Shown piece after piece: positions 1 to 64,000 of a stretch of DNA of 64,000 nt. The stretch lies in the NCBI GenBank assembly GCA_001513155.1, contig LFSR01000022.1, forward strand, positions 1-64,000. Reading direction: 5' to 3'. The position numbers were made by a program, and so were the translations under genes. Below the pieces are notes generated by a model, which was not told where the DNA came from, ran no database searches, and saw only the letters and a list, made by a program, of their open reading frames with translations. Every line of letters begins with the position of its first letter. Position 1 is the first letter of the stretch. The stretch is from Syntrophomonas sp. DTU018 (lineage in GTDB: Bacteria > Bacillota > Syntrophomonadia > Syntrophomonadales > Syntrophomonadaceae).

Positions 1-35
1 TAGCTCAAAGAGTCACTGCCATGACCAGAGGAATT

Positions 36-398
36 TTACACATAATATTGGACTTGATCCAGAATACTGGAAGAGATGAAGAAATCCCTGAATGAATTCC
101 AGGAAGGAGCCCCGGAAACCTCCAGTGGTGTTATGCTGATGTTCCGGTTCTTCGGATAGTATTCTGCTAGTTTAGAGGCCTTGCCACTGTGCGTGGTTAA
201 GGCTTTTTTTATTTTCTTGTAACCTGGGTGATGCAAAAGTGGTTCAGTGTTCAAGGTAATAATAGCTGGCTGTTTGGCAAAACCTAAAGGGAAGAAAATC
301 TGGAAATCACCTGTGTTTATGGCAGCAGCCTGCACCAACAATTTAGAAAAACAATGCTTGTAATATGATGGGCAGGGTAAATTATAGATACTTGGCAT
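36..398 (-). CDS. Hypothetical protein, possibly a gene remnant
   Basis: A 120-residue open frame that I do not recognise. Codon choice and composition look fairly protein-like (mixed hydrophobic stretches, KKIKKA, PSWNSF), but no clear ribosome binding site precedes the ATG and no domain motif or signal peptide is visible. No other reading frame explains this end of the window. It could be the 3' part of a decayed gene or a chance frame. The 310 bases between it and the acyl-CoA dehydrogenase gene are AT-rich and hold a sigma-54-type promoter and a short upstream inverted repeat, described separately. Confidence 0.25.
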   Translation of the reverse strand: MPSIYNLPCPSYYKHCFSKLLVQAAAINTGDFQIFFPLGFAKQPAIITLNTEPLLHHPGYKKIKKALTTHSGKASKLAEYYPKNRNISITPLEVSGAPSWNSFRDFFISSSILDQVQYYV

Positions 399-509
399 CT
401 AATTTAATCATAGTGATTCAAAGATAAATCACCTGAACCGGAAATGGCTTATTTTTTCCATAAAATATACAGTTTTAAATTATAGAAACTTGAGATAAGC
501 ATAAGTTTA

Positions 510-523
510 GTATTCCGAAATAC
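510..523. promoter_or_regulatory. Possible activator-binding inverted repeat
   Basis: GTATT, four bases, then AATAC: perfect 5-bp arms about 70-80 bp upstream of the -24/-12 promoter, the right distance for an enhancer-binding-protein site. It is short, so it could occur by chance. Confidence 0.3.
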
Positions 524-592
524 CGGGCTTTATGGCCAATAAACAATATGGATTAAAGATCTGTCAAAATAGCTTGATTTTTGTCCGATAAG

Positions 593-607
593 TGGCATGA
601 TTTTTGC
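593..607 (+). promoter_or_regulatory. Sigma-54 (-24/-12) promoter
   Basis: TGGCAT, five bases, then TTGC. The invariant GG (594-595) and GC (606-607) are exactly 12 bases apart, matching the RpoN consensus TGGCAC-N5-TTGCW. It lies about 100 bp upstream of the acyl-CoA dehydrogenase start. No sigma-70-type -35/-10 pair with correct spacing competes with it. It implies that a bacterial enhancer-binding protein encoded outside the window controls this gene. Confidence 0.75.
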
Positions 608-708
608 TATATAAAAGGGCAGTCATTTAACGCATTTAAGGGAAAGAAACATTTGGTAAATATAAAGGATTGCGAAAAGGATTTAATAGAAGAAAGGGAG
701 ATGACAGA

Positions 709-1851
709 ATGGATTTCAAACTGAGTGAAGAACATGAGATGATACGGCAATCCGTACGGGATTTTGCTGAAGGAGTGCTGGCTCCCAAGGTAGCCGACCG
801 GGACGAAAAGGAGTATTTTGACCCGGAAGTATTTGCCAAGATGGCGGAACTAGGCTTAACCGGAATACCCTTTGAACCCGAATATGGCGGGGCTGGATTT
901 GATTACATTGCCTACGCTATCGCCGTAGAAGAGCTGGGCAGGGTGGATCCCTCTGCAGCCGATACTCTTTCTTCACATGTCAGCCTGGGTACCTGGCCTA
1001 TTTGGAAATGGGGCACCGAAGAGCAGAAGAAAAAATATCTGGTTCCCCTGGTGGAAGGTACGAAACAGGGTGCTTTTGGTTTGACTGAATCCAATGCCGG
1101 TAGTGACGCTATGGGCATGACCACTAAAGCTGAATTAGATGGCGACGAATGGGTTTTGAACGGTCGTAAAATATTTATCACCAATGCTGGCGCAGCAGAT
1201 ATTTATATAGTTTTTGCGCGTACTGGCCCCAAAGAACTGAAAAGCAAAGCTTTTAGCGCATTTATCGTGGAAAAAGGAACACCTGGATTCAGCTTTGGCA
1301 AATTTGAACGCAAGATGGGTCTAAGAGGTACCCAAAACTGCGACTTGGTTTTTGAAAACTGCCGTATCCCCAAAGAAAACCTCCTCGGGAAAGAGGGGGA
1401 TGGTTTCAAGATGGCCATGCAGACCTTGGACGGTGGTCGTATCGGTATAGCCGCCCAGGCTGTGGGTATTGCCCAGGGTGCCTATGAATATGCTCTTAAT
1501 TATGCCAAGCAGAGAGTACAGTTTGGCAAGCCCATCGCAACTCTGCAGGCTATTCAGTTTAAACTGGCTGATATGGCTATGGAAATTAAAGCAGCCCGCC
1601 TGCTCACCTATGATGCAGCCTGGAAGAAGAGCAACGGTATGCCGTATTCCCTGGATGCAGCTATGGCAAAATTAAAGGCATCGGAAACTGCAATGTGGAC
1701 CACAACCCAGGCTGTGCAGATTCTGGGCGGTTACGGATATACCCGGGAATATCCGGTAGAAAGAATGATGAGAGACGCTAAGATCACCGAAATCTATGAA
1801 GGCACCAGTGAGATTCAGAGAGTAGTTATTGCCAATAATATACTTAGATAA
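709..1851 (+). CDS. Acyl-CoA dehydrogenase
   Basis: An FAD enzyme that introduces the trans-2 double bond in acyl-CoA, the first oxidation of beta-oxidation; electrons go to electron-transfer flavoprotein. The 380-residue length is standard for the family. [10 protein letters not shown] is the substrate/FAD signature. The C-terminal [19 protein letters not shown] segment is followed by [10 protein letters not shown], in which Glu364 is the catalytic base of butyryl-type dehydrogenases. The ATG at 709 is preferred over an upstream in-frame TTG at 670 because AGGGAG sits 8 bases before it and the product then starts at the usual MDFKLSEE. The gene stands alone between a sigma-54 promoter and a strong terminator. 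Chain-length specificity cannot be read from sequence alone; a short- or medium-chain substrate would fit a syntrophic fatty-acid oxidiser. Confidence 0.95.
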
Positions 1852-1885
1852 GGTCTGGGGCAAATTTGAACCTTTCAAGAGTATT

Positions 1886-1920
1886 AAAAAACCCACAGAT
1901 ATATTTCTGTGGGTTTTTTT
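1886..1920 (+). terminator. Rho-independent terminator after acyl-CoA dehydrogenase
   Basis: AACCCACAGA and TCTGTGGGTT form a perfect stem around a short AT loop, followed by a run of T residues. The A run on the left side may also allow function on the other strand. Confidence 0.9.
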
Positions 1921-1948
1921 ATCGAAAACTGTAACAATACTGAACCCA

Positions 1949-1966
1949 TGTCACGAATACGTGACA
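1949..1966. promoter_or_regulatory. Upstream activator palindrome TGTCACG-N4-CGTGACA
   Basis: A perfect inverted repeat with 7-bp arms and a 4-base centre, about 170 bp upstream of the second sigma-54 promoter. A further half-site, CGTGACA, lies at 2028-2034, about 100 bp from the promoter. Spacing and symmetry fit an enhancer-binding-protein site of the dimer type. The rest of the 473-base gap to the next gene holds the terminator before it, then the sigma-54 promoter and a leader hairpin. Confidence 0.55.
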
Positions 1967-2133
1967 CATCATTCTGACCCGCTAGATTTCCGTATTTTCA
2001 GGCTTTCCCTCCTAGGTGTACCAAAAACGTGACAGGCATGCTGTTAGTTATTAAGCTCCCGCAAATCCTTTTAATGACCGCTAAATAGGGAAGAATGGGC
2101 AGTTTTACCGCCTCGACAATTTTCATGGTTTAT

Positions 2134-2149
2134 TGGCATAGGTTTTGCA
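2134..2149 (+). promoter_or_regulatory. Sigma-54 (-24/-12) promoter
   Basis: TTGGCAT, five bases, then TTGCA. GG at 2135-2136 and GC at 2147-2148 are exactly 12 apart, an essentially consensus RpoN site. It would start a transcript near 2160 with a leader of about 165 nt before the cyclase gene, and would drive the cyclase-SDR-symporter operon. Confidence 0.8.
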
Positions 2150-2224
2150 ATAAAAATAACAAAGTTCGGACAGAATACTATATGAGTTAAAACTAGGGAC
2201 TGGCTAAGTATTTTGGGGTAACTT

Positions 2225-2249
2225 ATCCCGACTCAGATTGAGTTGGGAT
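2225..2249 (+). promoter_or_regulatory. Hairpin in the operon leader
   Basis: Eleven-base arms (ATCCCGACTCA and TGAGTTGGGAT, one G-U pair) around a 3-base loop in the 5' leader. No T run follows, so it is not an intrinsic terminator. It may stabilise the mRNA 5' end. A purine-rich AAGGAGGG at 2268-2275 lies downstream but no start codon follows it at a usable distance. Confidence 0.4.
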
Positions 2250-2324
2250 TTGGACGAATTTTCGGTAAAGGAGGGTAGGTCTCAAGTTTCTTAACTAAAT
2301 ACATAAGATAAGGAGGTAATAGCA

Positions 2325-3089
2325 ATGAGTGGAAATGACGCTGTTAGATTAGAAGTAGTTGAATTCATGGGGAAAAAGCTTAACTTCCTTGACTTGGGTA
2401 AGGACATTGCCCCGGAAATCCCAGTATATCCTGGTCATATGAAGACAGCTTTCTGGTGGCACAAAACCCACGAAGAAACCAGATTCAGCTTAGGAGAAAA
2501 CAGCAAATATCCCTATGGTTTTGGAGTGAAAGGGATTATTACCTGTGACCATACCTCCACCCATGTAGACGCAGTATATCACTTCGATCCCAACAAGTCT
2601 CATTTGTCAGTGGACAAGATTACTCTGAAAGAGCTCATTGCTCCCGCTGCGTGGATTGACTTGTCCTTTGTCAAAGGCCGTGTACACATCACCGTAGATC
2701 ATTTAAAGAAAGCTTTGGATGAAGCTCAGGTTACTCTGAAACCGGGAATGATCCTGCTCTATTGGACCGGTATAGAACCTTACAGTGACACAGATCCTTA
2801 TTATTATCTGAGCCAATATCCTGGATTAGATAAGGAAGCCACCACTTGGCTGTTAGATCAAGGTTTAGTTAACATTGGCACAGATGCTCCCAGTTTGGAT
2901 ACTCCTGCCGATATCGATTATCCCAATCATACGGTTCATGCAGAAAGAGAAGTAGTTCATACGGAAAGCTTAGTAAATATTACTAAAATCCCACGTCATG
3001 ACAATTTCTATGTGGCTATGTTCCCCTTAAAATTCCGCGGCCTGACTGGTAGTCCTGTAAGAGTCTTTGCTATTTGGGAAGATGAATAG
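2325..3089 (+). CDS. Cyclase-family metal-dependent hydrolase
   Basis: A 254-residue protein of the cyclase family (PF04199), which includes kynurenine formamidase, isatin hydrolase and polyketide-cyclase-like enzymes. These are metal-dependent enzymes that open cyclic amides or lactones or hydrolyse N-formyl groups. The diagnostic HxGTHxDxPxH motif appears as H76-TST-H80-V-D82-AVY-H86, retaining all metal-ligand positions with Ser for Gly. AGGAGG lies 7-8 bases before the ATG. It is first in an operon with a dehydrogenase and a symporter, suggesting import and breakdown of one organic substrate. The true substrate is unknown; the family is too broad to assign one. Confidence 0.85.
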   Translation: MSGNDAVRLEVVEFMGKKLNFLDLGKDIAPEIPVYPGHMKTAFWWHKTHEETRFSLGENSKYPYGFGVKGIITCDHTSTHVDAVYHFDPNKSHLSVDKITLKELIAPAAWIDLSFVKGRVHITVDHLKKALDEAQVTLKPGMILLYWTGIEPYSDTDPYYYLSQYPGLDKEATTWLLDQGLVNIGTDAPSLDTPADIDYPNHTVHAEREVVHTESLVNITKIPRHDNFYVAMFPLKFRGLTGSPVRVFAIWEDE

Positions 3090-3100
3090 GAGGCAGGCTA

Positions 3101-3865
3101 ATGGCTAAGCTAAGTGCGGATTTAAGCGGAAAAGTTGCAGCAGTCACCGGCGGCGGCAATGGTATCGGCAAAGCCTGTGCATTAGCCATGGTTGATAACG
3201 GTGCTGCTGTAGCTTTAATAGACTATTCAGCTGAGGCGCTGGAGCAGGCACGCCAGGAGATTGAAGCTCGCGGCGGACACTGTCGTACTTATGTATGTGA
3301 TGTTACCAAGGTTAATCAGATTAATGATACTTTTGCCTCTATTGCTGCTGATTTTGGCCGTCTGGATATTCTGGTAAACTCGGCAGGAATTAATATACAG
3401 CAGAGAGCTGAAGATGTAACTGAGGAAGCTTGGGACAAAGTAATGAATACTAATGCGAAGGGTACTTTCTTCTGCTGTCAGGCGGCAGGGAAAATAATGA
3501 TGAAGCAAAACCGCGGTAAAATCATTAACCTTGGCTCAGCCATGTCAGTAGTAGGTTATGTAAAACGTTCAGCTTACTGTGCCAGCAAGGGAGCAGTTGC
3601 TCAGTTGACCAAAGTTTTAGCTGGTGAATGGGCCCCCTATAACATTACCGTGAACACGGTTGCTCCTACTTTCATATATACCCCCTTTACTGAACCTATG
3701 TTTAAAGATGAAGAATTTCATAATGACGTGAAAAGACGTATACTGCTGGGACGAGTAGGTGAAGTAGACGACGTGGTCGGTGCTGTTCTCTACCTGGCAT
3801 CGGATGCAGCTGATTTTGTGACTGGTTCGATTATGATGGTAGATGGCGGCTGGACTGCCTGGTAA
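3101..3865 (+). CDS. Short-chain dehydrogenase/reductase
   Basis: A classical SDR of 254 residues. The Rossmann TGGGNGIG motif is at residues 16-23 and Asp41 closes beta-2, which favours NAD(H) over NADP(H). NSAG is at 93-96. The catalytic Ser146, Tyr159 and Lys163 (YCASK) are all present, and the C-terminal GSIMMVDGGW is typical. It starts 11 bases after the cyclase stop with AGGAGG in the gap, so it is co-transcribed. It probably oxidises or reduces a hydroxy/keto intermediate of the substrate handled by the cyclase. The annotation 3-oxoacyl-ACP reductase (FabG) would be a generic match; the context argues for a catabolic role. Confidence 0.92.
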   Translation: MAKLSADLSGKVAAVTGGGNGIGKACALAMVDNGAAVALIDYSAEALEQARQEIEARGGHCRTYVCDVTKVNQINDTFASIAADFGRLDILVNSAGINIQQRAEDVTEEAWDKVMNTNAKGTFFCCQAAGKIMMKQNRGKIINLGSAMSVVGYVKRSAYCASKGAVAQLTKVLAGEWAPYNITVNTVAPTFIYTPFTEPMFKDEEFHNDVKRRILLGRVGEVDDVVGAVLYLASDAADFVTGSIMMVDGGWTAW

Positions 3866-3916
3866 GCGAAGTGCTGCAAGTGTGAATCCCAATTTATTAT
3901 AGGAGGTTGGCACAAT

Positions 3917-5824
3917 ATGGCAGGAAGCTCATGGATGATTGGTGTAACAATCGTATATATACTGGCAATGGTCATTTTAAGCTGGTGGGTCGGCAAAAAG
4001 ACCACCAGCAATGAGACCGAATTTATGATCGGCGGAAGAGAATTCACTCCTCTAATGACTGCCTTTGGAAACGGATCTATCCTTATTTCTGGCGGCTACT
4101 TGCCAGGTATTGTCATGTACGGGTATATGTTTGGTGTTGGCGGTATGTGGTTCTACCTGGGCTGGGGTACCGGTGCTCTGGTGGCCTTGCTCTTATGGGC
4201 CGGTTTCTGGCGCACTAGTGGTGCCATGACGCCCACTGAATGGTTTGAATACCGCTATGGCCGGGGAGGCCGGTTAGCCATAACCATAGTTATCCTGTTG
4301 GCCTCATTAGCTATTTTGGGCTGGCAGTATGTAGGCAGCGGCGGAATCCTGGCTGGAGCTCTGGGAATCAGCACTCCTGTGGCTATTGCCATTGTGGGCA
4401 TAGTGGTAACCTTGTATGTGGCATTGGGCGGAATATGGGCAGCCACGGTTACTGACCTGATCCAGTTTTCCTGGGTTGTTATTGTGGTTTTCATTGCCCT
4501 GCCTTTGTATCTGCTGGTAACTTACGGTATGCCCGATGCAGCTCAGCTGCCGGCTAACTTCACATCCTGGCCTTTTGGAACCTTGCCAGTTGTTAAATTT
4601 ATCGTTCCTTCCGTACTTACCTTCCTTTTGATGCACCAGTCCCTGCTTAACCAATCCCCTTACTGGGCCAGATCAGCTGGCACCAGAAGTCTGAAGGTAG
4701 TACAGAAAGGCTGGATTTGGACAGTGATAATTGCTTACAGTACCGGTATAGTTGGTGCTTATATCGGTATGTGGACCCGCCAGCTAATCCCCAACCTGGA
4801 AAGCGCCAATTTAGCTTTAGGTTCATTACTCAATATGGTTCCTGTTCCCCTGGCTGCTTTGGTAATGGCCGGTATTATGGCCGCTACCATGTCCACCAGT
4901 GACATTTACCTGGTTTCCGGGGTAAACCAGCTGGTCCGTGATATTGCCCAGTATTTCCTGAAAATAAAAGACAGCGGTAAGCTTCTTAGTATTGCTAAGT
5001 GGGGGACTGTAATATACGGTCTCTTAGCAGTTATCTTTGCTATAGTCTGGACCCGTGGATTAAGTCTCTTGTTTGCTTTCGGTACCGGTATTGGAGCGCC
5101 CCTGTTTATCTTCTACCTGGATTCCTGGTGGATGAAGATAGGTAACGGCAAAGGGGCTGTAGCTTCAGTTCTCGCAGCATTGGGTACCGTATTATATTGG
5201 GAGATACTCACCGACAACTACACCCGGGTTCACACCTTATGGCTGGTATTCCCCATTACCTTCATTACCCTGGTAGTAGTCAGCCTCCTAACCAAGGAGA
5301 AAGATACGGTCAAGGCTATACCGGAGGGATCTTCTCCCAGTCAGCTGGGTATAGAATTGTTGGTTGCCATTAAGAAAGGCTACAATAACACTGCTGCCAT
5401 GACCAATATTCTGGCCTCCTATTCACAAGATAAAGATTTGCAGGCAGCCCATATCCATCATGAGCTGGATGTTCTGGAAAAGAGCGGTTTGGTAACTCGG
5501 GAGAAATACCGTGGTATCAAACAGCTGTTCTTTAAGCTGACGGATAAAGGTGAAAAAGAAGCCCTCAAGCACATTGCGGAAAAAGACGCTCAACTGCTGG
5601 CCAAAGACAATATCGACAGCCGCATGCTGGAATTCATGCACAACCTGAAGAGCGGTCCGGTGGGACTCAACCAGATGGCTGTAAAACAGAGAACTCCTAT
5701 CATAGAATTGGGAGCTGTAGCCGAAAGGTTGAACGAGCTGGAATTGGTCGATATTATAGGCCAAGGCCGAGTCTATGTCCGGCTTACCGAAAAGGGCAAG
5801 CGGCTTGTGGAAGCTTCTGCCTAG
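3917..5824 (+). CDS. Sodium:solute symporter with C-terminal tandem winged-helix domain
   Basis: A 635-residue membrane protein. Residues 1 to about 460 form a sodium:solute symporter (SSS family) with about a dozen hydrophobic segments, the N-terminal GKKTTSNETEFMIGGRE loop and the MAATMSTSDIYLVSG segment. From about residue 475 to the end lies a soluble stretch of roughly 160 residues. It reads as two winged-helix units, each ending in an LTxKGxxx turn: FFKLTDKGEKEAL and YVRLTEKGKRLVE. Typical SSS proteins are 480-530 residues and lack this. The frame is continuous with no stop or slippery site at the join. AGGAGG precedes the ATG. It is third in the sigma-54-controlled operon and a strong terminator follows. 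Substrate is unknown, probably an organic acid. Confidence 0.88.
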   Translation: MAGSSWMIGVTIVYILAMVILSWWVGKKTTSNETEFMIGGREFTPLMTAFGNGSILISGGYLPGIVMYGYMFGVGGMWFYLGWGTGALVALLLWAGFWRTSGAMTPTEWFEYRYGRGGRLAITIVILLASLAILGWQYVGSGGILAGALGISTPVAIAIVGIVVTLYVALGGIWAATVTDLIQFSWVVIVVFIALPLYLLVTYGMPDAAQLPANFTSWPFGTLPVVKFIVPSVLTFLLMHQSLLNQSPYWARSAGTRSLKVVQKGWIWTVIIAYSTGIVGAYIGMWTRQLIPNLESANLALGSLLNMVPVPLAALVMAGIMAATMSTSDIYLVSGVNQLVRDIAQYFLKIKDSGKLLSIAKWGTVIYGLLAVIFAIVWTRGLSLLFAFGTGIGAPLFIFYLDSWWMKIGNGKGAVASVLAALGTVLYWEILTDNYTRVHTLWLVFPITFITLVVVSLLTKEKDTVKAIPEGSSPSQLGIELLVAIKKGYNNTAAMTNILASYSQDKDLQAAHIHHELDVLEKSGLVTREKYRGIKQLFFKLTDKGEKEALKHIAEKDAQLLAKDNIDSRMLEFMHNLKSGPVGLNQMAVKQRTPIIELGAVAERLNELELVDIIGQGRVYVRLTEKGKRLVEASA

Positions 5825-5848
5825 TTGGCTAACATCCTGAACGTAAGA

Positions 5849-5880
5849 AAGACACCCTGTTCGCTGTAACAGGGTGTCTT
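5849..5880. terminator. Bidirectional terminator hairpin
   Basis: A perfect 13-bp stem (AAGACACCCTGTT / AACAGGGTGTCTT) with a 6-base loop, flanked by CTTTT on the right and TTTC on the minus strand. It sits between the symporter operon and the convergent flagellar pair and probably serves both. Confidence 0.85.
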
Positions 5881-5906
5881 CTTTTGCTCAGTCTAGTGTA
5901 ACAACG

Positions 5907-6287
5907 TTATTTTTCAGGGTCAGTTTGAACCGGCGAGATATTGGCAATGTTCTGTTTTAATTGCCGGTACATAATTTCCGCAAGACCCAGGGTATTTGAT
6001 TGGCTGATTAATTTAGCGTATTCGTCAAAAAGCATGGATTCAAAAGTATCCATGGCAAAACTGTCACCCAGCCATCCGCTTTTGGGAATGGTCTGGCGCA
6101 TGGCCTGCAATACTTTGGACATCAGAACGCTCTCCATGTCCTGACAGGCCTGATAAAGGCGCTTATCGTCTTTGCTTTCCATAGCTTTGTTCAGTATGGC
6201 AGCAAAGTCTTGGGAGGGCTTATTAGCCGTATCTGGTTTAACCAAATCAGTCATATTCTGCATCCACTTAGTATCGGTTACTTTCAA
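5907..6287 (-). CDS. Rod-binding protein, FlgJ N-terminal type
   Basis: A 126-residue protein matching the rod-binding domain of FlgJ (PF10135), which caps and assists assembly of the flagellar rod. The family pattern QDMESVLMSKVLQAMR, then FESMLFDEYAKLISQ and LGLAEIMYRQL is clear. It lacks the C-terminal peptidoglycan hydrolase domain found in proteobacterial FlgJ, as is usual in Firmicutes. It follows the rod gene by 12 bases and is translated from the same transcript. No other flagellar genes are nearby, so this is a detached rod-gene pair. Confidence 0.85.
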   Translation of the reverse strand: MKVTDTKWMQNMTDLVKPDTANKPSQDFAAILNKAMESKDDKRLYQACQDMESVLMSKVLQAMRQTIPKSGWLGDSFAMDTFESMLFDEYAKLISQSNTLGLAEIMYRQLKQNIANISPVQTDPEK

Positions 6288-6299
6288 AGATCAGCACTC

Positions 6300-7085
6300 C
6301 TATCTGCGCAGGTTGGCAGCGGTTTGCAGCATTTCATCGGAAGCTTGGATAACTTTGGAGTTCATTTCATAAGCCCGCTGGGCAGTAATCAAGTTGACCA
6401 TTTCCTCTACGATTTGAACGTTTGATGCTTCCAGATATCCTGATACCAAGCTGATAGACCGGTCTTCTTCCGGATCCCAGTCAATAGGTTCTCCGGAGTT
6501 TTCAGTTACTTGATATAAGCTCTTGCCCAGTTTTTCCAAACCGGCCGGGTTTACAAAAGTAGCCAGCTCCAGTTGACCAGCCTCCTGCAATTCTTCTTCC
6601 CCCGGCAATCTGTAAGTAACCATACCGTTGCTTTCAATAGTTATGTCATAGGCTTGAGGATCCAAGGCATCGACTCCCACATAGTAATAACCATCGGAAG
6701 TCACCAGCCTGCCTTCAGCATCTATTTTAATCGCACCATCCCGGGTATAGAGGTAATCATCATAACCGGGAACTTCTACTCGGAAAAACCCATTGCCGTT
6801 GATAGCCACATCCATGGGATTGCCGGTTTCCTGCAGGTTGCCCTGGGAAAACAGGGTATAGGATGTTACCGGGTGCACTCCCAGGCCTACTGCCAGGCCG
6901 CTGGGCTCCAGCAAATCCTCATTGACTGCCGGGCGTCGTATGTATTGATAGAGCAAATCCTGAAATTCAACCCGCTGGCGCTTGAAACCGGTGGTAGTTA
7001 CGTTAGCCATGTTATGAGCGAGGGTGTCGATGTTTAATTGCTGGGCATACATGCCCGTACTAGCCGTGTAGAGAGACCTGATCAT
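6300..7085 (-). CDS. flgG: Flagellar basal-body rod protein FlgG
   Basis: A distal-rod protein of 261 residues, the normal FlgG length. The N-terminal SLYTASTGMYAQQLNIDTLAHNMANV is the flg_bbr_rod domain. The middle has GNGFFRVE and YTRDGAIKIDAEGRLV, and the C-terminus has GYLEASNVQIVEEMVNLITAQRAYE, the conserved FlgG ending. The start at ATG 7085 is chosen because AGGAGG lies 9 bases upstream; an upstream TTG at 7106 would remove this site. The protein is exported by the flagellar type III system. In Bacillus-like genomes a flhO/flhP-type pair also sits apart from the main fla/che operon, so FlhO or FlhP is an alternative name. Confidence 0.9.
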   Translation of the reverse strand: MIRSLYTASTGMYAQQLNIDTLAHNMANVTTTGFKRQRVEFQDLLYQYIRRPAVNEDLLEPSGLAVGLGVHPVTSYTLFSQGNLQETGNPMDVAINGNGFFRVEVPGYDDYLYTRDGAIKIDAEGRLVTSDGYYYVGVDALDPQAYDITIESNGMVTYRLPGEEELQEAGQLELATFVNPAGLEKLGKSLYQVTENSGEPIDWDPEEDRSISLVSGYLEASNVQIVEEMVNLITAQRAYEMNSKVIQASDEMLQTAANLRR

Positions 7086-7113
7086 GGGTATAGTCCTCCT
7101 TGCCAATGCTAAT

Positions 7114-7169
7114 AGCGGTGCCTCAGTCGTTCAGCACCGCTGCGGGCCCCTCTCACGAGTCCAGCCCGC
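7114..7169 (-). promoter_or_regulatory. Paired hairpins in the flgG leader
   Basis: AGCGGTGC (7114-7121) pairs with GCACCGCT (7134-7141), and immediately next to it GCGGGC (7142-7147) pairs with GCCCGC (7164-7169). On the minus strand these form two adjacent GC-rich hairpins between the sigma-28-like promoter and the flgG ribosome site. No T run follows. They may be a structured 5' leader. I could not match them to a known riboswitch consensus. Confidence 0.45.
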
Positions 7170-7190
7170 TTTTGCTTTACTTTCATTATT

Positions 7191-7218
7191 TTATCGAATA
7201 AATGGAAGAAAAACTTTA
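7191..7218 (-). promoter_or_regulatory. Sigma-28 (SigD/FliA-like) promoter for flgG
   Basis: Read on the minus strand: TAAAGTTT (7218-7211), 12 bases, then TTCGATAA (7198-7191). This matches the -35 TAAAGTTT completely and the -10 GCCGATAA in six of eight positions, within one base of ideal spacing. It fits motility-class expression of the two rod genes. Confidence 0.6.
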
Positions 7219-7383
7219 ATAGGAAATAAAATAAAGACCGACAAAGAGATTGCTACCCATTGCGCCCTCGGGAAATAAGTCTGATTAGGAGGAGAGTAAG
7301 TAACCTTGTCTGTCCGTGTCAGTTGGTATGATCATAATTTTCCCCGTGTTTTTCATATGCTTAGTAGCAAGAGGTGAATCGCC

Positions 7384-7674
7384 ATGATTAAAATATCTGA
7401 TTTAAGGAATCGAGACGTAATAAATATTCTTGATGGCAAAAAACTGGGCAATATCATCGATATTGATTTGGACCTGGACAATGGGAAAGTACTGGCTTTA
7501 GTACTGCCCGGCCGGGTGAAGGGGTTTTTGTTTACTAAGCGAGAAGAAATAGTGGTTCCCTGGCAGAAAATCGTGCGCATCGGCCGGGATGTGATTCTGG
7601 TGGAAGTGCCCATAGCTAGTGAAATTGAAGAATACCGCCGGGATGGTTATATGCTGGAGGAAGATGACTTATAG
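7384..7674 (+). CDS. ylmC: YlmC/YmxH-family PRC-barrel protein
   Basis: A 96-residue PRC-barrel protein of the YlmC/YmxH family, found in endospore formers and usually linked to sporulation. Visible features are MIKISDLRNRDVINI, GKKLGNIIDIDLDLDNGKV, and VPWQKIVRIGRDVILV, the second barrel strand set. GAGGTG precedes the ATG. It is followed by nrdR and the ylm division cluster, similar to Bacillus, where ylmC lies just before ylmD. The molecular function is not known. Confidence 0.85.
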   Translation: MIKISDLRNRDVINILDGKKLGNIIDIDLDLDNGKVLALVLPGRVKGFLFTKREEIVVPWQKIVRIGRDVILVEVPIASEIEEYRRDGYMLEEDDL

Positions 7675-7745
7675 CTGGTTGAATTGTTAAGGGAGTTTAG
7701 TCATAATAAGGGCAGAAATTACCTCCCAGCAAGGAGGAATCGAAT

Positions 7746-8198
7746 TTGCGGTGCCCATATTGCCAGGAACAGGAAAGCCGGGTGCTGGACTCACGTCCCA
7801 GTGAAGATGGCTATTCTATTCGTCGCCGGCGGGAATGTAATGCCTGTAAACGCAGATTTACTACCTATGAACGGGTGGAGGAACGTCCTCTGCTGGTAGT
7901 TAAAAAGAGCGGCAACCGGGAGCCATTTAACCGGGACAAGCTTATTGCCGGGCTTACCCGGGCTTGTGAAAAAAGACCGGTTAGTATGGATCAGATTGAA
8001 CGCCTGGTAGGAGAAATCGAAAGAGATTTGCGTGATCAGTATGACCGTGAAGTTAGCAGCCGGGATATTGGGGAAATGGTAATGGACCGCTTGCAAAAAC
8101 TGGATGAAGTGGCCTATGTGCGCTTTGCCTCCGTATACCGGCAGTTTACAGATCTTAACAGTTTTATCAAAACTATCGATCAGCTCAAGAAGTCATGA
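7746..8198 (+). CDS. nrdR: Transcriptional repressor NrdR
   Basis: A zinc-ribbon/ATP-cone repressor of ribonucleotide reductase genes. The N-terminal CPYC and CNAC pairs build the zinc ribbon that binds NrdR boxes; residues from about 47 on ([20 protein letters not shown]) are the ATP-cone that senses ATP/dATP. The 150-residue length is normal. Translation starts at TTG with AAGGAGG 8 bases upstream, and MRCPYC is the expected N-terminus. No ribonucleotide reductase gene is in the window. Its 3' end overlaps the convergent HTH gene by 19 bases. Confidence 0.95.
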
Positions 8199-9043
8199 CC
8201 CTCGGCGGTTGAAGTGCTGCTGGCCAAAAACTGATGCAGCTTCTCCAATATAACCGGCAGCGGCAGAATCCGTTCTTCGATGCGGCTTATGGCGCGGCCG
8301 TAAAGATACATACTGTCCTGGTACCTGCCTGTTTCACGAATTGATTGGGGCAGACTGTCCAGATCCTTCATCCAGCGTATGGCTGATGCCCGGGGCAAAT
8401 GAAATGTGAAACGGTAGTCATCCAGAGAGATCCGGAACTCCACTAAAGAGTAATATTCCTTATCTACTGACCCAATGGTGCATTTGGGACAATAATATCC
8501 TTTCTTTAAGTAATCGACATAAGACATCCCTGCCGCTCGGGCTGAATCCTTGCAGTCATCACACAGCCAGATTTGTTTCCGATCCGGACCTAAAAGATAA
8601 ATGGCCTGGATTAAATCGGTATACTGGTTATACAGTCTTTTTATCACCTGGTTTTTCAACCGGTATAGCTCTGCAGACTGCTCCTGATACTTTTTGGCAT
8701 AATGATTAAGGTGAAACAGGTAAAAGCAAACCATAAGAAAGTGCTGCTGGGGATGGTCCTGAACCGAAGCTACAAACCGGTCATAGTAGTTTAACATCCG
8801 GGTCATGCGGCGAAAATCGGAAGAAGCAGAACGGAAATGGTCATACTTTTTCCGGTTATTTATTTCCTGGAGTATAGAATGAATATCCAGCTTATCTATA
8901 TCCTGTTCCGAAAAGAGCAAGATGGTACCGCCCCCGGAATGGCGTTTGATATCAGCTGCGTTTAAATACCCGTAAAGTACCATTTCATGTACCTGCCGGT
9001 TGCTGAGGCTATATTTACGGGCTACTTCGCTGATGGTCAGCAT
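8180..9043 (-). CDS. HTH domain protein with a C-terminal zinc-finger-like region
   Basis: A 287-residue protein without a family I can name. Residues 1-55 look like a MerR/excisionase-type winged helix ([20 protein letters not shown], then FSEQDIDKL). The middle is helical and rich in Tyr, Gln and Arg. Around residues 160-200 two CxxC pairs, CDDC and CPKC, suggest a zinc ribbon. The last part is charged. It lies 23 bases downstream of a small zinc-ribbon gene and the two are probably one operon. A DNA-binding regulator is a fair inference; targets are unknown. Confidence 0.7.
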
Positions 9044-9066
9044 AATAACACCACCAAGTCCAGTTC

Positions 9067-9366
9067 TCAGCTATTAGACTGGTCCTCCAGTTCCTGGAGG
9101 AGGGCTTTAGCTTGGGCCAGGATCTGCTCGGGCACTATAACTATAACTTCTGCTAGGGGCCCTACTGTTACCGGCATTTGAGGAACTTCCCGGCGCAGTA
9201 TTTTATGAGGTATGCCATAGGAGTTTAATAAGCTTTCTATAATTAAATCGTCAGGGGGATACACTTTAGTCAGCACAACCCAGGCAGCAGAGCTTAAATC
9301 GAAGCCGCAGTGCTGGCATATTGCATCGGCGCTTTCTATCTGGTGTTCACATTGGGGACAGTTCAT
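9067..9366 (-). CDS. Zinc-ribbon protein with DUF2007-like domain
   Basis: A 99-residue protein. CPQC and CQHC in the first 21 residues form a small zinc ribbon. The remainder, WVVLTKVYPPDDLIIESLLNS with a later GPLAEVIVIVPEQ, resembles DUF2007 (putative signal-transducing protein), a ferredoxin-like fold. The start codon is preceded by GGTGATAAAGG. It is divergent from pgeF with only about 50 bases between the starts, so the two promoters must share that space. Function is not established. Confidence 0.75.
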   Translation of the reverse strand: MNCPQCEHQIESADAICQHCGFDLSSAAWVVLTKVYPPDDLIIESLLNSYGIPHKILRREVPQMPVTVGPLAEVIVIVPEQILAQAKALLQELEDQSNS

Positions 9367-9417
9367 CCTTTATCACCTCTATGCCATTATTTTATGCGAA
9401 AAGGGTGGTTTGCACAA

Positions 9418-10254
9418 ATGAGTCAGGAGATATGGCAATTACAGAACAACATAAACTATCTGACCCTGCCCGACTGGGAAAAAAGAGGGGCTAAAGTTGT
9501 TTTCACTTCCCGGCATGCCGGAGCCAGTGAGGGGATATACAACAGCTTGAATATGGCTTTGCATGTAGGAGACAAACCTGAAGCTGTATTGAAAAATCGC
9601 AAGCAGGCTATGAAGTTAATGGGGCTGGATTTGTCCCATATGGTGTGCTGCCAGCAGGTGCACGGCAATCAGGTGGCTGTGGTTGACAGCAGTTTGGCTG
9701 GGCGGGGTTCCCGGGACCATGAAGATGCCCTGCCGGCTACTGACGGGCTGGTGACTGCTGTACCTGACCTGGTATTGGCCACCTTCTATGCTGACTGTAT
9801 CCCGGTTTTCCTTTTTGATCCAGTGCGAAAAGTGGCAGCTTTGTGTCACAGCGGCTGGAAAGGCACCATGGGATTAATTATAATTCAGGCCCTGGAAGTT
9901 ATGAGGAGACAATATAACTGCCAGCCTGCTGATATTTTGGTTTACATAGGGCCTGGAATCGGTTCCTGCTGTTATGAAATACAGGCTGATCTGGCTGATA
10001 AAGTGCTCTCTGCATTCCCAGATGATAATGATATAATCATAGTGAAGCAACAGGGTATTACATGGGATTTAAAGGAAACCATCCGCAGGTGTGCCATTAA
10101 TTACGGGATACCGAAGAATCAGATTACAGTCTCTTCCTGGTGCACATCCTGCAGCACTGATTATTTCTATTCTTACCGAAAGGAGCAGGGGAAAACGGGC
10201 CGAATGGCAGCCCTGATCGCCCTTGTTGGTGTTAAAGAGCATGAAAAACCATAA
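9418..10254 (+). CDS. pgeF: Purine nucleoside phosphorylase/peptidoglycan editing factor PgeF (YlmD, laccase domain)
   Basis: A YfiH/YlmD-family Cu-oxidase_4 protein, now regarded as a purine nucleoside phosphorylase or editing factor rather than a laccase. Conserved pieces are FTSRHAG, QQVHGNQV, TDGLVT, ADCIPVFLFDP, CHSGWKGT and YIGPGIGSCCYE; the last gives the Cys ligand, and the His ligands are in VHG and CHSGW. The start at ATG 9418 follows GGGTGG and gives 278 residues; an in-frame ATG at 9394 is possible. It begins the ylm cluster and overlaps the response-regulator gene by 14 bases. Confidence 0.9.
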   Translation: MSQEIWQLQNNINYLTLPDWEKRGAKVVFTSRHAGASEGIYNSLNMALHVGDKPEAVLKNRKQAMKLMGLDLSHMVCCQQVHGNQVAVVDSSLAGRGSRDHEDALPATDGLVTAVPDLVLATFYADCIPVFLFDPVRKVAALCHSGWKGTMGLIIIQALEVMRRQYNCQPADILVYIGPGIGSCCYEIQADLADKVLSAFPDDNDIIIVKQQGITWDLKETIRRCAINYGIPKNQITVSSWCTSCSTDYFYSYRKEQGKTGRMAALIALVGVKEHEKP

Positions 10255-10957
10255 GATTTTGGTAGTTGATGATGAGACTTATATAGTTGAACTGGTAAAG
10301 TTCAATTTGGAAAAGGAAGGTTACCAGGTAATAGTGGCCAATGACGGCAAAACTGCCCTGGACATGGTCCGGACAGAACACCCCGACCTGGTTTTGCTGG
10401 ATATCATGATCCCTCATGTGGACGGATTAGAGGTATGCCGCATCCTCAAGCAAAATCCGGATACCAATTCCATACCTATTATAATGCTGACCGCTAAAGG
10501 CGACGAAATCGATACTGTTCTGGGATTGGAAATGGGGGCTGATGATTATATTAAAAAGCCTTTCAGCCCCAGGGAAATGGTAGCCCGGGTCAAAGCAAGA
10601 CTGCGGGCTTTGAAGATTCTGGAAGCAGAAAAGGCGGTCGGGGAAAAAGCTTATGTAATCAAAGATCTGATTGTGGTTCCTGAGAAATACGAGGCTTTTT
10701 TGGGGGAGGACAAGCTGGAACTTACCCCCAAAGAGTTTGAGCTATTGAGTTTGATGGTGTCTCATCAGGGGAAAGTATTTACCCGGGAAGCTCTGCTGGA
10801 AAAGGTTTGGGGATACGAGTATTCCGGTGATACTCGGACAGTTGACGTGCATATTCGCCACCTGCGGCAAAAACTGGGAGACGACTCCAACTATCCAGTC
10901 TATATCGAGACGGTGAGGGGAGTAGGATATCGCATTGTGGAAGGTCGAGTGAAATAG
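10241..10957 (+). CDS. OmpR/PhoB-family response regulator
   Basis: A 238-residue two-domain regulator. The receiver domain spans residues 1-120 with the acidic pair Asp10-Asp11, phosphoacceptor Asp54 (LVLLDIM), Thr in MLTAKG and Lys in IKKPF. Residues 135-235 are the winged helix: LTPKEFELLSLMVSHQGKV, then TRTVDVHIRHLRQKLG and YIETVRGVGYRI. It overlaps the end of pgeF and is followed after 13 bases by its histidine kinase. The order resembles phoP-phoR or resD-resE, but the location inside the ylm cluster is not where those pairs normally sit. Target genes are unknown. Confidence 0.95.
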   Translation: MKNHKILVVDDETYIVELVKFNLEKEGYQVIVANDGKTALDMVRTEHPDLVLLDIMIPHVDGLEVCRILKQNPDTNSIPIIMLTAKGDEIDTVLGLEMGADDYIKKPFSPREMVARVKARLRALKILEAEKAVGEKAYVIKDLIVVPEKYEAFLGEDKLELTPKEFELLSLMVSHQGKVFTREALLEKVWGYEYSGDTRTVDVHIRHLRQKLGDDSNYPVYIETVRGVGYRIVEGRVK

Positions 10958-10970
10958 AGGATAAACGGGT

Positions 10971-12014
10971 ATGTTAAAACTACAGCAGGAACAACGGCGG
11001 GTAAAAGGAATACTGGCCAGCATGGTGGATGCAGTCCTGGTGGTGGATACCCAGGCGCGTATCAGTTTGGCTAATAAACCTGCTGAAGACTTGTTTTTAG
11101 TCAGCGAGGGCGACCTGGAAGGGAAACGGCTGGAAGACATAAACTGCGATGAGGAAATCTGCAGCATGATCCACCAGGTATTGACCACCGGCAAGGAAGT
11201 TTTTACCGAAACTACCATAAAGCCTACCACTCAGATATTCCGTGTTCGGGTGGTACCTATTAAAGATCCTGATGATCAGGTGGAAGCTGCTGTTGCCGTA
11301 TTTCATGATGTCACGGAAGCCCGCAATTTTGACCAGATGCGCTCCGGCTTTGTGGCCAATGTATCTCATGAACTCAGAACACCTCTGACCTCTATAAAGG
11401 GATTTGTGGAGACTCTATTGGATGGGGCTATGGAAAACAGCGATACCTGCCGGCGGTTTTTGTCCATTATTGAGGCTGAGACTGACCGGCTAACCCGTTT
11501 GATTGATGACTTGCTCAGTTTATCCTCCATCGAATCCAAGGAAAGAACCCTTCATTTGCAACCAGTTTGTCTGGTGAGGTCCATGCGGAGTATTATGAAT
11601 ATCATGGGACCCCAGATCAGTGAAAAGAATTTGCATGTGGAGTTTATATATCCGCAAAACCTGCCCCGCATACATGCTGATGAAGATTTATTAGGACAAG
11701 TACTCATAAACCTTTTGGATAATGCCATAAAATACACTCCTCCCCATGGCAAGATAATTATTCGCTGCCGGCGCCGGGATAGCCGCATTATTATCTCTTT
11801 TACCGATACCGGGGTTGGCATACCCAGGGAAAGCCTTCCCAGGGTATTTGAGCGGTTTTACCGGGTGGACAAAGCGCGGTCCCGAAAATATGGCGGGACG
11901 GGCTTGGGATTAGCTATTGTAAAACATATTGTTGAATCCCATGGGGGAGAAGTGTTTGTGGACAGCGAAGTGGGAAGAGGATCAACCTTTGGAGCCAGTT
12001 TTTTGGCGGTTTGA
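10971..12014 (+). CDS. PAS-domain sensor histidine kinase without membrane segments
   Basis: A 347-residue kinase. Residues about 10-115 form a PAS domain (ILASMVDAVLVVDTQARI, then RVRVVPIKDP and VAVFHDVTE). H133 in NVSHELRTPLTSIKGF is the phosphorylated His. The HATPase_c part has LGQVLINLLDNAIKYTP (N box), DTGVGIP (G1), FERFYRVDKARSR (F box) and GGTGLGL (G2). It is closest to PhoR/ResE kinases, but the usual N-terminal membrane segments and extracytoplasmic sensor are absent; the sequence starts straight into the coiled coil and PAS domain. It should therefore sense an internal signal. A TTG or GTG start further upstream cannot add a membrane anchor because the regulator gene ends 13 bases before. 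Confidence 0.93.
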   Translation: MLKLQQEQRRVKGILASMVDAVLVVDTQARISLANKPAEDLFLVSEGDLEGKRLEDINCDEEICSMIHQVLTTGKEVFTETTIKPTTQIFRVRVVPIKDPDDQVEAAVAVFHDVTEARNFDQMRSGFVANVSHELRTPLTSIKGFVETLLDGAMENSDTCRRFLSIIEAETDRLTRLIDDLLSLSSIESKERTLHLQPVCLVRSMRSIMNIMGPQISEKNLHVEFIYPQNLPRIHADEDLLGQVLINLLDNAIKYTPPHGKIIIRCRRRDSRIIISFTDTGVGIPRESLPRVFERFYRVDKARSRKYGGTGLGLAIVKHIVESHGGEVFVDSEVGRGSTFGASFLAV

Positions 12015-12030
12015 CCGTTGTAAAAGAGGG

Positions 12031-12054
12031 AAATTCTGCATAAATACAGAATTT
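12031..12054 (+). terminator. Weak hairpin after the kinase gene
   Basis: AAATTCTG and CAGAATTT form an 8-bp, AT-rich stem with an 8-base loop, followed by an AT tract rather than a clean T run. It may act as a partial terminator or an mRNA end-stabiliser between the kinase gene and yggS. Confidence 0.4.
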
Positions 12055-12098
12055 ATATATTTTCAGATAGGATAAACCTTGATCAGAGGACCGATAAT

Positions 12099-12782
12099 AT
12101 GCAGAATCTGGAAGTTAATCTCAACCATATCCGGCAAAGAATTGCGGCTGCTTGTGCCAGTGTAGGAAGGGATGTTAACAGTGTTACTTTGGTGGCTGTC
12201 AGCAAGACGGTAGGAGTAGAAGCTGTGCAGGAGGCTGTCAAACTGGGAATTACCGATTTTGGCGAGAACCGGGTCAGCGAACTGGTAAACAAACGAGCAG
12301 CTGTGCCTAATGTACGCTGGCATATGATCGGAAGACTGCAGACTAACAAAGTAAAAGAGGTAATAGATAAAGCCTATCTTATCCATTCACTGGACAGGTG
12401 GAATCTGGCTGAAGCCCTGCAGAAAAGAGCGGAAATGCTGGATATAACTGTACCGGTTTTGCTGCAAGTGAATATATCCGGTGAAGAACAAAAAGCTGGG
12501 GTTCCTCCCGCTGACGTATTGCCTTTTCTGCAGGCTATTGATCAGCTTCCCCGCCTTAAGGTTATGGGGCTGATGACAATGGCACCCCTCAGTGATGATC
12601 CTGAGCATTCCCGGCCGATTTTTCGAGAACTGGCCGAGATGCAGAAGCGACTGCGGCAGTATGAAATACCCAATGTTTCCCTCCAGCATTTATCCATGGG
12701 CATGTCCCAGGATTACGAGGTAGCTATACAGGAAGGAGCGGACCTGATCAGGGTGGGTTCCTCGCTATTTCAAGGAGTTTAA
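12099..12782 (+). CDS. yggS: YggS-family pyridoxal phosphate homeostasis protein
   Basis: A 227-residue, single-domain fold-type III PLP protein (PLPBP/YlmE family). AVSKT carries the PLP-binding Lys (about residue 36); later blocks are FGENRVSEL, WHMIGRLQTNKV, IHSLDR, VLLQVNIS, GLMTMAP, LSMGMSQDYEVAI and IRVGSSLF, all typical. It has no known enzyme activity and buffers PLP and related amino-acid pools. The position just before sepF is the same as ylmE in Bacillus and many Gram-positive bacteria. Confidence 0.93.
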   Translation: MQNLEVNLNHIRQRIAAACASVGRDVNSVTLVAVSKTVGVEAVQEAVKLGITDFGENRVSELVNKRAAVPNVRWHMIGRLQTNKVKEVIDKAYLIHSLDRWNLAEALQKRAEMLDITVPVLLQVNISGEEQKAGVPPADVLPFLQAIDQLPRLKVMGLMTMAPLSDDPEHSRPIFRELAEMQKRLRQYEIPNVSLQHLSMGMSQDYEVAIQEGADLIRVGSSLFQGV

Positions 12783-12810
12783 GGGAGATTAAGATGAGGA
12801 GGCAGGATTA

Positions 12811-13236
12811 ATGGGTTTTGGTGATAAGTTTTGGTCGTGGCTGGGTATTGAACATGAGGAAGTAAGGGAGGAATTGCTGGAAATACCTCAAAATACTCAG
12901 GAAACAAAAAGCGCCGCCAATATCGTAAGCATTCATACCAATAAAAACATGAAAGTGATCGTCTGTGAACCGGAGAACTTTGAAGAGGCACAGGCTTTGG
13001 CTGACCACCTGAAAAACCGCCGGCAGGTTATAATGAATCTGGAATCAACACCCCCGGAAATCTCCCAGCGTATTATTGATTTTATCAGCGGCACCACCTA
13101 TGCCCTGGACGGCAACAGCCAGCGGCTGGGCAAGCATATATTCTTATTTGCTCCCAGCAATGTAGAAATTGCCAAGGATCAGCGTTCATTGGTACGAAGG
13201 GCTAACTGGCTCAATTCAACAGGAGTGGACCGTTAA
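12811..13236 (+). CDS. sepF: Cell division protein SepF
   Basis: A 141-residue FtsZ-bundling and membrane-tethering protein. The N-terminal GFGDKFWSWLGI is the amphipathic membrane-targeting helix. A short acidic linker follows, and the C-terminal SepF domain (residues 50-130) has NMKVIVCEPENFEEAQALADHLKN, VIMNLE, RIIDFISGTTYALDG and HIFLFAPSNVEI. AGGAGG stands 7 bases before the ATG. It acts at the division septum. The gene ends directly against proC, with no spacer. Confidence 0.95.
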   Translation: MGFGDKFWSWLGIEHEEVREELLEIPQNTQETKSAANIVSIHTNKNMKVIVCEPENFEEAQALADHLKNRRQVIMNLESTPPEISQRIIDFISGTTYALDGNSQRLGKHIFLFAPSNVEIAKDQRSLVRRANWLNSTGVDR

Positions 13237-14037
13237 ATGATTCTAGGGGTAATTGGGTGCGGCAAAATGGCTCAGGCTATTTTGACCGGAATCCACAAAC
13301 AGGAGACCTGCCCATATTCAGTTCTGCTGGTTAATGATATTGATGGCAACCGAGTCAGGCTTTTCGCGAATCTTTTTCAGGCCGCCGGCTGCGACCAAAG
13401 GGATTTGGTCAGACAGTCAGATCTGGTGATATTGGCGGTTAAGCCTTCCCAGGTCGGTGATGTTCTGGCATACACTGCCGCGGCCTGGAATCCCGGAAAA
13501 ATATTGGTTTCAGTGGCTGCCGGGGTAAAAACCAGTGCAATACAGAGCTATTTGCCTGGGGGAATAAAAATAGTACGAACCATGCCTAATTTGCCGGCTC
13601 TAGTAGGAGAGGGCATAGTGGCGGTTTATGCAGCTGAGGGTACAGAGGAAGAGGATCTCCGGCAGGTAGAAAGCCTGTTGTCAGGAATTGGCAAGACGGT
13701 CAGGGTTGAGGAGGAAAAAATGGATGCCGTAACTGCGGTATCCGGATCTGGACCGGCTTATGTTATGATGGTAGTTGAGGCTATGATGGAAGCCGGGGTT
13801 CACATCGGTTTGGATTGGAGTCTAGCCCGACAGCTGGTACTTACCACTATTAGCGGCAGTATTGCTATGCTGGAGAAAACCGGACAGCATCCTGCTGAAA
13901 TCAGAAATCAGGTATCTTCACCCGGAGGCACTACTATCGCTGCCATTAAGCAGTTAGAAGAGCAGGGCTTGCGCAGTGCCTTTTTTAATGCTATAGAAAA
14001 AGCTTACCAACGCTCTAAACAATTAGGTCGGGAATAA
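13237..14037 (+). CDS. proC: Pyrroline-5-carboxylate reductase
   Basis: It catalyses the last step of proline synthesis, NAD(P)H-dependent reduction of 1-pyrroline-5-carboxylate. The 266-residue protein starts with the Rossmann motif GVIGCGKMAQAI. Later motifs are ILAVKPSQV, RTMPNLPALVGEG, TAVSGSGPAYVMMVVEAM and SSPGGTTIAAIKQLEEQG, the family signature. It begins at the base after the sepF stop, so translation is likely coupled. proC inside the ylm cluster is common in Clostridia. Confidence 0.95.
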   Translation: MILGVIGCGKMAQAILTGIHKQETCPYSVLLVNDIDGNRVRLFANLFQAAGCDQRDLVRQSDLVILAVKPSQVGDVLAYTAAAWNPGKILVSVAAGVKTSAIQSYLPGGIKIVRTMPNLPALVGEGIVAVYAAEGTEEEDLRQVESLLSGIGKTVRVEEEKMDAVTAVSGSGPAYVMMVVEAMMEAGVHIGLDWSLARQLVLTTISGSIAMLEKTGQHPAEIRNQVSSPGGTTIAAIKQLEEQGLRSAFFNAIEKAYQRSKQLGRE

Positions 14038-14058
14038 CAGGGAGGAAGTTCGTCAATT

Positions 14059-14319
14059 ATGTTTGTTATACAGGTTGTCAATACTGCCTTTAATGTTCTG
14101 GTATGGCTGATAATAGGACGTTGCATACTTTCGTTTATTCCCCACAATCCCTATCAGCCTATCATAAAATTTATATACGACATAACTGAACCCGTAATGA
14201 GTCCTTTTCGCCGGTTGCTTCCCACTGCCGGACCAATAGATTTCTCGCCGATTCTGGCAGTTCTGGCCGTAACTCTGGTTCAGCGATTGGTCATTCAGTT
14301 GCTGTATTACATTTATTAA
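14059..14319 (+). CDS. ylmG: YggT/YlmG-family membrane protein
   Basis: An 86-residue integral membrane protein with two hydrophobic segments: VVNTAFNVLVWLIIGRCILSF near residues 5-25 and FSPILAVLAVTLVQRLVIQLL near 60-82. Between them is the conserved IYDITEPVMSPFRRLLP loop. The position between proC and the next gene matches ylmG of the division cluster. The function is linked to chromosome or chloroplast nucleoid placement in some organisms but is not settled. Confidence 0.88.
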   Translation: MFVIQVVNTAFNVLVWLIIGRCILSFIPHNPYQPIIKFIYDITEPVMSPFRRLLPTAGPIDFSPILAVLAVTLVQRLVIQLLYYIY

Positions 14320-14335
14320 AGGGGTTTATTCAACA

Positions 14336-16240
14336 ATGACAAATACCGATTTGGAACTGCTGGCTCCTGCAGGAAAATGGGATGTCCTAGAAAGTGTTGC
14401 CCAGGCAGGAGCTGATGCAGTATATGCCGGCGGCAAGCGGTTCAACATGCGAATGCTTCGTCCGGATTTTAATTTTTCTGACTGGGAATTAAAAAAGGCT
14501 GTGGATTATCTTCATGAACAGGGAAAACACTTCTATGTAACAGTTAACAACCTCTACTATGAGGATGAAATGGCTGAATTGAAGGACTACCTCTATTATC
14601 TGCAGGAGATAAAGGTGGACGGTTTAATCATTCAGGATTTGGCCACCGCAGCCCTTCATCAGGAACTGGGATTGACTGTCCCCATGCATGCCAGTGTGCA
14701 GATGAATATTGGTTCTTCCAGTGCTGTGGACTTTTTAGAGTCCTTGGGTTTCAGCCGGGTTATTCTGTCAAAGAATCTTACCTTAAAGGAAATTGAAGTC
14801 ATTCACCAAAAAACAAGTTTGGGTTTGGAGTTTTTTATTCATGGTGACATGTGTGTTTCTCATACCGGGCATTGTCTGTTCAGCAGTCTGATAGCAGGAG
14901 AAAGCGGTAACCGTGGTCGATGCCGCAAGCCCTGCCGATGGAAGTACCAATTGGAATTGGGCTCTAAATCCCTGCCTTTTGGTTATTACCTGGCCCATAA
15001 GGATCTGTGCCTGTATCCGTATTTGCGGGAACTGATCCAAGCGGGAGTAACCTCCTTTAAAATAGAAGGGCGCATGCGCGATGCAGATTACCTGGGTTTC
15101 CTGGTAAGAACCTACCGGCAGGCTTTGGATCGCTTTATGGAAAACCCGGATGATTATCAGACTGATCCCGAGGCTATGCACAAACTGCAGGAAAACCGCA
15201 TCCGCGATTTTACCTGCGGGGAATTATTTGGACCAATTGAACTGGACTCCATTGGTGTGGACGGAACTCGGGAGCCCAAATTCCCTACTGCTCCGGTAAA
15301 GGTAGTTGCCCTGGGGCTGCAAGATTTTACCCCTCAGACTATAGCCACCCAGACCATACCGGAAATAGTAGTGAAAGTGGGTGACATGGAAGGACTACAG
15401 AAATTAGCCCGTCAACCGGTCAGCTATTTTATACTGGGATTGGAGAAAATGCAGCCGGGTAACCGGGGCTGGACCTGGCCGGAGTTGGTTAATGCCATGG
15501 AATACTGCCAGGAACAGGGACTAAGTTTTGTTGTGGAGACCCCGCGAATTGTTATGGAGAAGGACATGCCCATAATACAATCTTATCTGGACCGGCTGGA
15601 AGGTTACTCTTGCCAGGCAGTAATGGTAAACGACCTGGGTACCTTGCAGGAGGCACGTGAACGAGGCTACATTCTTTTTGGCGGTCCAGGATTGAATATT
15701 AGTAATACTCGGGCCGGACAGTTACTGCGGGATCAAGGTCTGGTTCGCTTTACGGCATCCCAGGAGGCCAGCTTTGGTGATCTTTTAGCCTTGCTGGATT
15801 CTGATTTGGTGGTAGATTTAATAGTACACGGTCCCCAATGTGCTTTGATAACCGATTTGTGTCTTCTGAAAGCTGCTGCCGGAGATACAGAACGTCCCTG
15901 CTCCGTTCACTGCGGAGAGGATGGGGCTTTTTTGTGCGATGAATTGGGCCAGTATTATGAAATTCGCAGTGACGAGTATTGCCGCAACTATGTTTTTCTT
16001 CCTCAACCGTTAAGTTTATATAATTTTTTGCCGATACTAACGAAAGCGCAAGTTAATGGCCTGCGTATTGAAGGTCAGTACATGACGCCTCAGGAATTGG
16101 AGGCGGTGGTAAATATCTATCAAGAGGGGTTAAATCAATTATCTCGTGGAGAATGGGATATAGAACCCTACCAGCGTTTGCTGAGCCAGTATCCTAAAGG
16201 TATTACCTCAGGCTGGTTTGCCGGCAGAAATTCCTTGTAA
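14336..16240 (+). CDS. Peptidase U32 family protein
   Basis: A 634-residue U32-family protein. The N-terminal half (residues 5-300) has LLAPAGKWDVLESVAQAGAD, YVTVNN, PMHASVQMN and EFFIHGDMCVSHTGHC. That is followed by a Cys-rich RGRCRKPCR segment; these four Cys resemble the iron-sulfur ligands of the RlhA and UbiU/UbiV relatives. A C-terminal half has further Cys (CSVHC, FLCDE, EYC). Members act as collagenase-like peptidases or as iron-sulfur hydroxylases of RNA; the Cys pattern favours the second type. It occupies the place where an S4-domain ylmH gene usually stands before divIVA. Confidence 0.85.
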   Translation: MTNTDLELLAPAGKWDVLESVAQAGADAVYAGGKRFNMRMLRPDFNFSDWELKKAVDYLHEQGKHFYVTVNNLYYEDEMAELKDYLYYLQEIKVDGLIIQDLATAALHQELGLTVPMHASVQMNIGSSSAVDFLESLGFSRVILSKNLTLKEIEVIHQKTSLGLEFFIHGDMCVSHTGHCLFSSLIAGESGNRGRCRKPCRWKYQLELGSKSLPFGYYLAHKDLCLYPYLRELIQAGVTSFKIEGRMRDADYLGFLVRTYRQALDRFMENPDDYQTDPEAMHKLQENRIRDFTCGELFGPIELDSIGVDGTREPKFPTAPVKVVALGLQDFTPQTIATQTIPEIVVKVGDMEGLQKLARQPVSYFILGLEKMQPGNRGWTWPELVNAMEYCQEQGLSFVVETPRIVMEKDMPIIQSYLDRLEGYSCQAVMVNDLGTLQEARERGYILFGGPGLNISNTRAGQLLRDQGLVRFTASQEASFGDLLALLDSDLVVDLIVHGPQCALITDLCLLKAAAGDTERPCSVHCGEDGAFLCDELGQYYEIRSDEYCRNYVFLPQPLSLYNFLPILTKAQVNGLRIEGQYMTPQELEAVVNIYQEGLNQLSRGEWDIEPYQRLLSQYPKGITSGWFAGRNSL

Positions 16241-16263
16241 TTACAGGAAAGGAGGGGCCTTTC

Positions 16264-16770
16264 ATGATCACTGCCATGGAAATTCGCAATCAACAGTTCC
16301 GCAAAGCCGTACGAGGTTATAGTGAAGATGAGGTACGCAATTTTCTAATACGCATTGCTCAGGATTACGAAAATCTATACAGCGAATATTCAAAATCCAA
16401 GGAAACTATTCAGCGACTGGAACAGGAACTCTCTCGTTATCACCGTATGGAGGAGACCATGAACAACAGCCTCATACTGGCACAGCGCACCGCTGAAGAT
16501 CTTAAATCCGCGGCCAAAAAAGAAGCCCAATTAATGCTGGATGAAGCCAAACGGAGAATTTCCGATATTCTCATGGTCTATCAGGAAATAATAAAACGTA
16601 TGAATGTATTCAACACTGAGCTGAAGGCTCAGGTAACCGGACAGCTGGAAATGCTGGAAAAGAATCAGCGTAAAATTGAGGAATTAGCCGACTTTTTCTA
16701 TGGGCGGGACTTAAAAGAGATAATGGAGAAACTGGAAACAGTTACGGTTGGCCAGGATCAGCATGGTTAA
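16264..16770 (+). CDS. divIVA: DivIVA-family septum/pole protein
   Basis: A 168-residue coiled-coil protein. The N-terminal lipid-binding domain has MEIRNQQFRKAVRGYSEDEVRNF, with the conserved F/RGY-D/E-V-x-F pattern. Residues 40-150 form long coiled-coil helices. It marks curved membranes at division sites and poles. GGAGGGG precedes the ATG. It closes the ylm cluster and its stop overlaps the start of the next gene. Confidence 0.93.
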   Translation: MITAMEIRNQQFRKAVRGYSEDEVRNFLIRIAQDYENLYSEYSKSKETIQRLEQELSRYHRMEETMNNSLILAQRTAEDLKSAAKKEAQLMLDEAKRRISDILMVYQEIIKRMNVFNTELKAQVTGQLEMLEKNQRKIEELADFFYGRDLKEIMEKLETVTVGQDQHG

Positions 16771-17053
16771 TCTGAAACCGGTTCCAGGCGGTGTGCGCTT
16801 GGAGATAATAGTTCAGCCCCGGTCTGCCAAAAACCAGGTTTGCGGAGAGGTGGAAGGCTGTCTCAAGCTTAAGATTACTGCTCCTCCAGTTGATGGGGAA
16901 GCTAATCAGGCTCTGATAAAGTTCCTAGCGGGTTGGCTGCAGGTGCCTCGCCAGGATGTTGTAATCCTGAGGGGTGAAAGCAGCAAGCGTAAATTGATTG
17001 AAATCCGGGGAGTCAGTGAAGAACGGCTGCGCAGGCGCCTGGAATCTTTATGA
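16763..17053 (+). CDS. yggU: YggU-family DUF167 protein
   Basis: A 96-residue DUF167 protein. Hallmarks are VRLEIIVQPRSAKNQV, then LKLKITAPPVDGEANQALIKFLA and VILRGESSKRKLIEI. The ATG at 16763 lies inside the last codons of divIVA (overlap 8 bases), so translation is coupled; a TTG at 16748 is an alternative. The function is unknown. It overlaps the convergent hydrolase gene by 6 bases. Confidence 0.9.
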   Translation: MVNLKPVPGGVRLEIIVQPRSAKNQVCGEVEGCLKLKITAPPVDGEANQALIKFLAGWLQVPRQDVVILRGESSKRKLIEIRGVSEERLRRRLESL

Positions 17054-18040
17054 GATTCGTTTATAATAGTTGACTCCCTTTCGTTTTTCTATCTCTACCT
17101 GCTGCTGACTGGCGAGAGCATTGAGATAAGCCAATGTTTCAGCCAGAATCAGCCGCTTGATATGGATGTAGGGATTGTCACGGAATAACTGGACCGCCAG
17201 ATTCCAGGCTGGCGTAGGTTCTTTCAAGCCCAGGAGTACCTGGTCTTTTCTTTTTTCATGATGCTGTTCGATCAAGGCGATTTTTTCTCCAATATCGGAA
17301 AAGATTATCCCGTGTCCCGGCAGAACGGAATTGATTTTCATGGTCAGCAGTTTTTGCAGGGCTTGCATGTGTTCTTCCAGGGGATTAATCAGACGGGTAT
17401 GAGGCCAGTCGGTCAAATGGAGAATAGTATGCTTAATGATGTTGTCTCCTCCTATCAGCCAGCCGTTATCGATACCTGCAAAGACAACATGCCCATCTGA
17501 GTGCCCCGGCAATAAATAAGTCCGGTAACGGCAGCCGGCTAAATTTATCTCCCTGCCTTCAGGTAAAGGAGTAAGTTGAGGATAAGGCTGCATGAGAATA
17601 TCAATACTTTTTACATCATCATCAAGAGCTTTGATCAGTTCCTGGTTCCATCCTGCCTGCAGGCACCAGTCTTTTATAGCCTCATAATAATAGTTGCTGC
17701 TTATATACGTATGAAAAGTTTCCACATCCGCTTCCGACAGATAAACAGGAGCCTGGCTTTTTTGCTGCAGCCAACCGGCCAGTCCCATATGGTCGTGGTG
17801 GTAGTGGGTAATGTAGATTTTGCTGATATGGCCAAAGTAAATACCGATTTCTTTTAAGGCCTGAGTCCAGCGATATTGGTTTTCCGGGATGTTTACCCCG
17901 GTGTCAATTACTACCCAGCCTTCATCTGATTCTGCAATATAGGCATTGCTTTCCCGCAGCGGGAATGGCATGGTGGTTTTGAGAACAAAAATGTCACCCT
18001 GCTTAAGGAGAATCTGTTTGCGCGATAATTCCCCCTGCAT
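17048..18040 (-). CDS. Metallo-beta-lactamase-fold hydrolase
   Basis: A 330-residue MBL-fold hydrolase of the glyoxalase-II-like group. THYHHDHMG carries the HxHxDH metal motif, LLPGHSDGHVVF gives the third His cluster, GGDNI the bridging Asp and LPGHG the last His. An extra C-terminal region of about 90 residues (from VLLGLKEP) is helical and may form the winged-helix-like tail seen in LACTB2-type proteins. GGGGGGA precedes the ATG. It is on the minus strand between the ylm cluster and a DMT exporter. The substrate cannot be told from sequence; thioester or RNA substrates are both possible. Confidence 0.85.
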   Translation of the reverse strand: MQGELSRKQILLKQGDIFVLKTTMPFPLRESNAYIAESDEGWVVIDTGVNIPENQYRWTQALKEIGIYFGHISKIYITHYHHDHMGLAGWLQQKSQAPVYLSEADVETFHTYISSNYYYEAIKDWCLQAGWNQELIKALDDDVKSIDILMQPYPQLTPLPEGREINLAGCRYRTYLLPGHSDGHVVFAGIDNGWLIGGDNIIKHTILHLTDWPHTRLINPLEEHMQALQKLLTMKINSVLPGHGIIFSDIGEKIALIEQHHEKRKDQVLLGLKEPTPAWNLAVQLFRDNPYIHIKRLILAETLAYLNALASQQQVEIEKRKGVNYYKRIS

Positions 18041-18107
18041 ACAATCCCCCCATAATCTCTTCTATATGTTTTTATAGTTACAGAAAAACAGTGGATCTGG
18101 CAAGGGT

Positions 18108-19013
18108 TTACAGCGAGTGCTTCTGAGAGGTTGCAGCAGCCGGTTCGGACTGGATAAACACGGCCATCAGCATGGAGCATAGTATCAGAACTGCTCCAAC
18201 TAAAGCCCGGGAACTGAGGATTTCGTTAGCCCAAAGATAGCCAGCCAGGGCTGCAAAAACCGGTTCCATGGTCAGGACTACTGCAAAGCGGGTGGGGGTA
18301 CTGTACTTCTGCAGGGCATTTTGCAAGAGAAAAGCCAGGGAGGTAGCCAGAACAGAAGTAGTCAAAATAGCTGTTATTGCGTTATGGGTGAATTTTTCCG
18401 GCCAGGTTTCAGTGGTAAGCCCCAAAACCATACATACTATGCCCACAAAAAGGATCTGTACCGAGGTGATAACCACAGGATCGTGCTGGTGAGAATAGCG
18501 GGCCACAAAAACTATATGGAAGGCAAATCCGAAAGCGCAAACTAGGACCAGCAGATCACCGTAGCTAGGATGAAAGCCACCGGCGGGAACAGACATCAAA
18601 TACAGGCCAACAGCAGCCAATATCACAGTTGCCAGGGTACTGAGTGAAGGAAAAGTCCTCTTGAAAAGGGCATCTAAAATAGGGACCAGTACCACACTGA
18701 CACCGGTAACGAAACCAGCATTGGAGGAGGTGGTATACTGCAGCCCGATGGTCTGAAAGGTATAGCCAATGAATAAAAAAATCCCCAACAAGGAGCCGGC
18801 TAACCAGGTAGACCGGGGAGCATGGAGAATTTTCCTGCCGGCCGCTGCAGCCAGCACCAGAAAGGCGATGATAAAACGCAATCCCAAAAATAAAAAGGGC
18901 TCTATATCATTAAGACCATTTTTGACTACCACAAAGGTGGCACCCCAAATGAATGCCACGGCCAGCATGCTAAGTTCGGCACCAGTTCGTTTGCTAAGCA
19001 GATCAGGCATCAT
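18108..19013 (-). CDS. EamA/DMT-family transporter
   Basis: A 301-residue drug/metabolite transporter with about ten hydrophobic segments in two EamA repeats. The first repeat begins LAVAFIWGATFVVVKNGL (residues 15-32), the second FAFHIVFVARYSHQHDPVVI near residue 160, and it ends in VLTMEPVFAALAGYLWANE, a classical EamA feature. GGAAAG stands before two adjacent ATG codons; the first is used. It is probably an exporter of amino acids or other metabolites. It is divergent from the ABC transporter operon. Confidence 0.9.
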   Translation of the reverse strand: MMPDLLSKRTGAELSMLAVAFIWGATFVVVKNGLNDIEPFLFLGLRFIIAFLVLAAAAGRKILHAPRSTWLAGSLLGIFLFIGYTFQTIGLQYTTSSNAGFVTGVSVVLVPILDALFKRTFPSLSTLATVILAAVGLYLMSVPAGGFHPSYGDLLVLVCAFGFAFHIVFVARYSHQHDPVVITSVQILFVGIVCMVLGLTTETWPEKFTHNAITAILTTSVLATSLAFLLQNALQKYSTPTRFAVVLTMEPVFAALAGYLWANEILSSRALVGAVLILCSMLMAVFIQSEPAAATSQKHSL

Positions 19014-19113
19014 GTTGTTCTTTCCTTATGCATAGATAATACATGGTTTGCAGACATCCAAGGAATATCATACCACATACCCGGACAAGAAGCGGTAATA
19101 AATCATTTAAAGA

Positions 19114-19142
19114 TTGTGGTTTCATACAGTAACTTGTATAAT
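19114..19142 (+). promoter_or_regulatory. Sigma-A promoter for the amino-acid ABC operon
   Basis: TTGTGG, 17 bases, then TATAAT. A perfect -10 box at optimal spacing, about 58 bases before the substrate-binding protein start. Confidence 0.7.
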
Positions 19143-19199
19143 TATTTCAGATTGGAACTATTTAATAAATAGAAATTGAATGAAGGAGAGTGCGGGGTA

Positions 19200-19997
19200 A
19201 TGAGGAATTTTGTGAAGTTGATATTGGCCAGCCTGTTAGTTTTGGCTATGGCCTTTGCTCTTGTAGGGTGCAGCGGGCAGTCTCAGGATAATGATCAGCA
19301 GGATCAAGCAGCAGCGCCGGAAACCAAGAAACTGGTAGTGGGAACCAATGCTACATTCCCGCCTTTTGAAATGCAGGAAGGCCAAGAGCTGGTTGGGTTT
19401 GATATGGACCTGATCCGGGCCATAGGTGAAGCAATGGGCTATGAAGTCGAGATTAAACATATGGATTTCAAAGCTCTTATTCCTTCTATTCAAAGCGGTA
19501 AGATCGATGCAGCCATTGCTGGTATGTCCATTACTCCTGAGCGTTTGGAATCTGTTAATTTCACCGAAACCTATTTTGATGCCGGCTTAATTATCGCGGT
19601 ACACAAGGACAACCAGGATATTAAGAGCACCGAAGATCTTAAAGGCAAAAAACTGGCTGCTCAGAACGGGACTATTGGAGCAGCTTACTGCGACGAAGTG
19701 AAAAAAGCTGATGCCAGCACAGAAGTACGTATCTTTGATGATATCGGAGCAGCCTTTATGGAATTGGAAAGAGGCGGGGTGGACGCTGTAGTCAATGACC
19801 ATCCTGTAACCGCCTATTATCTAAAGGTAAATAGCGATACCAACGTGAAAATGGTAGGCGATATATTCTCCGCCGATGACCAGTACGGCATTGCTGTTAA
19901 AAAGGACAACACCCAACTGCTTAACGACTTGAATGAAGGTCTAGCCAAGATAAAAGAAGACGGCACTTATGATGAAATCTATTCTAAGTGGTTTTAA
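19200..19997 (+). CDS. Polar amino-acid ABC transporter, substrate-binding lipoprotein
   Basis: A 265-residue SBP_bac_3 protein. The signal peptide (residues 1-21, VKLILASLLVLAMAFALVGC) ends in the lipobox LVGC, so it is anchored in the membrane by a lipid. The mature part has the family blocks LVVGTNATFPPFEM, GFDMDLIRAIGEAMGY, IPSIQSGKIDAAIAGMSIT, FTETYFDAG and GTIGAAYCDEV. The ATG at 19200 is used because AAGGAGAG sits 9 bases before it; an upstream ATG at 19176 would precede that site. The ligand is probably glutamine, arginine or another polar amino acid. Confidence 0.93.
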   Translation: MRNFVKLILASLLVLAMAFALVGCSGQSQDNDQQDQAAAPETKKLVVGTNATFPPFEMQEGQELVGFDMDLIRAIGEAMGYEVEIKHMDFKALIPSIQSGKIDAAIAGMSITPERLESVNFTETYFDAGLIIAVHKDNQDIKSTEDLKGKKLAAQNGTIGAAYCDEVKKADASTEVRIFDDIGAAFMELERGGVDAVVNDHPVTAYYLKVNSDTNVKMVGDIFSADDQYGIAVKKDNTQLLNDLNEGLAKIKEDGTYDEIYSKWF

Positions 19998-20027
19998 TAG
20001 GGAAATTATAGGTTAAATTAATAAGGC

Positions 20028-20055
20028 TGAAAGCGCGAGAACTATCGCGCTTTCA
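20028..20055 (+). promoter_or_regulatory. Intercistronic hairpin between binding protein and permease genes
   Basis: TGAAAGCGCGA and TCGCGCTTTCA form a perfect 11-bp stem with a 6-base loop. No T run follows. A stable hairpin after the binding-protein gene typically protects the upstream mRNA and lowers expression of the membrane components, giving the high binding-protein ratio these systems need. Confidence 0.7.
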
Positions 20056-20082
20056 CTATGTTCGGGTAGGAGGAAACACCTT

Positions 20083-20790
20083 ATGCCATTATCAGAAAAC
20101 TTAACATTTATAGTGGGAATACTGGACGCAATTACTTCATCGGCTGGTTATCGGGTAACTGCCAACAATTTTGGCTATTTCCTCGGGGGTGCAGGATATA
20201 CCCTCTTTATCACTGCCACCTCCGTAGCCATGGGAATGGTGCTGGGCTTGTTTGCCGCATTTGGCAGGATGTCGAAAAATAAAATACTATTTGGGCTCTC
20301 TACCGCTTATGTTGATTTCTTCAGAGGCACACCCTTGTTTGTGCAGATATTCCTCCTCTACTTTGGAATACTGCCCTTGATTTATGATAATGACCCCCTC
20401 TCCTCAGCCATAATAGCTCTGGGAGTAAACAGCGGTGCTTATATTGCGGAAATCCTGAGAGCAGGTATTCAAGCCATAGATAAGGGACAGATGGAAGCCG
20501 CCCGCTCCCTGGGAATGAACGAACGCCAGGCCATGGTTTTGGTAATCCTGCCCCAGGCATTCAAGGTAGTCATACCTCCGCTGATCAATGAATTCATAAC
20601 CCTTTTGAAGGACAGCTCTCTGGTTTCGGCCATTACCGTGGCCGAGTTAATGCACCGGGGTGACCTGGTCTTTGCCAACACCTATCAGGCCACCTGGGTC
20701 TTCGGCACCATATCCATTATATATCTGGTAATGACCAAGACGATATCCATGCTGGGCGATTATGCGGAAAGGAGGCTGGCGACCGAATGA
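20083..20790 (+). CDS. Polar amino-acid ABC transporter, permease
   Basis: A 235-residue HisMQ-type permease with about five membrane segments. [18 protein letters not shown] opens the BPD_transp_1 domain, [17 protein letters not shown] is the conserved amino-acid permease block, and the ATPase-contact (EAA) loop is [26 protein letters not shown] precedes the ATG. Its 3' end overlaps the ATPase gene by four bases (ATGA). One permease gene suggests a homodimer channel. Confidence 0.93.
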
Positions 20791-21515
20791 TAAAAATAGT
20801 GGATGTCTACAAATCCTTTGGCAAGTTGGAAGTACTGAAAGGCATTAATTTTTCTGTAGCTCCCCGGGAAGTGGTCTGTGTTATAGGTCCCAGCGGATCC
20901 GGGAAAAGTACTCTGCTGCGTTGCATTAACCAGTTGGAGAAAGTTGACCGGGGCCATATATATATTGACGGCGAAGAAGTGACTAATCCCAAAGTAGACA
21001 TAAATGCCATTCGCCAGCAGGTAGGCATGGTTTTTCAGCTGTTTAACCTGTTCCCCCATAAGACTACTTTGGAGAATATAACCATGGCTCCTGTTAAGAT
21101 TAAAGGAGTAGACAAAGAACAGGCTGTTGAGCAGGCCATGGAATTATTAAGAAAGGTCGGCTTGGTTGATAAAGCCCATGTATATCCAAACAAGCTTTCC
21201 GGCGGGCAGAAACAGCGGGTAGCCATAGCCCGGGCTCTGGCCATGCAGCCCAAAGTAATGCTCTTTGATGAACCTACCTCAGCTTTGGATCCGGAAATGG
21301 TAGGCGAAGTGCTGACAGTTATGAAAGATCTTGCTACCGAAGGTATGACTATGGTAGTAGTAACTCATGAGATGGGATTTGCCCGGGAAGTAGGGGATCG
21401 AGTAGTGTTTATGGATGAAGGCATGATTGTAGAAGAAGGTACTCCTTCCCAAATTTTTGATAACCCGCAAAACCCACGCACCCAGTCATTTTTAAGCAAA
21501 GTGTTATCATTTTAA
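20787..21515 (+). CDS. Polar amino-acid ABC transporter, ATPase
   Basis: A 242-residue ATPase of the GlnQ/HisP type. Walker [10 protein letters not shown] is at residues 34-42, the Q-loop at [13 protein letters not shown], the signature LSGGQKQR, Walker [14 protein letters not shown] and the H-loop VVTHEMGFA. All catalytic elements are intact. It completes the three-gene importer and sits on the cytoplasmic face of the permease. A GC-rich hairpin follows the gene. Confidence 0.95.
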
Positions 21516-21526
21516 TTGACAAAACG

Positions 21527-21888
21527 GGGGATTGGGTGACCAATCCCCTGAGAGTGTCAAAAAATTAGCTAAAAAAGATCGCCACGTCGCTACGCTCCTC
21601 GCGATGACATACCAAAAGGCTATCTTATGTGTCATTGCTGTGAAAATAGCTCCCAATTGTGTCATTGCGAGCGCGTAGCGCGTGGCAATCTCTATGGCAA
21701 CTAACGGTGTGAGTTAACAGATCGCCACGTCGCTACGCTCCTCGCGATGACAGACTTAAGTTCTCGTTTATCGTGGCCTGTTATTCAGGTTATAATTGCG
21801 AGCCCCGGAGGGGCGTGGTAATCTCGAATGTCTAACCGCTAAAAGACTTCTTTGACAGTCTGCGGGAATTGGGTGACCAATCCCCTGA
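21527..21888. repeat. REP-like palindrome cluster flanked by a 21-bp direct repeat
   Basis: This gap between the ABC operon and nth holds four related palindromic units. Units at 21577-21609 and 21719-21752 share AGATCGCCACGTCGCTACGC and end in CTCGCGATGACA. The unit at 21660-21692 is in reverse orientation, and a diverged one lies at 21795-21825. The block is bounded by an exact 21-bp direct repeat beginning ATTGGGTGACCAATCCCCTG at 21531 and 21868. The repeat contains a GTGA-loop hairpin (GGGGATTGG / CCAATCCCC) that may also end the ABC transcript. A related unit is at 47724-47757. Confidence 0.8.
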
Positions 21889-21921
21889 TTGTATTTACTC
21901 AAGAAAGGAACAGGGACCTGG

Positions 21922-22575
21922 ATGTCCAGACAGGCGGAAGCAATCCTTAAACTGTTAAGGCAAGAATATCCCCAAGCCGGAACCCAGCTTAAATACCGCA
22001 ATATGTTCCAATTGCTGGTGGCAGTAATATTATCCGCCCAATCTACTGATCAGCAGGTTAATCGGGTAACCCCACCATTGTTTGCCCGGTATCCGGATGC
22101 CTATGCTATGGCAGAAGCTGATATTGACCAACTGGAAGAAATGATAAAAAGCGTGGGCCTTTACCATAGTAAGGCCCGTCACCTGAAAAATATGGCGCAA
22201 ATACTGGTTGACAAGTACGAGGGCCGGGTTCCGGAAACCTTTAAACAACTTATGGAGCTTCCGGGAGTAGGGCGCAAAACAGCCAATGTAGTAATAGCGG
22301 TTGGGTTTGGCGGACCGGGACTGGGGGTGGATACCCATGTGCACCGGGTAGCCAATCGCCTGGGACTGGTAAACGCCCGCAACCGAGATTCCACCGAGAA
22401 GCAACTGAAGGAGATCATCAAGCCGGAGGATTGGAATCAAACTCATCATTTACTGATCTGGCACGGCCGCCAGGTCTGCAAAGCGCGTAAGCCAGAATGC
22501 CAACGCTGTGTGCTGAAAAAACACTGCCAGTATTTTAAACAACTGCCCCCGGCTAGTACTCCGGCCAAAACGTAG
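21922..22575 (+). CDS. nth: Endonuclease III
   Basis: A base-excision repair glycosylase/AP lyase for oxidised pyrimidines, 217 residues. The helix-hairpin-helix LPGVGRKTANVV holds catalytic Lys119, and GVDTHVHR holds Asp137. The C-terminal C-x6-C-x2-C-x5-C set ligates the [4Fe-4S] cluster. The numbering lines up with E. coli Nth (Lys120/Asp138) when ATG 21922 is used as start; this is why I reject the upstream ATG at 21889. A weak AAAGGAA lies upstream. Confidence 0.95.
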   Translation: MSRQAEAILKLLRQEYPQAGTQLKYRNMFQLLVAVILSAQSTDQQVNRVTPPLFARYPDAYAMAEADIDQLEEMIKSVGLYHSKARHLKNMAQILVDKYEGRVPETFKQLMELPGVGRKTANVVIAVGFGGPGLGVDTHVHRVANRLGLVNARNRDSTEKQLKEIIKPEDWNQTHHLLIWHGRQVCKARKPECQRCVLKKHCQYFKQLPPASTPAKT

Positions 22576-22726
22576 TAAGCCCAGACCAGCATAGGGATTG
22601 CTGCGACCTTCAAAGGATTGCAATAACACTCTTGGAGAGTGATTTATACAGACATCATACTTTAGGAGTCTTTTGAGGGAGCAAGGGTTTTTCACCATAA
22701 TGACCCCAGGAAATAAAGGGGTGCAG

Positions 22727-22755
22727 TTGTATAGCCGAAAGCGATATGCTACAAT
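22727..22755 (+). promoter_or_regulatory. Sigma-A promoter for ileS
   Basis: TTGTAT, 17 bases, TACAAT, about 30 bases before the T-box leader begins. The bases between nth and this promoter hold only a short hairpin (CACTC / GAGTG near 22630). Confidence 0.7.
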
Positions 22756-22784
22756 TTAGTAGCGATTTTTTATAAAACAACTAA

Positions 22785-23018
22785 TATTTGGTGATGATCA
22801 GGAGAGTAAGCCTGGTTATACTGTAACAGAGAGTTCGGGTAGGTGGAAACCGGGCACAGGAACCGGGCTGAAAATCACCTGGGAACCTTCTGGTCGAAAG
22901 CGTTCCATTAGTAGACCAGAACGTTACTCGCGTTAAGAGTAAGAGCGGCATGAAAATGCTATTAGGGTGGTACCGCGGAAGCAGTCCTTTCGTCCCTTGG
23001 TGGAGGAAAGGTTTTTTT
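22785..23018 (+). promoter_or_regulatory. T-box riboswitch of ileS
   Basis: A tRNA-sensing leader. The T-box core AGGGTGGTACCGCGG is at 22964-22978. A terminator follows at 22986-23018, with CCTTTC pairing with GAAAGG and then seven T residues. Stem I covers about 22790-22900; CTGAAAATCACC at 22869-22880 carries the probable specifier ATC (22874-22876), an isoleucine codon that agrees with the downstream gene. Uncharged tRNA-Ile would stabilise the antiterminator and allow ileS transcription. Confidence 0.92.
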
Positions 23019-23073
23019 ATATTTACCAGAAAGGGTAATAAGACTTAAAAAATGTTAAGGTGGTTGGATCAAG

Positions 23074-25857
23074 ATGGCTAAAGGTAAATACGATGCAACT
23101 CTGAATCTGCCCCGCACTGATTTCCCTATGCGGGCTAATCTTCCTTCCCGGGAACCGGAAATATTAAAATTCTGGGAAAGTATTGATATTTATCACCAGG
23201 TTCAGAAAGCCAATGCCGGTAAGCCAAAGTTTATTCTGCATGATGGCCCTCCCTATGCCAACGGTGATATTCACCTGGGCCATACCTTGAATAAAGTATT
23301 GAAAGATATGATCGTAAAATTCTGGTCGATGTACGGGTATGACAGTCCCTATGTGCCTGGATGGGATACCCATGGTCTGCCCATTGAGCAACAGGCTATT
23401 AAAAATCTGGGAATAGACCGGCACCGCACGGATGTTATAGAGTTTCGCCGGCACTGCCGGGACTATGCCTTAAAATATGTCGACCTGCAGCGGGAGCAGT
23501 TTAAGCGCTTGGGTGTCCGGGGGGATTGGGACAATCCCTACTTAACCTTGAAGCCCGAATTTGAAGCCATTCAAATTAAAGTATTCGGAGAAATGGCCAA
23601 GAAAGGCTATATCTATAAAGGGCTGAAACCCGTTTACTGGTGCGGCGACTGTGAAACTGCTTTGGCAGAAGCTGAAGTAGAATACGGAGAAAAAACTTCA
23701 CCTTCTATTTACGTTAAATTTCCGGTAAAAGACGGCAAGGGAGTTTTACCCCAGAATAGTTTTGTGGTAATCTGGACTACCACTCCCTGGACCCTGCCCG
23801 CCAATACAGGTATTGCCGTTCATCCGGATTTTGAGTACGTAGTGGTAGCAGCCAACAATGAGAAATATGTACTGGCTAAAGGCTTGCTGGAAGAAGTAGC
23901 AAACAAACTGGGATGGTCGGATTACCAGATTTTAAGTGAATGCAAAGGTCAGCAACTGGAACGGGCAGTGTGCCGCCACCCCTTTGTTGACCGGGACTCC
24001 CTGGTTGTATTGGGCAAGCATGTTACCCTGGATGCTGGTACCGGATGCGTACACACGGCCCCCGGACATGGTGAAGATGACTTTTATGTGGGACGTGAAT
24101 ATGGACTGCCAGTACTGTCCCCGGTGGACAATCGCGGCTGTTTTACCGAGGAAGCCCAGCCCTTTACAGGCTTATATGTCCACGATGCCAATCAGCAGGT
24201 AATAGATTTGCTGAAGGAAAAGAATGCCCTGCTTGATGCCAGCAATATTCAACATCAATATCCCTTCTGCTGGCGCTGCAAGCATCCCATTATATACCGG
24301 GCTACTGAACAGTGGTTTGCATCGATAGATGGTTTCCGGCAAGCTGCCCTGCAGGCTATCGACGAAGTACAGTGGATTCCTTCCTGGGGAAGGGACAGAA
24401 TTTACAACATGGTTCGCGACCGGGGTGACTGGTGTATATCCCGCCAGCGTACCTGGGGAGTTCCCATCCCCATCTTCTACTGCGACAGCTGCGGCGAGCC
24501 GGTGATTAATGATGAGACCATCACCCATGTCAGTGAGCTGTTTGCTGAGCACGGATCGGATATCTGGTTTATGAAAGAGGCCAAAGATTTGCTGCCAGCT
24601 GGATTTACCTGCCCCCACTGCCATGGAGATAAATTCAGCAAAGAAACCGATATCATGGATGTATGGTTTGATTCCGGCTCCAGTCATATGGGGGTGCTGG
24701 AAACCTATCCGGACTTGAGGTGGCCGGCGGATATGTACCTGGAGGGCAGTGACCAGCACCGGGGATGGTTTAATTCCTCCTTGTCCACTGCGGTAGCTGT
24801 TAGAGGAAAAGCTCCCTATCGCATAGTGCTTACTCATGGCTTTGTCGTTGATGAACAGGGACGCAAAATGTCCAAGTCTTTGGGCAATGTAGTAGATCCA
24901 TTGAAAATGATAGAAGAATTGGGAGCCGATATATTGAGGTTATGGGTAGCCTCGGCTGACTACCGGTCTGATGTGGCTGTCTCGGAAAACATTATCCGCC
25001 AGAGTGCTGAAGCTTATAGAAAGATTCGCAATACCTGCCGCTTTATTCTGGGTAATCTCTATGACTTTGATTATGAAAAGGATCAGGTACCCTATGAAAA
25101 ACTGAGTGAGTTGGACCGCTGGGCTTTGCTGAAGCTGGAAAAACTGCTGCGCCGGGTAACTAAAGCATACCAGGATTATGAATTCCATATTGTTTTCCAT
25201 TCGATACACAATTTCTGCACTGTGGATCTGAGCAACATCTATTTTGATGTACTGAAAGATACCCTGTACTGCAGCCGGCCTGATGATCCCCAGAGAAGGG
25301 CAGCCCAGACCGTGCTGTACCAGTTGATCAATTATCTGGTAGTAATGCTGACTCCTATCCTGGCTTTTACCACGGAAGAGATATGGAGTTTCCTGCGCAA
25401 GCCGGATCAACCGGAGAGTGTGCAGCTTTTAAGCTGGCCTAAGGAAAACGATGCTTACCTGGATGAAGCTCTGGAACAGAGAATGGATAAAGTGCTCAAA
25501 GTCCGGGAAGTGGTAACCAAAGCTCTGGAGGAAGCCCGGACCCGCAAGATAATCGGCCACTCCCTGGGTGCTGCCGTAACCGTTTATGCTGATGATGAAT
25601 GGTATAAACTACTGCAAGAGACGGCAGGCTTGGATAAGCTGTTTATTGTTTCTCACCTGCATTTGGTGAACAGCCAGCCCCCGGAGGGTCAGGCAGTCAG
25701 TTTGGAGAACGTGGAAGGGGTCTGGGCAGCAGTGGAGCCCGCTCAAGGGGGCAAATGTGAACGCTGTTGGATTATCGATACCAGTGTCCCCACCGAGGAA
25801 GGAAAACCGGCATTATGCAGCCGGTGTGCTGATGTGGTGGAATCTTTGGAAGGCTAG
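23074..25857 (+). CDS. ileS: Isoleucyl-tRNA synthetase
   Basis: A class I synthetase of 927 residues, the usual bacterial IleS length. HIGH appears as DGPPYANGDIHLGH near residue 55-68. The CP1 editing domain includes VVIWTTTPWTLPANTGIAV and the TxxGxGxVHTAPGHGEDDF block, so post-transfer editing should work. KMSKS is in GRKMSKSLGN. A C-terminal zinc finger uses CERCW and CSRC. It is preceded by a T-box leader. An ACT-domain gene starts 11 bases after its stop. Confidence 0.98.
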   Translation: MAKGKYDATLNLPRTDFPMRANLPSREPEILKFWESIDIYHQVQKANAGKPKFILHDGPPYANGDIHLGHTLNKVLKDMIVKFWSMYGYDSPYVPGWDTHGLPIEQQAIKNLGIDRHRTDVIEFRRHCRDYALKYVDLQREQFKRLGVRGDWDNPYLTLKPEFEAIQIKVFGEMAKKGYIYKGLKPVYWCGDCETALAEAEVEYGEKTSPSIYVKFPVKDGKGVLPQNSFVVIWTTTPWTLPANTGIAVHPDFEYVVVAANNEKYVLAKGLLEEVANKLGWSDYQILSECKGQQLERAVCRHPFVDRDSLVVLGKHVTLDAGTGCVHTAPGHGEDDFYVGREYGLPVLSPVDNRGCFTEEAQPFTGLYVHDANQQVIDLLKEKNALLDASNIQHQYPFCWRCKHPIIYRATEQWFASIDGFRQAALQAIDEVQWIPSWGRDRIYNMVRDRGDWCISRQRTWGVPIPIFYCDSCGEPVINDETITHVSELFAEHGSDIWFMKEAKDLLPAGFTCPHCHGDKFSKETDIMDVWFDSGSSHMGVLETYPDLRWPADMYLEGSDQHRGWFNSSLSTAVAVRGKAPYRIVLTHGFVVDEQGRKMSKSLGNVVDPLKMIEELGADILRLWVASADYRSDVAVSENIIRQSAEAYRKIRNTCRFILGNLYDFDYEKDQVPYEKLSELDRWALLKLEKLLRRVTKAYQDYEFHIVFHSIHNFCTVDLSNIYFDVLKDTLYCSRPDDPQRRAAQTVLYQLINYLVVMLTPILAFTTEEIWSFLRKPDQPESVQLLSWPKENDAYLDEALEQRMDKVLKVREVVTKALEEARTRKIIGHSLGAAVTVYADDEWYKLLQETAGLDKLFIVSHLHLVNSQPPEGQAVSLENVEGVWAAVEPAQGGKCERCWIIDTSVPTEEGKPALCSRCADVVESLEG

Positions 25858-25868
25858 GAGGCAAACTG

Positions 25869-26150
25869 GTGGAAGAGGGCAAGAGAGTAATCATTACCGT
25901 GCTGGGGTTGGATCGGGTTGGCATTATTGCCGCCATAGCCAATATTCTGGCTGAGGCCAACGTAAATATACTGGACATCAGCCAGACAATCTTGCAGGAA
26001 TTCTTCACAATGGTTATGGTGGTTGACACCAGCCACAGCAGAGTGGAACTTGGCACCCTTAGAGATATGCTCACTGAGAAAGGCAAAGAGCTGGGTTTGC
26101 AGGTAACAGTTCAGCATGAAGACATTTTCAACTTTATGCATCGCATATAA
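25869..26150 (+). CDS. ACT-domain protein (UPF0237 family)
   Basis: A 93-residue single ACT-domain protein. RVIITVLGLDRVGIIAAIA is the first beta-alpha unit and NVNILDISQTI the second strand, as in the UPF0237/YxxB-like small regulators next to PFL proteins. Translation begins at GTG with AGGAGG upstream. The pairing of an ACT gene with the downstream PFL/DUF711 gene is conserved in many anaerobes. It probably binds a small ligand such as an amino acid; no function is proven. Confidence 0.9.
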   Translation: MEEGKRVIITVLGLDRVGIIAAIANILAEANVNILDISQTILQEFFTMVMVVDTSHSRVELGTLRDMLTEKGKELGLQVTVQHEDIFNFMHRI

Positions 26151-26165
26151 CGGCGGAGGGATTCC

Positions 26166-27533
26166 ATGCCATTCCATATCAACAAGGATGAAATATTGGA
26201 AACCGTACGTATGGTGCAGATGGAAAATCTGGATATCCGTACCATTACCATGGGAATTAATATCCAGGATTGCCGGTCCGAAGACGGCCAGGGCACCGGG
26301 CGAAAAATATACGATAAAGTATTGCGCTATGCCAGCAATTTAGTACCGGTGGGTGATGAAATCGCCAAAGAGTACGGTATTCCTATTATAAACAAGCGCA
26401 TATCAGTGACCCCGGTAGCCATGGTTGCCGATGGCCTTGATCAAGAGGATATGCTGGTAATAGGCCGGTACCTGGACCGGGCCGCTGCCGAAGTGGGAGT
26501 TAATTTTATCGGCGGATTTTCCGCACTGGTACACAAAGGTTTTACCAAGGGAGACCTGGCCTTGCTCCATGCTATTCCCCAGACCTTGGCAGAAACCGAA
26601 AGGGTATGTTCAGCGGTCAATGTAGCTACCACTAAAGCAGGCATTAACATGGATGCCGTTTACTACATGGGGCAGATCATCAAGAAAACTGCCGAGCTTA
26701 CTGCTGACCGGGACGGACTGGGATGTGCCAAATTGGTGGTATTCTGCAATGCGGCTGAGGATAATCCTTTTATGGCAGGAGCTTTTCATGGCCCCGGCGA
26801 ACCTGAATGCACCTTAAACATTGGGGTCAGCGGACCCGGGGTAGTTCTTAACGCGGTGCGCCGGCATCCTGATCTGGATTTAGGGGAATTGGCCAATGTC
26901 ATAAAGAAGACTGCTTTTAAAGTAACCCGCACCGGTGAATTGGTGGGCCGCGTTGCTTCCCAGCGTTTGCAGGTGCCTTTCGGCATCGTTGATTTGTCCT
27001 TGGCACCAACCCCGGCAATAGGGGACAGCGTGGCAGATATTCTGGAAGCTATGGGTCTGGAACGAGTAGGTGCTCATGGCAGTACGGCAGCACTGGCTCT
27101 GCTTAATGATGCCGTCAAAAAGGGAGGCGCTATGGCCTCTTCCTATGTAGGCGGATTATCGGGAGCATTCATTCCTGTAAGCGAGGACGCAGGCATGATT
27201 GATGCCGTAGAAGCCGGAGCCTTGACTATAGAAAAACTGGAGGCCATGACCTGCGTTTGTTCGGTGGGTCTGGATATGATAGCTATTCCCGGTGATACCA
27301 GTGCCGATATAATATCCGCCATTATTGCTGATGAAGCTGCTATTGGCATGATTAACCGCAAGACCACTGCGGTCAGAATAATTCCTGCACCTGGCAAATC
27401 CGAAGGAGACTGGGTGGAATTCGGCGGATTGCTGGGCAGAGCTCCAGTAATGAAGGTCAATACTTTTTCCCCGGCCAAGTTTATAGCTCGCAAAGGACGT
27501 ATCCCCGCTCCCATTCATGCCTTAAACAATTAA
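26166..27533 (+). CDS. PFL family protein (DUF711/UPF0210)
   Basis: A 455-residue DUF711 protein related in fold to glycyl-radical enzymes but without radical chemistry shown. Recognisable blocks are [54 protein letters not shown] and [18 protein letters not shown], with a C-terminal GLLGRAPVM. No glycyl-radical loop RVxGY is seen, so it should not be called a formate-lyase. It lies 15 bases after the ACT gene and the two are likely a functional unit. Confidence 0.9.
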
Positions 27534-27601
27534 GGTATGTTTTCCCACCTAAAGTTGAATACTAGGGTAAAGATAGTTACAGCGTGGGAAGGGGTGTCTG
27601 C

Positions 27602-28048
27602 ATGGATACGAAAACCAGGTTGCTGCAGAAGAAACAGGAACTGGAGAATATTATAAAAGCCAAACAGCAACAGATGATGATCCCGCTGGCAGAATTTACC
27701 GATGAATTGTCTTTGTACGATGAACATCCGGCAGATATTGGCAGCGAGGTATTTGAAAGAGAAAAGGATTTCGGCATATTGGAGCTCTATGAACTGGAAC
27801 TGGAAAAGGTTAATAATGCCCTGGAAAGGCTGGAGGCCGGCAAGTATGGGCTGTGTGAAATGTGCGGAAATCCCATCGAACCTGCCCGACTCCAGCGATT
27901 AAGCCATACCACATTATGTGCTGGTTGTGCACGGCAGACTCAGGATGAATTCATTCGACCGGCTGAGCAGGATGTTATTACAGCTGGAGCAATGGCTGAC
28001 CTAGGTGAGACTTTTCAAATATCCGGCCATGATTTCTATGATCATTGA
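27602..28048 (+). CDS. DksA/TraR-type zinc-finger protein (YteA-like)
   Basis: A 148-residue protein with an N-terminal coiled coil (residues 3-30) and a DksA-type C4 zinc finger: CEMCGNPIEPARL, then CAGCARQ. The YteA-like subgroup in Firmicutes is often sporulation-linked. The ATG at 27602 follows GGAAGGGGTG. The upstream TTCCCAC (27542-27548) can pair with GTGGGAA near 27582-27588, which touches this ribosome site and could modulate its use. The long central part rich in Glu and Leu is usual for the family. Confidence 0.88.
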   Translation: MDTKTRLLQKKQELENIIKAKQQQMMIPLAEFTDELSLYDEHPADIGSEVFEREKDFGILELYELELEKVNNALERLEAGKYGLCEMCGNPIEPARLQRLSHTTLCAGCARQTQDEFIRPAEQDVITAGAMADLGETFQISGHDFYDH

Positions 28049-28072
28049 GGCATTTTTGCCGTTTAGGCATAA

Positions 28073-28102
28073 TTGCAGTTTTCATTACTGAATTGCTATA
28101 GT
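28073..28102 (+). promoter_or_regulatory. Sigma-A promoter before glycosyltransferase
   Basis: TTGCAG, 18 bases, TATAGT, ending about 48 bases before the start codon. Confidence 0.5.
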
Positions 28103-28149
28103 AAAAATAGAAAAGAAAGACCGCAAGTATTGACCTAGGAGGACTCGCT

Positions 28150-29346
28150 ATGCGTATTGGTATTTTCACAGACAGTTACAAGCCTTATACCAGCGGCGTT
28201 GTGACCTCCATTACTACTTTCAAGGAAGAACTAGAACGTCACGGGCACCAGGTTTACATTTTTGCCCCCAGTTACCCCCAGGAATGTGAGCCAGAAGAAA
28301 ATGTATTCCGTTTCTACTCTCTGCCGTCACCTACCAATCCCGACTTTGCTCTGGCCATTCCGGTATTGCCGGGACTGAACATGCTGGTGAAAAGACTTAA
28401 TCTGGATATTATTCATGTGCATTCTCCCTTTACTATGGGCAGAGTAGGTTTGCGCTATTCCTGCAAGTACGGAATTCCTATTGTATTTACTTACCACACC
28501 TTGTATGACCAGTATGTGCATTATGTTCCTGTGGCTCAGGAACTGGCCAAAGAAGTTGTTATAAGATACAGCAATGATTTTTGTAACCATTGCGATCATA
28601 TTATCGTACCCACCACCGAGGTGGAGCAGATTCTTAAAAAATACAAGATCCGTACACCTATAACCGTTCTTCCCACCGGGGTACCGCTGCACAAGCTGCA
28701 AAAGGGCAATTCCGGGTGGCTGAAAGAGAATTACCCGATTCCCGAAGAAAATAAGGTCTTGCTTTTTGTAGGCCGGCTTACCAAGGAGAAAAACCTGGAA
28801 TTTTTGATCGAAGCCTTCCGGCTGGTGAAAGACCGGTATCCTCACACCACCCTGGTGTTAACCGCCCAGGGTCCCATGGAAGGGGAGTTAAAACATCTTA
28901 CCACCCGGTTGGGAATGAATTTGGAACAGGATGTTGTTTTTACCGGTGCTCTTCCTTTTGAGACTTTGGCCCATGTTTATCATTCCGCAGATCTGTTTGT
29001 ATTTTCTTCCATGACTGAGACTCAGGGCCTGGTTTTGATTGAAGCAATGGCTACCGGCCTTCCGGTGGTAGCTATAAAGGCTTATGGGGTACAGGACATG
29101 GTAGATCATATGGTTAATGGCCTGTTGACCGAATGTGATTTGCAAGAGTTTAGTAACGCAATATGTACTCTGCTGGCCGATGAAGAGCTCTATAACCGGT
29201 TTAAAGAGCAAGCCCTGCAAAAAGCTTATAACCTGTCAGCAGAGAATGCCGCCCGGAAATTGGAGGAAGTATATCAGTCACTTTTGGAAAAGAATGTACC
29301 GCGTAAACCCAGGCTATTGGATTTCGGGGCCTGGTTCGGTTCATAA
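28150..29346 (+). CDS. Glycosyltransferase family 4 protein
   Basis: A 398-residue GT-B-fold glycosyltransferase. N-terminal RIGIFTDSYKPYTSGVVTSI is typical of diacylglycerol glucosyltransferases. HVHSPFTMG and TYHTLYDQYVHYV form the acceptor half. The donor half has LLFVGRLTKEKNLEFLIEAF and the EX7E-type FVFSSMTETQGLVLIEAMATGLPVV. Similar proteins make the first sugar of membrane glycolipids. A terminator follows, so it is a single-gene unit. Acceptor and sugar are inferred only from general likeness. Confidence 0.88.
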   Translation: MRIGIFTDSYKPYTSGVVTSITTFKEELERHGHQVYIFAPSYPQECEPEENVFRFYSLPSPTNPDFALAIPVLPGLNMLVKRLNLDIIHVHSPFTMGRVGLRYSCKYGIPIVFTYHTLYDQYVHYVPVAQELAKEVVIRYSNDFCNHCDHIIVPTTEVEQILKKYKIRTPITVLPTGVPLHKLQKGNSGWLKENYPIPEENKVLLFVGRLTKEKNLEFLIEAFRLVKDRYPHTTLVLTAQGPMEGELKHLTTRLGMNLEQDVVFTGALPFETLAHVYHSADLFVFSSMTETQGLVLIEAMATGLPVVAIKAYGVQDMVDHMVNGLLTECDLQEFSNAICTLLADEELYNRFKEQALQKAYNLSAENAARKLEEVYQSLLEKNVPRKPRLLDFGAWFGS

Positions 29347-29359
29347 CCAGCGGGTGTTC

Positions 29360-29389
29360 AAGGGCCTGTCGCTGCCAGGCCCTTTTTTT
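29360..29389 (+). terminator. Rho-independent terminator
   Basis: GGGCCTG / CAGGCCC stem with a 7-base loop, then seven T residues. Ends the glycosyltransferase transcript. Confidence 0.93.
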
Positions 29390-29404
29390 AAGCTCTAGTT
29401 TATT

Positions 29405-29433
29405 TTGCCAGCTGGTTATGCTAGATTTAGTAT
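29405..29433 (+). promoter_or_regulatory. Sigma-A promoter for murT-gatD
   Basis: TTGCCA, 17 bases, TAGTAT, 25 bases before the murT start, directly after the preceding terminator. Confidence 0.6.
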
Positions 29434-29457
29434 GATCAAAACAACAGGAGAACAACT

Positions 29458-30861
29458 ATGCAGGTAATTCGTAGAGTTATGGCCATTGCTGCCGCCAAAC
29501 TGCTTATTTGTCTGAGCAGGCTTTTCGGCTATCATGGGACCGACTTTCCCGGGCGGGTAGCCCGGAAAATTGATCCGGATATCTTAAAAAAACTGGGAGC
29601 CAATGTACAGGAAGAGATTTTCATTATTACTGGCACCAACGGGAAAACCACTACCACCAATATGATTGCCCGCATACTGGAGGAAAAAGGTTATTCCTTT
29701 GTTCATAACCGGGCCGGCGCCAATATGGTTACCGGCATTACCACCGCTTTTATAAAAGAATCCAACCTGCTGGGTAATCGACCTTATGAATATGCTTTGC
29801 TGGAAACCGACGAAGCCAATGTTCCTTTATTGTTAAAAGAGCTCACTCCCCGGGTCGTATTGATAACCAACTTTTTCCGGGACCAGTTGGACCGATACGG
29901 TGAATTGGACCGGATCATCTCCCTTATAAAAGATGCCGTTCGGAACACTGATATTGAATTGGTATTAAATGCAGATGATCCCCTGGTGGTTCATTTCCAG
30001 AATGATACTGGACTGCACTGCTGGTATTATGGTTTTGATGATACCGATTATGATCTATTTCAGGGTGAAGAAAGCCGGGAAGGACGGTTTTGTGCCTTCT
30101 GCGGGGAGGAACTCCAGTATGAGCGCTTTCATTACGCTCAGCTGGGCAAATTTAATTGTCCCAGATGCGGAAGCCGCAACCCCCGGCGCAATTTTACCGG
30201 GCACGATCTGCGCATGACTCCGCAGATTCACTTTTTCGTAAACAATATTGAAATACACAGCCCTTATTTAGGCTTTTACAATGCCTATAACATTCTGGCA
30301 GCGGTAGCAGTAGCCAAACTGGTGGGCATTCAAGATGAGATTGTCCAGCGGGCCATTGCCAGTTACCAGCCCCGGGCGGGTCGTATGGAACAGTTTCTAA
30401 TCGGAGACAAGAAAGCTATACAAATCCTGGTCAAGAATCCTACCGGCCTAAACCAAACCCTGGCCGCCCTGAATACTGACCCCGCCAGTAAGAGCCTGTT
30501 TTTTGCCTTAAATGACAATGCCGCCGACGGGAGAGATGTTTCCTGGATATGGGATGCTCAGATAGAAAATATTGCCCACCCGTCCGCGGCCATAAAAGGC
30601 ATTACCTGTTCCGGCTTGCGCAGCGGAGATGCAGCTTTGCGCTTCAAGTACGCTGGCTTTAATGAGGGAATAATAACGGTGGAGTCTGATTTGGAAGCAG
30701 GAATCAAAGCCTGTCTGGATATGGAGGCAGAAGTATATTATTTTCTGTGTACTTATACCACCTTGTTTGCCAGCCGCAAAATCCTGTCCCGGCTAGCCAG
30801 GAAAACAACTCGTCCCCGGCCTAAATACAACCTTGCCCAACCGGCAGCAGGAGGTGAATAA
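29458..30861 (+). CDS. murT: Lipid II isoglutaminyl synthase subunit MurT
   Basis: The ATP-dependent ligase subunit that, with GatD, amidates the D-glutamate of lipid II to D-isoglutamine. The 467-residue protein has the Mur-ligase P-loop TGTNGKTTTTNMIARIL (about residues 58-74) and LETDEANVP. It has the MurT-specific zinc ribbon CAFCGEEL and CPRCGSRNPRRN, and a C-terminal DUF1727 domain (VKNPTGLNQTL, LNDNAADGRDVSWIWD). It acts on the cytoplasmic face. gatD follows immediately, with its ribosome site inside the murT end. Confidence 0.95.
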   Translation: MQVIRRVMAIAAAKLLICLSRLFGYHGTDFPGRVARKIDPDILKKLGANVQEEIFIITGTNGKTTTTNMIARILEEKGYSFVHNRAGANMVTGITTAFIKESNLLGNRPYEYALLETDEANVPLLLKELTPRVVLITNFFRDQLDRYGELDRIISLIKDAVRNTDIELVLNADDPLVVHFQNDTGLHCWYYGFDDTDYDLFQGEESREGRFCAFCGEELQYERFHYAQLGKFNCPRCGSRNPRRNFTGHDLRMTPQIHFFVNNIEIHSPYLGFYNAYNILAAVAVAKLVGIQDEIVQRAIASYQPRAGRMEQFLIGDKKAIQILVKNPTGLNQTLAALNTDPASKSLFFALNDNAADGRDVSWIWDAQIENIAHPSAAIKGITCSGLRSGDAALRFKYAGFNEGIITVESDLEAGIKACLDMEAEVYYFLCTYTTLFASRKILSRLARKTTRPRPKYNLAQPAAGGE

Positions 30862-30862
30862 A

Positions 30863-31597
30863 ATGGCCACCTTTTGCATTGCTCACCTTTATCCTGATTT
30901 GATGAACCTGTATGGTGACCGGGGCAACCTGATCTGCTTACAGAAAAGGCTGCAATGGTACGGGCATGACTGCCTGGTACAGCCCGTTAACTTGAGCAGC
31001 GAAGTAGATTACAGTACTTTTGACATGATCTTTATGGGAGGAGGCTCAGACCGGGAACAGGGACTGGTTTACCGGGATCTGCTGCGCAGAGCCGATCAAT
31101 TATGGAAACAATTGGATGCCGGACTTCCGGCTTTGTTTATATGCGGAGCTTACCAACTGCTGGGTACTCATTATGAATCCGCGGACGGCAAACAGCTTAA
31201 GGGATTGGGGTTTTTTAATCTCTGTACCCGGAGTGAGAAGGAGCGCTTAATCGGCAACATTGTCCTGGCCTGCCGGATTAACCAGCAGATAATTACCGTC
31301 GTGGGTTTTGAAAACCATGGCGGGAGAACTTACCTGGAGGACAAATCTCTGGAGCCTTTTGGCATGGTTCTGGCTGGTTTTGGCAACAATGGTGAAGACG
31401 GTCAGGAGGGAGTCCGTTACAAAAACCTGATCGGAACTTACCTGCATGGTCCGCTGTTGCCCAAGAATCCGGCTGTGGCTGATTATTTTATCCATATGAT
31501 GGCTGCCCGCAAGGGGATAGAGATTACAGGTACATTAAACGACCGACTGGAAGATTTTGCCCACCAGCAGATAAAAAGACGGATCCTGGGCAGTTAA
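30863..31597 (+). CDS. gatD: Lipid II isoglutaminyl synthase glutaminase subunit GatD
   Basis: The glutamine amidotransferase partner of MurT, 244 residues. Cys94 in LFICGAYQLLG is the nucleophile and His195 in GTYLHGPLLPKNP the base; these match Cys94 and His189 of staphylococcal GatD in order. The start at ATG 30863 follows a perfect AGGAGGTGA, one base after the murT stop codon. Intact catalytic residues here contrast with the CarA glutaminase later in the window. Confidence 0.95.
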   Translation: MATFCIAHLYPDLMNLYGDRGNLICLQKRLQWYGHDCLVQPVNLSSEVDYSTFDMIFMGGGSDREQGLVYRDLLRRADQLWKQLDAGLPALFICGAYQLLGTHYESADGKQLKGLGFFNLCTRSEKERLIGNIVLACRINQQIITVVGFENHGGRTYLEDKSLEPFGMVLAGFGNNGEDGQEGVRYKNLIGTYLHGPLLPKNPAVADYFIHMMAARKGIEITGTLNDRLEDFAHQQIKRRILGS

Positions 31598-31622
31598 TAA
31601 CGGGAGTTGTTTCACCTTCTGG

Positions 31623-32987
31623 TTATTCCTGATCCGTGCTGGTGTCCTCATAAGCAGGACGCAGCCAGTGCTGGCGCCTGTACAGAACCAGGTATACCAG
31701 GGAACGGAGCAGCCAATCGATTACAAACAAGAACCAGATGTACTGCAAAGGAACTGACCAAATACGGACCAGAACATACAGCATGGGAATGCGGAAAAGC
31801 CAGGTAAATCCTGTACTAATGAACATGGGAGTGCGGGTATTTCCTGAACCCTTCAGCACACCACTTAATACAAAGGAGAAAGCGATAGTAAGCTGTTCCA
31901 AAGCTGCGATCCGGATAACTATCTCCGCCAGGGTGATAATCTCAGGGTCGTTGGTAAATAAACTGGCCACCCAGGAGGGAACCAGGGCGAAGATAAGAGC
32001 AAAGAAGCCCATGGTAATAAGGCCTAGTTCTATGCAACCCTGGGCGAACCGCCTGGCGCTGCGAGGATCACGAGCACCGACAGCTTGACCTACCAGAGTG
32101 GTTGCGGCGATGGTAATGCCCAAACCGGGCATGTAGGAAATTGACTCCACATTAACGGCTAACTGGTGAGTGGCAAATTGAAGGGTTCCCAGGTAGACTA
32201 GCAGGAATATGGAAATTAAATGGCTGGTTATATTAAAGAACTGTTCCACCACATTAGGTATGCCCAGGGAAAAAATATCCCGGAAGCTTTGCCATTTAGG
32301 GGATAAAAAGTCACGGATCTGGGGACGTACCTGGTCTAGAGAGAATAAAACCATCAAGGCCAGAACCCAGCCTAAAACATGAGCAACAGCCGTGGCAGCG
32401 GCGGCACCGGCTACCCCCATTTTAGGAAAGCCAGCCAGTCCATAAACCAGTACTATGTCACCCACCACATTAACGATGTTGACAATAGTGGCAATAATCA
32501 TAGGGAGATCGGTACGCCCTAGACCGCGAAAAACAGCATTGGTCATATAGAGCATTAAGGCGAAAGGAGCAATGGCAAAGGTAATACGCAAATAATCCAA
32601 GGCTTGAGCATAAACATCCGGTTCAACGGAAAACAGACCGAGAAAAGCTGGTCCATAAAAGAGTCCAACCAGTTGAGCAATAATACCGAGCAATAACGCA
32701 ATAATAAGAGTGTGAGCAGTATAGATTCTGATCTTATCAGGATCGTTGGCCCCCTTGGCCTGAGCTACCAATATGTTGGAGCCTATAGCCAGAGACTCAA
32801 GAAATAAGACCAGGGCATAAAATACTTCCGCACCCAGGCTGACGGCGGCCAGAGGAGCAGCTCCCAAGCGGCCTACCACAGCAATATCCACCACACCGAT
32901 GATCATATACATAATCATCTCGCCCATGGCTGGACCGGCGATAGTTAATATCTGCTTTTTCAGCAAAGGATCACGACGAATCAACAT
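31623..32987 (-). CDS. MATE-family efflux transporter
   Basis: A 454-residue multidrug/metabolite exporter with about twelve hydrophobic segments in two MatE halves. Segments include LTIAGPAMGEMIMYMIIGVVDIAVVGRLGA and, in the second half, NVVEQFFNITSHL followed by TLVGQAVGARDPRSARRFAQ. The frame remains open far upstream, but that part is the antisense of lspA, so I start at ATG 32987 (MLIRRDPLLKKQ), which begins just before the first membrane segment. Transport is likely Na+- or H+-driven. Substrate unknown. Confidence 0.9.
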   Translation of the reverse strand: MLIRRDPLLKKQILTIAGPAMGEMIMYMIIGVVDIAVVGRLGAAPLAAVSLGAEVFYALVLFLESLAIGSNILVAQAKGANDPDKIRIYTAHTLIIALLLGIIAQLVGLFYGPAFLGLFSVEPDVYAQALDYLRITFAIAPFALMLYMTNAVFRGLGRTDLPMIIATIVNIVNVVGDIVLVYGLAGFPKMGVAGAAAATAVAHVLGWVLALMVLFSLDQVRPQIRDFLSPKWQSFRDIFSLGIPNVVEQFFNITSHLISIFLLVYLGTLQFATHQLAVNVESISYMPGLGITIAATTLVGQAVGARDPRSARRFAQGCIELGLITMGFFALIFALVPSWVASLFTNDPEIITLAEIVIRIAALEQLTIAFSFVLSGVLKGSGNTRTPMFISTGFTWLFRIPMLYVLVRIWSVPLQYIWFLFVIDWLLRSLVYLVLYRRQHWLRPAYEDTSTDQE

Positions 32988-33062
32988 CACTGCTAAATCC
33001 CTAATCTGTAGTTTTGATATTTTAACCGCGACTGTTCCTAGTATAACAGAATTAATGTTAAC

Positions 33063-33091
33063 TTGAGCACCCGGAACGATTGACATACAAT
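33063..33091 (+). promoter_or_regulatory. Sigma-A promoter for lspA-rluD
   Basis: TTGAGC, 17 bases, TACAAT, 38 bases before the lspA start codon, in the divergent gap with the MATE gene. Confidence 0.6.
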
Positions 33092-33128
33092 TAAACTTGA
33101 TTGATTGCAGCCGAGTAGGAGGATTAAA

Positions 33129-33566
33129 TTGAGATTTTGGATAACTGTATTGTCCGTTATGTTCCTTGACCAGATTACTAAATGGTGGATAGCCAGTAAC
33201 TATCAAGTGGGTGAAAGCCATCCCCTGCTGGGAAACTGGCTTTACCTTACCTATGTGCAGAATCGGGGAGCAGCCTTTGGAATATTGCCGGGCCAAGCCT
33301 GGTTTTTCCTGGCCGCAGCAGCTTTGGTAATCCTGGGCTTGATAATATATAATCATCGCTATACAGTGGAAAAACCGGTGCAGATTTGGACAGGATTGCT
33401 GGTAGCAGGAGCAGCCGGTAATTTTATTGATCGCTGGAGGCTTCAATATGTAATAGATTTTTTGGATCTGCGCTGGTGGCCGGTATTCAACCTGGCCGAT
33501 GCCGCGGTGGTAGTAGGCGGAATTCTGCTGGTAATCCACATACTATTCTTTGTGAAGGAAGGTTAG
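33129..33566 (+). CDS. lspA: Lipoprotein signal peptidase II
   Basis: A membrane aspartyl protease that removes lipoprotein signal peptides. It has 145 residues and four hydrophobic segments. Catalytic Asp residues are Asp101 in GNFIDRW and Asp124 in FNLADAAV; VQNRGAAFG is the conserved extracytoplasmic loop. The TTG at 33129 is taken as start because AGGAGG lies six bases before it. rluD follows after three bases, the usual lspA-rluD pairing of Firmicutes. Confidence 0.93.
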   Translation: MRFWITVLSVMFLDQITKWWIASNYQVGESHPLLGNWLYLTYVQNRGAAFGILPGQAWFFLAAAALVILGLIIYNHRYTVEKPVQIWTGLLVAGAAGNFIDRWRLQYVIDFLDLRWWPVFNLADAAVVVGGILLVIHILFFVKEG

Positions 33567-33569
33567 GAA

Positions 33570-34499
33570 GTGACCAGTTCTCATTTGTATCTGATTGAGG
33601 AGGACATGGAAGGGGAAAGACTGGATACTTACCTGGCCGAAGTAATGGCTGATCTTTCCCGAACCGCCATAAAAGATCTGATAGTAAGCGGCCAGGTTCT
33701 GGTGGACGGGCAGGTACGCAAGCCCAGTTACCGAGTAAAGGAAGGGGATCAGGTACTTATCCATGTGCCTGAAGCCAGGCAAGTAGCCATAAAACCCCAG
33801 AACCTTCCTCTGGAGATAATTTATCAGGATCAGGACATTGCCGTAGTGAACAAACCCAAAGGCATGGTGGTCCATCCCGCCCATGGCAATTGGGAAAATA
33901 CTATGGTTAATGCTTTGTTGTATCACGTTAAAGATTTGTCCGGTATTAACGGAGAGCTGCGACCGGGAATTGTACACCGGCTGGACAAGGATACTTCCGG
34001 TGTCATGGTGGTAGCTAAGCATGATCAGGCTCATCGTGTTTTAGCGGAACAGATAAAAGAACATACTATCAAAAGGGAATATCAGGCACTGGTCCACGGG
34101 GTTATCAAAGAAAACCTGGGAACTATAGAGGCTCCTATCGGCAGAAGCCGGGTTGACCGGAAGAAAATGGCGGTAATTGCTGATGGAAAACCAGCTATCA
34201 GCCGGTATCGGGTTCTGGAACGTTATCAGAACTATACCCTGGTGCAGGTATCCCTGTTGACGGGACGAACCCATCAAATTCGGGTTCATTTTTCTTATAT
34301 AAAACATCCGGTGGTGGGCGATACGGTATACGGCCCGGCCAAAAACAACTTAGGCCTGGTTTCCCAGGCTTTGCATGCTTGCGTGCTGGGCTTTAATCAT
34401 CCCCGTACCGGGGAATACATGGAATTCAGCAGTCCTCTGCCGGATGAATTTCAGCAAGCTTTGGCAAAATTGACTAAGTATACATTGACAGATAAATAA
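33570..34499 (+). CDS. rluD: RluD-family 23S rRNA pseudouridine synthase
   Basis: A 309-residue RluA/RluD-type enzyme. Residues 15-75 form an S4 RNA-binding domain (ERLDTYLAEVM, LVDGQV). The catalytic block is PGIVHRLDKDTSGVMVVAK with Asp139 as nucleophile. TGRTHQIRVH and HPVVGDTVYG complete the family signature. It starts with GTG. The promoter of the downstream pyr operon lies within its last codons. Confidence 0.93.
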   Translation: MTSSHLYLIEEDMEGERLDTYLAEVMADLSRTAIKDLIVSGQVLVDGQVRKPSYRVKEGDQVLIHVPEARQVAIKPQNLPLEIIYQDQDIAVVNKPKGMVVHPAHGNWENTMVNALLYHVKDLSGINGELRPGIVHRLDKDTSGVMVVAKHDQAHRVLAEQIKEHTIKREYQALVHGVIKENLGTIEAPIGRSRVDRKKMAVIADGKPAISRYRVLERYQNYTLVQVSLLTGRTHQIRVHFSYIKHPVVGDTVYGPAKNNLGLVSQALHACVLGFNHPRTGEYMEFSSPLPDEFQQALAKLTKYTLTDK

Positions 34500-34513
34500 G
34501 GGTTGATTAGAAT
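34485..34513 (+). promoter_or_regulatory. Sigma-A promoter of the pyr operon
   Basis: TTGACA, 17 bases, TAGAAT: a near-perfect promoter that overlaps the end of rluD. Transcription would start near 34520, just before the first PyrR-binding loop. Confidence 0.8.
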
Positions 34514-34524
34514 CAGTAAAGAAG

Positions 34525-35192
<668 letters not shown>

Positions 35193-35193
35193 C

Positions 35194-35281
35194 CCTTTAA
35201 TCTGGTCCCGAGAGGCCAGCAAGGGAGAAGCGTTAAGAACAGGGCTTAAGCCTTCCTTGCTGTGCCAAGGAAGGTTTTTTT
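35194..35281 (+). promoter_or_regulatory. PyrR-dependent attenuator 2 (pyrR-pyrB)
   Basis: CTTTAATCTGGTCCCGAGAGGC at 35195-35216 matches the PyrR-loop consensus closely. The terminator follows: CCTTCCTTG (35251-35259) and CAAGGAAGG (35266-35274), then seven T residues. AAGGGAGAAGCG just after the loop can pair with the left side of the terminator stem as antiterminator. It begins two bases after the pyrR stop. Confidence 0.92.
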
Positions 35282-35302
35282 ATGGAAGGAGGCTAACAGC
35301 CA

Positions 35303-36235
35303 ATGCAACGCAAGGATTTGCTGGGATTGTATGATCTTAGCCGGGAAGAGATTGAACTAATTCTGAACACCGCACAGCCCATGAAGGATATTATCCAGCG
35401 GGATATTAAAAAGGTGCCTACCTTGCGCGGAAAAGCCCTGGTAACCGTTTTTTATGAGAACAGTACCCGCACCCGCACTTCCTTTGAAATTGCCGGGAAA
35501 TACCTGAGCGCAGACACCGTCAACCTGGGTGTTTCCACCAGCAGCGTGCAGAAGGGAGAGAGCCTGCGGGATACGATCAAAACCCTGGAGGTAATGGGTT
35601 TTGATGTGATGATAATACGTCATTCCATGAGCGGGACTCCCCACTATATAGCCCGCAACACCAAAATGTCGGTAATCAATGCCGGTGACGGCACCAACGA
35701 GCATCCCACCCAGGCATTGCTGGATCTTTTCACCATTCGGGAGCACAAGGGACACCTGGATGGGCTGAAAGTAGCCATTGTGGGGGATATTCTCCACAGC
35801 CGGGTAGCCCGTTCCAACATATACGGATTAAAGAAATTTGGCTGCGAGGTACGGGTAGTAGGTCCTGCCACCCTGCTTCCTCCGGGTTTGGACCGTTTGG
35901 GTGTGAAATGGTATTACAGTTTGGAGGAAGCCCTGCAGGGAGTAGATGTAATTAATGTCCTGCGCATTCAAAGAGAACGCCAGCAAGTAGGTTTCTTCCC
36001 GTCCCTGGATGAATATGCCAATCTCTACATGCTCAGACCTGAACACCTGCACCTGGCCAAAAAAGATGTGCTGGTTCTCCACCCTGGCCCTATGAACCGG
36101 GGAGTAGAAATATCCAGTCAGATTGCCGACGGAGTGCAGGCAGTGATAAATGAACAGGTTACCAATGGAGTAGCGGTAAGAATGGCCATACTGTATCTCA
36201 TGATGGGAGGCATAAGAGATGAAATTGCTGGTTAA
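35303..36235 (+). CDS. pyrB: Aspartate carbamoyltransferase
   Basis: It condenses carbamoyl phosphate with aspartate to carbamoyl-aspartate. In the 310-residue catalytic chain, [12 protein letters not shown] (51-62) binds carbamoyl phosphate, HPTQALLDL binds both substrates and [12 protein letters not shown] is the late signature. No regulatory pyrI follows, so feedback works through PyrR rather than allostery. It overlaps pyrC by 17 bases. Confidence 0.97.
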
Positions 36236-37502
36236 GGGAGGACGAGTGATAGACCCGGCCAGCGGCATGGACCAGCTGGCGGATGTGCTCATTCAAGATG
36301 GCAAAGTGATGGGCATTGACCGGAACATATCCATTGATGAAGGAGAAATGCTGGATGCCAGCGGGAAATTGGTATGCCCTGGCTTTATTGATATTCATGT
36401 CCACCTGCGGGAACCGGGCTTTGAATACAAAGAAGACATAGCTACGGGGACCAGAGCCGCTGCCGCTGGAGGCTTTGCCACCATATGCTGTATGCCCAAT
36501 ACCGACCCGGTAATTGACAATGCAGCGGTAACCAGTTTTGTCCGGGAACGCTCTCGCAAAGCAGGAGTGGTGAATGTGTTGCCCATCGGTGCTGTCACCC
36601 GCCGGCAGGAAGGCAACGAACTGGCGGAAATTGCTGAAATGGTAGCAGCAGGATGTGTAGCTATTTCCGACGATGGCCGGCCGGTTATGAGAGCGGACAT
36701 AATGCGCTATGCCCTGGAATATTCCAAGATGTTTCAAATACCAGTAATGTCCCATTGTGAGGATCTTCACTTAAGCAAAGGCGGCCAGATGCATGAAGGT
36801 TTCTTCTCCACTATTTACGGCTTGAAAGGCATACCGGCGGAGGCAGAGGAAGTTATGGTCGCCCGGGATTTGCTTTTGGCCAAATTGACCGGAGCACATC
36901 TCCACCTGTGTCATGTGTCAACAGCCGGCTCTATTCAAATGATCAAAAGAGCCAAAAGCGAAGGAGTACACGTGACCTGTGAAGTAACCCCCCATCATCT
37001 TACCCTTACTGATGAAATCGTAGGGTCCTATGATACTGATACCAAGGTCAATCCTCCTCTCCGCTCCCAGGAACACCTGGAAACGTTGTGGAAAGCTTTG
37101 AAGGATGGCACTATTGATTGCATTGCTACTGATCATGCTCCCCACCACTTTGAAAGCAAGGACTGCGAGTATGAATTGGCAGCATCGGGAATCTCGGGAT
37201 TGGAAACAGCCGTACCGGTAGTAATGAGCCTGGTTCACAAGGGGATATTGGATCTTAAAACCATGGTCGAAAAAATGAGCCTGGGACCTGCCCGGGTACT
37301 GGGCCTGGATCGCGGCCGGCTAGAGGTGGGAGCAATAGCTGATTTGACCATTATCGATCCGGAAGCGGTGCGTACAGTTGATCCGGCCAAATTTTATTCC
37401 CAGGGGAAAAACACTCCCTTTAAGGGATTAGAATATAAGGGATGGCCATATGCCACTATAGTTGCAGGCAAAATCGTAGCTCGCGACGGCATTATTGCAT
37501 AA
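36219..37502 (+). CDS. pyrC: Dihydroorotase
   Basis: Cyclises carbamoyl-aspartate to dihydroorotate. A 427-residue class I (amidohydrolase-fold) enzyme. The metal motif HVHLREPG begins at His60, and later blocks are [34 protein letters not shown] and ATDHAPHH, which supply the remaining ligands and the catalytic Asp. It starts inside the end of pyrB. Confidence 0.97.
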
Positions 37503-37516
37503 AGAAGGTGTGACAA

Positions 37517-38587
37517 ATGAAAGGATATTTGGTGTTGGAAAACGGCCGTATATTTGAAGGCAAACTCCTGAATGACTGCCGCCTGGCCGATGGCGAGGTA
37601 GTATTCAGCACAGCTATGGTCAGTTATCAGGATATAATCACCGACCCTTCCTATTACGGCCAGATTGTAGTAATGACTTATCCCTTGATCGGCAATGTAG
37701 GCTTCAATGAAAAGAGTTTTGCCTCCCGTGACGCTATGGTCAAGGGACTGATATTAAGAGAGGCTACTGATTTTCCCAGCCACTATGAGATGGAAACAGA
37801 CCTGATCAGTTTTCTCAACAAAAGTGAAATTGCGGTTTTGACAGAAGTGGACACCAGAGCGGTAACTCGTCTCATACGTTCCCAGGGAGTAATGGGAGGA
37901 GTAATAACTGACAATCTTGACCATAAAGAATGGCTGATCACCAAAGCTGCCAGAGCATCCAAAAATCTGCAGGGTGATTTGGTGCAGTATGTTACCCGGC
38001 GCAATACAATGGTATTCGGTCACGGGGAAGGCAAAAAAAGAGTGGTGTTGCTGGATCTGGGGACCAAACGGGGAGTTATTAACTCCTTTGTCCGGCGCGG
38101 GTGTGAAGTGGTGGCGGTTCCTGCCGACACTCAAGCCTGGGAAATCAAAAACTTGTCTCCCCAGGGAGTATATATTTCCGACGGTCCCGGTGATCCCCAG
38201 GCAATACCTGCCGTGATTATAGAATGCCAGTCACTGCTGGGGGAATTCCCCTTGTTCGGTGTAGGACTGGGACACCAAATACTGGCTCTGGCCCTGGGAG
38301 GCAAGACCTACCGCCTGGAATGCGGGCACCGCGGAACCAATCATCCGGTCCGCAGCATGGATAACAACCGCATCTATATTACCACTCAAAATCATAGCTA
38401 TGCTATTGATGAGGATTCCTTACCCGCTACCGGATTAGAGGTAACCATGCGCAGCTTGCATGATAACTCGGTGGAAGCGGTTCGTCACCGATCCCTGCCG
38501 GTGTTTTCCGTTCAGTTTGATCCGGAAAGTTACCCGGGTTACAGCGAAACAGGCTTTTTTTATGATCAGTTTATCGCCCAGCTGTAG
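37517..38587 (+). CDS. carA: Carbamoyl-phosphate synthase small subunit with a broken glutaminase triad
   Basis: The glutaminase subunit of carbamoyl-phosphate synthase, 356 residues. The N-terminal CPSase domain (GYLVLENGRIFEG, TAMVSYQDIITDPSY) and the GATase-like fold (SDGPGDP, GLGHQILALALGGKTYRL) are complete. However, the nucleophile Cys of the usual G-(I/V)-C-LGHQ is Gly250 (GTA GGA CTG GGA CAC), and the catalytic His of QYHPE is Asp335 (QFDPES); Glu337 is kept. The glutaminase should therefore be inactive and the complex should use NH3. No frame damage is present and carB follows, so this looks like a kept protein, not a decaying gene. It may serve as a structural cap for CarB. Confidence 0.93.
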   Translation: MKGYLVLENGRIFEGKLLNDCRLADGEVVFSTAMVSYQDIITDPSYYGQIVVMTYPLIGNVGFNEKSFASRDAMVKGLILREATDFPSHYEMETDLISFLNKSEIAVLTEVDTRAVTRLIRSQGVMGGVITDNLDHKEWLITKAARASKNLQGDLVQYVTRRNTMVFGHGEGKKRVVLLDLGTKRGVINSFVRRGCEVVAVPADTQAWEIKNLSPQGVYISDGPGDPQAIPAVIIECQSLLGEFPLFGVGLGHQILALALGGKTYRLECGHRGTNHPVRSMDNNRIYITTQNHSYAIDEDSLPATGLEVTMRSLHDNSVEAVRHRSLPVFSVQFDPESYPGYSETGFFYDQFIAQL

Positions 38588-38611
38588 ACACCTTATGAAG
38601 GAGGAAAAAGA

Positions 38612-41600
38612 ATGCCGCTTAATCCCAGCCTGAAGAAAGTAATGGTCATAGGTTCTGGACCTATAATTATAGGGCAGGCCGCCGAGTTTGACTATGCAGG
38701 CACCCAGGCCTGCCGGGCACTGAAAGAAGAAGGTATTGAAGTAGTTCTGTTAAATACCAATCCCGCTACAATCATGACCGACGCAGATATAGCCGACCAT
38801 GTTTATTTTGAGCCTATAACCGTATCTACGGTGAAGAAAATACTTGAACGGGAAAAGCCCGATGGAATTATTGCCAATCTGGGAGGGCAGGTAGGGCTCA
38901 ACATGGCCCTGGCCCTGCACAAAGAAGGGGTTTTGGAAAAGACTGGGATACCTCTTTTGGGTATGCCCCTGGAAGCTATTGCCCGCGCTGAGGATCGGGA
39001 ATTGTTCAAACAAACCATGCAGGAGTTGGGGGAGCCTATACCCGAAAGCGCAATAGTTCACAGTGTGGAAGAGGCCCTGGCATTTGCCGATAGTATCGGT
39101 TATCCGGTTATAGTGCGCCCGGCTTACACCCTAGGGGGGACCGGCGGGGGAACCTGTTCCAATGAAAATGAACTGCGGCGCATTGTTACCAAAGGATTAA
39201 AAAACAGTCCTATAAAACAGGCACTGATTGAACGCAGTGTAGCCGGCTATAAGGAAATTGAGTTTGAGGTAATGCGAGATGCCAACGATAACTGCATTAC
39301 CATCTGCAGTATGGAAAACATCGATCCGGTAGGAATTCACACCGGCGACAGCATAGTAGTAGCCCCGGCCCAGACCCTGACGGATGAAGAATACCAGATG
39401 CTGCGGGCTGCTTCCATAAAAATCATTCGGGCTCTTAAAATTGCCGGAGGATGCAATATCCAGTTTGCCCTGGATCCCTTCAGCAAGAAATACTATGTAA
39501 TCGAGGTCAATCCCAGGGTAAGCCGCTCTTCGGCTCTGGCTTCCAAAGCTACTGGCTACCCGATAGCCAGGGTAACAACCAAAATTGCCATAGGCTACAC
39601 ACTGGATGAGATACCTAACGCTGTTACCGGCAAGACTAGTGCTTGCTTTGAACCGGCGGTCGACTATGTAGTCTTAAAAGTTCCCCGCTGGCCCTTTGAC
39701 AAGTTCGTCTTTGGAGATCGCCGTCTGGGCACCCAGATGAAAGCCACCGGAGAGGTTATGGCCATTGACCGCAGTTTTGAAGCCGCTTTTCTAAAATCCA
39801 TTCGCTGTTTGGAGATCGGCATAATCGGCCTCCGCTTGCCGGAACTGCAGGAAATAAGTGATGAAAAGCTCAGGCAGCGCCTTAAAGAAGCTGATGATGA
39901 ACGGATATTTATAATTGCAGAAGCTTTTGCCCGCAACTTTACTATAGACGAAATCTGGGAGATCACTCGTATTGATAAATATTTCCTGAAAAAAATCAAA
40001 AATATCATTGATTTTGCCTTAAACCTGAGTAATAAGCCTATTGACCGGGAGACCCTTCAAGAAGCCAAGAAGATGGGCTTTTCCGATTTGGAGATTGCCA
40101 ACATTTATGGCAAGACTGAAGATGAGATTAGGGAACTGCGTCGTCAGTTGGGAGTTATACCCACGTATAAACAGGTGGACACCTGCGCTGCCGAATTTGA
40201 TGCTCAAACTCCTTACTTCTATTCCTGCTATGAAGAGGAAAATGAAGCCTGGCACGATCCCCAGGCCCGCAAGGTCCTGGTCATTGGATCCGGTCCTATC
40301 CGCATCGGCCAGGGGGTTGAATTCGATTACGGATCAGTGCACTGTGTGTGGGCTCTGAGGGAAGCTGGAGTTAAAGCCATAATCGCCAACAACAATCCGG
40401 AGACAGTCAGTACCGACTTTGATACTTCCGACCGGCTCTATTTTGAGCCCCTGATATTTGAAGACGTGATGAACATAGTTGAGGAAGAACAGCCCGAAGG
40501 AGTAATAGTCCAGTTTGGCGGTCAAACAGCCATAAACCTTGCTGAACCATTAAACCGGGCGGGAGTAAAAATACTGGGTACTTCCTACGACAGTATTGAC
40601 AGGGCTGAAGATCGCCATCGCTTTGATGCCATGGTTGAACAGTTAGGCATTCCCCGCCCACCGGGAAGGAGCGTCCATTCGGTAGAGGAAGCTTTGGCAG
40701 CGGCAGAAGCCATTGGCTATCCCGTGTTGGTGCGGCCTTCTTATGTACTGGGGGGCCGGGCTATGGAAATTGTGTACAACCCGGAAGAAATGGAAATGTA
40801 TATGCAGACCGCGGTTAAAGTAACCCGTGAACACCCGGTACTGGTAGACAAATACCTGCTGGGCAAAGAAATTGAGGTAGATGCTGTGTCAGACGGGGAA
40901 ACAGTGCTTATCCCCGGCATTATGCAGCACATTGAAAGAGCAGGAGTGCATTCCGGGGATAGTATGGCAGTATTCCCTGCTTTTGATATCAGCCCGGAAA
41001 TTGAACAGAAATTAATCGACTATACCATAAAGCTGGCTCGGGAGTTAAAGGTCAAGGGCCTGATAAATATTCAATTTGTGGAATTCCAGAACGAATTGTA
41101 TGTTTTGGAAGTTAATCCGCGCTCGAGCCGCACCGTGCCTTTCATAAGCAAGATAACCGGCATTCCCCTGGTAAAGCTGGCTACCCGGATTATGCTGGGC
41201 AGCAGTCTCACGGAAATGGGTTACCAAAACGGTTTGGCACCCCAACCGAATTTTTATGCGGTCAAGGTACCGGTATTTTCTTTTAATAAACTGGAACAGG
41301 TGGATATTACTTTGGGCCCGGAGATGAAATCTACCGGGGAAGTAATGGGAATTGATCGTTCACTGAAAATGGCCATTTATAAAGGGCTACTGGCTGCTGG
41401 AGTAGACATCCCCAAGAACGGTGTAATTGTTGCTACCATAGCCGACCGGGATAAAACCGAAGCTATTCCCATACTGGCAGATTTCTACCGGATGGGCTTT
41501 AAACTGATCTGCACGGAGGGAACCGCACAAGCTTTGGCTCAGATAGGTATAGAAGTTGAGCGGGTTAAAAAGATTGCGGAGGGGTCGCCTAATATAGTTG

Positions 41601-41824
41601 ATCTTATCCGGGAAGGCAAGGTTGATTTCTGTATTAACACCTTAACTCACGGGCGGCGTATTTTCTCTGATGGGTTCCAGATTCGCCGGGCGGCAGTGGA
41701 ACTTAACATACCATGCTTAACCTCTTTAGATACGGTAAGGGTAATCCAGCAAGTAGTCCAGGAAGGAGATTACCTGGATTCAAATCCGGTAAAATCCCTG
41801 CAGGAATATGTGCAAGGCCGCTGA
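38612..41824 (+). CDS. carB: Carbamoyl-phosphate synthase large subunit
   Basis: The synthetase subunit, 1070 residues, with two homologous ATP-grasp halves. The first half ([24 protein letters not shown]-grasp about 128-320) makes carboxyphosphate and carbamate. The second ([20 protein letters not shown]; about 670-860) phosphorylates carbamate. An oligomerisation segment lies between and an MGS-like regulatory domain ends the protein (from about residue 935, [17 protein letters not shown]). Conserved metal/ATP sites such as [20 protein letters not shown] and [15 protein letters not shown] are intact. It follows carA by 24 bases. With CarA impaired, this subunit would take ammonia directly. 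Confidence 0.97.
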
Positions 41825-41838
41825 AAGGAGGGGAATAT

Positions 41839-42636
41839 ATGCCCTGTATAGAGAGGGCTCAGGTTATCAGCAACAGCCAGGTAAGCAGCGACCTGTTTGA
41901 AATGGAATTGAAAGCTCCCCAAATTGTGCCCTTGTGCAAACCGGGGCAGTTCATTCACCTGCGGGTCAGCAGCCAGTACGATCCCTTGCTGCGCAGACCT
42001 TTAAGTCTTTACGATGTTGACCGTCAACAGAATACGATTACCTTGCTTTATAAGGTAGTTGGCAAAGGGACCGAGATTTTGTCCCGGACTAAGTCTGGGG
42101 AATATCTGGATATAATGGGGCCCCTGGGCCGGGCTTTCAGCTGGCCACAGCCAGGACAAAGCGCCCTGCTGGTGGGGGGAGGGGTGGGAATTGCTCCCCT
42201 GCTGTTTCTGACCCGGGAATTGCTGGAACAAGGGTACAAGGTTAAGGTTTTGTATGGAGCCCAAAGCAGTCAAGATTTGGCGGCCTTGAACAGGTTCCGC
42301 AGGCTTGGAGCAGAAGTGTGGCCGGCGACTATGGATGGAAAAACCGGATACCCGGGATTGGTAACCGATCTGCTAAAAGAGCAGCTTTCTATTCAAAAAA
42401 CCGGAGATTGGTTCATATATACCTGCGGGCCCGAGCCCATGATGGCCCAAGTAGCCGCATATGCCCATGAATATGGTCTGAAAGGGGAAGTATCCCTGGA
42501 AGAGAATATGGCCTGCGGTGTAGGGGCCTGTCTGGGATGTGCCCGTCAACTGAAATCTAGTGATAAGAGTTATGTAAAAGTATGCAAGGACGGCCCGGTG
42601 TTTGCCTTGCAGGAAGTGGAGCTGAATCCATCATAA
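41839..42636 (+). CDS. pyrK: Dihydroorotate dehydrogenase electron-transfer subunit PyrK
   Basis: An FAD/[2Fe-2S] protein of 265 residues that passes electrons from dihydroorotate dehydrogenase to NAD+. RRPLSLYDVD binds FAD, LVGGGVGIAPLLFL and YTCGPEPMM bind NAD(H), and Cys226, 231, 234 and 249 ligate the cluster. The ATG at 41839 follows AAGGAGGGG; an open frame extends upstream into carB but lacks a ribosome site. It forms the class 1B heterotetramer with PyrD. The gap before pyrD contains a structured repeat. Confidence 0.95.
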   Translation: MPCIERAQVISNSQVSSDLFEMELKAPQIVPLCKPGQFIHLRVSSQYDPLLRRPLSLYDVDRQQNTITLLYKVVGKGTEILSRTKSGEYLDIMGPLGRAFSWPQPGQSALLVGGGVGIAPLLFLTRELLEQGYKVKVLYGAQSSQDLAALNRFRRLGAEVWPATMDGKTGYPGLVTDLLKEQLSIQKTGDWFIYTCGPEPMMAQVAAYAHEYGLKGEVSLEENMACGVGACLGCARQLKSSDKSYVKVCKDGPVFALQEVELNPS

Positions 42637-42703
42637 TTGCTGTACAAATGTCTTATATCTAAGCTAACATCGGCTTGACCGGAATATTAACCGGGATGCA
42701 GGT

Positions 42704-42901
42704 GTATTAGCCGGCTCGCTCCGGTACTCCTCGCCTGCAACCCATCGGCAAACTTTAAGTGCGAAGGGGACCGCTCGTAATTCGGCATCCATGCACTCAG
42801 TACTCGCTGCTCGAAACGTCCTGTTTCTCGCTCCCCTTCGCAGCCCTCAGTTTCACCGTGGGTTGCAATGGCTCGTCGTAAGTCACTCGCCCGGCTAATA
42901 C
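42704..42901 (+). repeat. 198-bp structured repeat element, copy 1
   Basis: An intergenic element between pyrK and pyrD with perfect 11-bp terminal inverted repeats, GTATTAGCCGG and CCGGCTAATAC. Two internal stems are visible: TGCAACCCA (42736-42744) with TGGGTTGCA (42859-42867), and TGCGAAGGGGA (42760-42770) with TCCCCTTCGCA (42832-42842). About 80 percent of it recurs inverted at 47496-47690. In that copy both stems carry base changes that keep pairing. No coding frame is credible. It could be a MITE-like element, a structured RNA, or an mRNA processing or stability element within the pyr transcript. Confidence 0.85.
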
Positions 42902-42941
42902 CCCTGATTAGGCCGAGCAGCGATCTTTGCATTCATCGAGG

Positions 42942-42966
42942 CCCGCATTTCAGGAATAATTGCGGG
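42942..42966 (+). promoter_or_regulatory. Short hairpin before pyrD
   Basis: CCCGCA (42942-42947) pairs with TGCGGG (42961-42966) around a 13-base loop, 30 bases before the pyrD start. No T run follows. Confidence 0.35.
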
Positions 42967-42996
42967 GAAATTAATTACCAGAAAGGGAAAGATGGT

Positions 42997-43932
42997 ATGA
43001 CTGACAAATCCCAACCGGCAAACCATGTTGATATGACAGTAAACCTGGGCGGGTTGCAATTGAAGAATCCGGTCTGCACAGCTTCAGGTACTTTCGGTTA
43101 CGGCCTGGAATATGAAGAATATTTTGACCCTGCTGTTCTGGGGGCAGTTATTGTAAAAGGAACTACTCTGGAACCGCGCCCTGGCAATCCGCCAACCCGT
43201 ATTATTGAGACTCCTGCTGGGATGCTAAATGCCATAGGTCTGGAGAATCCAGGAGTAGATGTTTTTATTGAGCAATACATGCCTGAGTTGCGCAAACGGG
43301 GAGTTACTGTAGTGGCCAATATAGCTGGAAATACCGTGGATGAATATGCTGAGCTGGCCCGGCGTCTGGATGCAGTAGAAGGTATCGGAGCCCTGGAACT
43401 GAACATTTCCTGTCCCAATGTAGCTAAAGGGGGACTCCAATTCGGTACCGATCCTGACATGGTTTATCAGGTAGTATACGAGGTAAGGCAGAATACTAAG
43501 CTGCCGGTTATTCCCAAACTCAGTCCCAACGTTACAGATATAGTGGTCATAGCTCAAGCCGCCCAGTCAGGCGGGGCGGACGCTTTGTCCATGATCAATA
43601 CTTTAATGGGTATGGCTGTAGATATTGAGCGGCGTAAACCCGTCCTGGCCAATGTTTTTGGCGGTTTGTCAGGACCAGCCATCAAGCCGGTAGCCCTGCG
43701 CATGATCTACCAGGTTTACCAGCAGGTAAAACTGCCCATCCTGGGCGGAGGGGGAATTGTTTCTGCCCGTGATGCTCTTGAGTTTATGATGGCGGGTGCT
43801 TCCGCAGTATCCATAGGAACCGGCATTTTTGTGGACCCTTATTTACCCTGCCAGGTAATCGAAGGCTTGCAGGAATATGCCAGGCAACATGGTATAACCA
43901 GAATTACTGATCTGGTGGGGATAGCCCATTAG
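42997..43932 (+). CDS. pyrD: Dihydroorotate dehydrogenase, catalytic subunit (class 1B)
   Basis: FMN enzyme that oxidises dihydroorotate to orotate, working with PyrK. 311 residues; [13 protein letters not shown] near residue 25, [10 protein letters not shown], and [11 protein letters not shown] with Cys139 as the class 1B active-site base; [20 protein letters not shown] binds phosphate of FMN. ATG 42997 is preferred to an upstream frame that runs into the repeat element. Class 1B agrees with the presence of pyrK and with anaerobic growth using NAD+. Confidence 0.95.
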
Positions 43933-43995
43933 AGGGATTAGTTGATAAAAGTTCAAATTTTTAAGTTCCGACCAGCTTGAGAAGGAGGTTCACAG

Positions 43996-44712
43996 GTGAA
44001 GCCTAAAGAACGCATTATTCTGGCCCTGGATGTAGACAGCGAAGCCCGCGCCCTGGAACTGGTGGAGAAGTTGGCTGATTCAGTAGGGGCTTTTAAGGTA
44101 GGTATGCAGCTTTATAACCAGGTGGGGCCTGGCATTGTCCGGCAAATTCAGGATTTAGGCGGACGTGTATTTGTGGACTTAAAGTTCCACGATATACCCA
44201 ATACCGTAGCTGGTGCAGCCAGGGTTATGACCGGATTGAACTGTTTCATGTTCAATGTGCACTCTTCCGGAGGGCGGGATATGATGACCGCCGCTATGAA
44301 AGCTGTCCAGGAAGAGTCGGCCCGGTTGGGTTGTGCACCGCCCCTGGTTTTGGCGGTTACCGTATTAACCAGCATTTCTGAACAGCAATTACATGATGAA
44401 ATGTATATCAGCCGCAGTATGGAACAGACAGTGATGGGCTGGGCCCAAATGGCCAAAGAATGCGGATTGAACGGAGTGGTCTGCTCACCTCAGGAAATCG
44501 AACCCATTCGCAGGGCATGTGGATCTGATTTTGTTATTGTTACCCCGGGAATACGGCCCCTCTGGTCGGAAAAGAATGACCAGAAGCGTATCACTACCCC
44601 CCGGGAGGCACTGCGGTTAGGAGCAGACTATATGGTAATCGGCAGACCGATTACCGCAGCCCCCGATCCCCGGGAAGCTGCTCTAAGAATTATTGAAGAA
44701 TTGGAGGAATAA
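43996..44712 (+). CDS. pyrF: Orotidine 5'-phosphate decarboxylase
   Basis: Converts OMP to UMP. A 238-residue TIM barrel: ILALDVDSEARALELV at the N-terminus, VFVDLKFHDIPNTV with the Asp-Lys-Asp catalytic set, GVVCSPQEI, VTPGIRP and YMVIGRPIT as phosphate sites. GAAGGAGG precedes the GTG start. pyrE follows after three bases. Confidence 0.96.
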   Translation: MKPKERIILALDVDSEARALELVEKLADSVGAFKVGMQLYNQVGPGIVRQIQDLGGRVFVDLKFHDIPNTVAGAARVMTGLNCFMFNVHSSGGRDMMTAAMKAVQEESARLGCAPPLVLAVTVLTSISEQQLHDEMYISRSMEQTVMGWAQMAKECGLNGVVCSPQEIEPIRRACGSDFVIVTPGIRPLWSEKNDQKRITTPREALRLGADYMVIGRPITAAPDPREAALRIIEELEE

Positions 44713-44715
44713 CTG

Positions 44716-45294
44716 ATGCTGGATAAGAATGAGGCTGTCGCAATATTTACCGAAGCTGGTGCTTTGCTGCAGGGACACTTTCGTTTAACATCCGGACGCC
44801 ACAGTGATCAATACATGCAGTGTGCCCAGGTGCTGAAATATCCGGATAAAACTGAGCAACTGGCCCGCCACCTGGCAGAAGCCTTTCAGGATGATGCCGT
44901 TGAGTTAGTTGTGGGACCGGCTATGGGTGGAATAATAGTATCCTATGAAGTGGCCCGCCAGCTTAAAGTTCCCGGGATATTTACCGAGCGGGAAAATGGA
45001 CAGATGGCCCTGCGCAGAGGTTTCACCATACAGCCGGGACAACGGGTTCTGGTAGTAGAAGATGTGGTTACTACTGGAGGGTCCGTACAGGAAGTTATGG
45101 ATGTAGTAAGGGCTGCCGGTGGACAGGTAGTGGGAGTGGGCGTACTGGTAGACCGCAGCGGGGGAAAGGTGGATTTCGGTGTCAAAACCCAGGCTGTCCT
45201 GACTATGGATATCCAATCCTGGGAGCCTGAGCAGTGTCCCCTTTGCGCGGAGGGCAAACTGCCGGTAGTAAAACCCGGAAGCCGGTCACTGTAA
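44716..45294 (+). CDS. pyrE: Orotate phosphoribosyltransferase
   Basis: Joins orotate with PRPP to give OMP, the step before PyrF. 192 residues; LTSGRHSDQYMQC near residue 22, VVGPAMGGIIVSYEVAR, and the PRPP loop VLVVEDVVTTGGSVQEV. A C-terminal CPLCAEGKLP is an extra Cys pair seen in the clostridial/archaeal-like PyrE branch. It is the last biosynthetic gene of the operon. The stop overlaps the ribosome site of the next small gene. Confidence 0.95.
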   Translation: MLDKNEAVAIFTEAGALLQGHFRLTSGRHSDQYMQCAQVLKYPDKTEQLARHLAEAFQDDAVELVVGPAMGGIIVSYEVARQLKVPGIFTERENGQMALRRGFTIQPGQRVLVVEDVVTTGGSVQEVMDVVRAAGGQVVGVGVLVDRSGGKVDFGVKTQAVLTMDIQSWEPEQCPLCAEGKLPVVKPGSRSL

Positions 45295-45306
45295 AGGAGC
45301 GTGCTT

Positions 45307-45603
45307 ATGAAAGTTTATCTGAACGGACAGGAAATGAAGTATAAAGAAGGCGGTTATGAGTACGTCTTCATAAAACCCTATCAAAAGTATATAGAGGATA
45401 AAGTGGACCGGCCCCAGGGGCAAATGATCCTGCAGATGTATGATAACGGGGTGCAGATACGCACTCTTATTACCCGAAAAGAAGTCAATACTATTATCAA
45501 CCGGAATGTGGCAGTGGACGAAGTTAATCGCAAAATTTATATCCTGGAGCCAGATACCCAGTACATACGCGAAGAGGATGGATCAGTACGCATAATTGAG
45601 TAA
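45307..45603 (+). CDS. Conserved-looking small protein of the pyr operon, unknown function
   Basis: A 98-residue protein I do not recognise. The sequence alternates short beta-like runs (MKVYLNGQEM, YEYVFIKPYQKYI, QMILQMYDNGVQIRTLI, RKIYILEP) and is rich in Tyr, Lys and Ile. No Cys motif, signal peptide or membrane segment. ATG 45307 is used because AAAGGAG lies 7 bases before it and overlaps the pyrE stop; GTG at 45301 is an alternative. Tight coupling to pyrE says it is co-expressed with pyrimidine enzymes. It converges on rqcH with 8 bases between. Confidence 0.7.
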   Translation: MKVYLNGQEMKYKEGGYEYVFIKPYQKYIEDKVDRPQGQMILQMYDNGVQIRTLITRKEVNTIINRNVAVDEVNRKIYILEPDTQYIREEDGSVRIIE

Positions 45604-45611
45604 GAAATCCG

Positions 45612-47414
45612 TTACATAACATCTTCTTCTTGCTTGGCTGACCGCAAAATAGCTTCCAATCTATCTGTGCCGGGGTTGGTGTATAGTGTCCAGTAATTGT
45701 CATAAATCACCATGCCTGGTTTAGCTCCGGTTGGTTTGCGAACATTGCTGCGAAAGGTATAATCCACCGGCACCTTGTGGTCCTGCCTGGCCTTGCTGTA
45801 ATAGGCAGCAAGGAGGGCGGCTTCTTCCAGAGTATTCTGGGGCACATCGTCTATAGAGGAAATAGTTTTAGGCAAGCGAATGATGACATGAGCACCGGGT
45901 ATCTGCCGGGTATGCAACCATAAATCATGCCGGTCGGACAGTTTAAATGTTAAATGATCATTCTGCCGGTTGTTCCTGCCTACCCATATTTCCAGCCCTT
46001 CCGACGATACATAACGCCGGGGGGCGCTTAGGGGACGGGGGGATTTCCCTGAGCCTTTAACCTTACGTTCCCTTAAGTATCCGCCTTTTTCCAATTCCTC
46101 CACAATCTCTTCCAGCTGATTCAGGTTTTCCGCTTGATTAATAGCCAATAAAACTGAATCCAGATATTCAATTTCCTGATTGGTCTGCTGCAGGTAGTTC
46201 TCCAGATGTTTGATAGCGATACGGCTCTTGTTGTAAGCCTTGAAGTATTTTTGGGCATTGGCAATGGGGGACAAGCGGGGATCAAGTTGAATAGTAACTT
46301 CTTCCCCGGTGTTATAATCCAGCAAACGGGCTTCCTTATCGCCTTTTTTCAGCTGGTGTGCATAAACCGTAAGCAGTTCTCCCCAGGTTTTCAACTGCTC
46401 CTTTTCCCGGGCTTTGATCAGGTCGCTCTCCTGGGAAAAGCGTTTTTTCTGAGCTTTTTCCATCCATCCCTTAACGGTTCTACTAAGGTTGGTTTGTATT
46501 GACTCCAGGCGTAACTGGTTCATTTTGACCTGGTAGAAATGATCCGCTGCCTGGTTGGCTGAAGAAAAAGTATGAATCTTAAAACCAGGTTGGCTGGATG
46601 CCGGCGGCAAAGGAGTAAAATCAAAAGCATTATTGCCTTTATAGATAACATAAGCCGGGCAGGGCGGATTGCTGCATGCTTTTATCTGGCTTAACAAGGT
46701 TTCCAGTAAAACCCTGAAGTCGTATTCACCGCATTCTTCCACCGGCATGTCTGGATCCAGTTGAGCCAGGCGGCACAATTCCTGAGCAGAAGCGGGGCTT
46801 ACTCCTGCACAGAGCTGAAAGAGAGCTTGAGACAAGGAATGGGAACCAAAAGCCCACATACGGGCAGCAAAGTCATTCAAGGTCAGGGTAAGGGGATGAA
46901 CTTTGCCTTGGTCAGGAGGAGCAATGTATTCCCGCCCCGGAAAAACCTCCCGGTGACTGCTGACTTCACTCCCATAGCGCTTGATAGCATCAATGATAGT
47001 GTTATTATCAGGATTGACCAAAATAATATTAGAGTGTTTCCCCATGATTTCCAGAATTAGCAGGCGAGGTCGCCAATCACGAAATTCGTCCAGGGCTTCA
47101 ATGGTAATGTGCACTATACGTTCGAAGCCTACCTGACGGACCTCCTTTATTTTTCCTCCTTCCAGGTATTTGCGCAGCAGCATGCAGAAGGAAGGAGGGG
47201 AAGTGGGGTTAGCTTGTTTTTCAGAGGTTAAATGCAGCCGTGCCCAACGGGCATTGGCTGACAACATCAATCTAACCGTGCCGGATGATACAGTACGGAT
47301 GGATATAACAATTTCATCTTTTTCCGGCTGGTAGATTTTATCGATACGGGCCCCGGCCAGATTCCGGTTCAGCTCATTGCATATAGCATGGATAGAGAAC
47401 CCATCAAAAGGCAT
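45612..47414 (-). CDS. rqcH: Ribosome quality control protein RqcH (NFACT family)
   Basis: A 600-residue NFACT protein that binds stalled 50S subunits with peptidyl-tRNA and adds C-terminal alanine tails (bacterial Rqc2). The NFACT-N domain (residues 1-200) has FDGFSIHAICNELNRNLAGARIDKIYQP; residues 280-440 form helix-hairpin-helix and coiled-coil parts; the C-terminal NFACT-R domain has EGLEIWVGRNNRQNDHLTFKL and DLWLHTRQIPGAHVII. The older name is fibronectin-binding protein FbpA-like. GGAG is placed 8 bases upstream of the ATG. It is a single gene followed by the convergent pyr operon. Confidence 0.95.
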   Translation of the reverse strand: MPFDGFSIHAICNELNRNLAGARIDKIYQPEKDEIVISIRTVSSGTVRLMLSANARWARLHLTSEKQANPTSPPSFCMLLRKYLEGGKIKEVRQVGFERIVHITIEALDEFRDWRPRLLILEIMGKHSNIILVNPDNNTIIDAIKRYGSEVSSHREVFPGREYIAPPDQGKVHPLTLTLNDFAARMWAFGSHSLSQALFQLCAGVSPASAQELCRLAQLDPDMPVEECGEYDFRVLLETLLSQIKACSNPPCPAYVIYKGNNAFDFTPLPPASSQPGFKIHTFSSANQAADHFYQVKMNQLRLESIQTNLSRTVKGWMEKAQKKRFSQESDLIKAREKEQLKTWGELLTVYAHQLKKGDKEARLLDYNTGEEVTIQLDPRLSPIANAQKYFKAYNKSRIAIKHLENYLQQTNQEIEYLDSVLLAINQAENLNQLEEIVEELEKGGYLRERKVKGSGKSPRPLSAPRRYVSSEGLEIWVGRNNRQNDHLTFKLSDRHDLWLHTRQIPGAHVIIRLPKTISSIDDVPQNTLEEAALLAAYYSKARQDHKVPVDYTFRSNVRKPTGAKPGMVIYDNYWTLYTNPGTDRLEAILRSAKQEEDVM

Positions 47415-47495
47415 GGTATTTACTCCTTTGCTACAATTGTCACCGACTGTTCAGACCATGATGAACGAAAACATCTCTGCACCGCCTAAGCAAAA

Positions 47496-47690
47496 GTATT
47501 AGCCGGCAAGCGACTTATGATAAGCCGTCGCAACACAGGGCGAAACTGAGGGCTGCGAAGCGGAGCGAGAAATAGGTGTTTCGAGCAGCGAGGACTGAGC
47601 GCATGGATGCCAAATTCCGAGCGGTCCGCTTCGCACCTAAGTAAGCCGATGTGTTGCAGGCGAGGAGTCACGGAGCGTGTCGGATAATAC
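47496..47690 (-). repeat. 195-bp structured repeat element, copy 2 (inverted)
   Basis: Reverse-complement copy of the element at 42704-42901, upstream of rqcH. Its ends are GTATTAGCCGG and TCGGATAATAC (two mismatches to a perfect terminal repeat). Stems: GCAACACA (47530-47537) with TGTGTTGC (47650-47657), and TGCGAAGCGGA (47544-47554) with TCCGCTTCGCA (47625-47635). Relative to copy 1, one pair in each stem has changed on both strands, keeping complementarity. The remaining part of this 473-base gap holds a REP-like unit and a tandem repeat. Confidence 0.85.
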
Positions 47691-47723
47691 TCTGCCAAGT
47701 CGTGGTTGGCGTAGATCGACAAG

Positions 47724-47757
47724 AGATCGCCACGTCGCTTCGCTCCTCGCGATGACA
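47724..47757 (+). repeat. REP-like palindromic unit
   Basis: AGATCGCCACGTCGCTTCGC followed by TCCTCGCGATGACA, the same unit as in the 21.5-21.9 kb cluster with one base changed (CTT for CTA). Next to it, TTTTCACAGCAATGACA at 47768-47784 is the reverse complement of a segment near 21629-21646, so the shared element is longer than the palindrome itself. Confidence 0.75.
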
Positions 47758-47786
47758 AAGCGCAGTCATTTTCACAGCAATGACAA

Positions 47787-47828
47787 ACCGATTGATATTT
47801 TCACAACACCGATTGATATTTTCACAAC
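47787..47828 (+). repeat. Two tandem 21-bp repeats
   Basis: A 21-bp unit starting ACCGATTGATATTTTCACAA occurs twice without a spacer (47787-47807, 47808-47828). It extends the REP-like region. Confidence 0.8.
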
Positions 47829-47887
47829 AATGATAAAAGAAAATAGCCGGTTGGCCCGGCTGTGCTTATAACTTATATACAGAATAA

Positions 47888-48319
47888 TTATTTTATAATC
47901 AATACAGGTATTGCCGCCAGGCGAGTCACTTTGTCAGATACACTGCCCAATATCAATTCCTGAAACTTATTAATGCGCCGGCTTCCCATGATGATGAGAT
48001 CATAATCTTTATTATTTTCCACCAAATCGAGAATTAAAGAGGCTGGATCACCGCCGGCTCTTTTTAGGGTGCAGTCAACCCCTTTTTCCTTCAGCAATTC
48101 TTCATACATTTTGAGAATTCTCATGGATTCTGCTCTCAATTCATCCAGGCGTTCCTGGTTGTGGAGTTTGGTTATATCCACGTCACCGGTATTATAGACA
48201 TTAAACAGGTCGATACTTCCCAGGAACCCGCTAAGGACCAACTCTGCTGCTTTCTCCACAGCACGGCGAGACTGTTCGGAGTCATCAACTGCAACCAATA
48301 CCTTTGCAAATGCTGCCAT
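47888..48319 (-). CDS. Universal stress protein (UspA family)
   Basis: A 143-residue single-domain Usp protein. It starts AFAKVLVAVDDSEQSRRAVEKA, has DYDLIIMGSRR and ends with ELILGSVSDKVTRLAAIPVLIIK. The G-x2-G-x9-G-S/T nucleotide motif is present only in part (GSRRINKFQELILGSVS), so ATP binding is likely but not certain. GGAGG lies 8 bases before the ATG. A consensus promoter precedes it in the divergent gap with dapB. Confidence 0.92.
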   Translation of the reverse strand: MAAFAKVLVAVDDSEQSRRAVEKAAELVLSGFLGSIDLFNVYNTGDVDITKLHNQERLDELRAESMRILKMYEELLKEKGVDCTLKRAGGDPASLILDLVENNKDYDLIIMGSRRINKFQELILGSVSDKVTRLAAIPVLIIK

Positions 48320-48390
48320 AGTAGCCCTCCTTTAATAATAATGACCCTTATACACCCTTAGGCAGTGATATGCTTGCCTCTGATGTTCAG

Positions 48391-48419
48391 ATTATAACAA
48401 ATCTTGACTGTGTTAACAA
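48391..48419 (-). promoter_or_regulatory. Sigma-A promoter for the universal stress gene
   Basis: Minus strand: TTGTTA (48419-48414), 17 bases, TATAAT (48396-48391). On the plus strand a weaker TTGACT at 48404-48409 with TAAAAC at 48426-48431 could serve dapB; the two overlap, so divergent firing may compete. Confidence 0.65.
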
Positions 48420-48462
48420 AATAGTTAAAACTAAAGGCTAAACAAAGGAGGAGGTTGCAGAA

Positions 48463-49263
48463 ATGGCGGAAAAGACTAGAGTAGTAGTTGTAGGCGCCCT
48501 AGGACGTATGGGTATGGAGACCGTTAAAGCTATAGAGCAGGATGAAGAATTAGAACTAGTAGCTGCCGTGGATATCAAGGCCAAAGGTGAAAGCATCAGT
48601 GAAATCACTGGAATAAAAGGGAGTTCCATAATCATTCATAACGATCTGGAAACAGCTTTGGAGGAGACAAAACCCCAGGTCTTAGTGGATTTTACCAATC
48701 CTCAGGCTGTATTTAATAATGTACGCACGGCTCTGGTCAGAGGAGTAACCAGTGTGGTGGGAACTACCGGGTTGAATCAAGTGGAATTGAACCAGTTGGA
48801 AAAGCTGGCCCTGGAGCATGATGTAGGAGTAGCAGTCATTCCTAACTTTGCCATAGGAGCAGTTTTAATGATGAAGTTTGCCCAGGAAGCGGCTAAGTAC
48901 TTCCCGGATGTTGAAATTATCGAAATTCACCACGATAAGAAAATGGATGCCCCTTCGGGAACGGCTATTAAAACCGCCGAATTAATAAGTCAAAACCGGC
49001 CCCAGCGCCCTCCCCGCAATGTTATGGAGATGGAAAAGATAACAGGATGTCGTGGCGGAAATATGGACCAAATACGCATACATAGCGTGAGATTGCCGGG
49101 CTTTGTAGCTCACCAGGAAGTTATCTTCGGTGGTATCGGACAGAGTCTGACCATACGTCATGATTCCTATGACCGGGTGGGTTTTATGCCCGGTGTATTA
49201 ATGGTGATTAAACGCATGCTGAACCGTAAGGGACTGGTATATGGCATGGAAAACCTGTTATAG
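48463..49263 (+). CDS. dapB: 4-hydroxy-tetrahydrodipicolinate reductase
   Basis: NAD(P)H-dependent reductase of the lysine/diaminopimelate pathway, 266 residues. The N-terminal Rossmann motif is VVVGALGRMGMETVKAI, TTGLN binds nucleotide and EIHHDKKMDAPSGTA has the catalytic His and Lys. GGAGGAGG precedes the ATG. It uses the product of DapA, whose gene lies 4 kb downstream. A terminator follows, so it is a separate unit from the dpa genes. Confidence 0.96.
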   Translation: MAEKTRVVVVGALGRMGMETVKAIEQDEELELVAAVDIKAKGESISEITGIKGSSIIIHNDLETALEETKPQVLVDFTNPQAVFNNVRTALVRGVTSVVGTTGLNQVELNQLEKLALEHDVGVAVIPNFAIGAVLMMKFAQEAAKYFPDVEIIEIHHDKKMDAPSGTAIKTAELISQNRPQRPPRNVMEMEKITGCRGGNMDQIRIHSVRLPGFVAHQEVIFGGIGQSLTIRHDSYDRVGFMPGVLMVIKRMLNRKGLVYGMENLL

Positions 49264-49288
49264 CCCAAAAAAATGAAACAGAACTCTT

Positions 49289-49317
49289 AAGGCGGGTCAC
49301 CCGTCTTATTTTTTTTT
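49289..49317 (+). terminator. Rho-independent terminator after dapB
   Basis: AAGGCGGG / CCCGTCTT stem (one G-U pair) with a 3-base loop, then A and nine T residues. Confidence 0.9.
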
Positions 49318-49349
49318 GCCTGCCTTAATTAGGGAGCGGTACGGTCATG

Positions 49350-49378
49350 CACCAACCCTAGTGTGGACACATATAATG
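49350..49378 (+). promoter_or_regulatory. Sigma-K-like promoter for dpaAB
   Basis: CACC, 16 bases, CATATAATG. This resembles the mother-cell sigma-K consensus (mACm, 16-17 bases, gCATAnnnTA) and sits about 50 bases before the dpaA start. Sigma-K controls spoVF in Bacillus. TATAAT inside the -10 region means sigma-A use cannot be excluded. Confidence 0.45.
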
Positions 49379-49427
49379 CTATTAATTGTAGGAGGGAAAT
49401 GTAACCTATTAAAGGGAGGGGCACAGG

Positions 49428-50351
49428 TTGAGTTCCGTATTATCCGGTCTAAAAGTTGCGGTATTGGGGGGAGATGATCGGGAATTAATCCTCATCTGTG
49501 AATTGGTCAAGATGGGAGCTACGGTAGCGGTAGCCGGATTCCCCAAAGACAAGGTTGCCCACGGCGCTTTCAGCGTCAGCACAGTTGAAGAAGCCTGCAA
49601 GGATGCGGAGGTAGTAATACTCCCGCTGCCGGGAACCAATGCGGAAGGTGTAATTCGTGCTGTTTATTCCGAGGAAAACCTGGTATTGAGTGAAAAAGCC
49701 ATTTGCAGTATTGCCCCCAATGCCCTGGTCATTATTGGAACTGCCAGACCTTTTCTAAAAGCTTGGAGTGAAAAATATGGTTTTACCCTTCTGGAAGTCA
49801 ATGATATGGATGAACTGGCCATTTTAAACTCCATACCAACCGCCGAAGGTGCTATTCAGATAGCTATGGAAGAAACTCGTATAGCCATTCACGGGAGCCG
49901 CAGTTGTATTATCGGGTTTGGGCGAGTAGGGGTGACCCTGGCTCGGGTCTTAAAAGCCCTGGGGGCTGAAGTTACAGTAGTTGCCCGCAATCCGGGACAA
50001 CTGGCCCGTGCCTATGAAATGGGCTGTGAGCGGGCAGATTACAGCCAACTGCGGGATATTGTCAACAGCATGGATATAATCTTCAATACGGTACCCCAGT
50101 TAGTTTTAGATCGTTCTATTTTAAAATACGCTAATCCAGACTTACTTATCATTGATTTGGCCACTCAGCCAGGCGGTACTGATTTTGAAGCAGCTAATGC
50201 CCTGGGTATCAAAGCGATATTGGCTCCCGGACTTCCGGGCAAGGTAGCTCCAGTTTTTGCCGGAAGGGTATTGGCTGATGTTATACCCCGGCTGATAATT
50301 ACCGAGTTATCCAAACGGGAGAATTTATTATTGGTTCCTAGGGAGGTGTGA
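49428..50351 (+). CDS. dpaA: Dipicolinate synthase subunit A
   Basis: Subunit A (SpoVFA) of the enzyme that makes dipicolinic acid from dihydrodipicolinate in the mother cell; the product fills the spore core. 307 residues. Residues 8-20 and 150-175 hold two Rossmann-like motifs (VAVLGGDDRELIL; SRSCIIGFGRVGVTLARVL). It ends in ATQPGGTDFEAA and LAPGLPGKVAPVFAGR, the conserved DpaA block. TTG start with AGGGAGGGG upstream. dpaB follows after three bases. Confidence 0.94.
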   Translation: MSSVLSGLKVAVLGGDDRELILICELVKMGATVAVAGFPKDKVAHGAFSVSTVEEACKDAEVVILPLPGTNAEGVIRAVYSEENLVLSEKAICSIAPNALVIIGTARPFLKAWSEKYGFTLLEVNDMDELAILNSIPTAEGAIQIAMEETRIAIHGSRSCIIGFGRVGVTLARVLKALGAEVTVVARNPGQLARAYEMGCERADYSQLRDIVNSMDIIFNTVPQLVLDRSILKYANPDLLIIDLATQPGGTDFEAANALGIKAILAPGLPGKVAPVFAGRVLADVIPRLIITELSKRENLLLVPREV

Positions 50352-50354
50352 CAA

Positions 50355-50963
50355 ATGGATTTGCCGTTAAAGCGGTTAAGGGGTGTGAAAATAGGACTGG
50401 TCATAACCGGATCACACTGTACCGTTGGTGAAGTCATTCCGGAAATAAAACACCTCATAGACGAAGGAGCCGAGATAATACCCATATTCTCATATACAAC
50501 CGATACCCAGGATAACCGCTTCTATCAAGTTAAAGACCTGAAGAAAACCATAACCGACTTGACTGGCCATGATATAATTAACAGCATTGTTGATGCTGAA
50601 CCAATCGGGCCCCAGAAACTGCTGGATATAGTAGTGGTAGCACCAGCTACGGGCAATACTATAGCTAAAATGGCTAATGGCATCACTGATACCCCCGCGT
50701 TGATGGCGATTAAAGCTCACTTGCGCAATCAAAGGCCGGTGGTTATTGCCATCTCCACCAATGATGCTTTAGGGGTAAATGCACGTAATATAGGGATGCT
50801 GTTAAACATGAAGAATATCTACTTTGTTCCTTTCCGCCAGGATAATCCCTATGAAAAAGCCAATTCGGTGGTGGCCTGTATGAACCTGATTACTGACACA
50901 GTAATTCATGCACTGCAGGGACGACAGATTCAGCCCTTGCTCTTAGGACCCATGGTTTCTTGA
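50355..50963 (+). CDS. dpaB: Dipicolinate synthase subunit B
   Basis: The flavoprotein subunit (SpoVFB), 202 residues, of the flavin-dependent Dfp-like fold: IGLVITGSHCTVGEVIPEI at the N-terminus, VVVAPATGNTIAKMANGITDTPALMA in the middle and VVIAISTNDALG. Works with DpaA. Both are required for spore heat resistance in related organisms; their presence shows that the host forms endospores or descends from a spore former. Confidence 0.94.
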   Translation: MDLPLKRLRGVKIGLVITGSHCTVGEVIPEIKHLIDEGAEIIPIFSYTTDTQDNRFYQVKDLKKTITDLTGHDIINSIVDAEPIGPQKLLDIVVVAPATGNTIAKMANGITDTPALMAIKAHLRNQRPVVIAISTNDALGVNARNIGMLLNMKNIYFVPFRQDNPYEKANSVVACMNLITDTVIHALQGRQIQPLLLGPMVS

Positions 50964-51023
50964 GGAATTTATTCCTGCTATGTTAAAATGGAATGCAGAT
51001 GTTTTGGCAGGAGGTTAATTAAA

Positions 51024-52040
51024 GTGGCAAGGGGCGTATGTTTGGCTATTGTTGGAGCAACAGGAGCAGTAGGACAGGAGATGCTGAAAGTTCTTCAGGA
51101 ACGAGACTTTCCCGTCAGCAAACTTATTTGCCTGGCCGACCCCCGGGAGGAAGGTACATTAATAGATTTTAAAGGAGAAACCATAAAGGTTCAGGCTGCC
51201 AGCAGAGAACGTTTCCAAGAGGCAGATATAGCCCTGTTTGCAGTAGGAACCGGTGTCAGCAAAGAGCTGGCCCCTCAAGCGGTTGAGTGCAACTGTGTAG
51301 TAATAGATAATAGTTATGCTTTCCGTTTAGTGGATGATGTACCATTAGTGGTTCCCGAAGTAAATCCGGAAGACATCAGTTGGCACAAAGGAATTATCGC
51401 CAATCCCAATTGTTCAACTATCATCATGGTGGTGGCCATAAACCCAATTCATAAAGCGGCTCATTTGACCAGGGTAATAGTATCTACTTATCAAGCCGTA
51501 TCAGGTGCCGGCAAAGCCGGTCTAGAGGAATTGGACGCTCATACCCGGGCTTACTTTGCAGGACAGCCCGTTGAACCAAAAGTATTCCAGCATCCTATCG
51601 CTTTTAATCTTATCCCTCATATAGACAGTTTTTTGGAAGAGGGTTATACCCGTGAGGAAATGAAAATGGTCTGGGAAACCAGAAAAATACTGCATCATCC
51701 CGAATTAAAAGTATCTGCTACCACAGTAAGAGTGCCAGTTTTTCGGAGTCATTCAGAGTCAATTAACCTGGAAACCAGGACTCCTTTAACCCCCCAGCAA
51801 GTCAGAGAAATTCTCAGCCAATCACCAGGTGTTATAGTTCAGGATGATCCCGCAAATAATGTCTATCCTATGCCTTTATTCACATCCAATAAAGATGAGG
51901 TATTTGTAGGGAGAATTCGCCGCGACCTAACCAATGATAACGGAATTGCCATGTGGGTGGTGGCTGATCAGATACGTAAAGGAGCCGCCACCAATGCTGT
52001 GCAAATTGCTGAAATGGTGGTTGAAGGCAATTATTACTAG
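51024..52040 (+). CDS. asd: Aspartate-semialdehyde dehydrogenase
   Basis: Reduces aspartyl phosphate to aspartate semialdehyde for lysine, threonine, methionine and dipicolinate. 338 residues. VGATGAVGQEM binds NADP, Cys130 in NPNCSTI is the nucleophile and SGAGKAGLEEL continues the active site; RVPVFRSHSES carries the catalytic Arg/His. The GTG at 51024 has AGGAGG 9 bases upstream and is preferred to an ATG at 50988 without one. Confidence 0.95.
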   Translation: MARGVCLAIVGATGAVGQEMLKVLQERDFPVSKLICLADPREEGTLIDFKGETIKVQAASRERFQEADIALFAVGTGVSKELAPQAVECNCVVIDNSYAFRLVDDVPLVVPEVNPEDISWHKGIIANPNCSTIIMVVAINPIHKAAHLTRVIVSTYQAVSGAGKAGLEELDAHTRAYFAGQPVEPKVFQHPIAFNLIPHIDSFLEEGYTREEMKMVWETRKILHHPELKVSATTVRVPVFRSHSESINLETRTPLTPQQVREILSQSPGVIVQDDPANNVYPMPLFTSNKDEVFVGRIRRDLTNDNGIAMWVVADQIRKGAATNAVQIAEMVVEGNYY

Positions 52041-52054
52041 GACGGTGGAAAATA

Positions 52055-53284
52055 GTGAGAATTACCGTTCAGAAGTTCGGCGGCACCTCGCTGGCTAATT
52101 ATGAACAGCGGGATAGAGTGTGTGATATTATACAAAAGACACTTGAATCGGGAAGCCAGACGGTTGTAGTGGTGTCGGCTATGGGCAGAAAGAATGATCC
52201 CTATGCTACCGACACGCTGATCCAACTGGTCCGGGAGGTTAATCCTCACCCCTCGGCCCGGGAAATGGATCTGATCATGACCTGCGGAGAGATAATTTCG
52301 GGTGTGGTGTTGACCGCCCAGTTGAATACCCGGGGTATTCCCGCTCGTTTTTTTACTGGTGAGCAAGCCGGAATTGTTACTGATGACCAGTTTAGCGACG
52401 CCCATATCAAATATATAAATCCCAAGAATATACTGGCCTGTTTAAAAGAAGGTCTGGTGCCGGTAGTGGCAGGCTTTCAGGGTAAATCGGAAAATGGAGA
52501 GCTGACTACCCTGGGACGAGGCGGCAGTGATACCACTGCCAGTGCCTTGGGAGTGGCTCTGCACGCTGAAGTGGTGGAAATCTTTACAGATGTGGAAGGG
52601 GTAATGACAGCCGATCCCCGTATAGTGGAAAATGCCCGGCTGTTGGATGATATTACCTATAACGAGGTATGCCAGCTAGCCCGGGATGGTGCGAAAGTGA
52701 TTCATCCCCGGGCAGTAGAGATTGCCATGCAAGGAGGTATACCCCTGCGGGTCAGATCGACCTTTTCTGATTCTGCAGGAACCTTAATAACCCATCAAAA
52801 TCATAGACAACAGGATGCGGTCTGCATTATCCGCGACCGGCTGATTACCGGAGTTACCTATACCTCTAATATAGCCCAGATAAAAGTCAATATAAGCCAA
52901 CTGGATGATAAGAAGGGCATGGAATTGAAAATATTTAAAACCCTGGCTGACAACGGAATCAGCATTGACTTTATAAGTGTTCAGCCTGAATTAATCATGT
53001 TTACTGTACTGCCTGATGACTCGGCTCGCACCATTAGTATATTGAAAAACCTGGGGCTGGACCCCGAGGTAGAAATGAACTGTGCCAAAGTAGCCGTGGT
53101 AGGAGCCGGTATGACGGGTATCCCAGGGGTTATGGCCCGGGTGGTAGAAGCTCTGACAGATAATAATATTCCTATTCTCCAGTCTGGAGATTCGTACACC
53201 AATATCTGGTGTCTGGTAAAACGTGAGCATATGGAGCAAGCAGTTAAGGCTCTGCATGATAAATTTGAATTAGGAAATTCTTAA
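52055..53284 (+). CDS. dapG: Aspartate kinase
   Basis: Phosphorylates aspartate, the entry step of the pathway. 409 residues: the kinase domain starts VQKFGGTSLAN, with LGRGGSDTTASALG and VYTADPRIV-like TADPRIV. Two C-terminal ACT domains (GVTYTSNIAQIKVNIS; VAVVGAGMTGIPGVMARV) serve feedback by lysine or meso-diaminopimelate. By position in the dpa-asd-dapG-dapA order it corresponds to Bacillus DapG, the diaminopimelate-sensitive enzyme. GTG start 15 bases after asd. Confidence 0.94.
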   Translation: MRITVQKFGGTSLANYEQRDRVCDIIQKTLESGSQTVVVVSAMGRKNDPYATDTLIQLVREVNPHPSAREMDLIMTCGEIISGVVLTAQLNTRGIPARFFTGEQAGIVTDDQFSDAHIKYINPKNILACLKEGLVPVVAGFQGKSENGELTTLGRGGSDTTASALGVALHAEVVEIFTDVEGVMTADPRIVENARLLDDITYNEVCQLARDGAKVIHPRAVEIAMQGGIPLRVRSTFSDSAGTLITHQNHRQQDAVCIIRDRLITGVTYTSNIAQIKVNISQLDDKKGMELKIFKTLADNGISIDFISVQPELIMFTVLPDDSARTISILKNLGLDPEVEMNCAKVAVVGAGMTGIPGVMARVVEALTDNNIPILQSGDSYTNIWCLVKREHMEQAVKALHDKFELGNS

Positions 53285-53299
53285 TAGGCGGTGATGGAG

Positions 53300-54178
53300 A
53301 TGGAAATGCCCCGGTTGGTAACAGCTATGGTGACGCCTTTTGATGATAATTTGGAGGTAAACTATAGCAGGGCTGCGCAGTTAGCTGAATACCTGGCAGA
53401 TAACGGTACCCAGGGAATTGTAGTGGCGGGGACAACGGGAGAAGCTCCAGTTTTATCGGATGAGGAGAAACTGCGCCTGTTTAAAGCAGTAAAAGAGCAG
53501 GTGGGGGATAAGATAACGGTATGGGCAGGTACCGGCAGCAATAACACCCAGCATGTTATAGAGCTGAGCCGAGAAGCTGAAAAAACTGGGGTGGATGGTA
53601 TCCTGCTGGTAGCGCCCTATTACAATAAACCCTCTCAGGAAGGACTTTATCAGCATTTCAAGGCTGTGGCTGAGGCAGTGAATTTGCCGGTGATGGTCTA
53701 TAATATTCCCAGCCGCACTAGCTGTAATATATTACCGGAAACCATGGCTCGATTGGCTGCTATCGAAAACATAGTAGCTGTTAAAGAATCCACGGGAGAT
53801 ATGAACCAGGCTTCCCAGCTGGCCCGCCTGTTGCCGGATAAGGTGAAAATATATTCGGGAGATGATTCTCTCACTCTTCCCATGCTGTCTTTGGGAGCCT
53901 ATGGAGTTGTCAGTGTGGCTTCCCATCTGGTGGGTAAGGATATTGCCCGCATGATAGATGCTTTCGTAAGTGGTAATGTTTCAGAAGCAACCCGCATTCA
54001 TCTAAAATTATTCCCCATTTTCAAGGGACTGTTTATTACTACCAATCCTATACCCTTAAAGGAAGCCATGAATATGCTGAACATGCAGGTAGGAGGCTTC
54101 AGGCTGCCCCTTACTGGTGCCAGCGAAGGGGAACGGGCAACGATACGGGAGATGTTGGTGGCTAATGGCTTGATTTAA
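53300..54178 (+). CDS. dapA: 4-hydroxy-tetrahydrodipicolinate synthase
   Basis: Condenses pyruvate and aspartate semialdehyde. 292-residue TIM barrel; Lys162 in AVKEST forms the Schiff base and Tyr134 in VYNIPSRT and Thr45-Thr46 of GTTGEAP complete the triad. These match E. coli DapA residues within one position when ATG 53300 is the start; GTG 53291 and ATG 53294 are too close to the AGGCGG ribosome site. It supplies substrate for both DapB and dipicolinate synthase. A strong terminator follows. Confidence 0.95.
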
Positions 54179-54195
54179 AAACGGCTTAGTAAAAG

Positions 54196-54251
54196 ATGGA
54201 TCCTGCATTGTCAATGTCTGGTGTGCTATGACAGGCTGGATCCATTTTTTT
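54196..54251 (+). terminator. Terminator of the dpa-dapA operon
   Basis: ATGGATCC (54196-54203) pairs with GGATCCAT (54238-54245), with inner TGTCA/TGACA pairing, then a run of seven T residues. Confidence 0.88.
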
Positions 54252-54284
54252 ATGGCCATTATCTTTCCAGTTAGGAAGGTTTGG

Positions 54285-54313
54285 TTGTAAGGCCTATTTC
54301 TATCGGCTATAAT
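54285..54313 (+). promoter_or_regulatory. Sigma-A promoter for the RNase J gene
   Basis: TTGTAA, 17 bases, TATAAT; perfect -10 box, 56 bases before the start codon. Confidence 0.75.
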
Positions 54314-54369
54314 AATCAAAGCGATTGATTCGGGCGGGATTTAAAACTGAATAGCAAGGAGGTGAAACC

Positions 54370-56031
54370 ATGTCTGATAATGAGCGTATGCAGATTATTC
54401 CTCTGGGCGGCGTGGGGGAAATCGGAAAAAATATGCTCGCAGTTCGTTATCAGGACACTATTGTAGTTATAGACACCGGCTTAATGTTTCCAGAAGAAGA
54501 ACTGCTGGGAATAGATGTGGTTATACCTGACATCACCTATCTGATTGAGAATCGGAATAAAGTTAAGGCCATTTTGCTGACTCACGGCCATGAGGATCAT
54601 GTGGGAGCTCTTCCCTATGTTTTAAAGGAGATTCAGGTTCCGGTATATGGCAGCAGACTAACCCTGGGTATAGTCGAAAGTAAGTTAAAGGAGCATAATC
54701 TGAACGGCGATTGCCTGAATGTAGTCAAACCCCGGGATATGATCAAGATCGATGATCTGGAGATTGAGTTTTTCCGGGTGAGCCACAGCATACCAGATGC
54801 CATGGGAATTGCCATACACACTCCCATTGGCATTGTTCTGCATACCGGCGATATTAAACTGGACCAGACTCCCGTTGATGGACAAGTGGTAGATTTTCGC
54901 AAACTGGCGAAATTGGGGGAAAAAGGGGTTCTGGTATTCCTGGGTGACAGCACCAATGCGGACAAACCAGGATTTACTATGTCGGAAAAAGTGGTGGGCA
55001 ATACTTTTGACGATTTGTTCGGCAGGTGTGAGGGACGTATAATCGTAACCACTTTTGCGTCCAATGTGCACCGCATCCAGCAAGTTATCAGCACAGCCCA
55101 CAATTATGGCCGGAAAGTATGTGTGATTGGCCGCAGCATGATTAACAATGTGAAGATAGCCTGCGAATTAGGCTACATGAACATTCCTGAAGGCATTTTT
55201 ATCGATCAGGAAGATATCAGCAAATATCCACCCAATCGGATCGTAATAGTCACTACTGGTTCTCAGGGTGAACCTATGTCAGCTTTGACGCGCATGGCTA
55301 CCGCTGATCACCGCTGGGTAGCTATAGAGCCTGATGATACGGTCATAATTTCGGCTACACCGATACCAGGTAATGAAAAGCTGGTAGCCAGGACAGTGGA
55401 CTTACTGTTTAGGCAGGGCGCGGAAGTAATATATGAGAAAAGTATGGGAGTGCATGTATCGGGACATGCAGCCCAGGAAGAGTTAAAGATATTGCTGAAC
55501 TTGATCCGGCCCAAGTTTTTCATACCGGTTCATGGAGAATACCGGCATTTGATGAAACATGCCCGGTTAGCTGAAAGTCTGGGTATTCCCCGTTCTCACA
55601 TATTTGTGGCTGAGAACGGTCAAATAATAGAGGTGAGCCGGAAAAAAGCCAGCATTGCAGGTAAAGTTACTGCGGGTAAAATCCTGGTTGACGGACTGGG
55701 TGTGGGTGATGTAGGCAATATTGTTTTGCGGGACCGCAAGCAATTGTCCCAGGACGGGATTATGATAGTGGTGGTGACCATTCAAAAGGATACTGGCGAG
55801 GTTTTGGCTGGTCCCGATATAGTTACCCGCGGATTTGTATATGTTCGTGAATCTGAACAGCTGATAGAGGATGCCAAGGAACGAGTCAAAGAAGCCCTCG
55901 ACCTGTGCATCCAACGAAAGATCACTGAATGGGCGGTTATAAAAGCCCAGGTTCGCGACCGCCTGGGCAAGCATCTTTACGAAAAAACGGGACGCAGACC
56001 CATGATACTGCCTATAATAATGGAAGTGTAA
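54370..56031 (+). CDS. rnj: Ribonuclease J
   Basis: A beta-CASP metallo-beta-lactamase ribonuclease with endo- and 5'-exonuclease activity, 553 residues. The metal motif is LTHGHEDHVGALPYV (His72, His74, Asp76, His77); GDIKLD and the beta-CASP motifs (FASNVHRI, GRSMINN, TTGSQGEPMSAL, HVSGHA, PVHGEYRHL) are all present, as is the C-terminal domain (from about residue 460). By synteny (dapA-rnj-tepA-ylzJ-ftsK) it corresponds to rnjB of Bacillus, but it may be the only RNase J. AGGAGG lies upstream. Confidence 0.95.
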   Translation: MSDNERMQIIPLGGVGEIGKNMLAVRYQDTIVVIDTGLMFPEEELLGIDVVIPDITYLIENRNKVKAILLTHGHEDHVGALPYVLKEIQVPVYGSRLTLGIVESKLKEHNLNGDCLNVVKPRDMIKIDDLEIEFFRVSHSIPDAMGIAIHTPIGIVLHTGDIKLDQTPVDGQVVDFRKLAKLGEKGVLVFLGDSTNADKPGFTMSEKVVGNTFDDLFGRCEGRIIVTTFASNVHRIQQVISTAHNYGRKVCVIGRSMINNVKIACELGYMNIPEGIFIDQEDISKYPPNRIVIVTTGSQGEPMSALTRMATADHRWVAIEPDDTVIISATPIPGNEKLVARTVDLLFRQGAEVIYEKSMGVHVSGHAAQEELKILLNLIRPKFFIPVHGEYRHLMKHARLAESLGIPRSHIFVAENGQIIEVSRKKASIAGKVTAGKILVDGLGVGDVGNIVLRDRKQLSQDGIMIVVVTIQKDTGEVLAGPDIVTRGFVYVRESEQLIEDAKERVKEALDLCIQRKITEWAVIKAQVRDRLGKHLYEKTGRRPMILPIIMEV

Positions 56032-56040
56032 TAAGATAAC

Positions 56041-56073
56041 GGCCGATTTTCTGCCAGGGAATCGGCCTTTTTT
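56041..56073 (+). terminator. Rho-independent terminator after RNase J
   Basis: GGCCGATT / AATCGGCC stem with an 11-base loop, then six T residues. Confidence 0.93.
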
Positions 56074-56298
56074 ATGCCCACTGGCTATTATGAGGTTTTC
56101 TTAAAAAATCCGTCAACATAGCTGTCATCAGACCTTTTAAAAAAAGATTTTGGCTTGCAGTAATTGCGGGCTTTTTATTTTTCTGCCTAATCAATATATC
56201 TGCATAAAGCTGCTCTTTACAGGGTTTTTTCTATGGTGCTTAAAACCGTGATGACGGGGTAGTATTCTGGTTTAAATTAGGTAGTGCGCCAATTATTG

Positions 56299-56340
56299 AA
56301 GCTGTCACCAAATTGAAAGCAGATTGGGGGGCAGCTTTTT
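56299..56340 (+). promoter_or_regulatory. Terminator-like hairpin in the tepA leader
   Basis: AAGCTGTC (56299-56306) pairs with GGCAGCTT (56330-56337), extended by CCAA/TTGG, and is followed by TTTTT. It lies 64 bases before the tepA start in a 372-base gap. The rest of the gap has only AT-rich sequence and a weak GC hairpin near 56153-56180. It could end read-through from RNase J or act as an attenuator; no known riboswitch core is recognised. Confidence 0.5.
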
Positions 56341-56403
56341 GCATTAATTATCAATCCTGGGGATAACCTAATCATAATCATGATTAGGAAGGGAGAAGTA
56401 GCT

Positions 56404-57099
56404 GTGACAGGAAACAACCAGCAACCGGAAGCCAATCAAGAGCAGAAATTGGACAATATTAAAGAACTGGGACAGCTGGAAATACCGGCTTATAAAAGCG
56501 ATATACACTGCCTGACCATTACCGGGCAGATAGAGGGACATATGGTTCTTCCTCCCCAGAACAAAACCACCAAATACGAGCACGTTATTCCTCAGCTGAT
56601 TGCTGTGGAAGAGAATCCCAATATTAAAGGACTGCTGATACTGCTGAACACCGTTGGCGGTGATGTGGAAGCGGGATTGGCTATAGCGGAAGCCATAGCC
56701 AGCATGACCAAACCTACAGTTTCCATTGTATTGGGCGGCGGTCACTCCATTGGAGTCAGCATCGCTGTAGCAGCGGACTATTCATTAATTGCCCCTTCTG
56801 CTACCATGACTATTCACCCGGTACGCTTGAGCGGTTTAATACTGTCGGTTCCACAAACCTATGAATACTTGGATAAAATGCAGGACCGGGTAGTAAGATT
56901 TGTGGTGGAACATTCCCGTATCAGTGAAGAGCAGTTCCGGGAGCTAATGTTCAGAACCGGGGATTTGGCGCGGGATATTGGTACGGTATTAGTGGGAAAA
57001 GATGCGGTTGATTATGGGCTAATAGATCAAGTGGGAGGGGTGGCTGAAGCCCTTAGAAAATTAGGAGAAATGAAAAATTCCGAGGGGATGATGCAGTGA
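56404..57099 (+). CDS. tepA: ClpP-like serine protease TepA
   Basis: A 231-residue ClpP/SDH-type serine protease related to Bacillus TepA (translocation-enhancing protein). [23 protein letters not shown] is the beta-turn, Ser115 in [14 protein letters not shown] the nucleophile and HPVRLSG has the His. Unlike the ClpP barrel it lacks the degradation-machine contact loop, so it probably acts alone on signal peptides or small membrane peptides. GTG 56404 follows GGAAGGGAG at 8 bases; an ATG at 56380 lies before that site. Overlaps ylzJ. Confidence 0.9.
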
Positions 57100-57323
57100 T
57101 ATTATATTTACCTGAACCCTTTGAGTTTACTTTTGCAGCAGAAGGAAAAAAGCCGGAAGAGTCATTTACCTTGAAGCTGCCTTCCGGCGGTGAACTGGTA
57201 GTTGAAAACTGCGGGCAGAATCAGGTGCGGGTTGTACAGCTGAGAAGCACTGATCCCATGGATTACCTCAACAGCAAATTTCAGCCTGGCAGCATCATAA
57301 ATCTGGAGGCCAACTTAGAATAA
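57096..57323 (+). CDS. ylzJ: YlzJ-like small protein
   Basis: A 75-residue YlzJ-like protein (PF14035). It opens [13 protein letters not shown] and ends [21 protein letters not shown], which are the family's conserved segments. It starts at GTG overlapping the tepA stop (GTGA). The gene order tepA-ylzJ-ftsK is the same as in Bacillus. Function unknown. Confidence 0.85.
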
Positions 57324-57377
57324 TTCAATAACTTCATTAACAGAATAATAAACTACCTTTTTTTGGCTAGAAATAAG

Positions 57378-57430
57378 AACCGCTTACTCTGAAAGTCTCA
57401 TGTTAAAGAGGACTTTGGTGGCGGTTTTTT
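57378..57430 (+). terminator. Rho-independent terminator after ylzJ
   Basis: AACCGC (57378-57383) pairs with GCGGTT (57421-57426) and inner GAAAGTC pairs with GACTTT; T run follows. The rest of the 353-base gap to ftsK holds one promoter candidate and nothing else I can support. Confidence 0.85.
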
Positions 57431-57506
57431 ATTGTTATACAAGGGACCATCCGTATATCTGTCATGTACACTTATTGGGGCTCCAGTTTATTAACAACAA
57501 TTGAAA

Positions 57507-57536
57507 TTGCCTGCGATCTGGTACTTATGATAGTAT
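57507..57536 (+). promoter_or_regulatory. Sigma-A promoter for ftsK
   Basis: TTGCCT, 18 bases, TAGTAT, about 140 bases before the start codon. Confidence 0.45.
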
Positions 57537-57676
57537 TTTTTCCAGTCAGCAGGAATTCCTCTGTACCAGGAGAAATCTACCTACAGTATCATATTAATTA
57601 TTTTAAAGTCCAGTTAAAGTCCAGCCATTTCTGCTGCCGATTCTAAAGAAATCAGGTTATCACACAGGAGATTTAT

Positions 57677-59926
57677 ATGCCAACCAATAAGAAAAAGACG
57701 GTGAAGACAGCAAAGTCAAAATCAGTGCGTATGAATAATAAAAAGCCACCCCAGCCTAACCCAGTTTACAACGAAGTCCTGTCGCTGGTAGCTTTTGTAC
57801 TGGCCTTGTTTATTTATATAAGTGTCAGCCGTGCCCAGGGTATCCCGGAAGATGTCAAGGTTATTGGCTGGATTGGGTCACGTGTAGCTTACGGCTTGGA
57901 ACTTGTTTTTGGGGAAGGAGCTATCATATCCTCCTTCTTTTTGCTGGCCTGGTCTATCCATCTTGGAGTATATAAAAAGGCCTGGTCTATCAGAATGTGG
58001 GGATTTTCTCTCTTATTCATATGCGTCCTGATTTACTATGGATTATATGACATACCTATCGGCCTTAACCCCTGGTCGGCGGGCCAGAGAGGTTTAGGAG
58101 GAGGTTTGCTGGGAGGAGGAATAGCTTATTTATTTCTCCAGCTAGTGGGACAGGTAGGGGCAATAATTTTTTTAACTCTAGGTGTATGTATATCCCTGCT
58201 GTTGATTATCAATCGTCCCTGGTCAGAAATCAGTGCCTTCATGGTTAATTGGTTCGGAAAAGTGAAGAACTGGCTTAACCATATTTTATTTTACGAAGTT
58301 GACGAGGATGACAAGCCAGCCCCGACTGCGCGGAGAACAGAGCCCGTGATTATTGATCACGGCAGGGAAACAACTGTATCAGAAAAAAGAGAACCCGCCT
58401 GGGTTGAGATAGATGTGAACCCGGCTAATGAACTGGATACCGAATTTGTTTCTGTAGTTTCCAAAGTACCAACATCTTCCAAGGAAGGGAAAAGAGGGGA
58501 CAGCCGCTCCTATCAAAAACCACCTTTGGAACTGCTAAGTGAGGTTAGTTCAGAACGAAGCATTGATAAAAAGAATATTAAGGAAAGCATTGCCATTTTG
58601 GAAGAGACTTTTGCCAATTTCGGTATCAGCGTAAAGGTCAATCAGGTAAGCTGCGGTCCAGCGGTTACCCGATATGAAATAACACCTGCCCCGGGAGTAA
58701 AAGTAAGCAGGATAATAAGCCTCACCGATGACTTGCAGTTAAACTTAGCTGCTCCGGGAATACGCATTGAAGCGCCCATTCCGGGAAAATCTGCGGTAGG
58801 AATAGAAGTTCCCAACGCCAAAATTCTCAGTGTAGGATTGCGCAGTCTGCTGTCCTCACCGGTTTTTCAGCGGTTGAATACTCCCCTGGCCTTTGCGTTG
58901 GGGGAAGATATTTCCGGGTCTCCGGTAGTAGCCAAATTAACAGATATGCCCCATTTATTGATTGCAGGTTCCACCGGTTCCGGCAAAAGTGTGTGCCTGA
59001 ACTGTATTATTATGAGTTTGTTATACAATACCGTGCCTGATGAACTGAAGCTGGTGTTTATTGACCCCAAAATGGTAGAATTAACCGTTTATAATGGCAT
59101 TCCTCACTTGATGTGCCCGGTGGTAACTGATCCTAAAAAGGCTGCTGTGGTTTTGCGCTGGATGGTTACTGAGATGGAAAAACGCTACCGAATGTTTGCT
59201 GAAAAAGGAGTCCGGGATATCAACCGTTATAACCAAGTTACTGATGAGAAAATCCCTTACATTGTGATCATCATAGATGAATTGGCTGACTTGATGATGG
59301 TAGCTCCGGTGGAAGTTGAAGATTCAATTTGCCGCCTGGCGCAAATGGCACGAGCCGCGGGAATGCACTTGATTGTTGCTACCCAAAGGCCTTCTGTTGA
59401 TGTAGTAACCGGAGTAATCAAAGCCAATATACCATCCCGGATTGCTTTTGCCGTGTCCTCCCAGGCTGATTCTCGCACTATACTAGACATGAGCGGGGCA
59501 GAAAAACTGCTGGGTAAAGGTGATATGCTCTTCTTCCCAGTTGGGGCAGTAAAGCCCTACCGAGTACAGGGCGCTTATGTATCCGATCAGGATATAGAGA
59601 AGACAGTTGATTTTATCAAACAGCAATCCTATCAGACTGAAGATGAAAACCAAATCAAAGAACTGGAGTTTTCGCTGGAACAGGCTGATTTGGAATACGA
59701 TGATGACTTATTCTGGGATGCAGTTGGTGTGTTTGTGGAAAGTCAGAAGGCTTCGGTTTCCCTGTTGCAGCGCAGGCTGCGTATTGGGTATGCTCGTGCC
59801 GCACGCCTGGTGGATTTAATGGAAGAGCGAGGAATAGTATCTCCTTTGGACGCCAACAAAAAAAGAGAAATTCTTATAGACAGTGAGCAACTGGAGAAAC
59901 TATATGAGAATCGTAAGTTAGTTTAA
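57677..59926 (+). CDS. ftsK: DNA translocase FtsK/SpoIIIE
   Basis: A septal DNA pump of 749 residues. Residues 30-200 hold four membrane segments (SLVAFVLALFIYISV; SSFFLLAWSIHLGV; LLFICVLIYYGLY; IIFLTLGVCISLLLII). A linker follows, then the motor: alpha domain with GVKVSRIISLTDDLQLNLA, beta domain with Walker A LIAGSTGSGKSVCLNC, Walker B IVIIIDELADLMM and VATQRPSVDVVTGVIKANIP. A winged-helix gamma domain (residues about 680-745, VSLLQRRLRIGYARAARLVDLME) reads KOPS/SRS-like sequences. One protein probably acts in both division and spore chromosome transfer. Confidence 0.96.
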   Translation: MPTNKKKTVKTAKSKSVRMNNKKPPQPNPVYNEVLSLVAFVLALFIYISVSRAQGIPEDVKVIGWIGSRVAYGLELVFGEGAIISSFFLLAWSIHLGVYKKAWSIRMWGFSLLFICVLIYYGLYDIPIGLNPWSAGQRGLGGGLLGGGIAYLFLQLVGQVGAIIFLTLGVCISLLLIINRPWSEISAFMVNWFGKVKNWLNHILFYEVDEDDKPAPTARRTEPVIIDHGRETTVSEKREPAWVEIDVNPANELDTEFVSVVSKVPTSSKEGKRGDSRSYQKPPLELLSEVSSERSIDKKNIKESIAILEETFANFGISVKVNQVSCGPAVTRYEITPAPGVKVSRIISLTDDLQLNLAAPGIRIEAPIPGKSAVGIEVPNAKILSVGLRSLLSSPVFQRLNTPLAFALGEDISGSPVVAKLTDMPHLLIAGSTGSGKSVCLNCIIMSLLYNTVPDELKLVFIDPKMVELTVYNGIPHLMCPVVTDPKKAAVVLRWMVTEMEKRYRMFAEKGVRDINRYNQVTDEKIPYIVIIIDELADLMMVAPVEVEDSICRLAQMARAAGMHLIVATQRPSVDVVTGVIKANIPSRIAFAVSSQADSRTILDMSGAEKLLGKGDMLFFPVGAVKPYRVQGAYVSDQDIEKTVDFIKQQSYQTEDENQIKELEFSLEQADLEYDDDLFWDAVGVFVESQKASVSLLQRRLRIGYARAARLVDLMEERGIVSPLDANKKREILIDSEQLEKLYENRKLV

Positions 59927-59954
59927 GGTTTAACAGCGGGGGAGGAGTAAAATC

Positions 59955-60914
59955 TTGCGCTTAACCTCCAGAGAGCGAGAAATTCTCGAAGTGCTTAGAA
60001 AGGATCCGCTTATCAGCCAGGAGGATCTTGCTCATCGCTTGGGAATATCGCGATCTTCTGCTGCGGTACATATCTCCAATTTAATGAAAAAAGGTGCCAT
60101 TCTGGGAAAGGGTTATATTTTCAGTGAACAGGCCAGTGTAGTAATCATGGGAAGTATTTACCTGAGCATTGAAGTTGACACTTTCAAGCAAACCATTGAT
60201 ATTTATCAGAAAGGTTCCGCCATGGAACTAGCCAAGATATTCGTGGAACTGGGGATTGAACCAAAGGTAATGACCGTTTTGGGGAATGATGATTTAGGAG
60301 ACCAAATTATTATGCGCATGCAGCAGATGGATATAGATACCAGCAATATAATCCGGTTAGCTGACAAGCGTACTTGCAGGCGGATTTATGCCGATGCTGA
60401 CCTGAAATATGAAGAGGGATTGTATCAGGAAGAAGTGCAAAAAGCTTTTGCCTCGCTAGCCTGGGCTGTTTTGAACTGCGAATATTTGGTGTTAGATCCT
60501 TGTTACCAATCCCTGGTTTACCAGCTTATTAATCACAAGGATGAAGATCTAGTTCCCCGACTGTGTACATATGGGTGTCCTGATAATACACAAGATATGT
60601 TAGAGCTTATGGGACATTGTACGGTCGTGGCCTTAGGATTCAGTGATGCAGACTTGTTAGATCAGTGTATCGATGAAGGCTTGACATTTGTAAAATTGGA
60701 CCAGCAGTTATTGGTAGCCACCGATGGCATCAATCGCCTGATCTACATTACTGACGGGAAAGTACATGATTTTCCCCTGCTGCCCGGACAAGCCTTTGAC
60801 TGCAAAGGGGGCATACCTCGGCTGCTAGCCGGTCTCGTATATGGTTTATCCAATCATTATCCAGTTCGCCAAGCTGTGCGCATAGGGGTAGGAGCAGCTT
60901 CTTCATCCAATTGA
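59955..60914 (+). CDS. HTH regulator fused to a degenerate PfkB-type sugar-kinase domain
   Basis: A 319-residue protein with an AsnC/MarR-like winged helix at residues 1-55 (LTSREREILEVLRKDPLISQ, EDLAHRLGISRSSAAVHISNL). A PfkB/ribokinase-fold domain follows. The kinase motif normally reads DTTGAGD, but here the end reads FDCKGGIPRLLAGLVYGL: the catalytic Asp aligns with Pro288 and the anion-hole Gly with Ile287. The first glycine-rich substrate motif is also altered (KGSAMELAKIFVELG). Phosphotransfer is therefore improbable; a ligand-binding regulator fits. HTH-PfkB pairs occur in pseudouridine-type kinases, from which this may derive. TTG start after GGAGGAG. Confidence 0.8.
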   Translation: MRLTSREREILEVLRKDPLISQEDLAHRLGISRSSAAVHISNLMKKGAILGKGYIFSEQASVVIMGSIYLSIEVDTFKQTIDIYQKGSAMELAKIFVELGIEPKVMTVLGNDDLGDQIIMRMQQMDIDTSNIIRLADKRTCRRIYADADLKYEEGLYQEEVQKAFASLAWAVLNCEYLVLDPCYQSLVYQLINHKDEDLVPRLCTYGCPDNTQDMLELMGHCTVVALGFSDADLLDQCIDEGLTFVKLDQQLLVATDGINRLIYITDGKVHDFPLLPGQAFDCKGGIPRLLAGLVYGLSNHYPVRQAVRIGVGAASSSN

Positions 60915-60962
60915 TGAAGCTTTTGTGTTCATAATACTGTACATAAGTAAGGGGTGATTCTG

Positions 60963-61691
60963 GTGGGAGTGGGCCAGCGACTGAAGGAAGAAAGACTGCG
61001 ACAGGGCTTATCATTGGAGGAAATCGAAGAAGAAACCAAGATACGCAAGTATTACCTGCAGGCTCTGGAAGAGGAGAATTTCCAGGTATTACCTCCACAG
61101 GTTTATGCTACTGGCTTTGTAAAAAGATATGCCAAATTTCTTGGATTGAACGAAGCTGAGTTATCTGAACAATTTAAACGAGAAGCTTATGCAGAAGAGG
61201 AAGAGGCACCCGTAATACAGGTCAATGAACCACTGACTCCGATTAATAAAGTGGTGCTGCCCTGGAGCAACATCTTGGTCGGGATTATCTTTTTGGTTCT
61301 GGCTTTTTGGATTGGGAACTACATAGCAGATTATCTATCGGATAGGGGAATCCAGGAAGCTCAACCTCAGACCCCGGGTATACAACAACCGGCAGAGCAA
61401 ACCCCTGAAACTAATGAAGAACCCAGTGAAACTCCGCTTCCCAGTACCACCCCGGTTGCTCTATTGGAGCTAAAAACTACCCAACCCTGCTGGCTTTTGA
61501 TAGTAGTTGATGGAGAAACTCAGTTTACCGGAACCTTGCCGGCTGGTGAGGAGCGGGTCTTTGAAGGAAAAGATTTAATATATGTTAAAGCTGGTAATGC
61601 AGGCGGACTTGAGATAACATTTAACGGGGAAAGTCAAGGGGTCCTCGGTGCACCCGGAGAAGTGAAGGAGATGGAGTTTGCTGCTCAATAA
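60963..61691 (+). CDS. rodZ: RodZ-like HTH membrane protein
   Basis: A 242-residue RodZ/YmfM-type protein. An Xre-like HTH_25 domain spans residues 2-70 (GQRLKEERLRQGLSLEEIEE, PQVYATGFVKRYAKFLGL). One membrane helix follows (ILVGIIFLVLAFWIGNYIA, about 100-120), then a Pro/Thr/Glu-rich linker outside, and a C-terminal DUF4115 beta domain (PCWLLIVVDGETQFTGTLPAGEERVFEG). It helps anchor MreB for rod shape. GTG 60963 follows GGGGTG by six bases; a GTG at 60954 is inside that site. rimO and pgsA follow as in Bacillus ymfM-pgsA. Confidence 0.88.
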   Translation: MGVGQRLKEERLRQGLSLEEIEEETKIRKYYLQALEEENFQVLPPQVYATGFVKRYAKFLGLNEAELSEQFKREAYAEEEEAPVIQVNEPLTPINKVVLPWSNILVGIIFLVLAFWIGNYIADYLSDRGIQEAQPQTPGIQQPAEQTPETNEEPSETPLPSTTPVALLELKTTQPCWLLIVVDGETQFTGTLPAGEERVFEGKDLIYVKAGNAGGLEITFNGESQGVLGAPGEVKEMEFAAQ

Positions 61692-61714
61692 CAACAGAAT
61701 AGGTGATACCACAG

Positions 61715-63049
61715 GTGAGAATAGGTTTTATTAGTCTAGGATGTGCCAAGAATCGTGTTGATACAGAAATTATGATGGGCCTGGTTAAAAGCCGGGGGCA
61801 TTCCGTTACTGACCGCTTGGAATATGCTGATTTGGTGGTTATAAATACATGCGGCTTTTTATCGTCAGCTAAAGAAGAGGCTATCGATACGATTTTAGAA
61901 ACAGCTCAGCTTAAAGAAAAGGGAATTTTGCAATACTTAATAGCTGCCGGATGCATGTCCCAATTGCATGCCGAAGAATTGCTGGAAGAGATCCCCGAAT
62001 TAGATGGAGTAATCGGGGTATCATCCTTTTTGGATATCAATGCTATAATCGAGAAAGTAGTTTCCGGAGAAAGGGTTAATGCTGTAGCCCCAACTCCAGA
62101 TACTTTTATTGAACAGGGCCCCCGGGTTTTGACCACCCCTGCCGGGTTGGCCTATTTAAAAATAACTGAGGGATGTAATAATCGCTGCAGTTATTGCGCT
62201 ATACCCTTGATTCGGGGTAATCTTCGTTCCCGGCCTATAGAGGAGATAAAGAAAGAAGTCGAAGAGTTTGTCCGGAAAGGCATCAAAGAACTGGTGATTG
62301 TAGGACAGGATCCCGCCTCTTATGGATATGACTTGGGCAGCGGTACGGATCTGACCCAGCTTATCTGTTCCCTTGACAGTATTCCCGGTGACTATTGGAT
62401 CCGGCTAATGTATGTTCATCCAGCCCATTTAGATTCTGCCATAATTAAAGCAATCGCTGACAGTGAACATGTAGTGCACTATTTGGATCTGCCGGTGCAG
62501 CATGTGGATGATGCTATCTTACGCAAGATGAACCGCCATCATAATGAAGAAGAACTGCGCCAACTGCTCCGAAACCTCCGAAAAGCGATACCTGATCTGG
62601 TGCTTCGCACTACTGTAATGGTTGGTTTTCCCGGGGAAAGTGAAGAGCAATTCCAGCGTTTGTGTGATTTTGTCCAGGAATATGAGTTTGATTGGCTGGG
62701 AGCTTTTGCCTATTCACCCCAGGAGAATACCCCTGCTGCCCTTATGCCTGATCAATTACCTGATGAGGTAAAAGATGAACGGCTGGACAGAATCATGTCT
62801 CTTCAACAGAGGATAACCCGCCGGAAAAATAAAGAACGCTTGGGAAGAGAGGAGAAAGTCCTTATTTCTTTACGCATTTCTGCCAATCTGTATCTGGCAA
62901 GAGGCTATTTCCAGGCCCCGGAAGTGGATGGCATAACCATGGTAAAAAGCCCACAGCCATTACGTAATGGAGAATTTGTGCAGGCACGTATGGTTGGGGT
63001 ACGCAAATATGATATGATCGGAGAATTAATTCATGAACCTTCCCAATAG
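61715..63049 (+). CDS. rimO: Ribosomal protein S12 methylthiotransferase RimO
   Basis: A radical-SAM methylthiotransferase, 444 residues, that modifies Asp88 of S12. The UPF0004 domain has Cys10 (SLGCAKNRVD), Cys46 (INTCGF) and Cys80 (AAGCMSQ) for the auxiliary cluster. Cys154, 158 and 161 (EGCNNRCSYC) bind the SAM cluster. A TRAM domain ends the protein. LGCAKNRVDTE is diagnostic of RimO rather than MiaB. The GTG at 61715 follows AGGTG; a GTG at 61703 overlaps that site. Overlaps pgsA by 17 bases. Confidence 0.95.
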   Translation: MRIGFISLGCAKNRVDTEIMMGLVKSRGHSVTDRLEYADLVVINTCGFLSSAKEEAIDTILETAQLKEKGILQYLIAAGCMSQLHAEELLEEIPELDGVIGVSSFLDINAIIEKVVSGERVNAVAPTPDTFIEQGPRVLTTPAGLAYLKITEGCNNRCSYCAIPLIRGNLRSRPIEEIKKEVEEFVRKGIKELVIVGQDPASYGYDLGSGTDLTQLICSLDSIPGDYWIRLMYVHPAHLDSAIIKAIADSEHVVHYLDLPVQHVDDAILRKMNRHHNEEELRQLLRNLRKAIPDLVLRTTVMVGFPGESEEQFQRLCDFVQEYEFDWLGAFAYSPQENTPAALMPDQLPDEVKDERLDRIMSLQQRITRRKNKERLGREEKVLISLRISANLYLARGYFQAPEVDGITMVKSPQPLRNGEFVQARMVGVRKYDMIGELIHEPSQ

Positions 63050-63575
63050 CCTGACAATTGCACGCATCATACTTATACCCATCTTCGTAGTAATATTACT
63101 TGTACGCATACCTTATGGTGACTTTATTGCCGCTCTTATATTTTCAATAGCTGCTTTAACCGACAGCCTGGATGGATATTTGGCGCGCAAGAGAAGGGAA
63201 GTGACCAACCTGGGGATTATACTGGATCCCCTGGCTGACAAATTGCTGGTAACAGCAGCTCTGATAAGCCTGATTGAATTAAACAGAATCCCAGGTTGGA
63301 CAGCTATAGTCATTTTGGGAAGGGAATTTGCCGTTACCGGCCTGAGAGCTGTGAAGGCTGAAGCAGGCATAGTAATTCCGGCTAGCTGGATGGGAAAACT
63401 AAAGACTATTATTCAGATTGCTGCAATAATAATGGTGATTCTGGAAAAGAGTTTTCAACAGTTCCTGACCTTTCCCTTGGGATTATGGATGCTGTATCTG
63501 GCTGTAGCTGTTACGGTGGTATCAGGGGTGGAATACTTTTACCGGTATAAAATTGAAGAATCTGCCCTTAAATAA
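63033..63575 (+). CDS. pgsA: CDP-diacylglycerol--glycerol-3-phosphate 3-phosphatidyltransferase
   Basis: Makes phosphatidylglycerol phosphate, the first step to phosphatidylglycerol and cardiolipin. 180 residues, about five membrane segments. The CDP-alcohol phosphotransferase motif D-x2-D-G-x2-A-R-x8-G-x3-D-x3-D is complete (DSLDGYLARKRREVTNLG, then ILDPLADK). The start lies inside rimO, so translation is coupled. Confidence 0.96.
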   Translation: MNLPNSLTIARIILIPIFVVILLVRIPYGDFIAALIFSIAALTDSLDGYLARKRREVTNLGIILDPLADKLLVTAALISLIELNRIPGWTAIVILGREFAVTGLRAVKAEAGIVIPASWMGKLKTIIQIAAIIMVILEKSFQQFLTFPLGLWMLYLAVAVTVVSGVEYFYRYKIEESALK

Positions 63576-63616
63576 ATTCATAAAAGAAAAACCATGTTGT
63601 ATGACGATGCATCTTC

Positions 63617-63651
63617 AATGCCACAAGGATAGATTTCATCTTTGTGGCATT
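63617..63651 (+). terminator. Probable terminator after pgsA
   Basis: AATGCCACAA with GGAT pairs with ATC and TTGTGGCATT in a long stem with a 7-base loop, followed by only TTCC. Weak T run, so partial. Confidence 0.5.
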
Positions 63652-63719
63652 TCCATATATTGCGGGCAGGCAGTTCGTGATCAGGCATGTTATAATGTTG
63701 GTTGCGCAAAGGGGGAAAA

Positions 63720-64000
63720 ATGATGAAAATTGACGAATTGCGTATAGCTGTGGTCCTGCTTGCCATGATCCTTACGGTAGTCGCTTTATTTGGCGGTTAC
63801 AAGGTTTATAACGTTTATGGAGTGGAGAAACCGGTTAAAGAACAGTTGTCTGCTCTGCCGCCAGTTTCCTTAGTTTCCATTGACAAAAATAAGAATGGCT
63901 ATGATATAGAAGTCCAACTGGGAGCAGTGGAAAATTTGCAGTCAGCTTATACCGGTATTGAAAATGTGTTGAATCAGCGCTTTGATAATGGCGATTATAA
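63720..64000 (+). CDS. Membrane-anchored protein, 3' end beyond the window
   Basis: Two adjacent ATG codons follow GGGGG; the frame stays open to the window edge (about 93 residues seen). Residues 9-26 are one hydrophobic helix (IAVVLLAMILTVVALFGG), so it is a signal anchor with the rest probably outside. The visible outer part (KPVKEQLSALPPVSLVSI, then GYDIEVQLGAVENLQSAYTG) is not one I recognise. A TATAAT at 63691-63696 is close upstream. In Bacillus cinA follows pgsA; this is not CinA. Confidence 0.75.
   Translation, partial: MMKIDELRIAVVLLAMILTVVALFGGYKVYNVYGVEKPVKEQLSALPPVSLVSIDKNKNGYDIEVQLGAVENLQSAYTGIENVLNQRFDNGDY

Follow-up and report, generated by a model that had tools for sequence, protein, structure and literature searches.

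The small subunit CarA of carbamoyl-phosphate synthetase (CPS) encoded in the pyrimidine (pyr) operon of Syntrophomonadaceae, a family of fatty-acid-degrading anaerobes, has most probably (probability roughly 0.8) become a pseudo-glutaminase, and the CarAB enzyme would then work on free ammonia, with a possible exchange for an intact CarA in those species that encode one. The gene under study lies in a 64,000-nucleotide stretch of a Syntrophomonas genome, referred to here as the window. Published reviews name glutamine as the donor of nitrogen for bacterial CPSases (PMC6245113) and for every CPS other than CPS1 (PMC4655335). The Syntrophomonadaceae, including the model syntroph Syntrophomonas wolfei, appear to be a natural exception to this rule, reached independently of vertebrates, and a bacterial CPS obliged to use ammonia is the best reading of their pyr-operon genes.

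Loss of the glutaminase triad in a pyr-operon CarA

The window CarA scores 397 bits against TIGR01368 in a profile search (cut-off 307), and residue equivalences were taken from a 264-bit alignment with the PDB chains of E. coli CarA. The nucleophile site reads GVGLGHQ and the His site QFDPES. The codon positions (Table 1) agree exactly with the first-pass annotation of this DNA, which had read Cys to Gly250 and His to Asp335 with Glu337 kept, and the alignment adds changes beyond these, namely Asp222 in place of Asn240 and aromatic residues at E. coli positions 357 and 360. The Cys-His-Glu triad of TIGR01368 is represented by Gly250, Asp335 and Glu337, and the G-x-C-x-G nucleophile elbow of functional class I glutamine amidotransferases is absent, the window CarA having GVGLG. 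Judged by sequence, it is a homologue of the TIGR01368 family and not a glutamine-hydrolysing member of it, and it carries the inactive glutaminase remnant of a CPS I-type enzyme; the fused chain of CPS I is absent, the small and large subunits being separate genes here. The automatic label 'glutamine-hydrolyzing' is wrong for dead CarAs of this kind. The loss is specific to CarA, as had been proposed from GatD, since GuaA, PyrG and GatD of the same genome all keep their Cys: GatD (30797-31594) has the Cys (CGAYQ) and the GFENH motif, and GuaA and PyrG, encoded elsewhere in the genome, retain both Cys and His. An AlphaFold model of the dead CarA had a mean pLDDT of 67 with a poor N-domain and was left unused.

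The gene order around the dead carA is pyrR-pyrB-pyrC-carA-carB-pyrK-pyrD-pyrF. The normal flanks described earlier, pyrC before and carB after, are in place. The start of carB lies 25 bases downstream of carA, the adjacency that goes with TIGR01368, and the dead carA-carB unit is, by prediction, under pyrimidine (PyrR) control. A search for changes in CarB that match the dead CarA gave a few fixed residues, all outside the known catalytic motifs, for which shared ancestry may be explanation enough. A T-box leader (RF00230, 128 bits) is found elsewhere in the window, at 22785-23000.

Table 1. Features of the pyr operon and codons of its CarA (positions in the window; Ec, E. coli CarA)
Feature	Position	Strand	Remarks
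pyrR	34641..35192	+	
PyrR-binding RNA (RF00515) ahead of pyrB	35190..35283	+	57.6 bits, gathering score 54
pyrB	35303..36235	+	
pyrC	36219..37502	+	
carA, glutaminase-dead CPS small subunit	37517..38587	+	ORF 356 aa; TIGR01368 397 bits; dead clade support 100
codon Asp222 (Ec Asn240 of SNGPG)	38180..38182	+	fixed N to D; dead-clade rows uniformly Asp, intact CarAs Asn (41/41)
codon Gly250 (replaces nucleophile Ec Cys269)	38264..38266	+	GGA; alignment
codon Thr274 (Ec Gly293)	38336..38338	+	position of tunnel-blocking Gln318 in human CPS1 (PMC4655335); T/S in 32/34 rows of the dead clade; intact CarAs mostly A/G (36/41)
codon Asp335 (replaces catalytic Ec His353)	38519..38521	+	GAT; alignment
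codon Glu337 (Ec Glu355, third triad member)	38525..38527	+	GAA; kept; alignment
codon Tyr339 (Ec Ser357)	38531..38533	+	aromatic in all dead-clade rows
codon Tyr342 (Ec Pro360)	38540..38542	+	aromatic in all dead-clade rows
carB, sole CPS large subunit of the window's genome	38612..41824	+	both ATP-grasp motifs retained ([20 protein letters not shown])
pyrK	41713..42636	+	true start probably within ORF
pyrD	42868..43932	+	
pyrF	43996..44712	+	

Fixation across the Syntrophomonadaceae

The Cys is absent from all 35 readable pyr-operon CarAs, which come from 35 genomes and 18 Syntrophomonadaceae genera. S. wolfei and Thermosyntropha lipolytica are among the species with a dead CarA, and the close relatives identified by name, all Syntrophomonadaceae, include T. 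lipolytica DSM 11003 and S. wolfei subsp. methylbutyratica; we take genome G023 to be most likely S. wolfei Goettingen and G038 most likely Syntrophothermus lipocalidus. In a tree with the active-site columns masked, the dead CarAs form a single clade (support 100), nested in a Syntrophomonadales clade that also contains intact CarAs. The earlier suggestion of checking whether the Gly/Asp pair is fixed in a clade is thereby answered, with one clade of 18 genera and no Cys. In the larger tree set, Gly269 and Asp240 are present in 41/41 dead-clade rows and Asp353 in 40/41 (Ala in one), and none of 41 intact CarAs has any of the three substitutions.

The dead carA is under strong purifying selection. 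When the window's species is compared with a congener, the dead carA has a dN/dS of 0.040, as against 0.030 in carB and 0.109 in the intact carA. Intact CarAs are better conserved in the glutaminase domain and dead-clade CarAs in the N-terminal domain, with a glutaminase/N-domain divergence ratio of 0.88-0.91 in the former and 1.68 (95% 1.33-2.13) in the latter, a pattern expected if selection no longer acts on glutamine hydrolysis but still acts on the remainder of the protein. Simple decay, already doubted in the first-pass annotation, or a sequencing error in one genome has a negligible chance of accounting for the loss, since 35 independently assembled genomes from 18 genera share these residues and dN/dS is 0.04, and nothing was found in favour of either.

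A second, intact CarA

The first-pass reading had depended on there being no second intact carA in the genome, and in this it fails: an intact CarA (GICLGHQ, QFHPE) is encoded at C34:36711-37760. The idea of an organism without any glutaminase CarA was rejected on this ground, and since the second CarA is encoded, the window organism is probably still capable of using glutamine for CPS. Contamination is an unlikely source of the gene, as the congeners G001 and G003 share the cluster and the CarAs group at support 100.

The intact gene is an orphan in a cluster that reads carA-glnB (PII)-amtB-ANTAR regulator-glnA-glutamate synthase pieces; it contains no carB, and the only CarB of the window's genome sits in the pyr operon. 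Both CarAs, dead and intact, are present in 16 family genomes, and an orphan intact CarA is combined with a single CarB in eight near-complete genomes. In relatives the orphan gene adjoins glnB, amtB, glnA or glutamate-synthase genes. In G067 and G068 the order is carA (intact, orphan lineage)-carB (pyr lineage)-glnB-amtB, and because the two are adjacent there, the orphan CarA lineage and the pyr-operon CarB lineage are seen as natural partners. No convincing ANTAR-type double hairpins were detected before the orphan carA cluster, and the only riboswitch found by Rfam before the orphan carA is a molybdenum riboswitch far upstream. The molybdenum/tungsten riboswitch (RF01055) at L006:3590-3711, upstream of the intact carA cluster, precedes the gene of an ABC transporter whose substrate is probably an oxyanion. 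In genome G031 (locus L063) the N-cluster carA and carB are frameshifted and possibly represent pseudogenes or assembly errors.

Gene content and association with AmtB

Eleven genomes with a completeness of at least 90%, among which are T. lipolytica and the closed genome of S. wolfei, have the dead CarA as their one CarA, together with a single CarB. In a count of 18 genomes, no CarA other than the dead one was found. A carbamate kinase bypass was rejected, with no arcC over the cut-off in the window's genome or in S. wolfei, although G006 has an arcC over the cut-off.

In the 31 genomes of the family with a completeness of at least 90%, AmtB accompanies an intact CarA in 18/18, and both are absent in the other 13/13 (Fisher p = 5e-9, with kinship ignored); G031, in which carA and amtB are both frameshifted, was excluded from this count. 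Both states are found within five genera, all of which agree with the association. Part of the joint loss is due to linkage, because the intact carA and amtB are neighbours in most cases, but linkage is not the whole cause, since the two lie on different contigs in G008, G019, G033 and G040 (the last from the sister family). AmtB matters under ammonium scarcity, and for the species without it, ammonium seems to be plentiful and the dead CarA the only one in use. As intact CarA is linked with AmtB, a testable rule is suggested, by which AmtB-less anaerobes of ammonia-rich habitats would have turned to free ammonia for making carbamoyl phosphate, and a spare glutaminase subunit would be retained by species that meet low ammonium.

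Some pyr operons have no carA: those of G003 (from the window's genus), G008 and G076, and that of G040 in the sister family (at loci L180, L181, L184 and L248 pyrC is followed by carB with no carA in between). The family's carA-less operons occupy three separate places on the CarB tree, so carA was deleted from the pyr operon at least three times. An intact CarA is encoded elsewhere in the genomes of G003, G008 and G040, and the deletions indicate that CarB can manage without the dead CarA, at any rate when an intact one is available. A separate clade of stand-alone CarBs (support 100; L183, L185-L196 and L198, e.g. L188:6000-9245) has no adjoining carA or pyr genes and keeps its catalytic motifs in the one member aligned. 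In the near-complete genomes G018, G037, G039, G045 and G071 this CarB is the only CPS gene found, with no CarA found, and it is perhaps a one-subunit ammonia-dependent CPS.

Remodelling of the former active site and the ammonia path

The fixed differences of the dead clade from intact CarAs are G38S, N240D, C269G, H353D, S357Y/F and P360Y/F; together with the T/S at G293 in 32 of 34 rows, they cluster around the former active site and the ammonia path, with G293, S357 and P360 on the side of the tunnel. P360 is reportedly among the residues removed in the tunnel-perforation mutant of E. coli CPS made by Kim & Raushel 2004. The positions S47, G241, L270, Q273 and N311, which we take to be the glutamine contacts in E. 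coli CarA structures, are invariant or nearly so in the dead clade. In human CPS1 the former tunnel is blocked by Gln318, at the equivalent of G293, and a different entry path has been proposed for external ammonia (PMC4655335); the T/S at this position in the dead clade is smaller than that Gln. E. coli CPS with a blocked or perforated tunnel loses glutamine use and keeps ammonia use (PMC4655335).

Proposed mechanism and alternative readings

With the Cys-His pair and Asn240 replaced family-wide in a gene held by strong purifying selection, established chemistry predicts that no ammonia would be released from glutamine, because there would be no Cys nucleophile and no gamma-glutamyl thioester. 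Dissolved ammonia would reach CarB either straight from solution or past the remodelled tunnel between CarA and CarB, and the first ATP-grasp site of CarB, in which both sites keep their motifs, would make carbamoyl phosphate from it. When ammonium is scarce, nitrogen limitation would raise the intact subunit, which would then take the same CarB in place of the dead CarA and restore glutamine use, and species without AmtB, having no intact CarA, would be left with ammonia only. One CarB would in this way be served by two exchangeable small subunits, a PyrR-controlled dead CarA in ammonia-replete conditions and an active CarA of the PII/AmtB cluster in ammonia-poor ones, and the nitrogen donor of carbamoyl-phosphate synthesis would be switched by subunit exchange; we give this switch even odds.

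The first-pass annotation had held that the CPS of this operon is ammonia-fed. The loss is real, clade-fixed and selected, and ammonia use is its best explanation, especially in the 11 sole-CarA genomes; for the window organism as a whole, complete reliance on ammonia is improbable, given its second intact CarA. The accompanying view of CarA as a structural cap agrees with the conserved N-terminal domain and the relaxed glutaminase domain and is weakened by the three lineages that have deleted the dead carA from the pyr operon, so that a cap supplied in cis can be dispensed with in at least some cases. It also counts against the ammonia mechanism that very high concentrations are needed for ammonia use by E. 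coli CPS (PMC6245113), and that the five glutamine contacts are kept, which a mere cap would not need.

Because these contacts are kept in the Syntrophomonadaceae clade, a glutamine-sensing role is possible, in which the dead CarA would bind glutamine without cleaving it and tune an ammonia-dependent synthase to nitrogen status. Other Cys-less CarAs, found outside the family, have lost S47 in 6/8 cases and E355 in 5/8, and the best PDB match of the dead CarA is 1c30/1c3o, an E. coli CarA that has Ser instead of Cys269. We nevertheless consider sensing unlikely, as Asp353, Asp240 and the aromatics at 357 and 360 alter the pocket and the kept residues may be structural. The deletions raise a different alternative, that the dead CarA is an inactive competitor diluting the glutamine-dependent CPS, with CarB alone equally good with ammonia. 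Its dispensability in at least three lineages that retain CarB and the existence of a separate CarB clade that works without an adjoining carA gene would suit such a role, but it is the sole CarA found in 18 genomes and is constrained like CarB, and a pure competitor would be unneeded there, which makes this proposal improbable. There is very little to be expected from glutaminase activity by some other route, such as general-base hydrolysis by Asp335/Asp222 without Cys: the joint fixation of three substitutions, without drift, would accord with it, but class I amidotransferases require the Cys thioester, and Cys269 and His353 are essential in E. coli CarA (PMC6245113).

Comparison with known CPS systems

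Vertebrate CPS1 resembles the pyr-operon enzyme of Syntrophomonadaceae in its inactive glutaminase remnant after loss of the catalytic Cys, in feeding on free ammonia, as the pyr-operon enzyme most probably does, and in an altered residue at the tunnel site that corresponds to G293 of E. coli (PMC4655335). It is a single fused chain (mitochondrial in human), activated by N-acetylglutamate and serving the urea cycle, with Ser at the Cys position, whereas the Syntrophomonadaceae have separate subunits encoded in a pyrimidine operon, with Cys to Gly, His to Asp and Asn to Asp changes, and in some species an intact alternative small subunit. The ammonia-CPS trait is of independent origin in the two. 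Fold, operon position, an intact CarB and PyrR control are shared with the bacterial glutamine-dependent CPS (CarAB; PyrAA/PyrAB in Bacillus), from which the system described here differs in a dead CarA without the catalytic Cys and His, and in the predicted exclusion of glutamine as nitrogen donor. The Cys269 to Gly and Ser mutants of E. coli CarA made by Rubino 1986 reportedly lose glutamine use and keep ammonia use, and whereas such variants at Cys269 or His353 are laboratory products, here evolution has fixed the equivalent state across a family. Two carA genes per genome are also present in species that encode two complete CPSs, an arginine-type and a pyrimidine-type carAB, but here there are two CarAs and one CarB, and one of the CarAs is catalytically dead. 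A prior report of a Cys-less bacterial CarA was not found in the open-access papers searched. The Syntrophomonadaceae CPS offers a ready system for how external ammonia enters CPS.

Cys-less CarAs outside the family

Eight more Cys-to-Gly CarAs were found outside the family, where the survey beyond the order was pattern-based and incomplete, and they look like independent losses. Seven of them also lack P360, compared with 0/40 intact CarAs. Since 4/8 were retrieved via the Gly pattern itself, the impression that the replacement is always Gly is partly search bias. The 68 genomes across the phylum that match the DNA pattern G-x-G-x-G-H-Q are no count of CarA losses, as many of the matches fall in Obg GTPase or arise by chance in antisense. 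In one Bacillota genome (G051) both CarAs are without the catalytic Cys (L095, GVGLG/HPN; L096, GIGVG/HPE), each beside its own carB. Elsewhere in the phylum, apparently independent Cys-to-Gly CarAs are present at L097, L207, L213, L221, L228 and L068, none of which has Pro at 360, one ending short of it. The CarA at L017 retains its Cys and has Tyr in place of the catalytic His.
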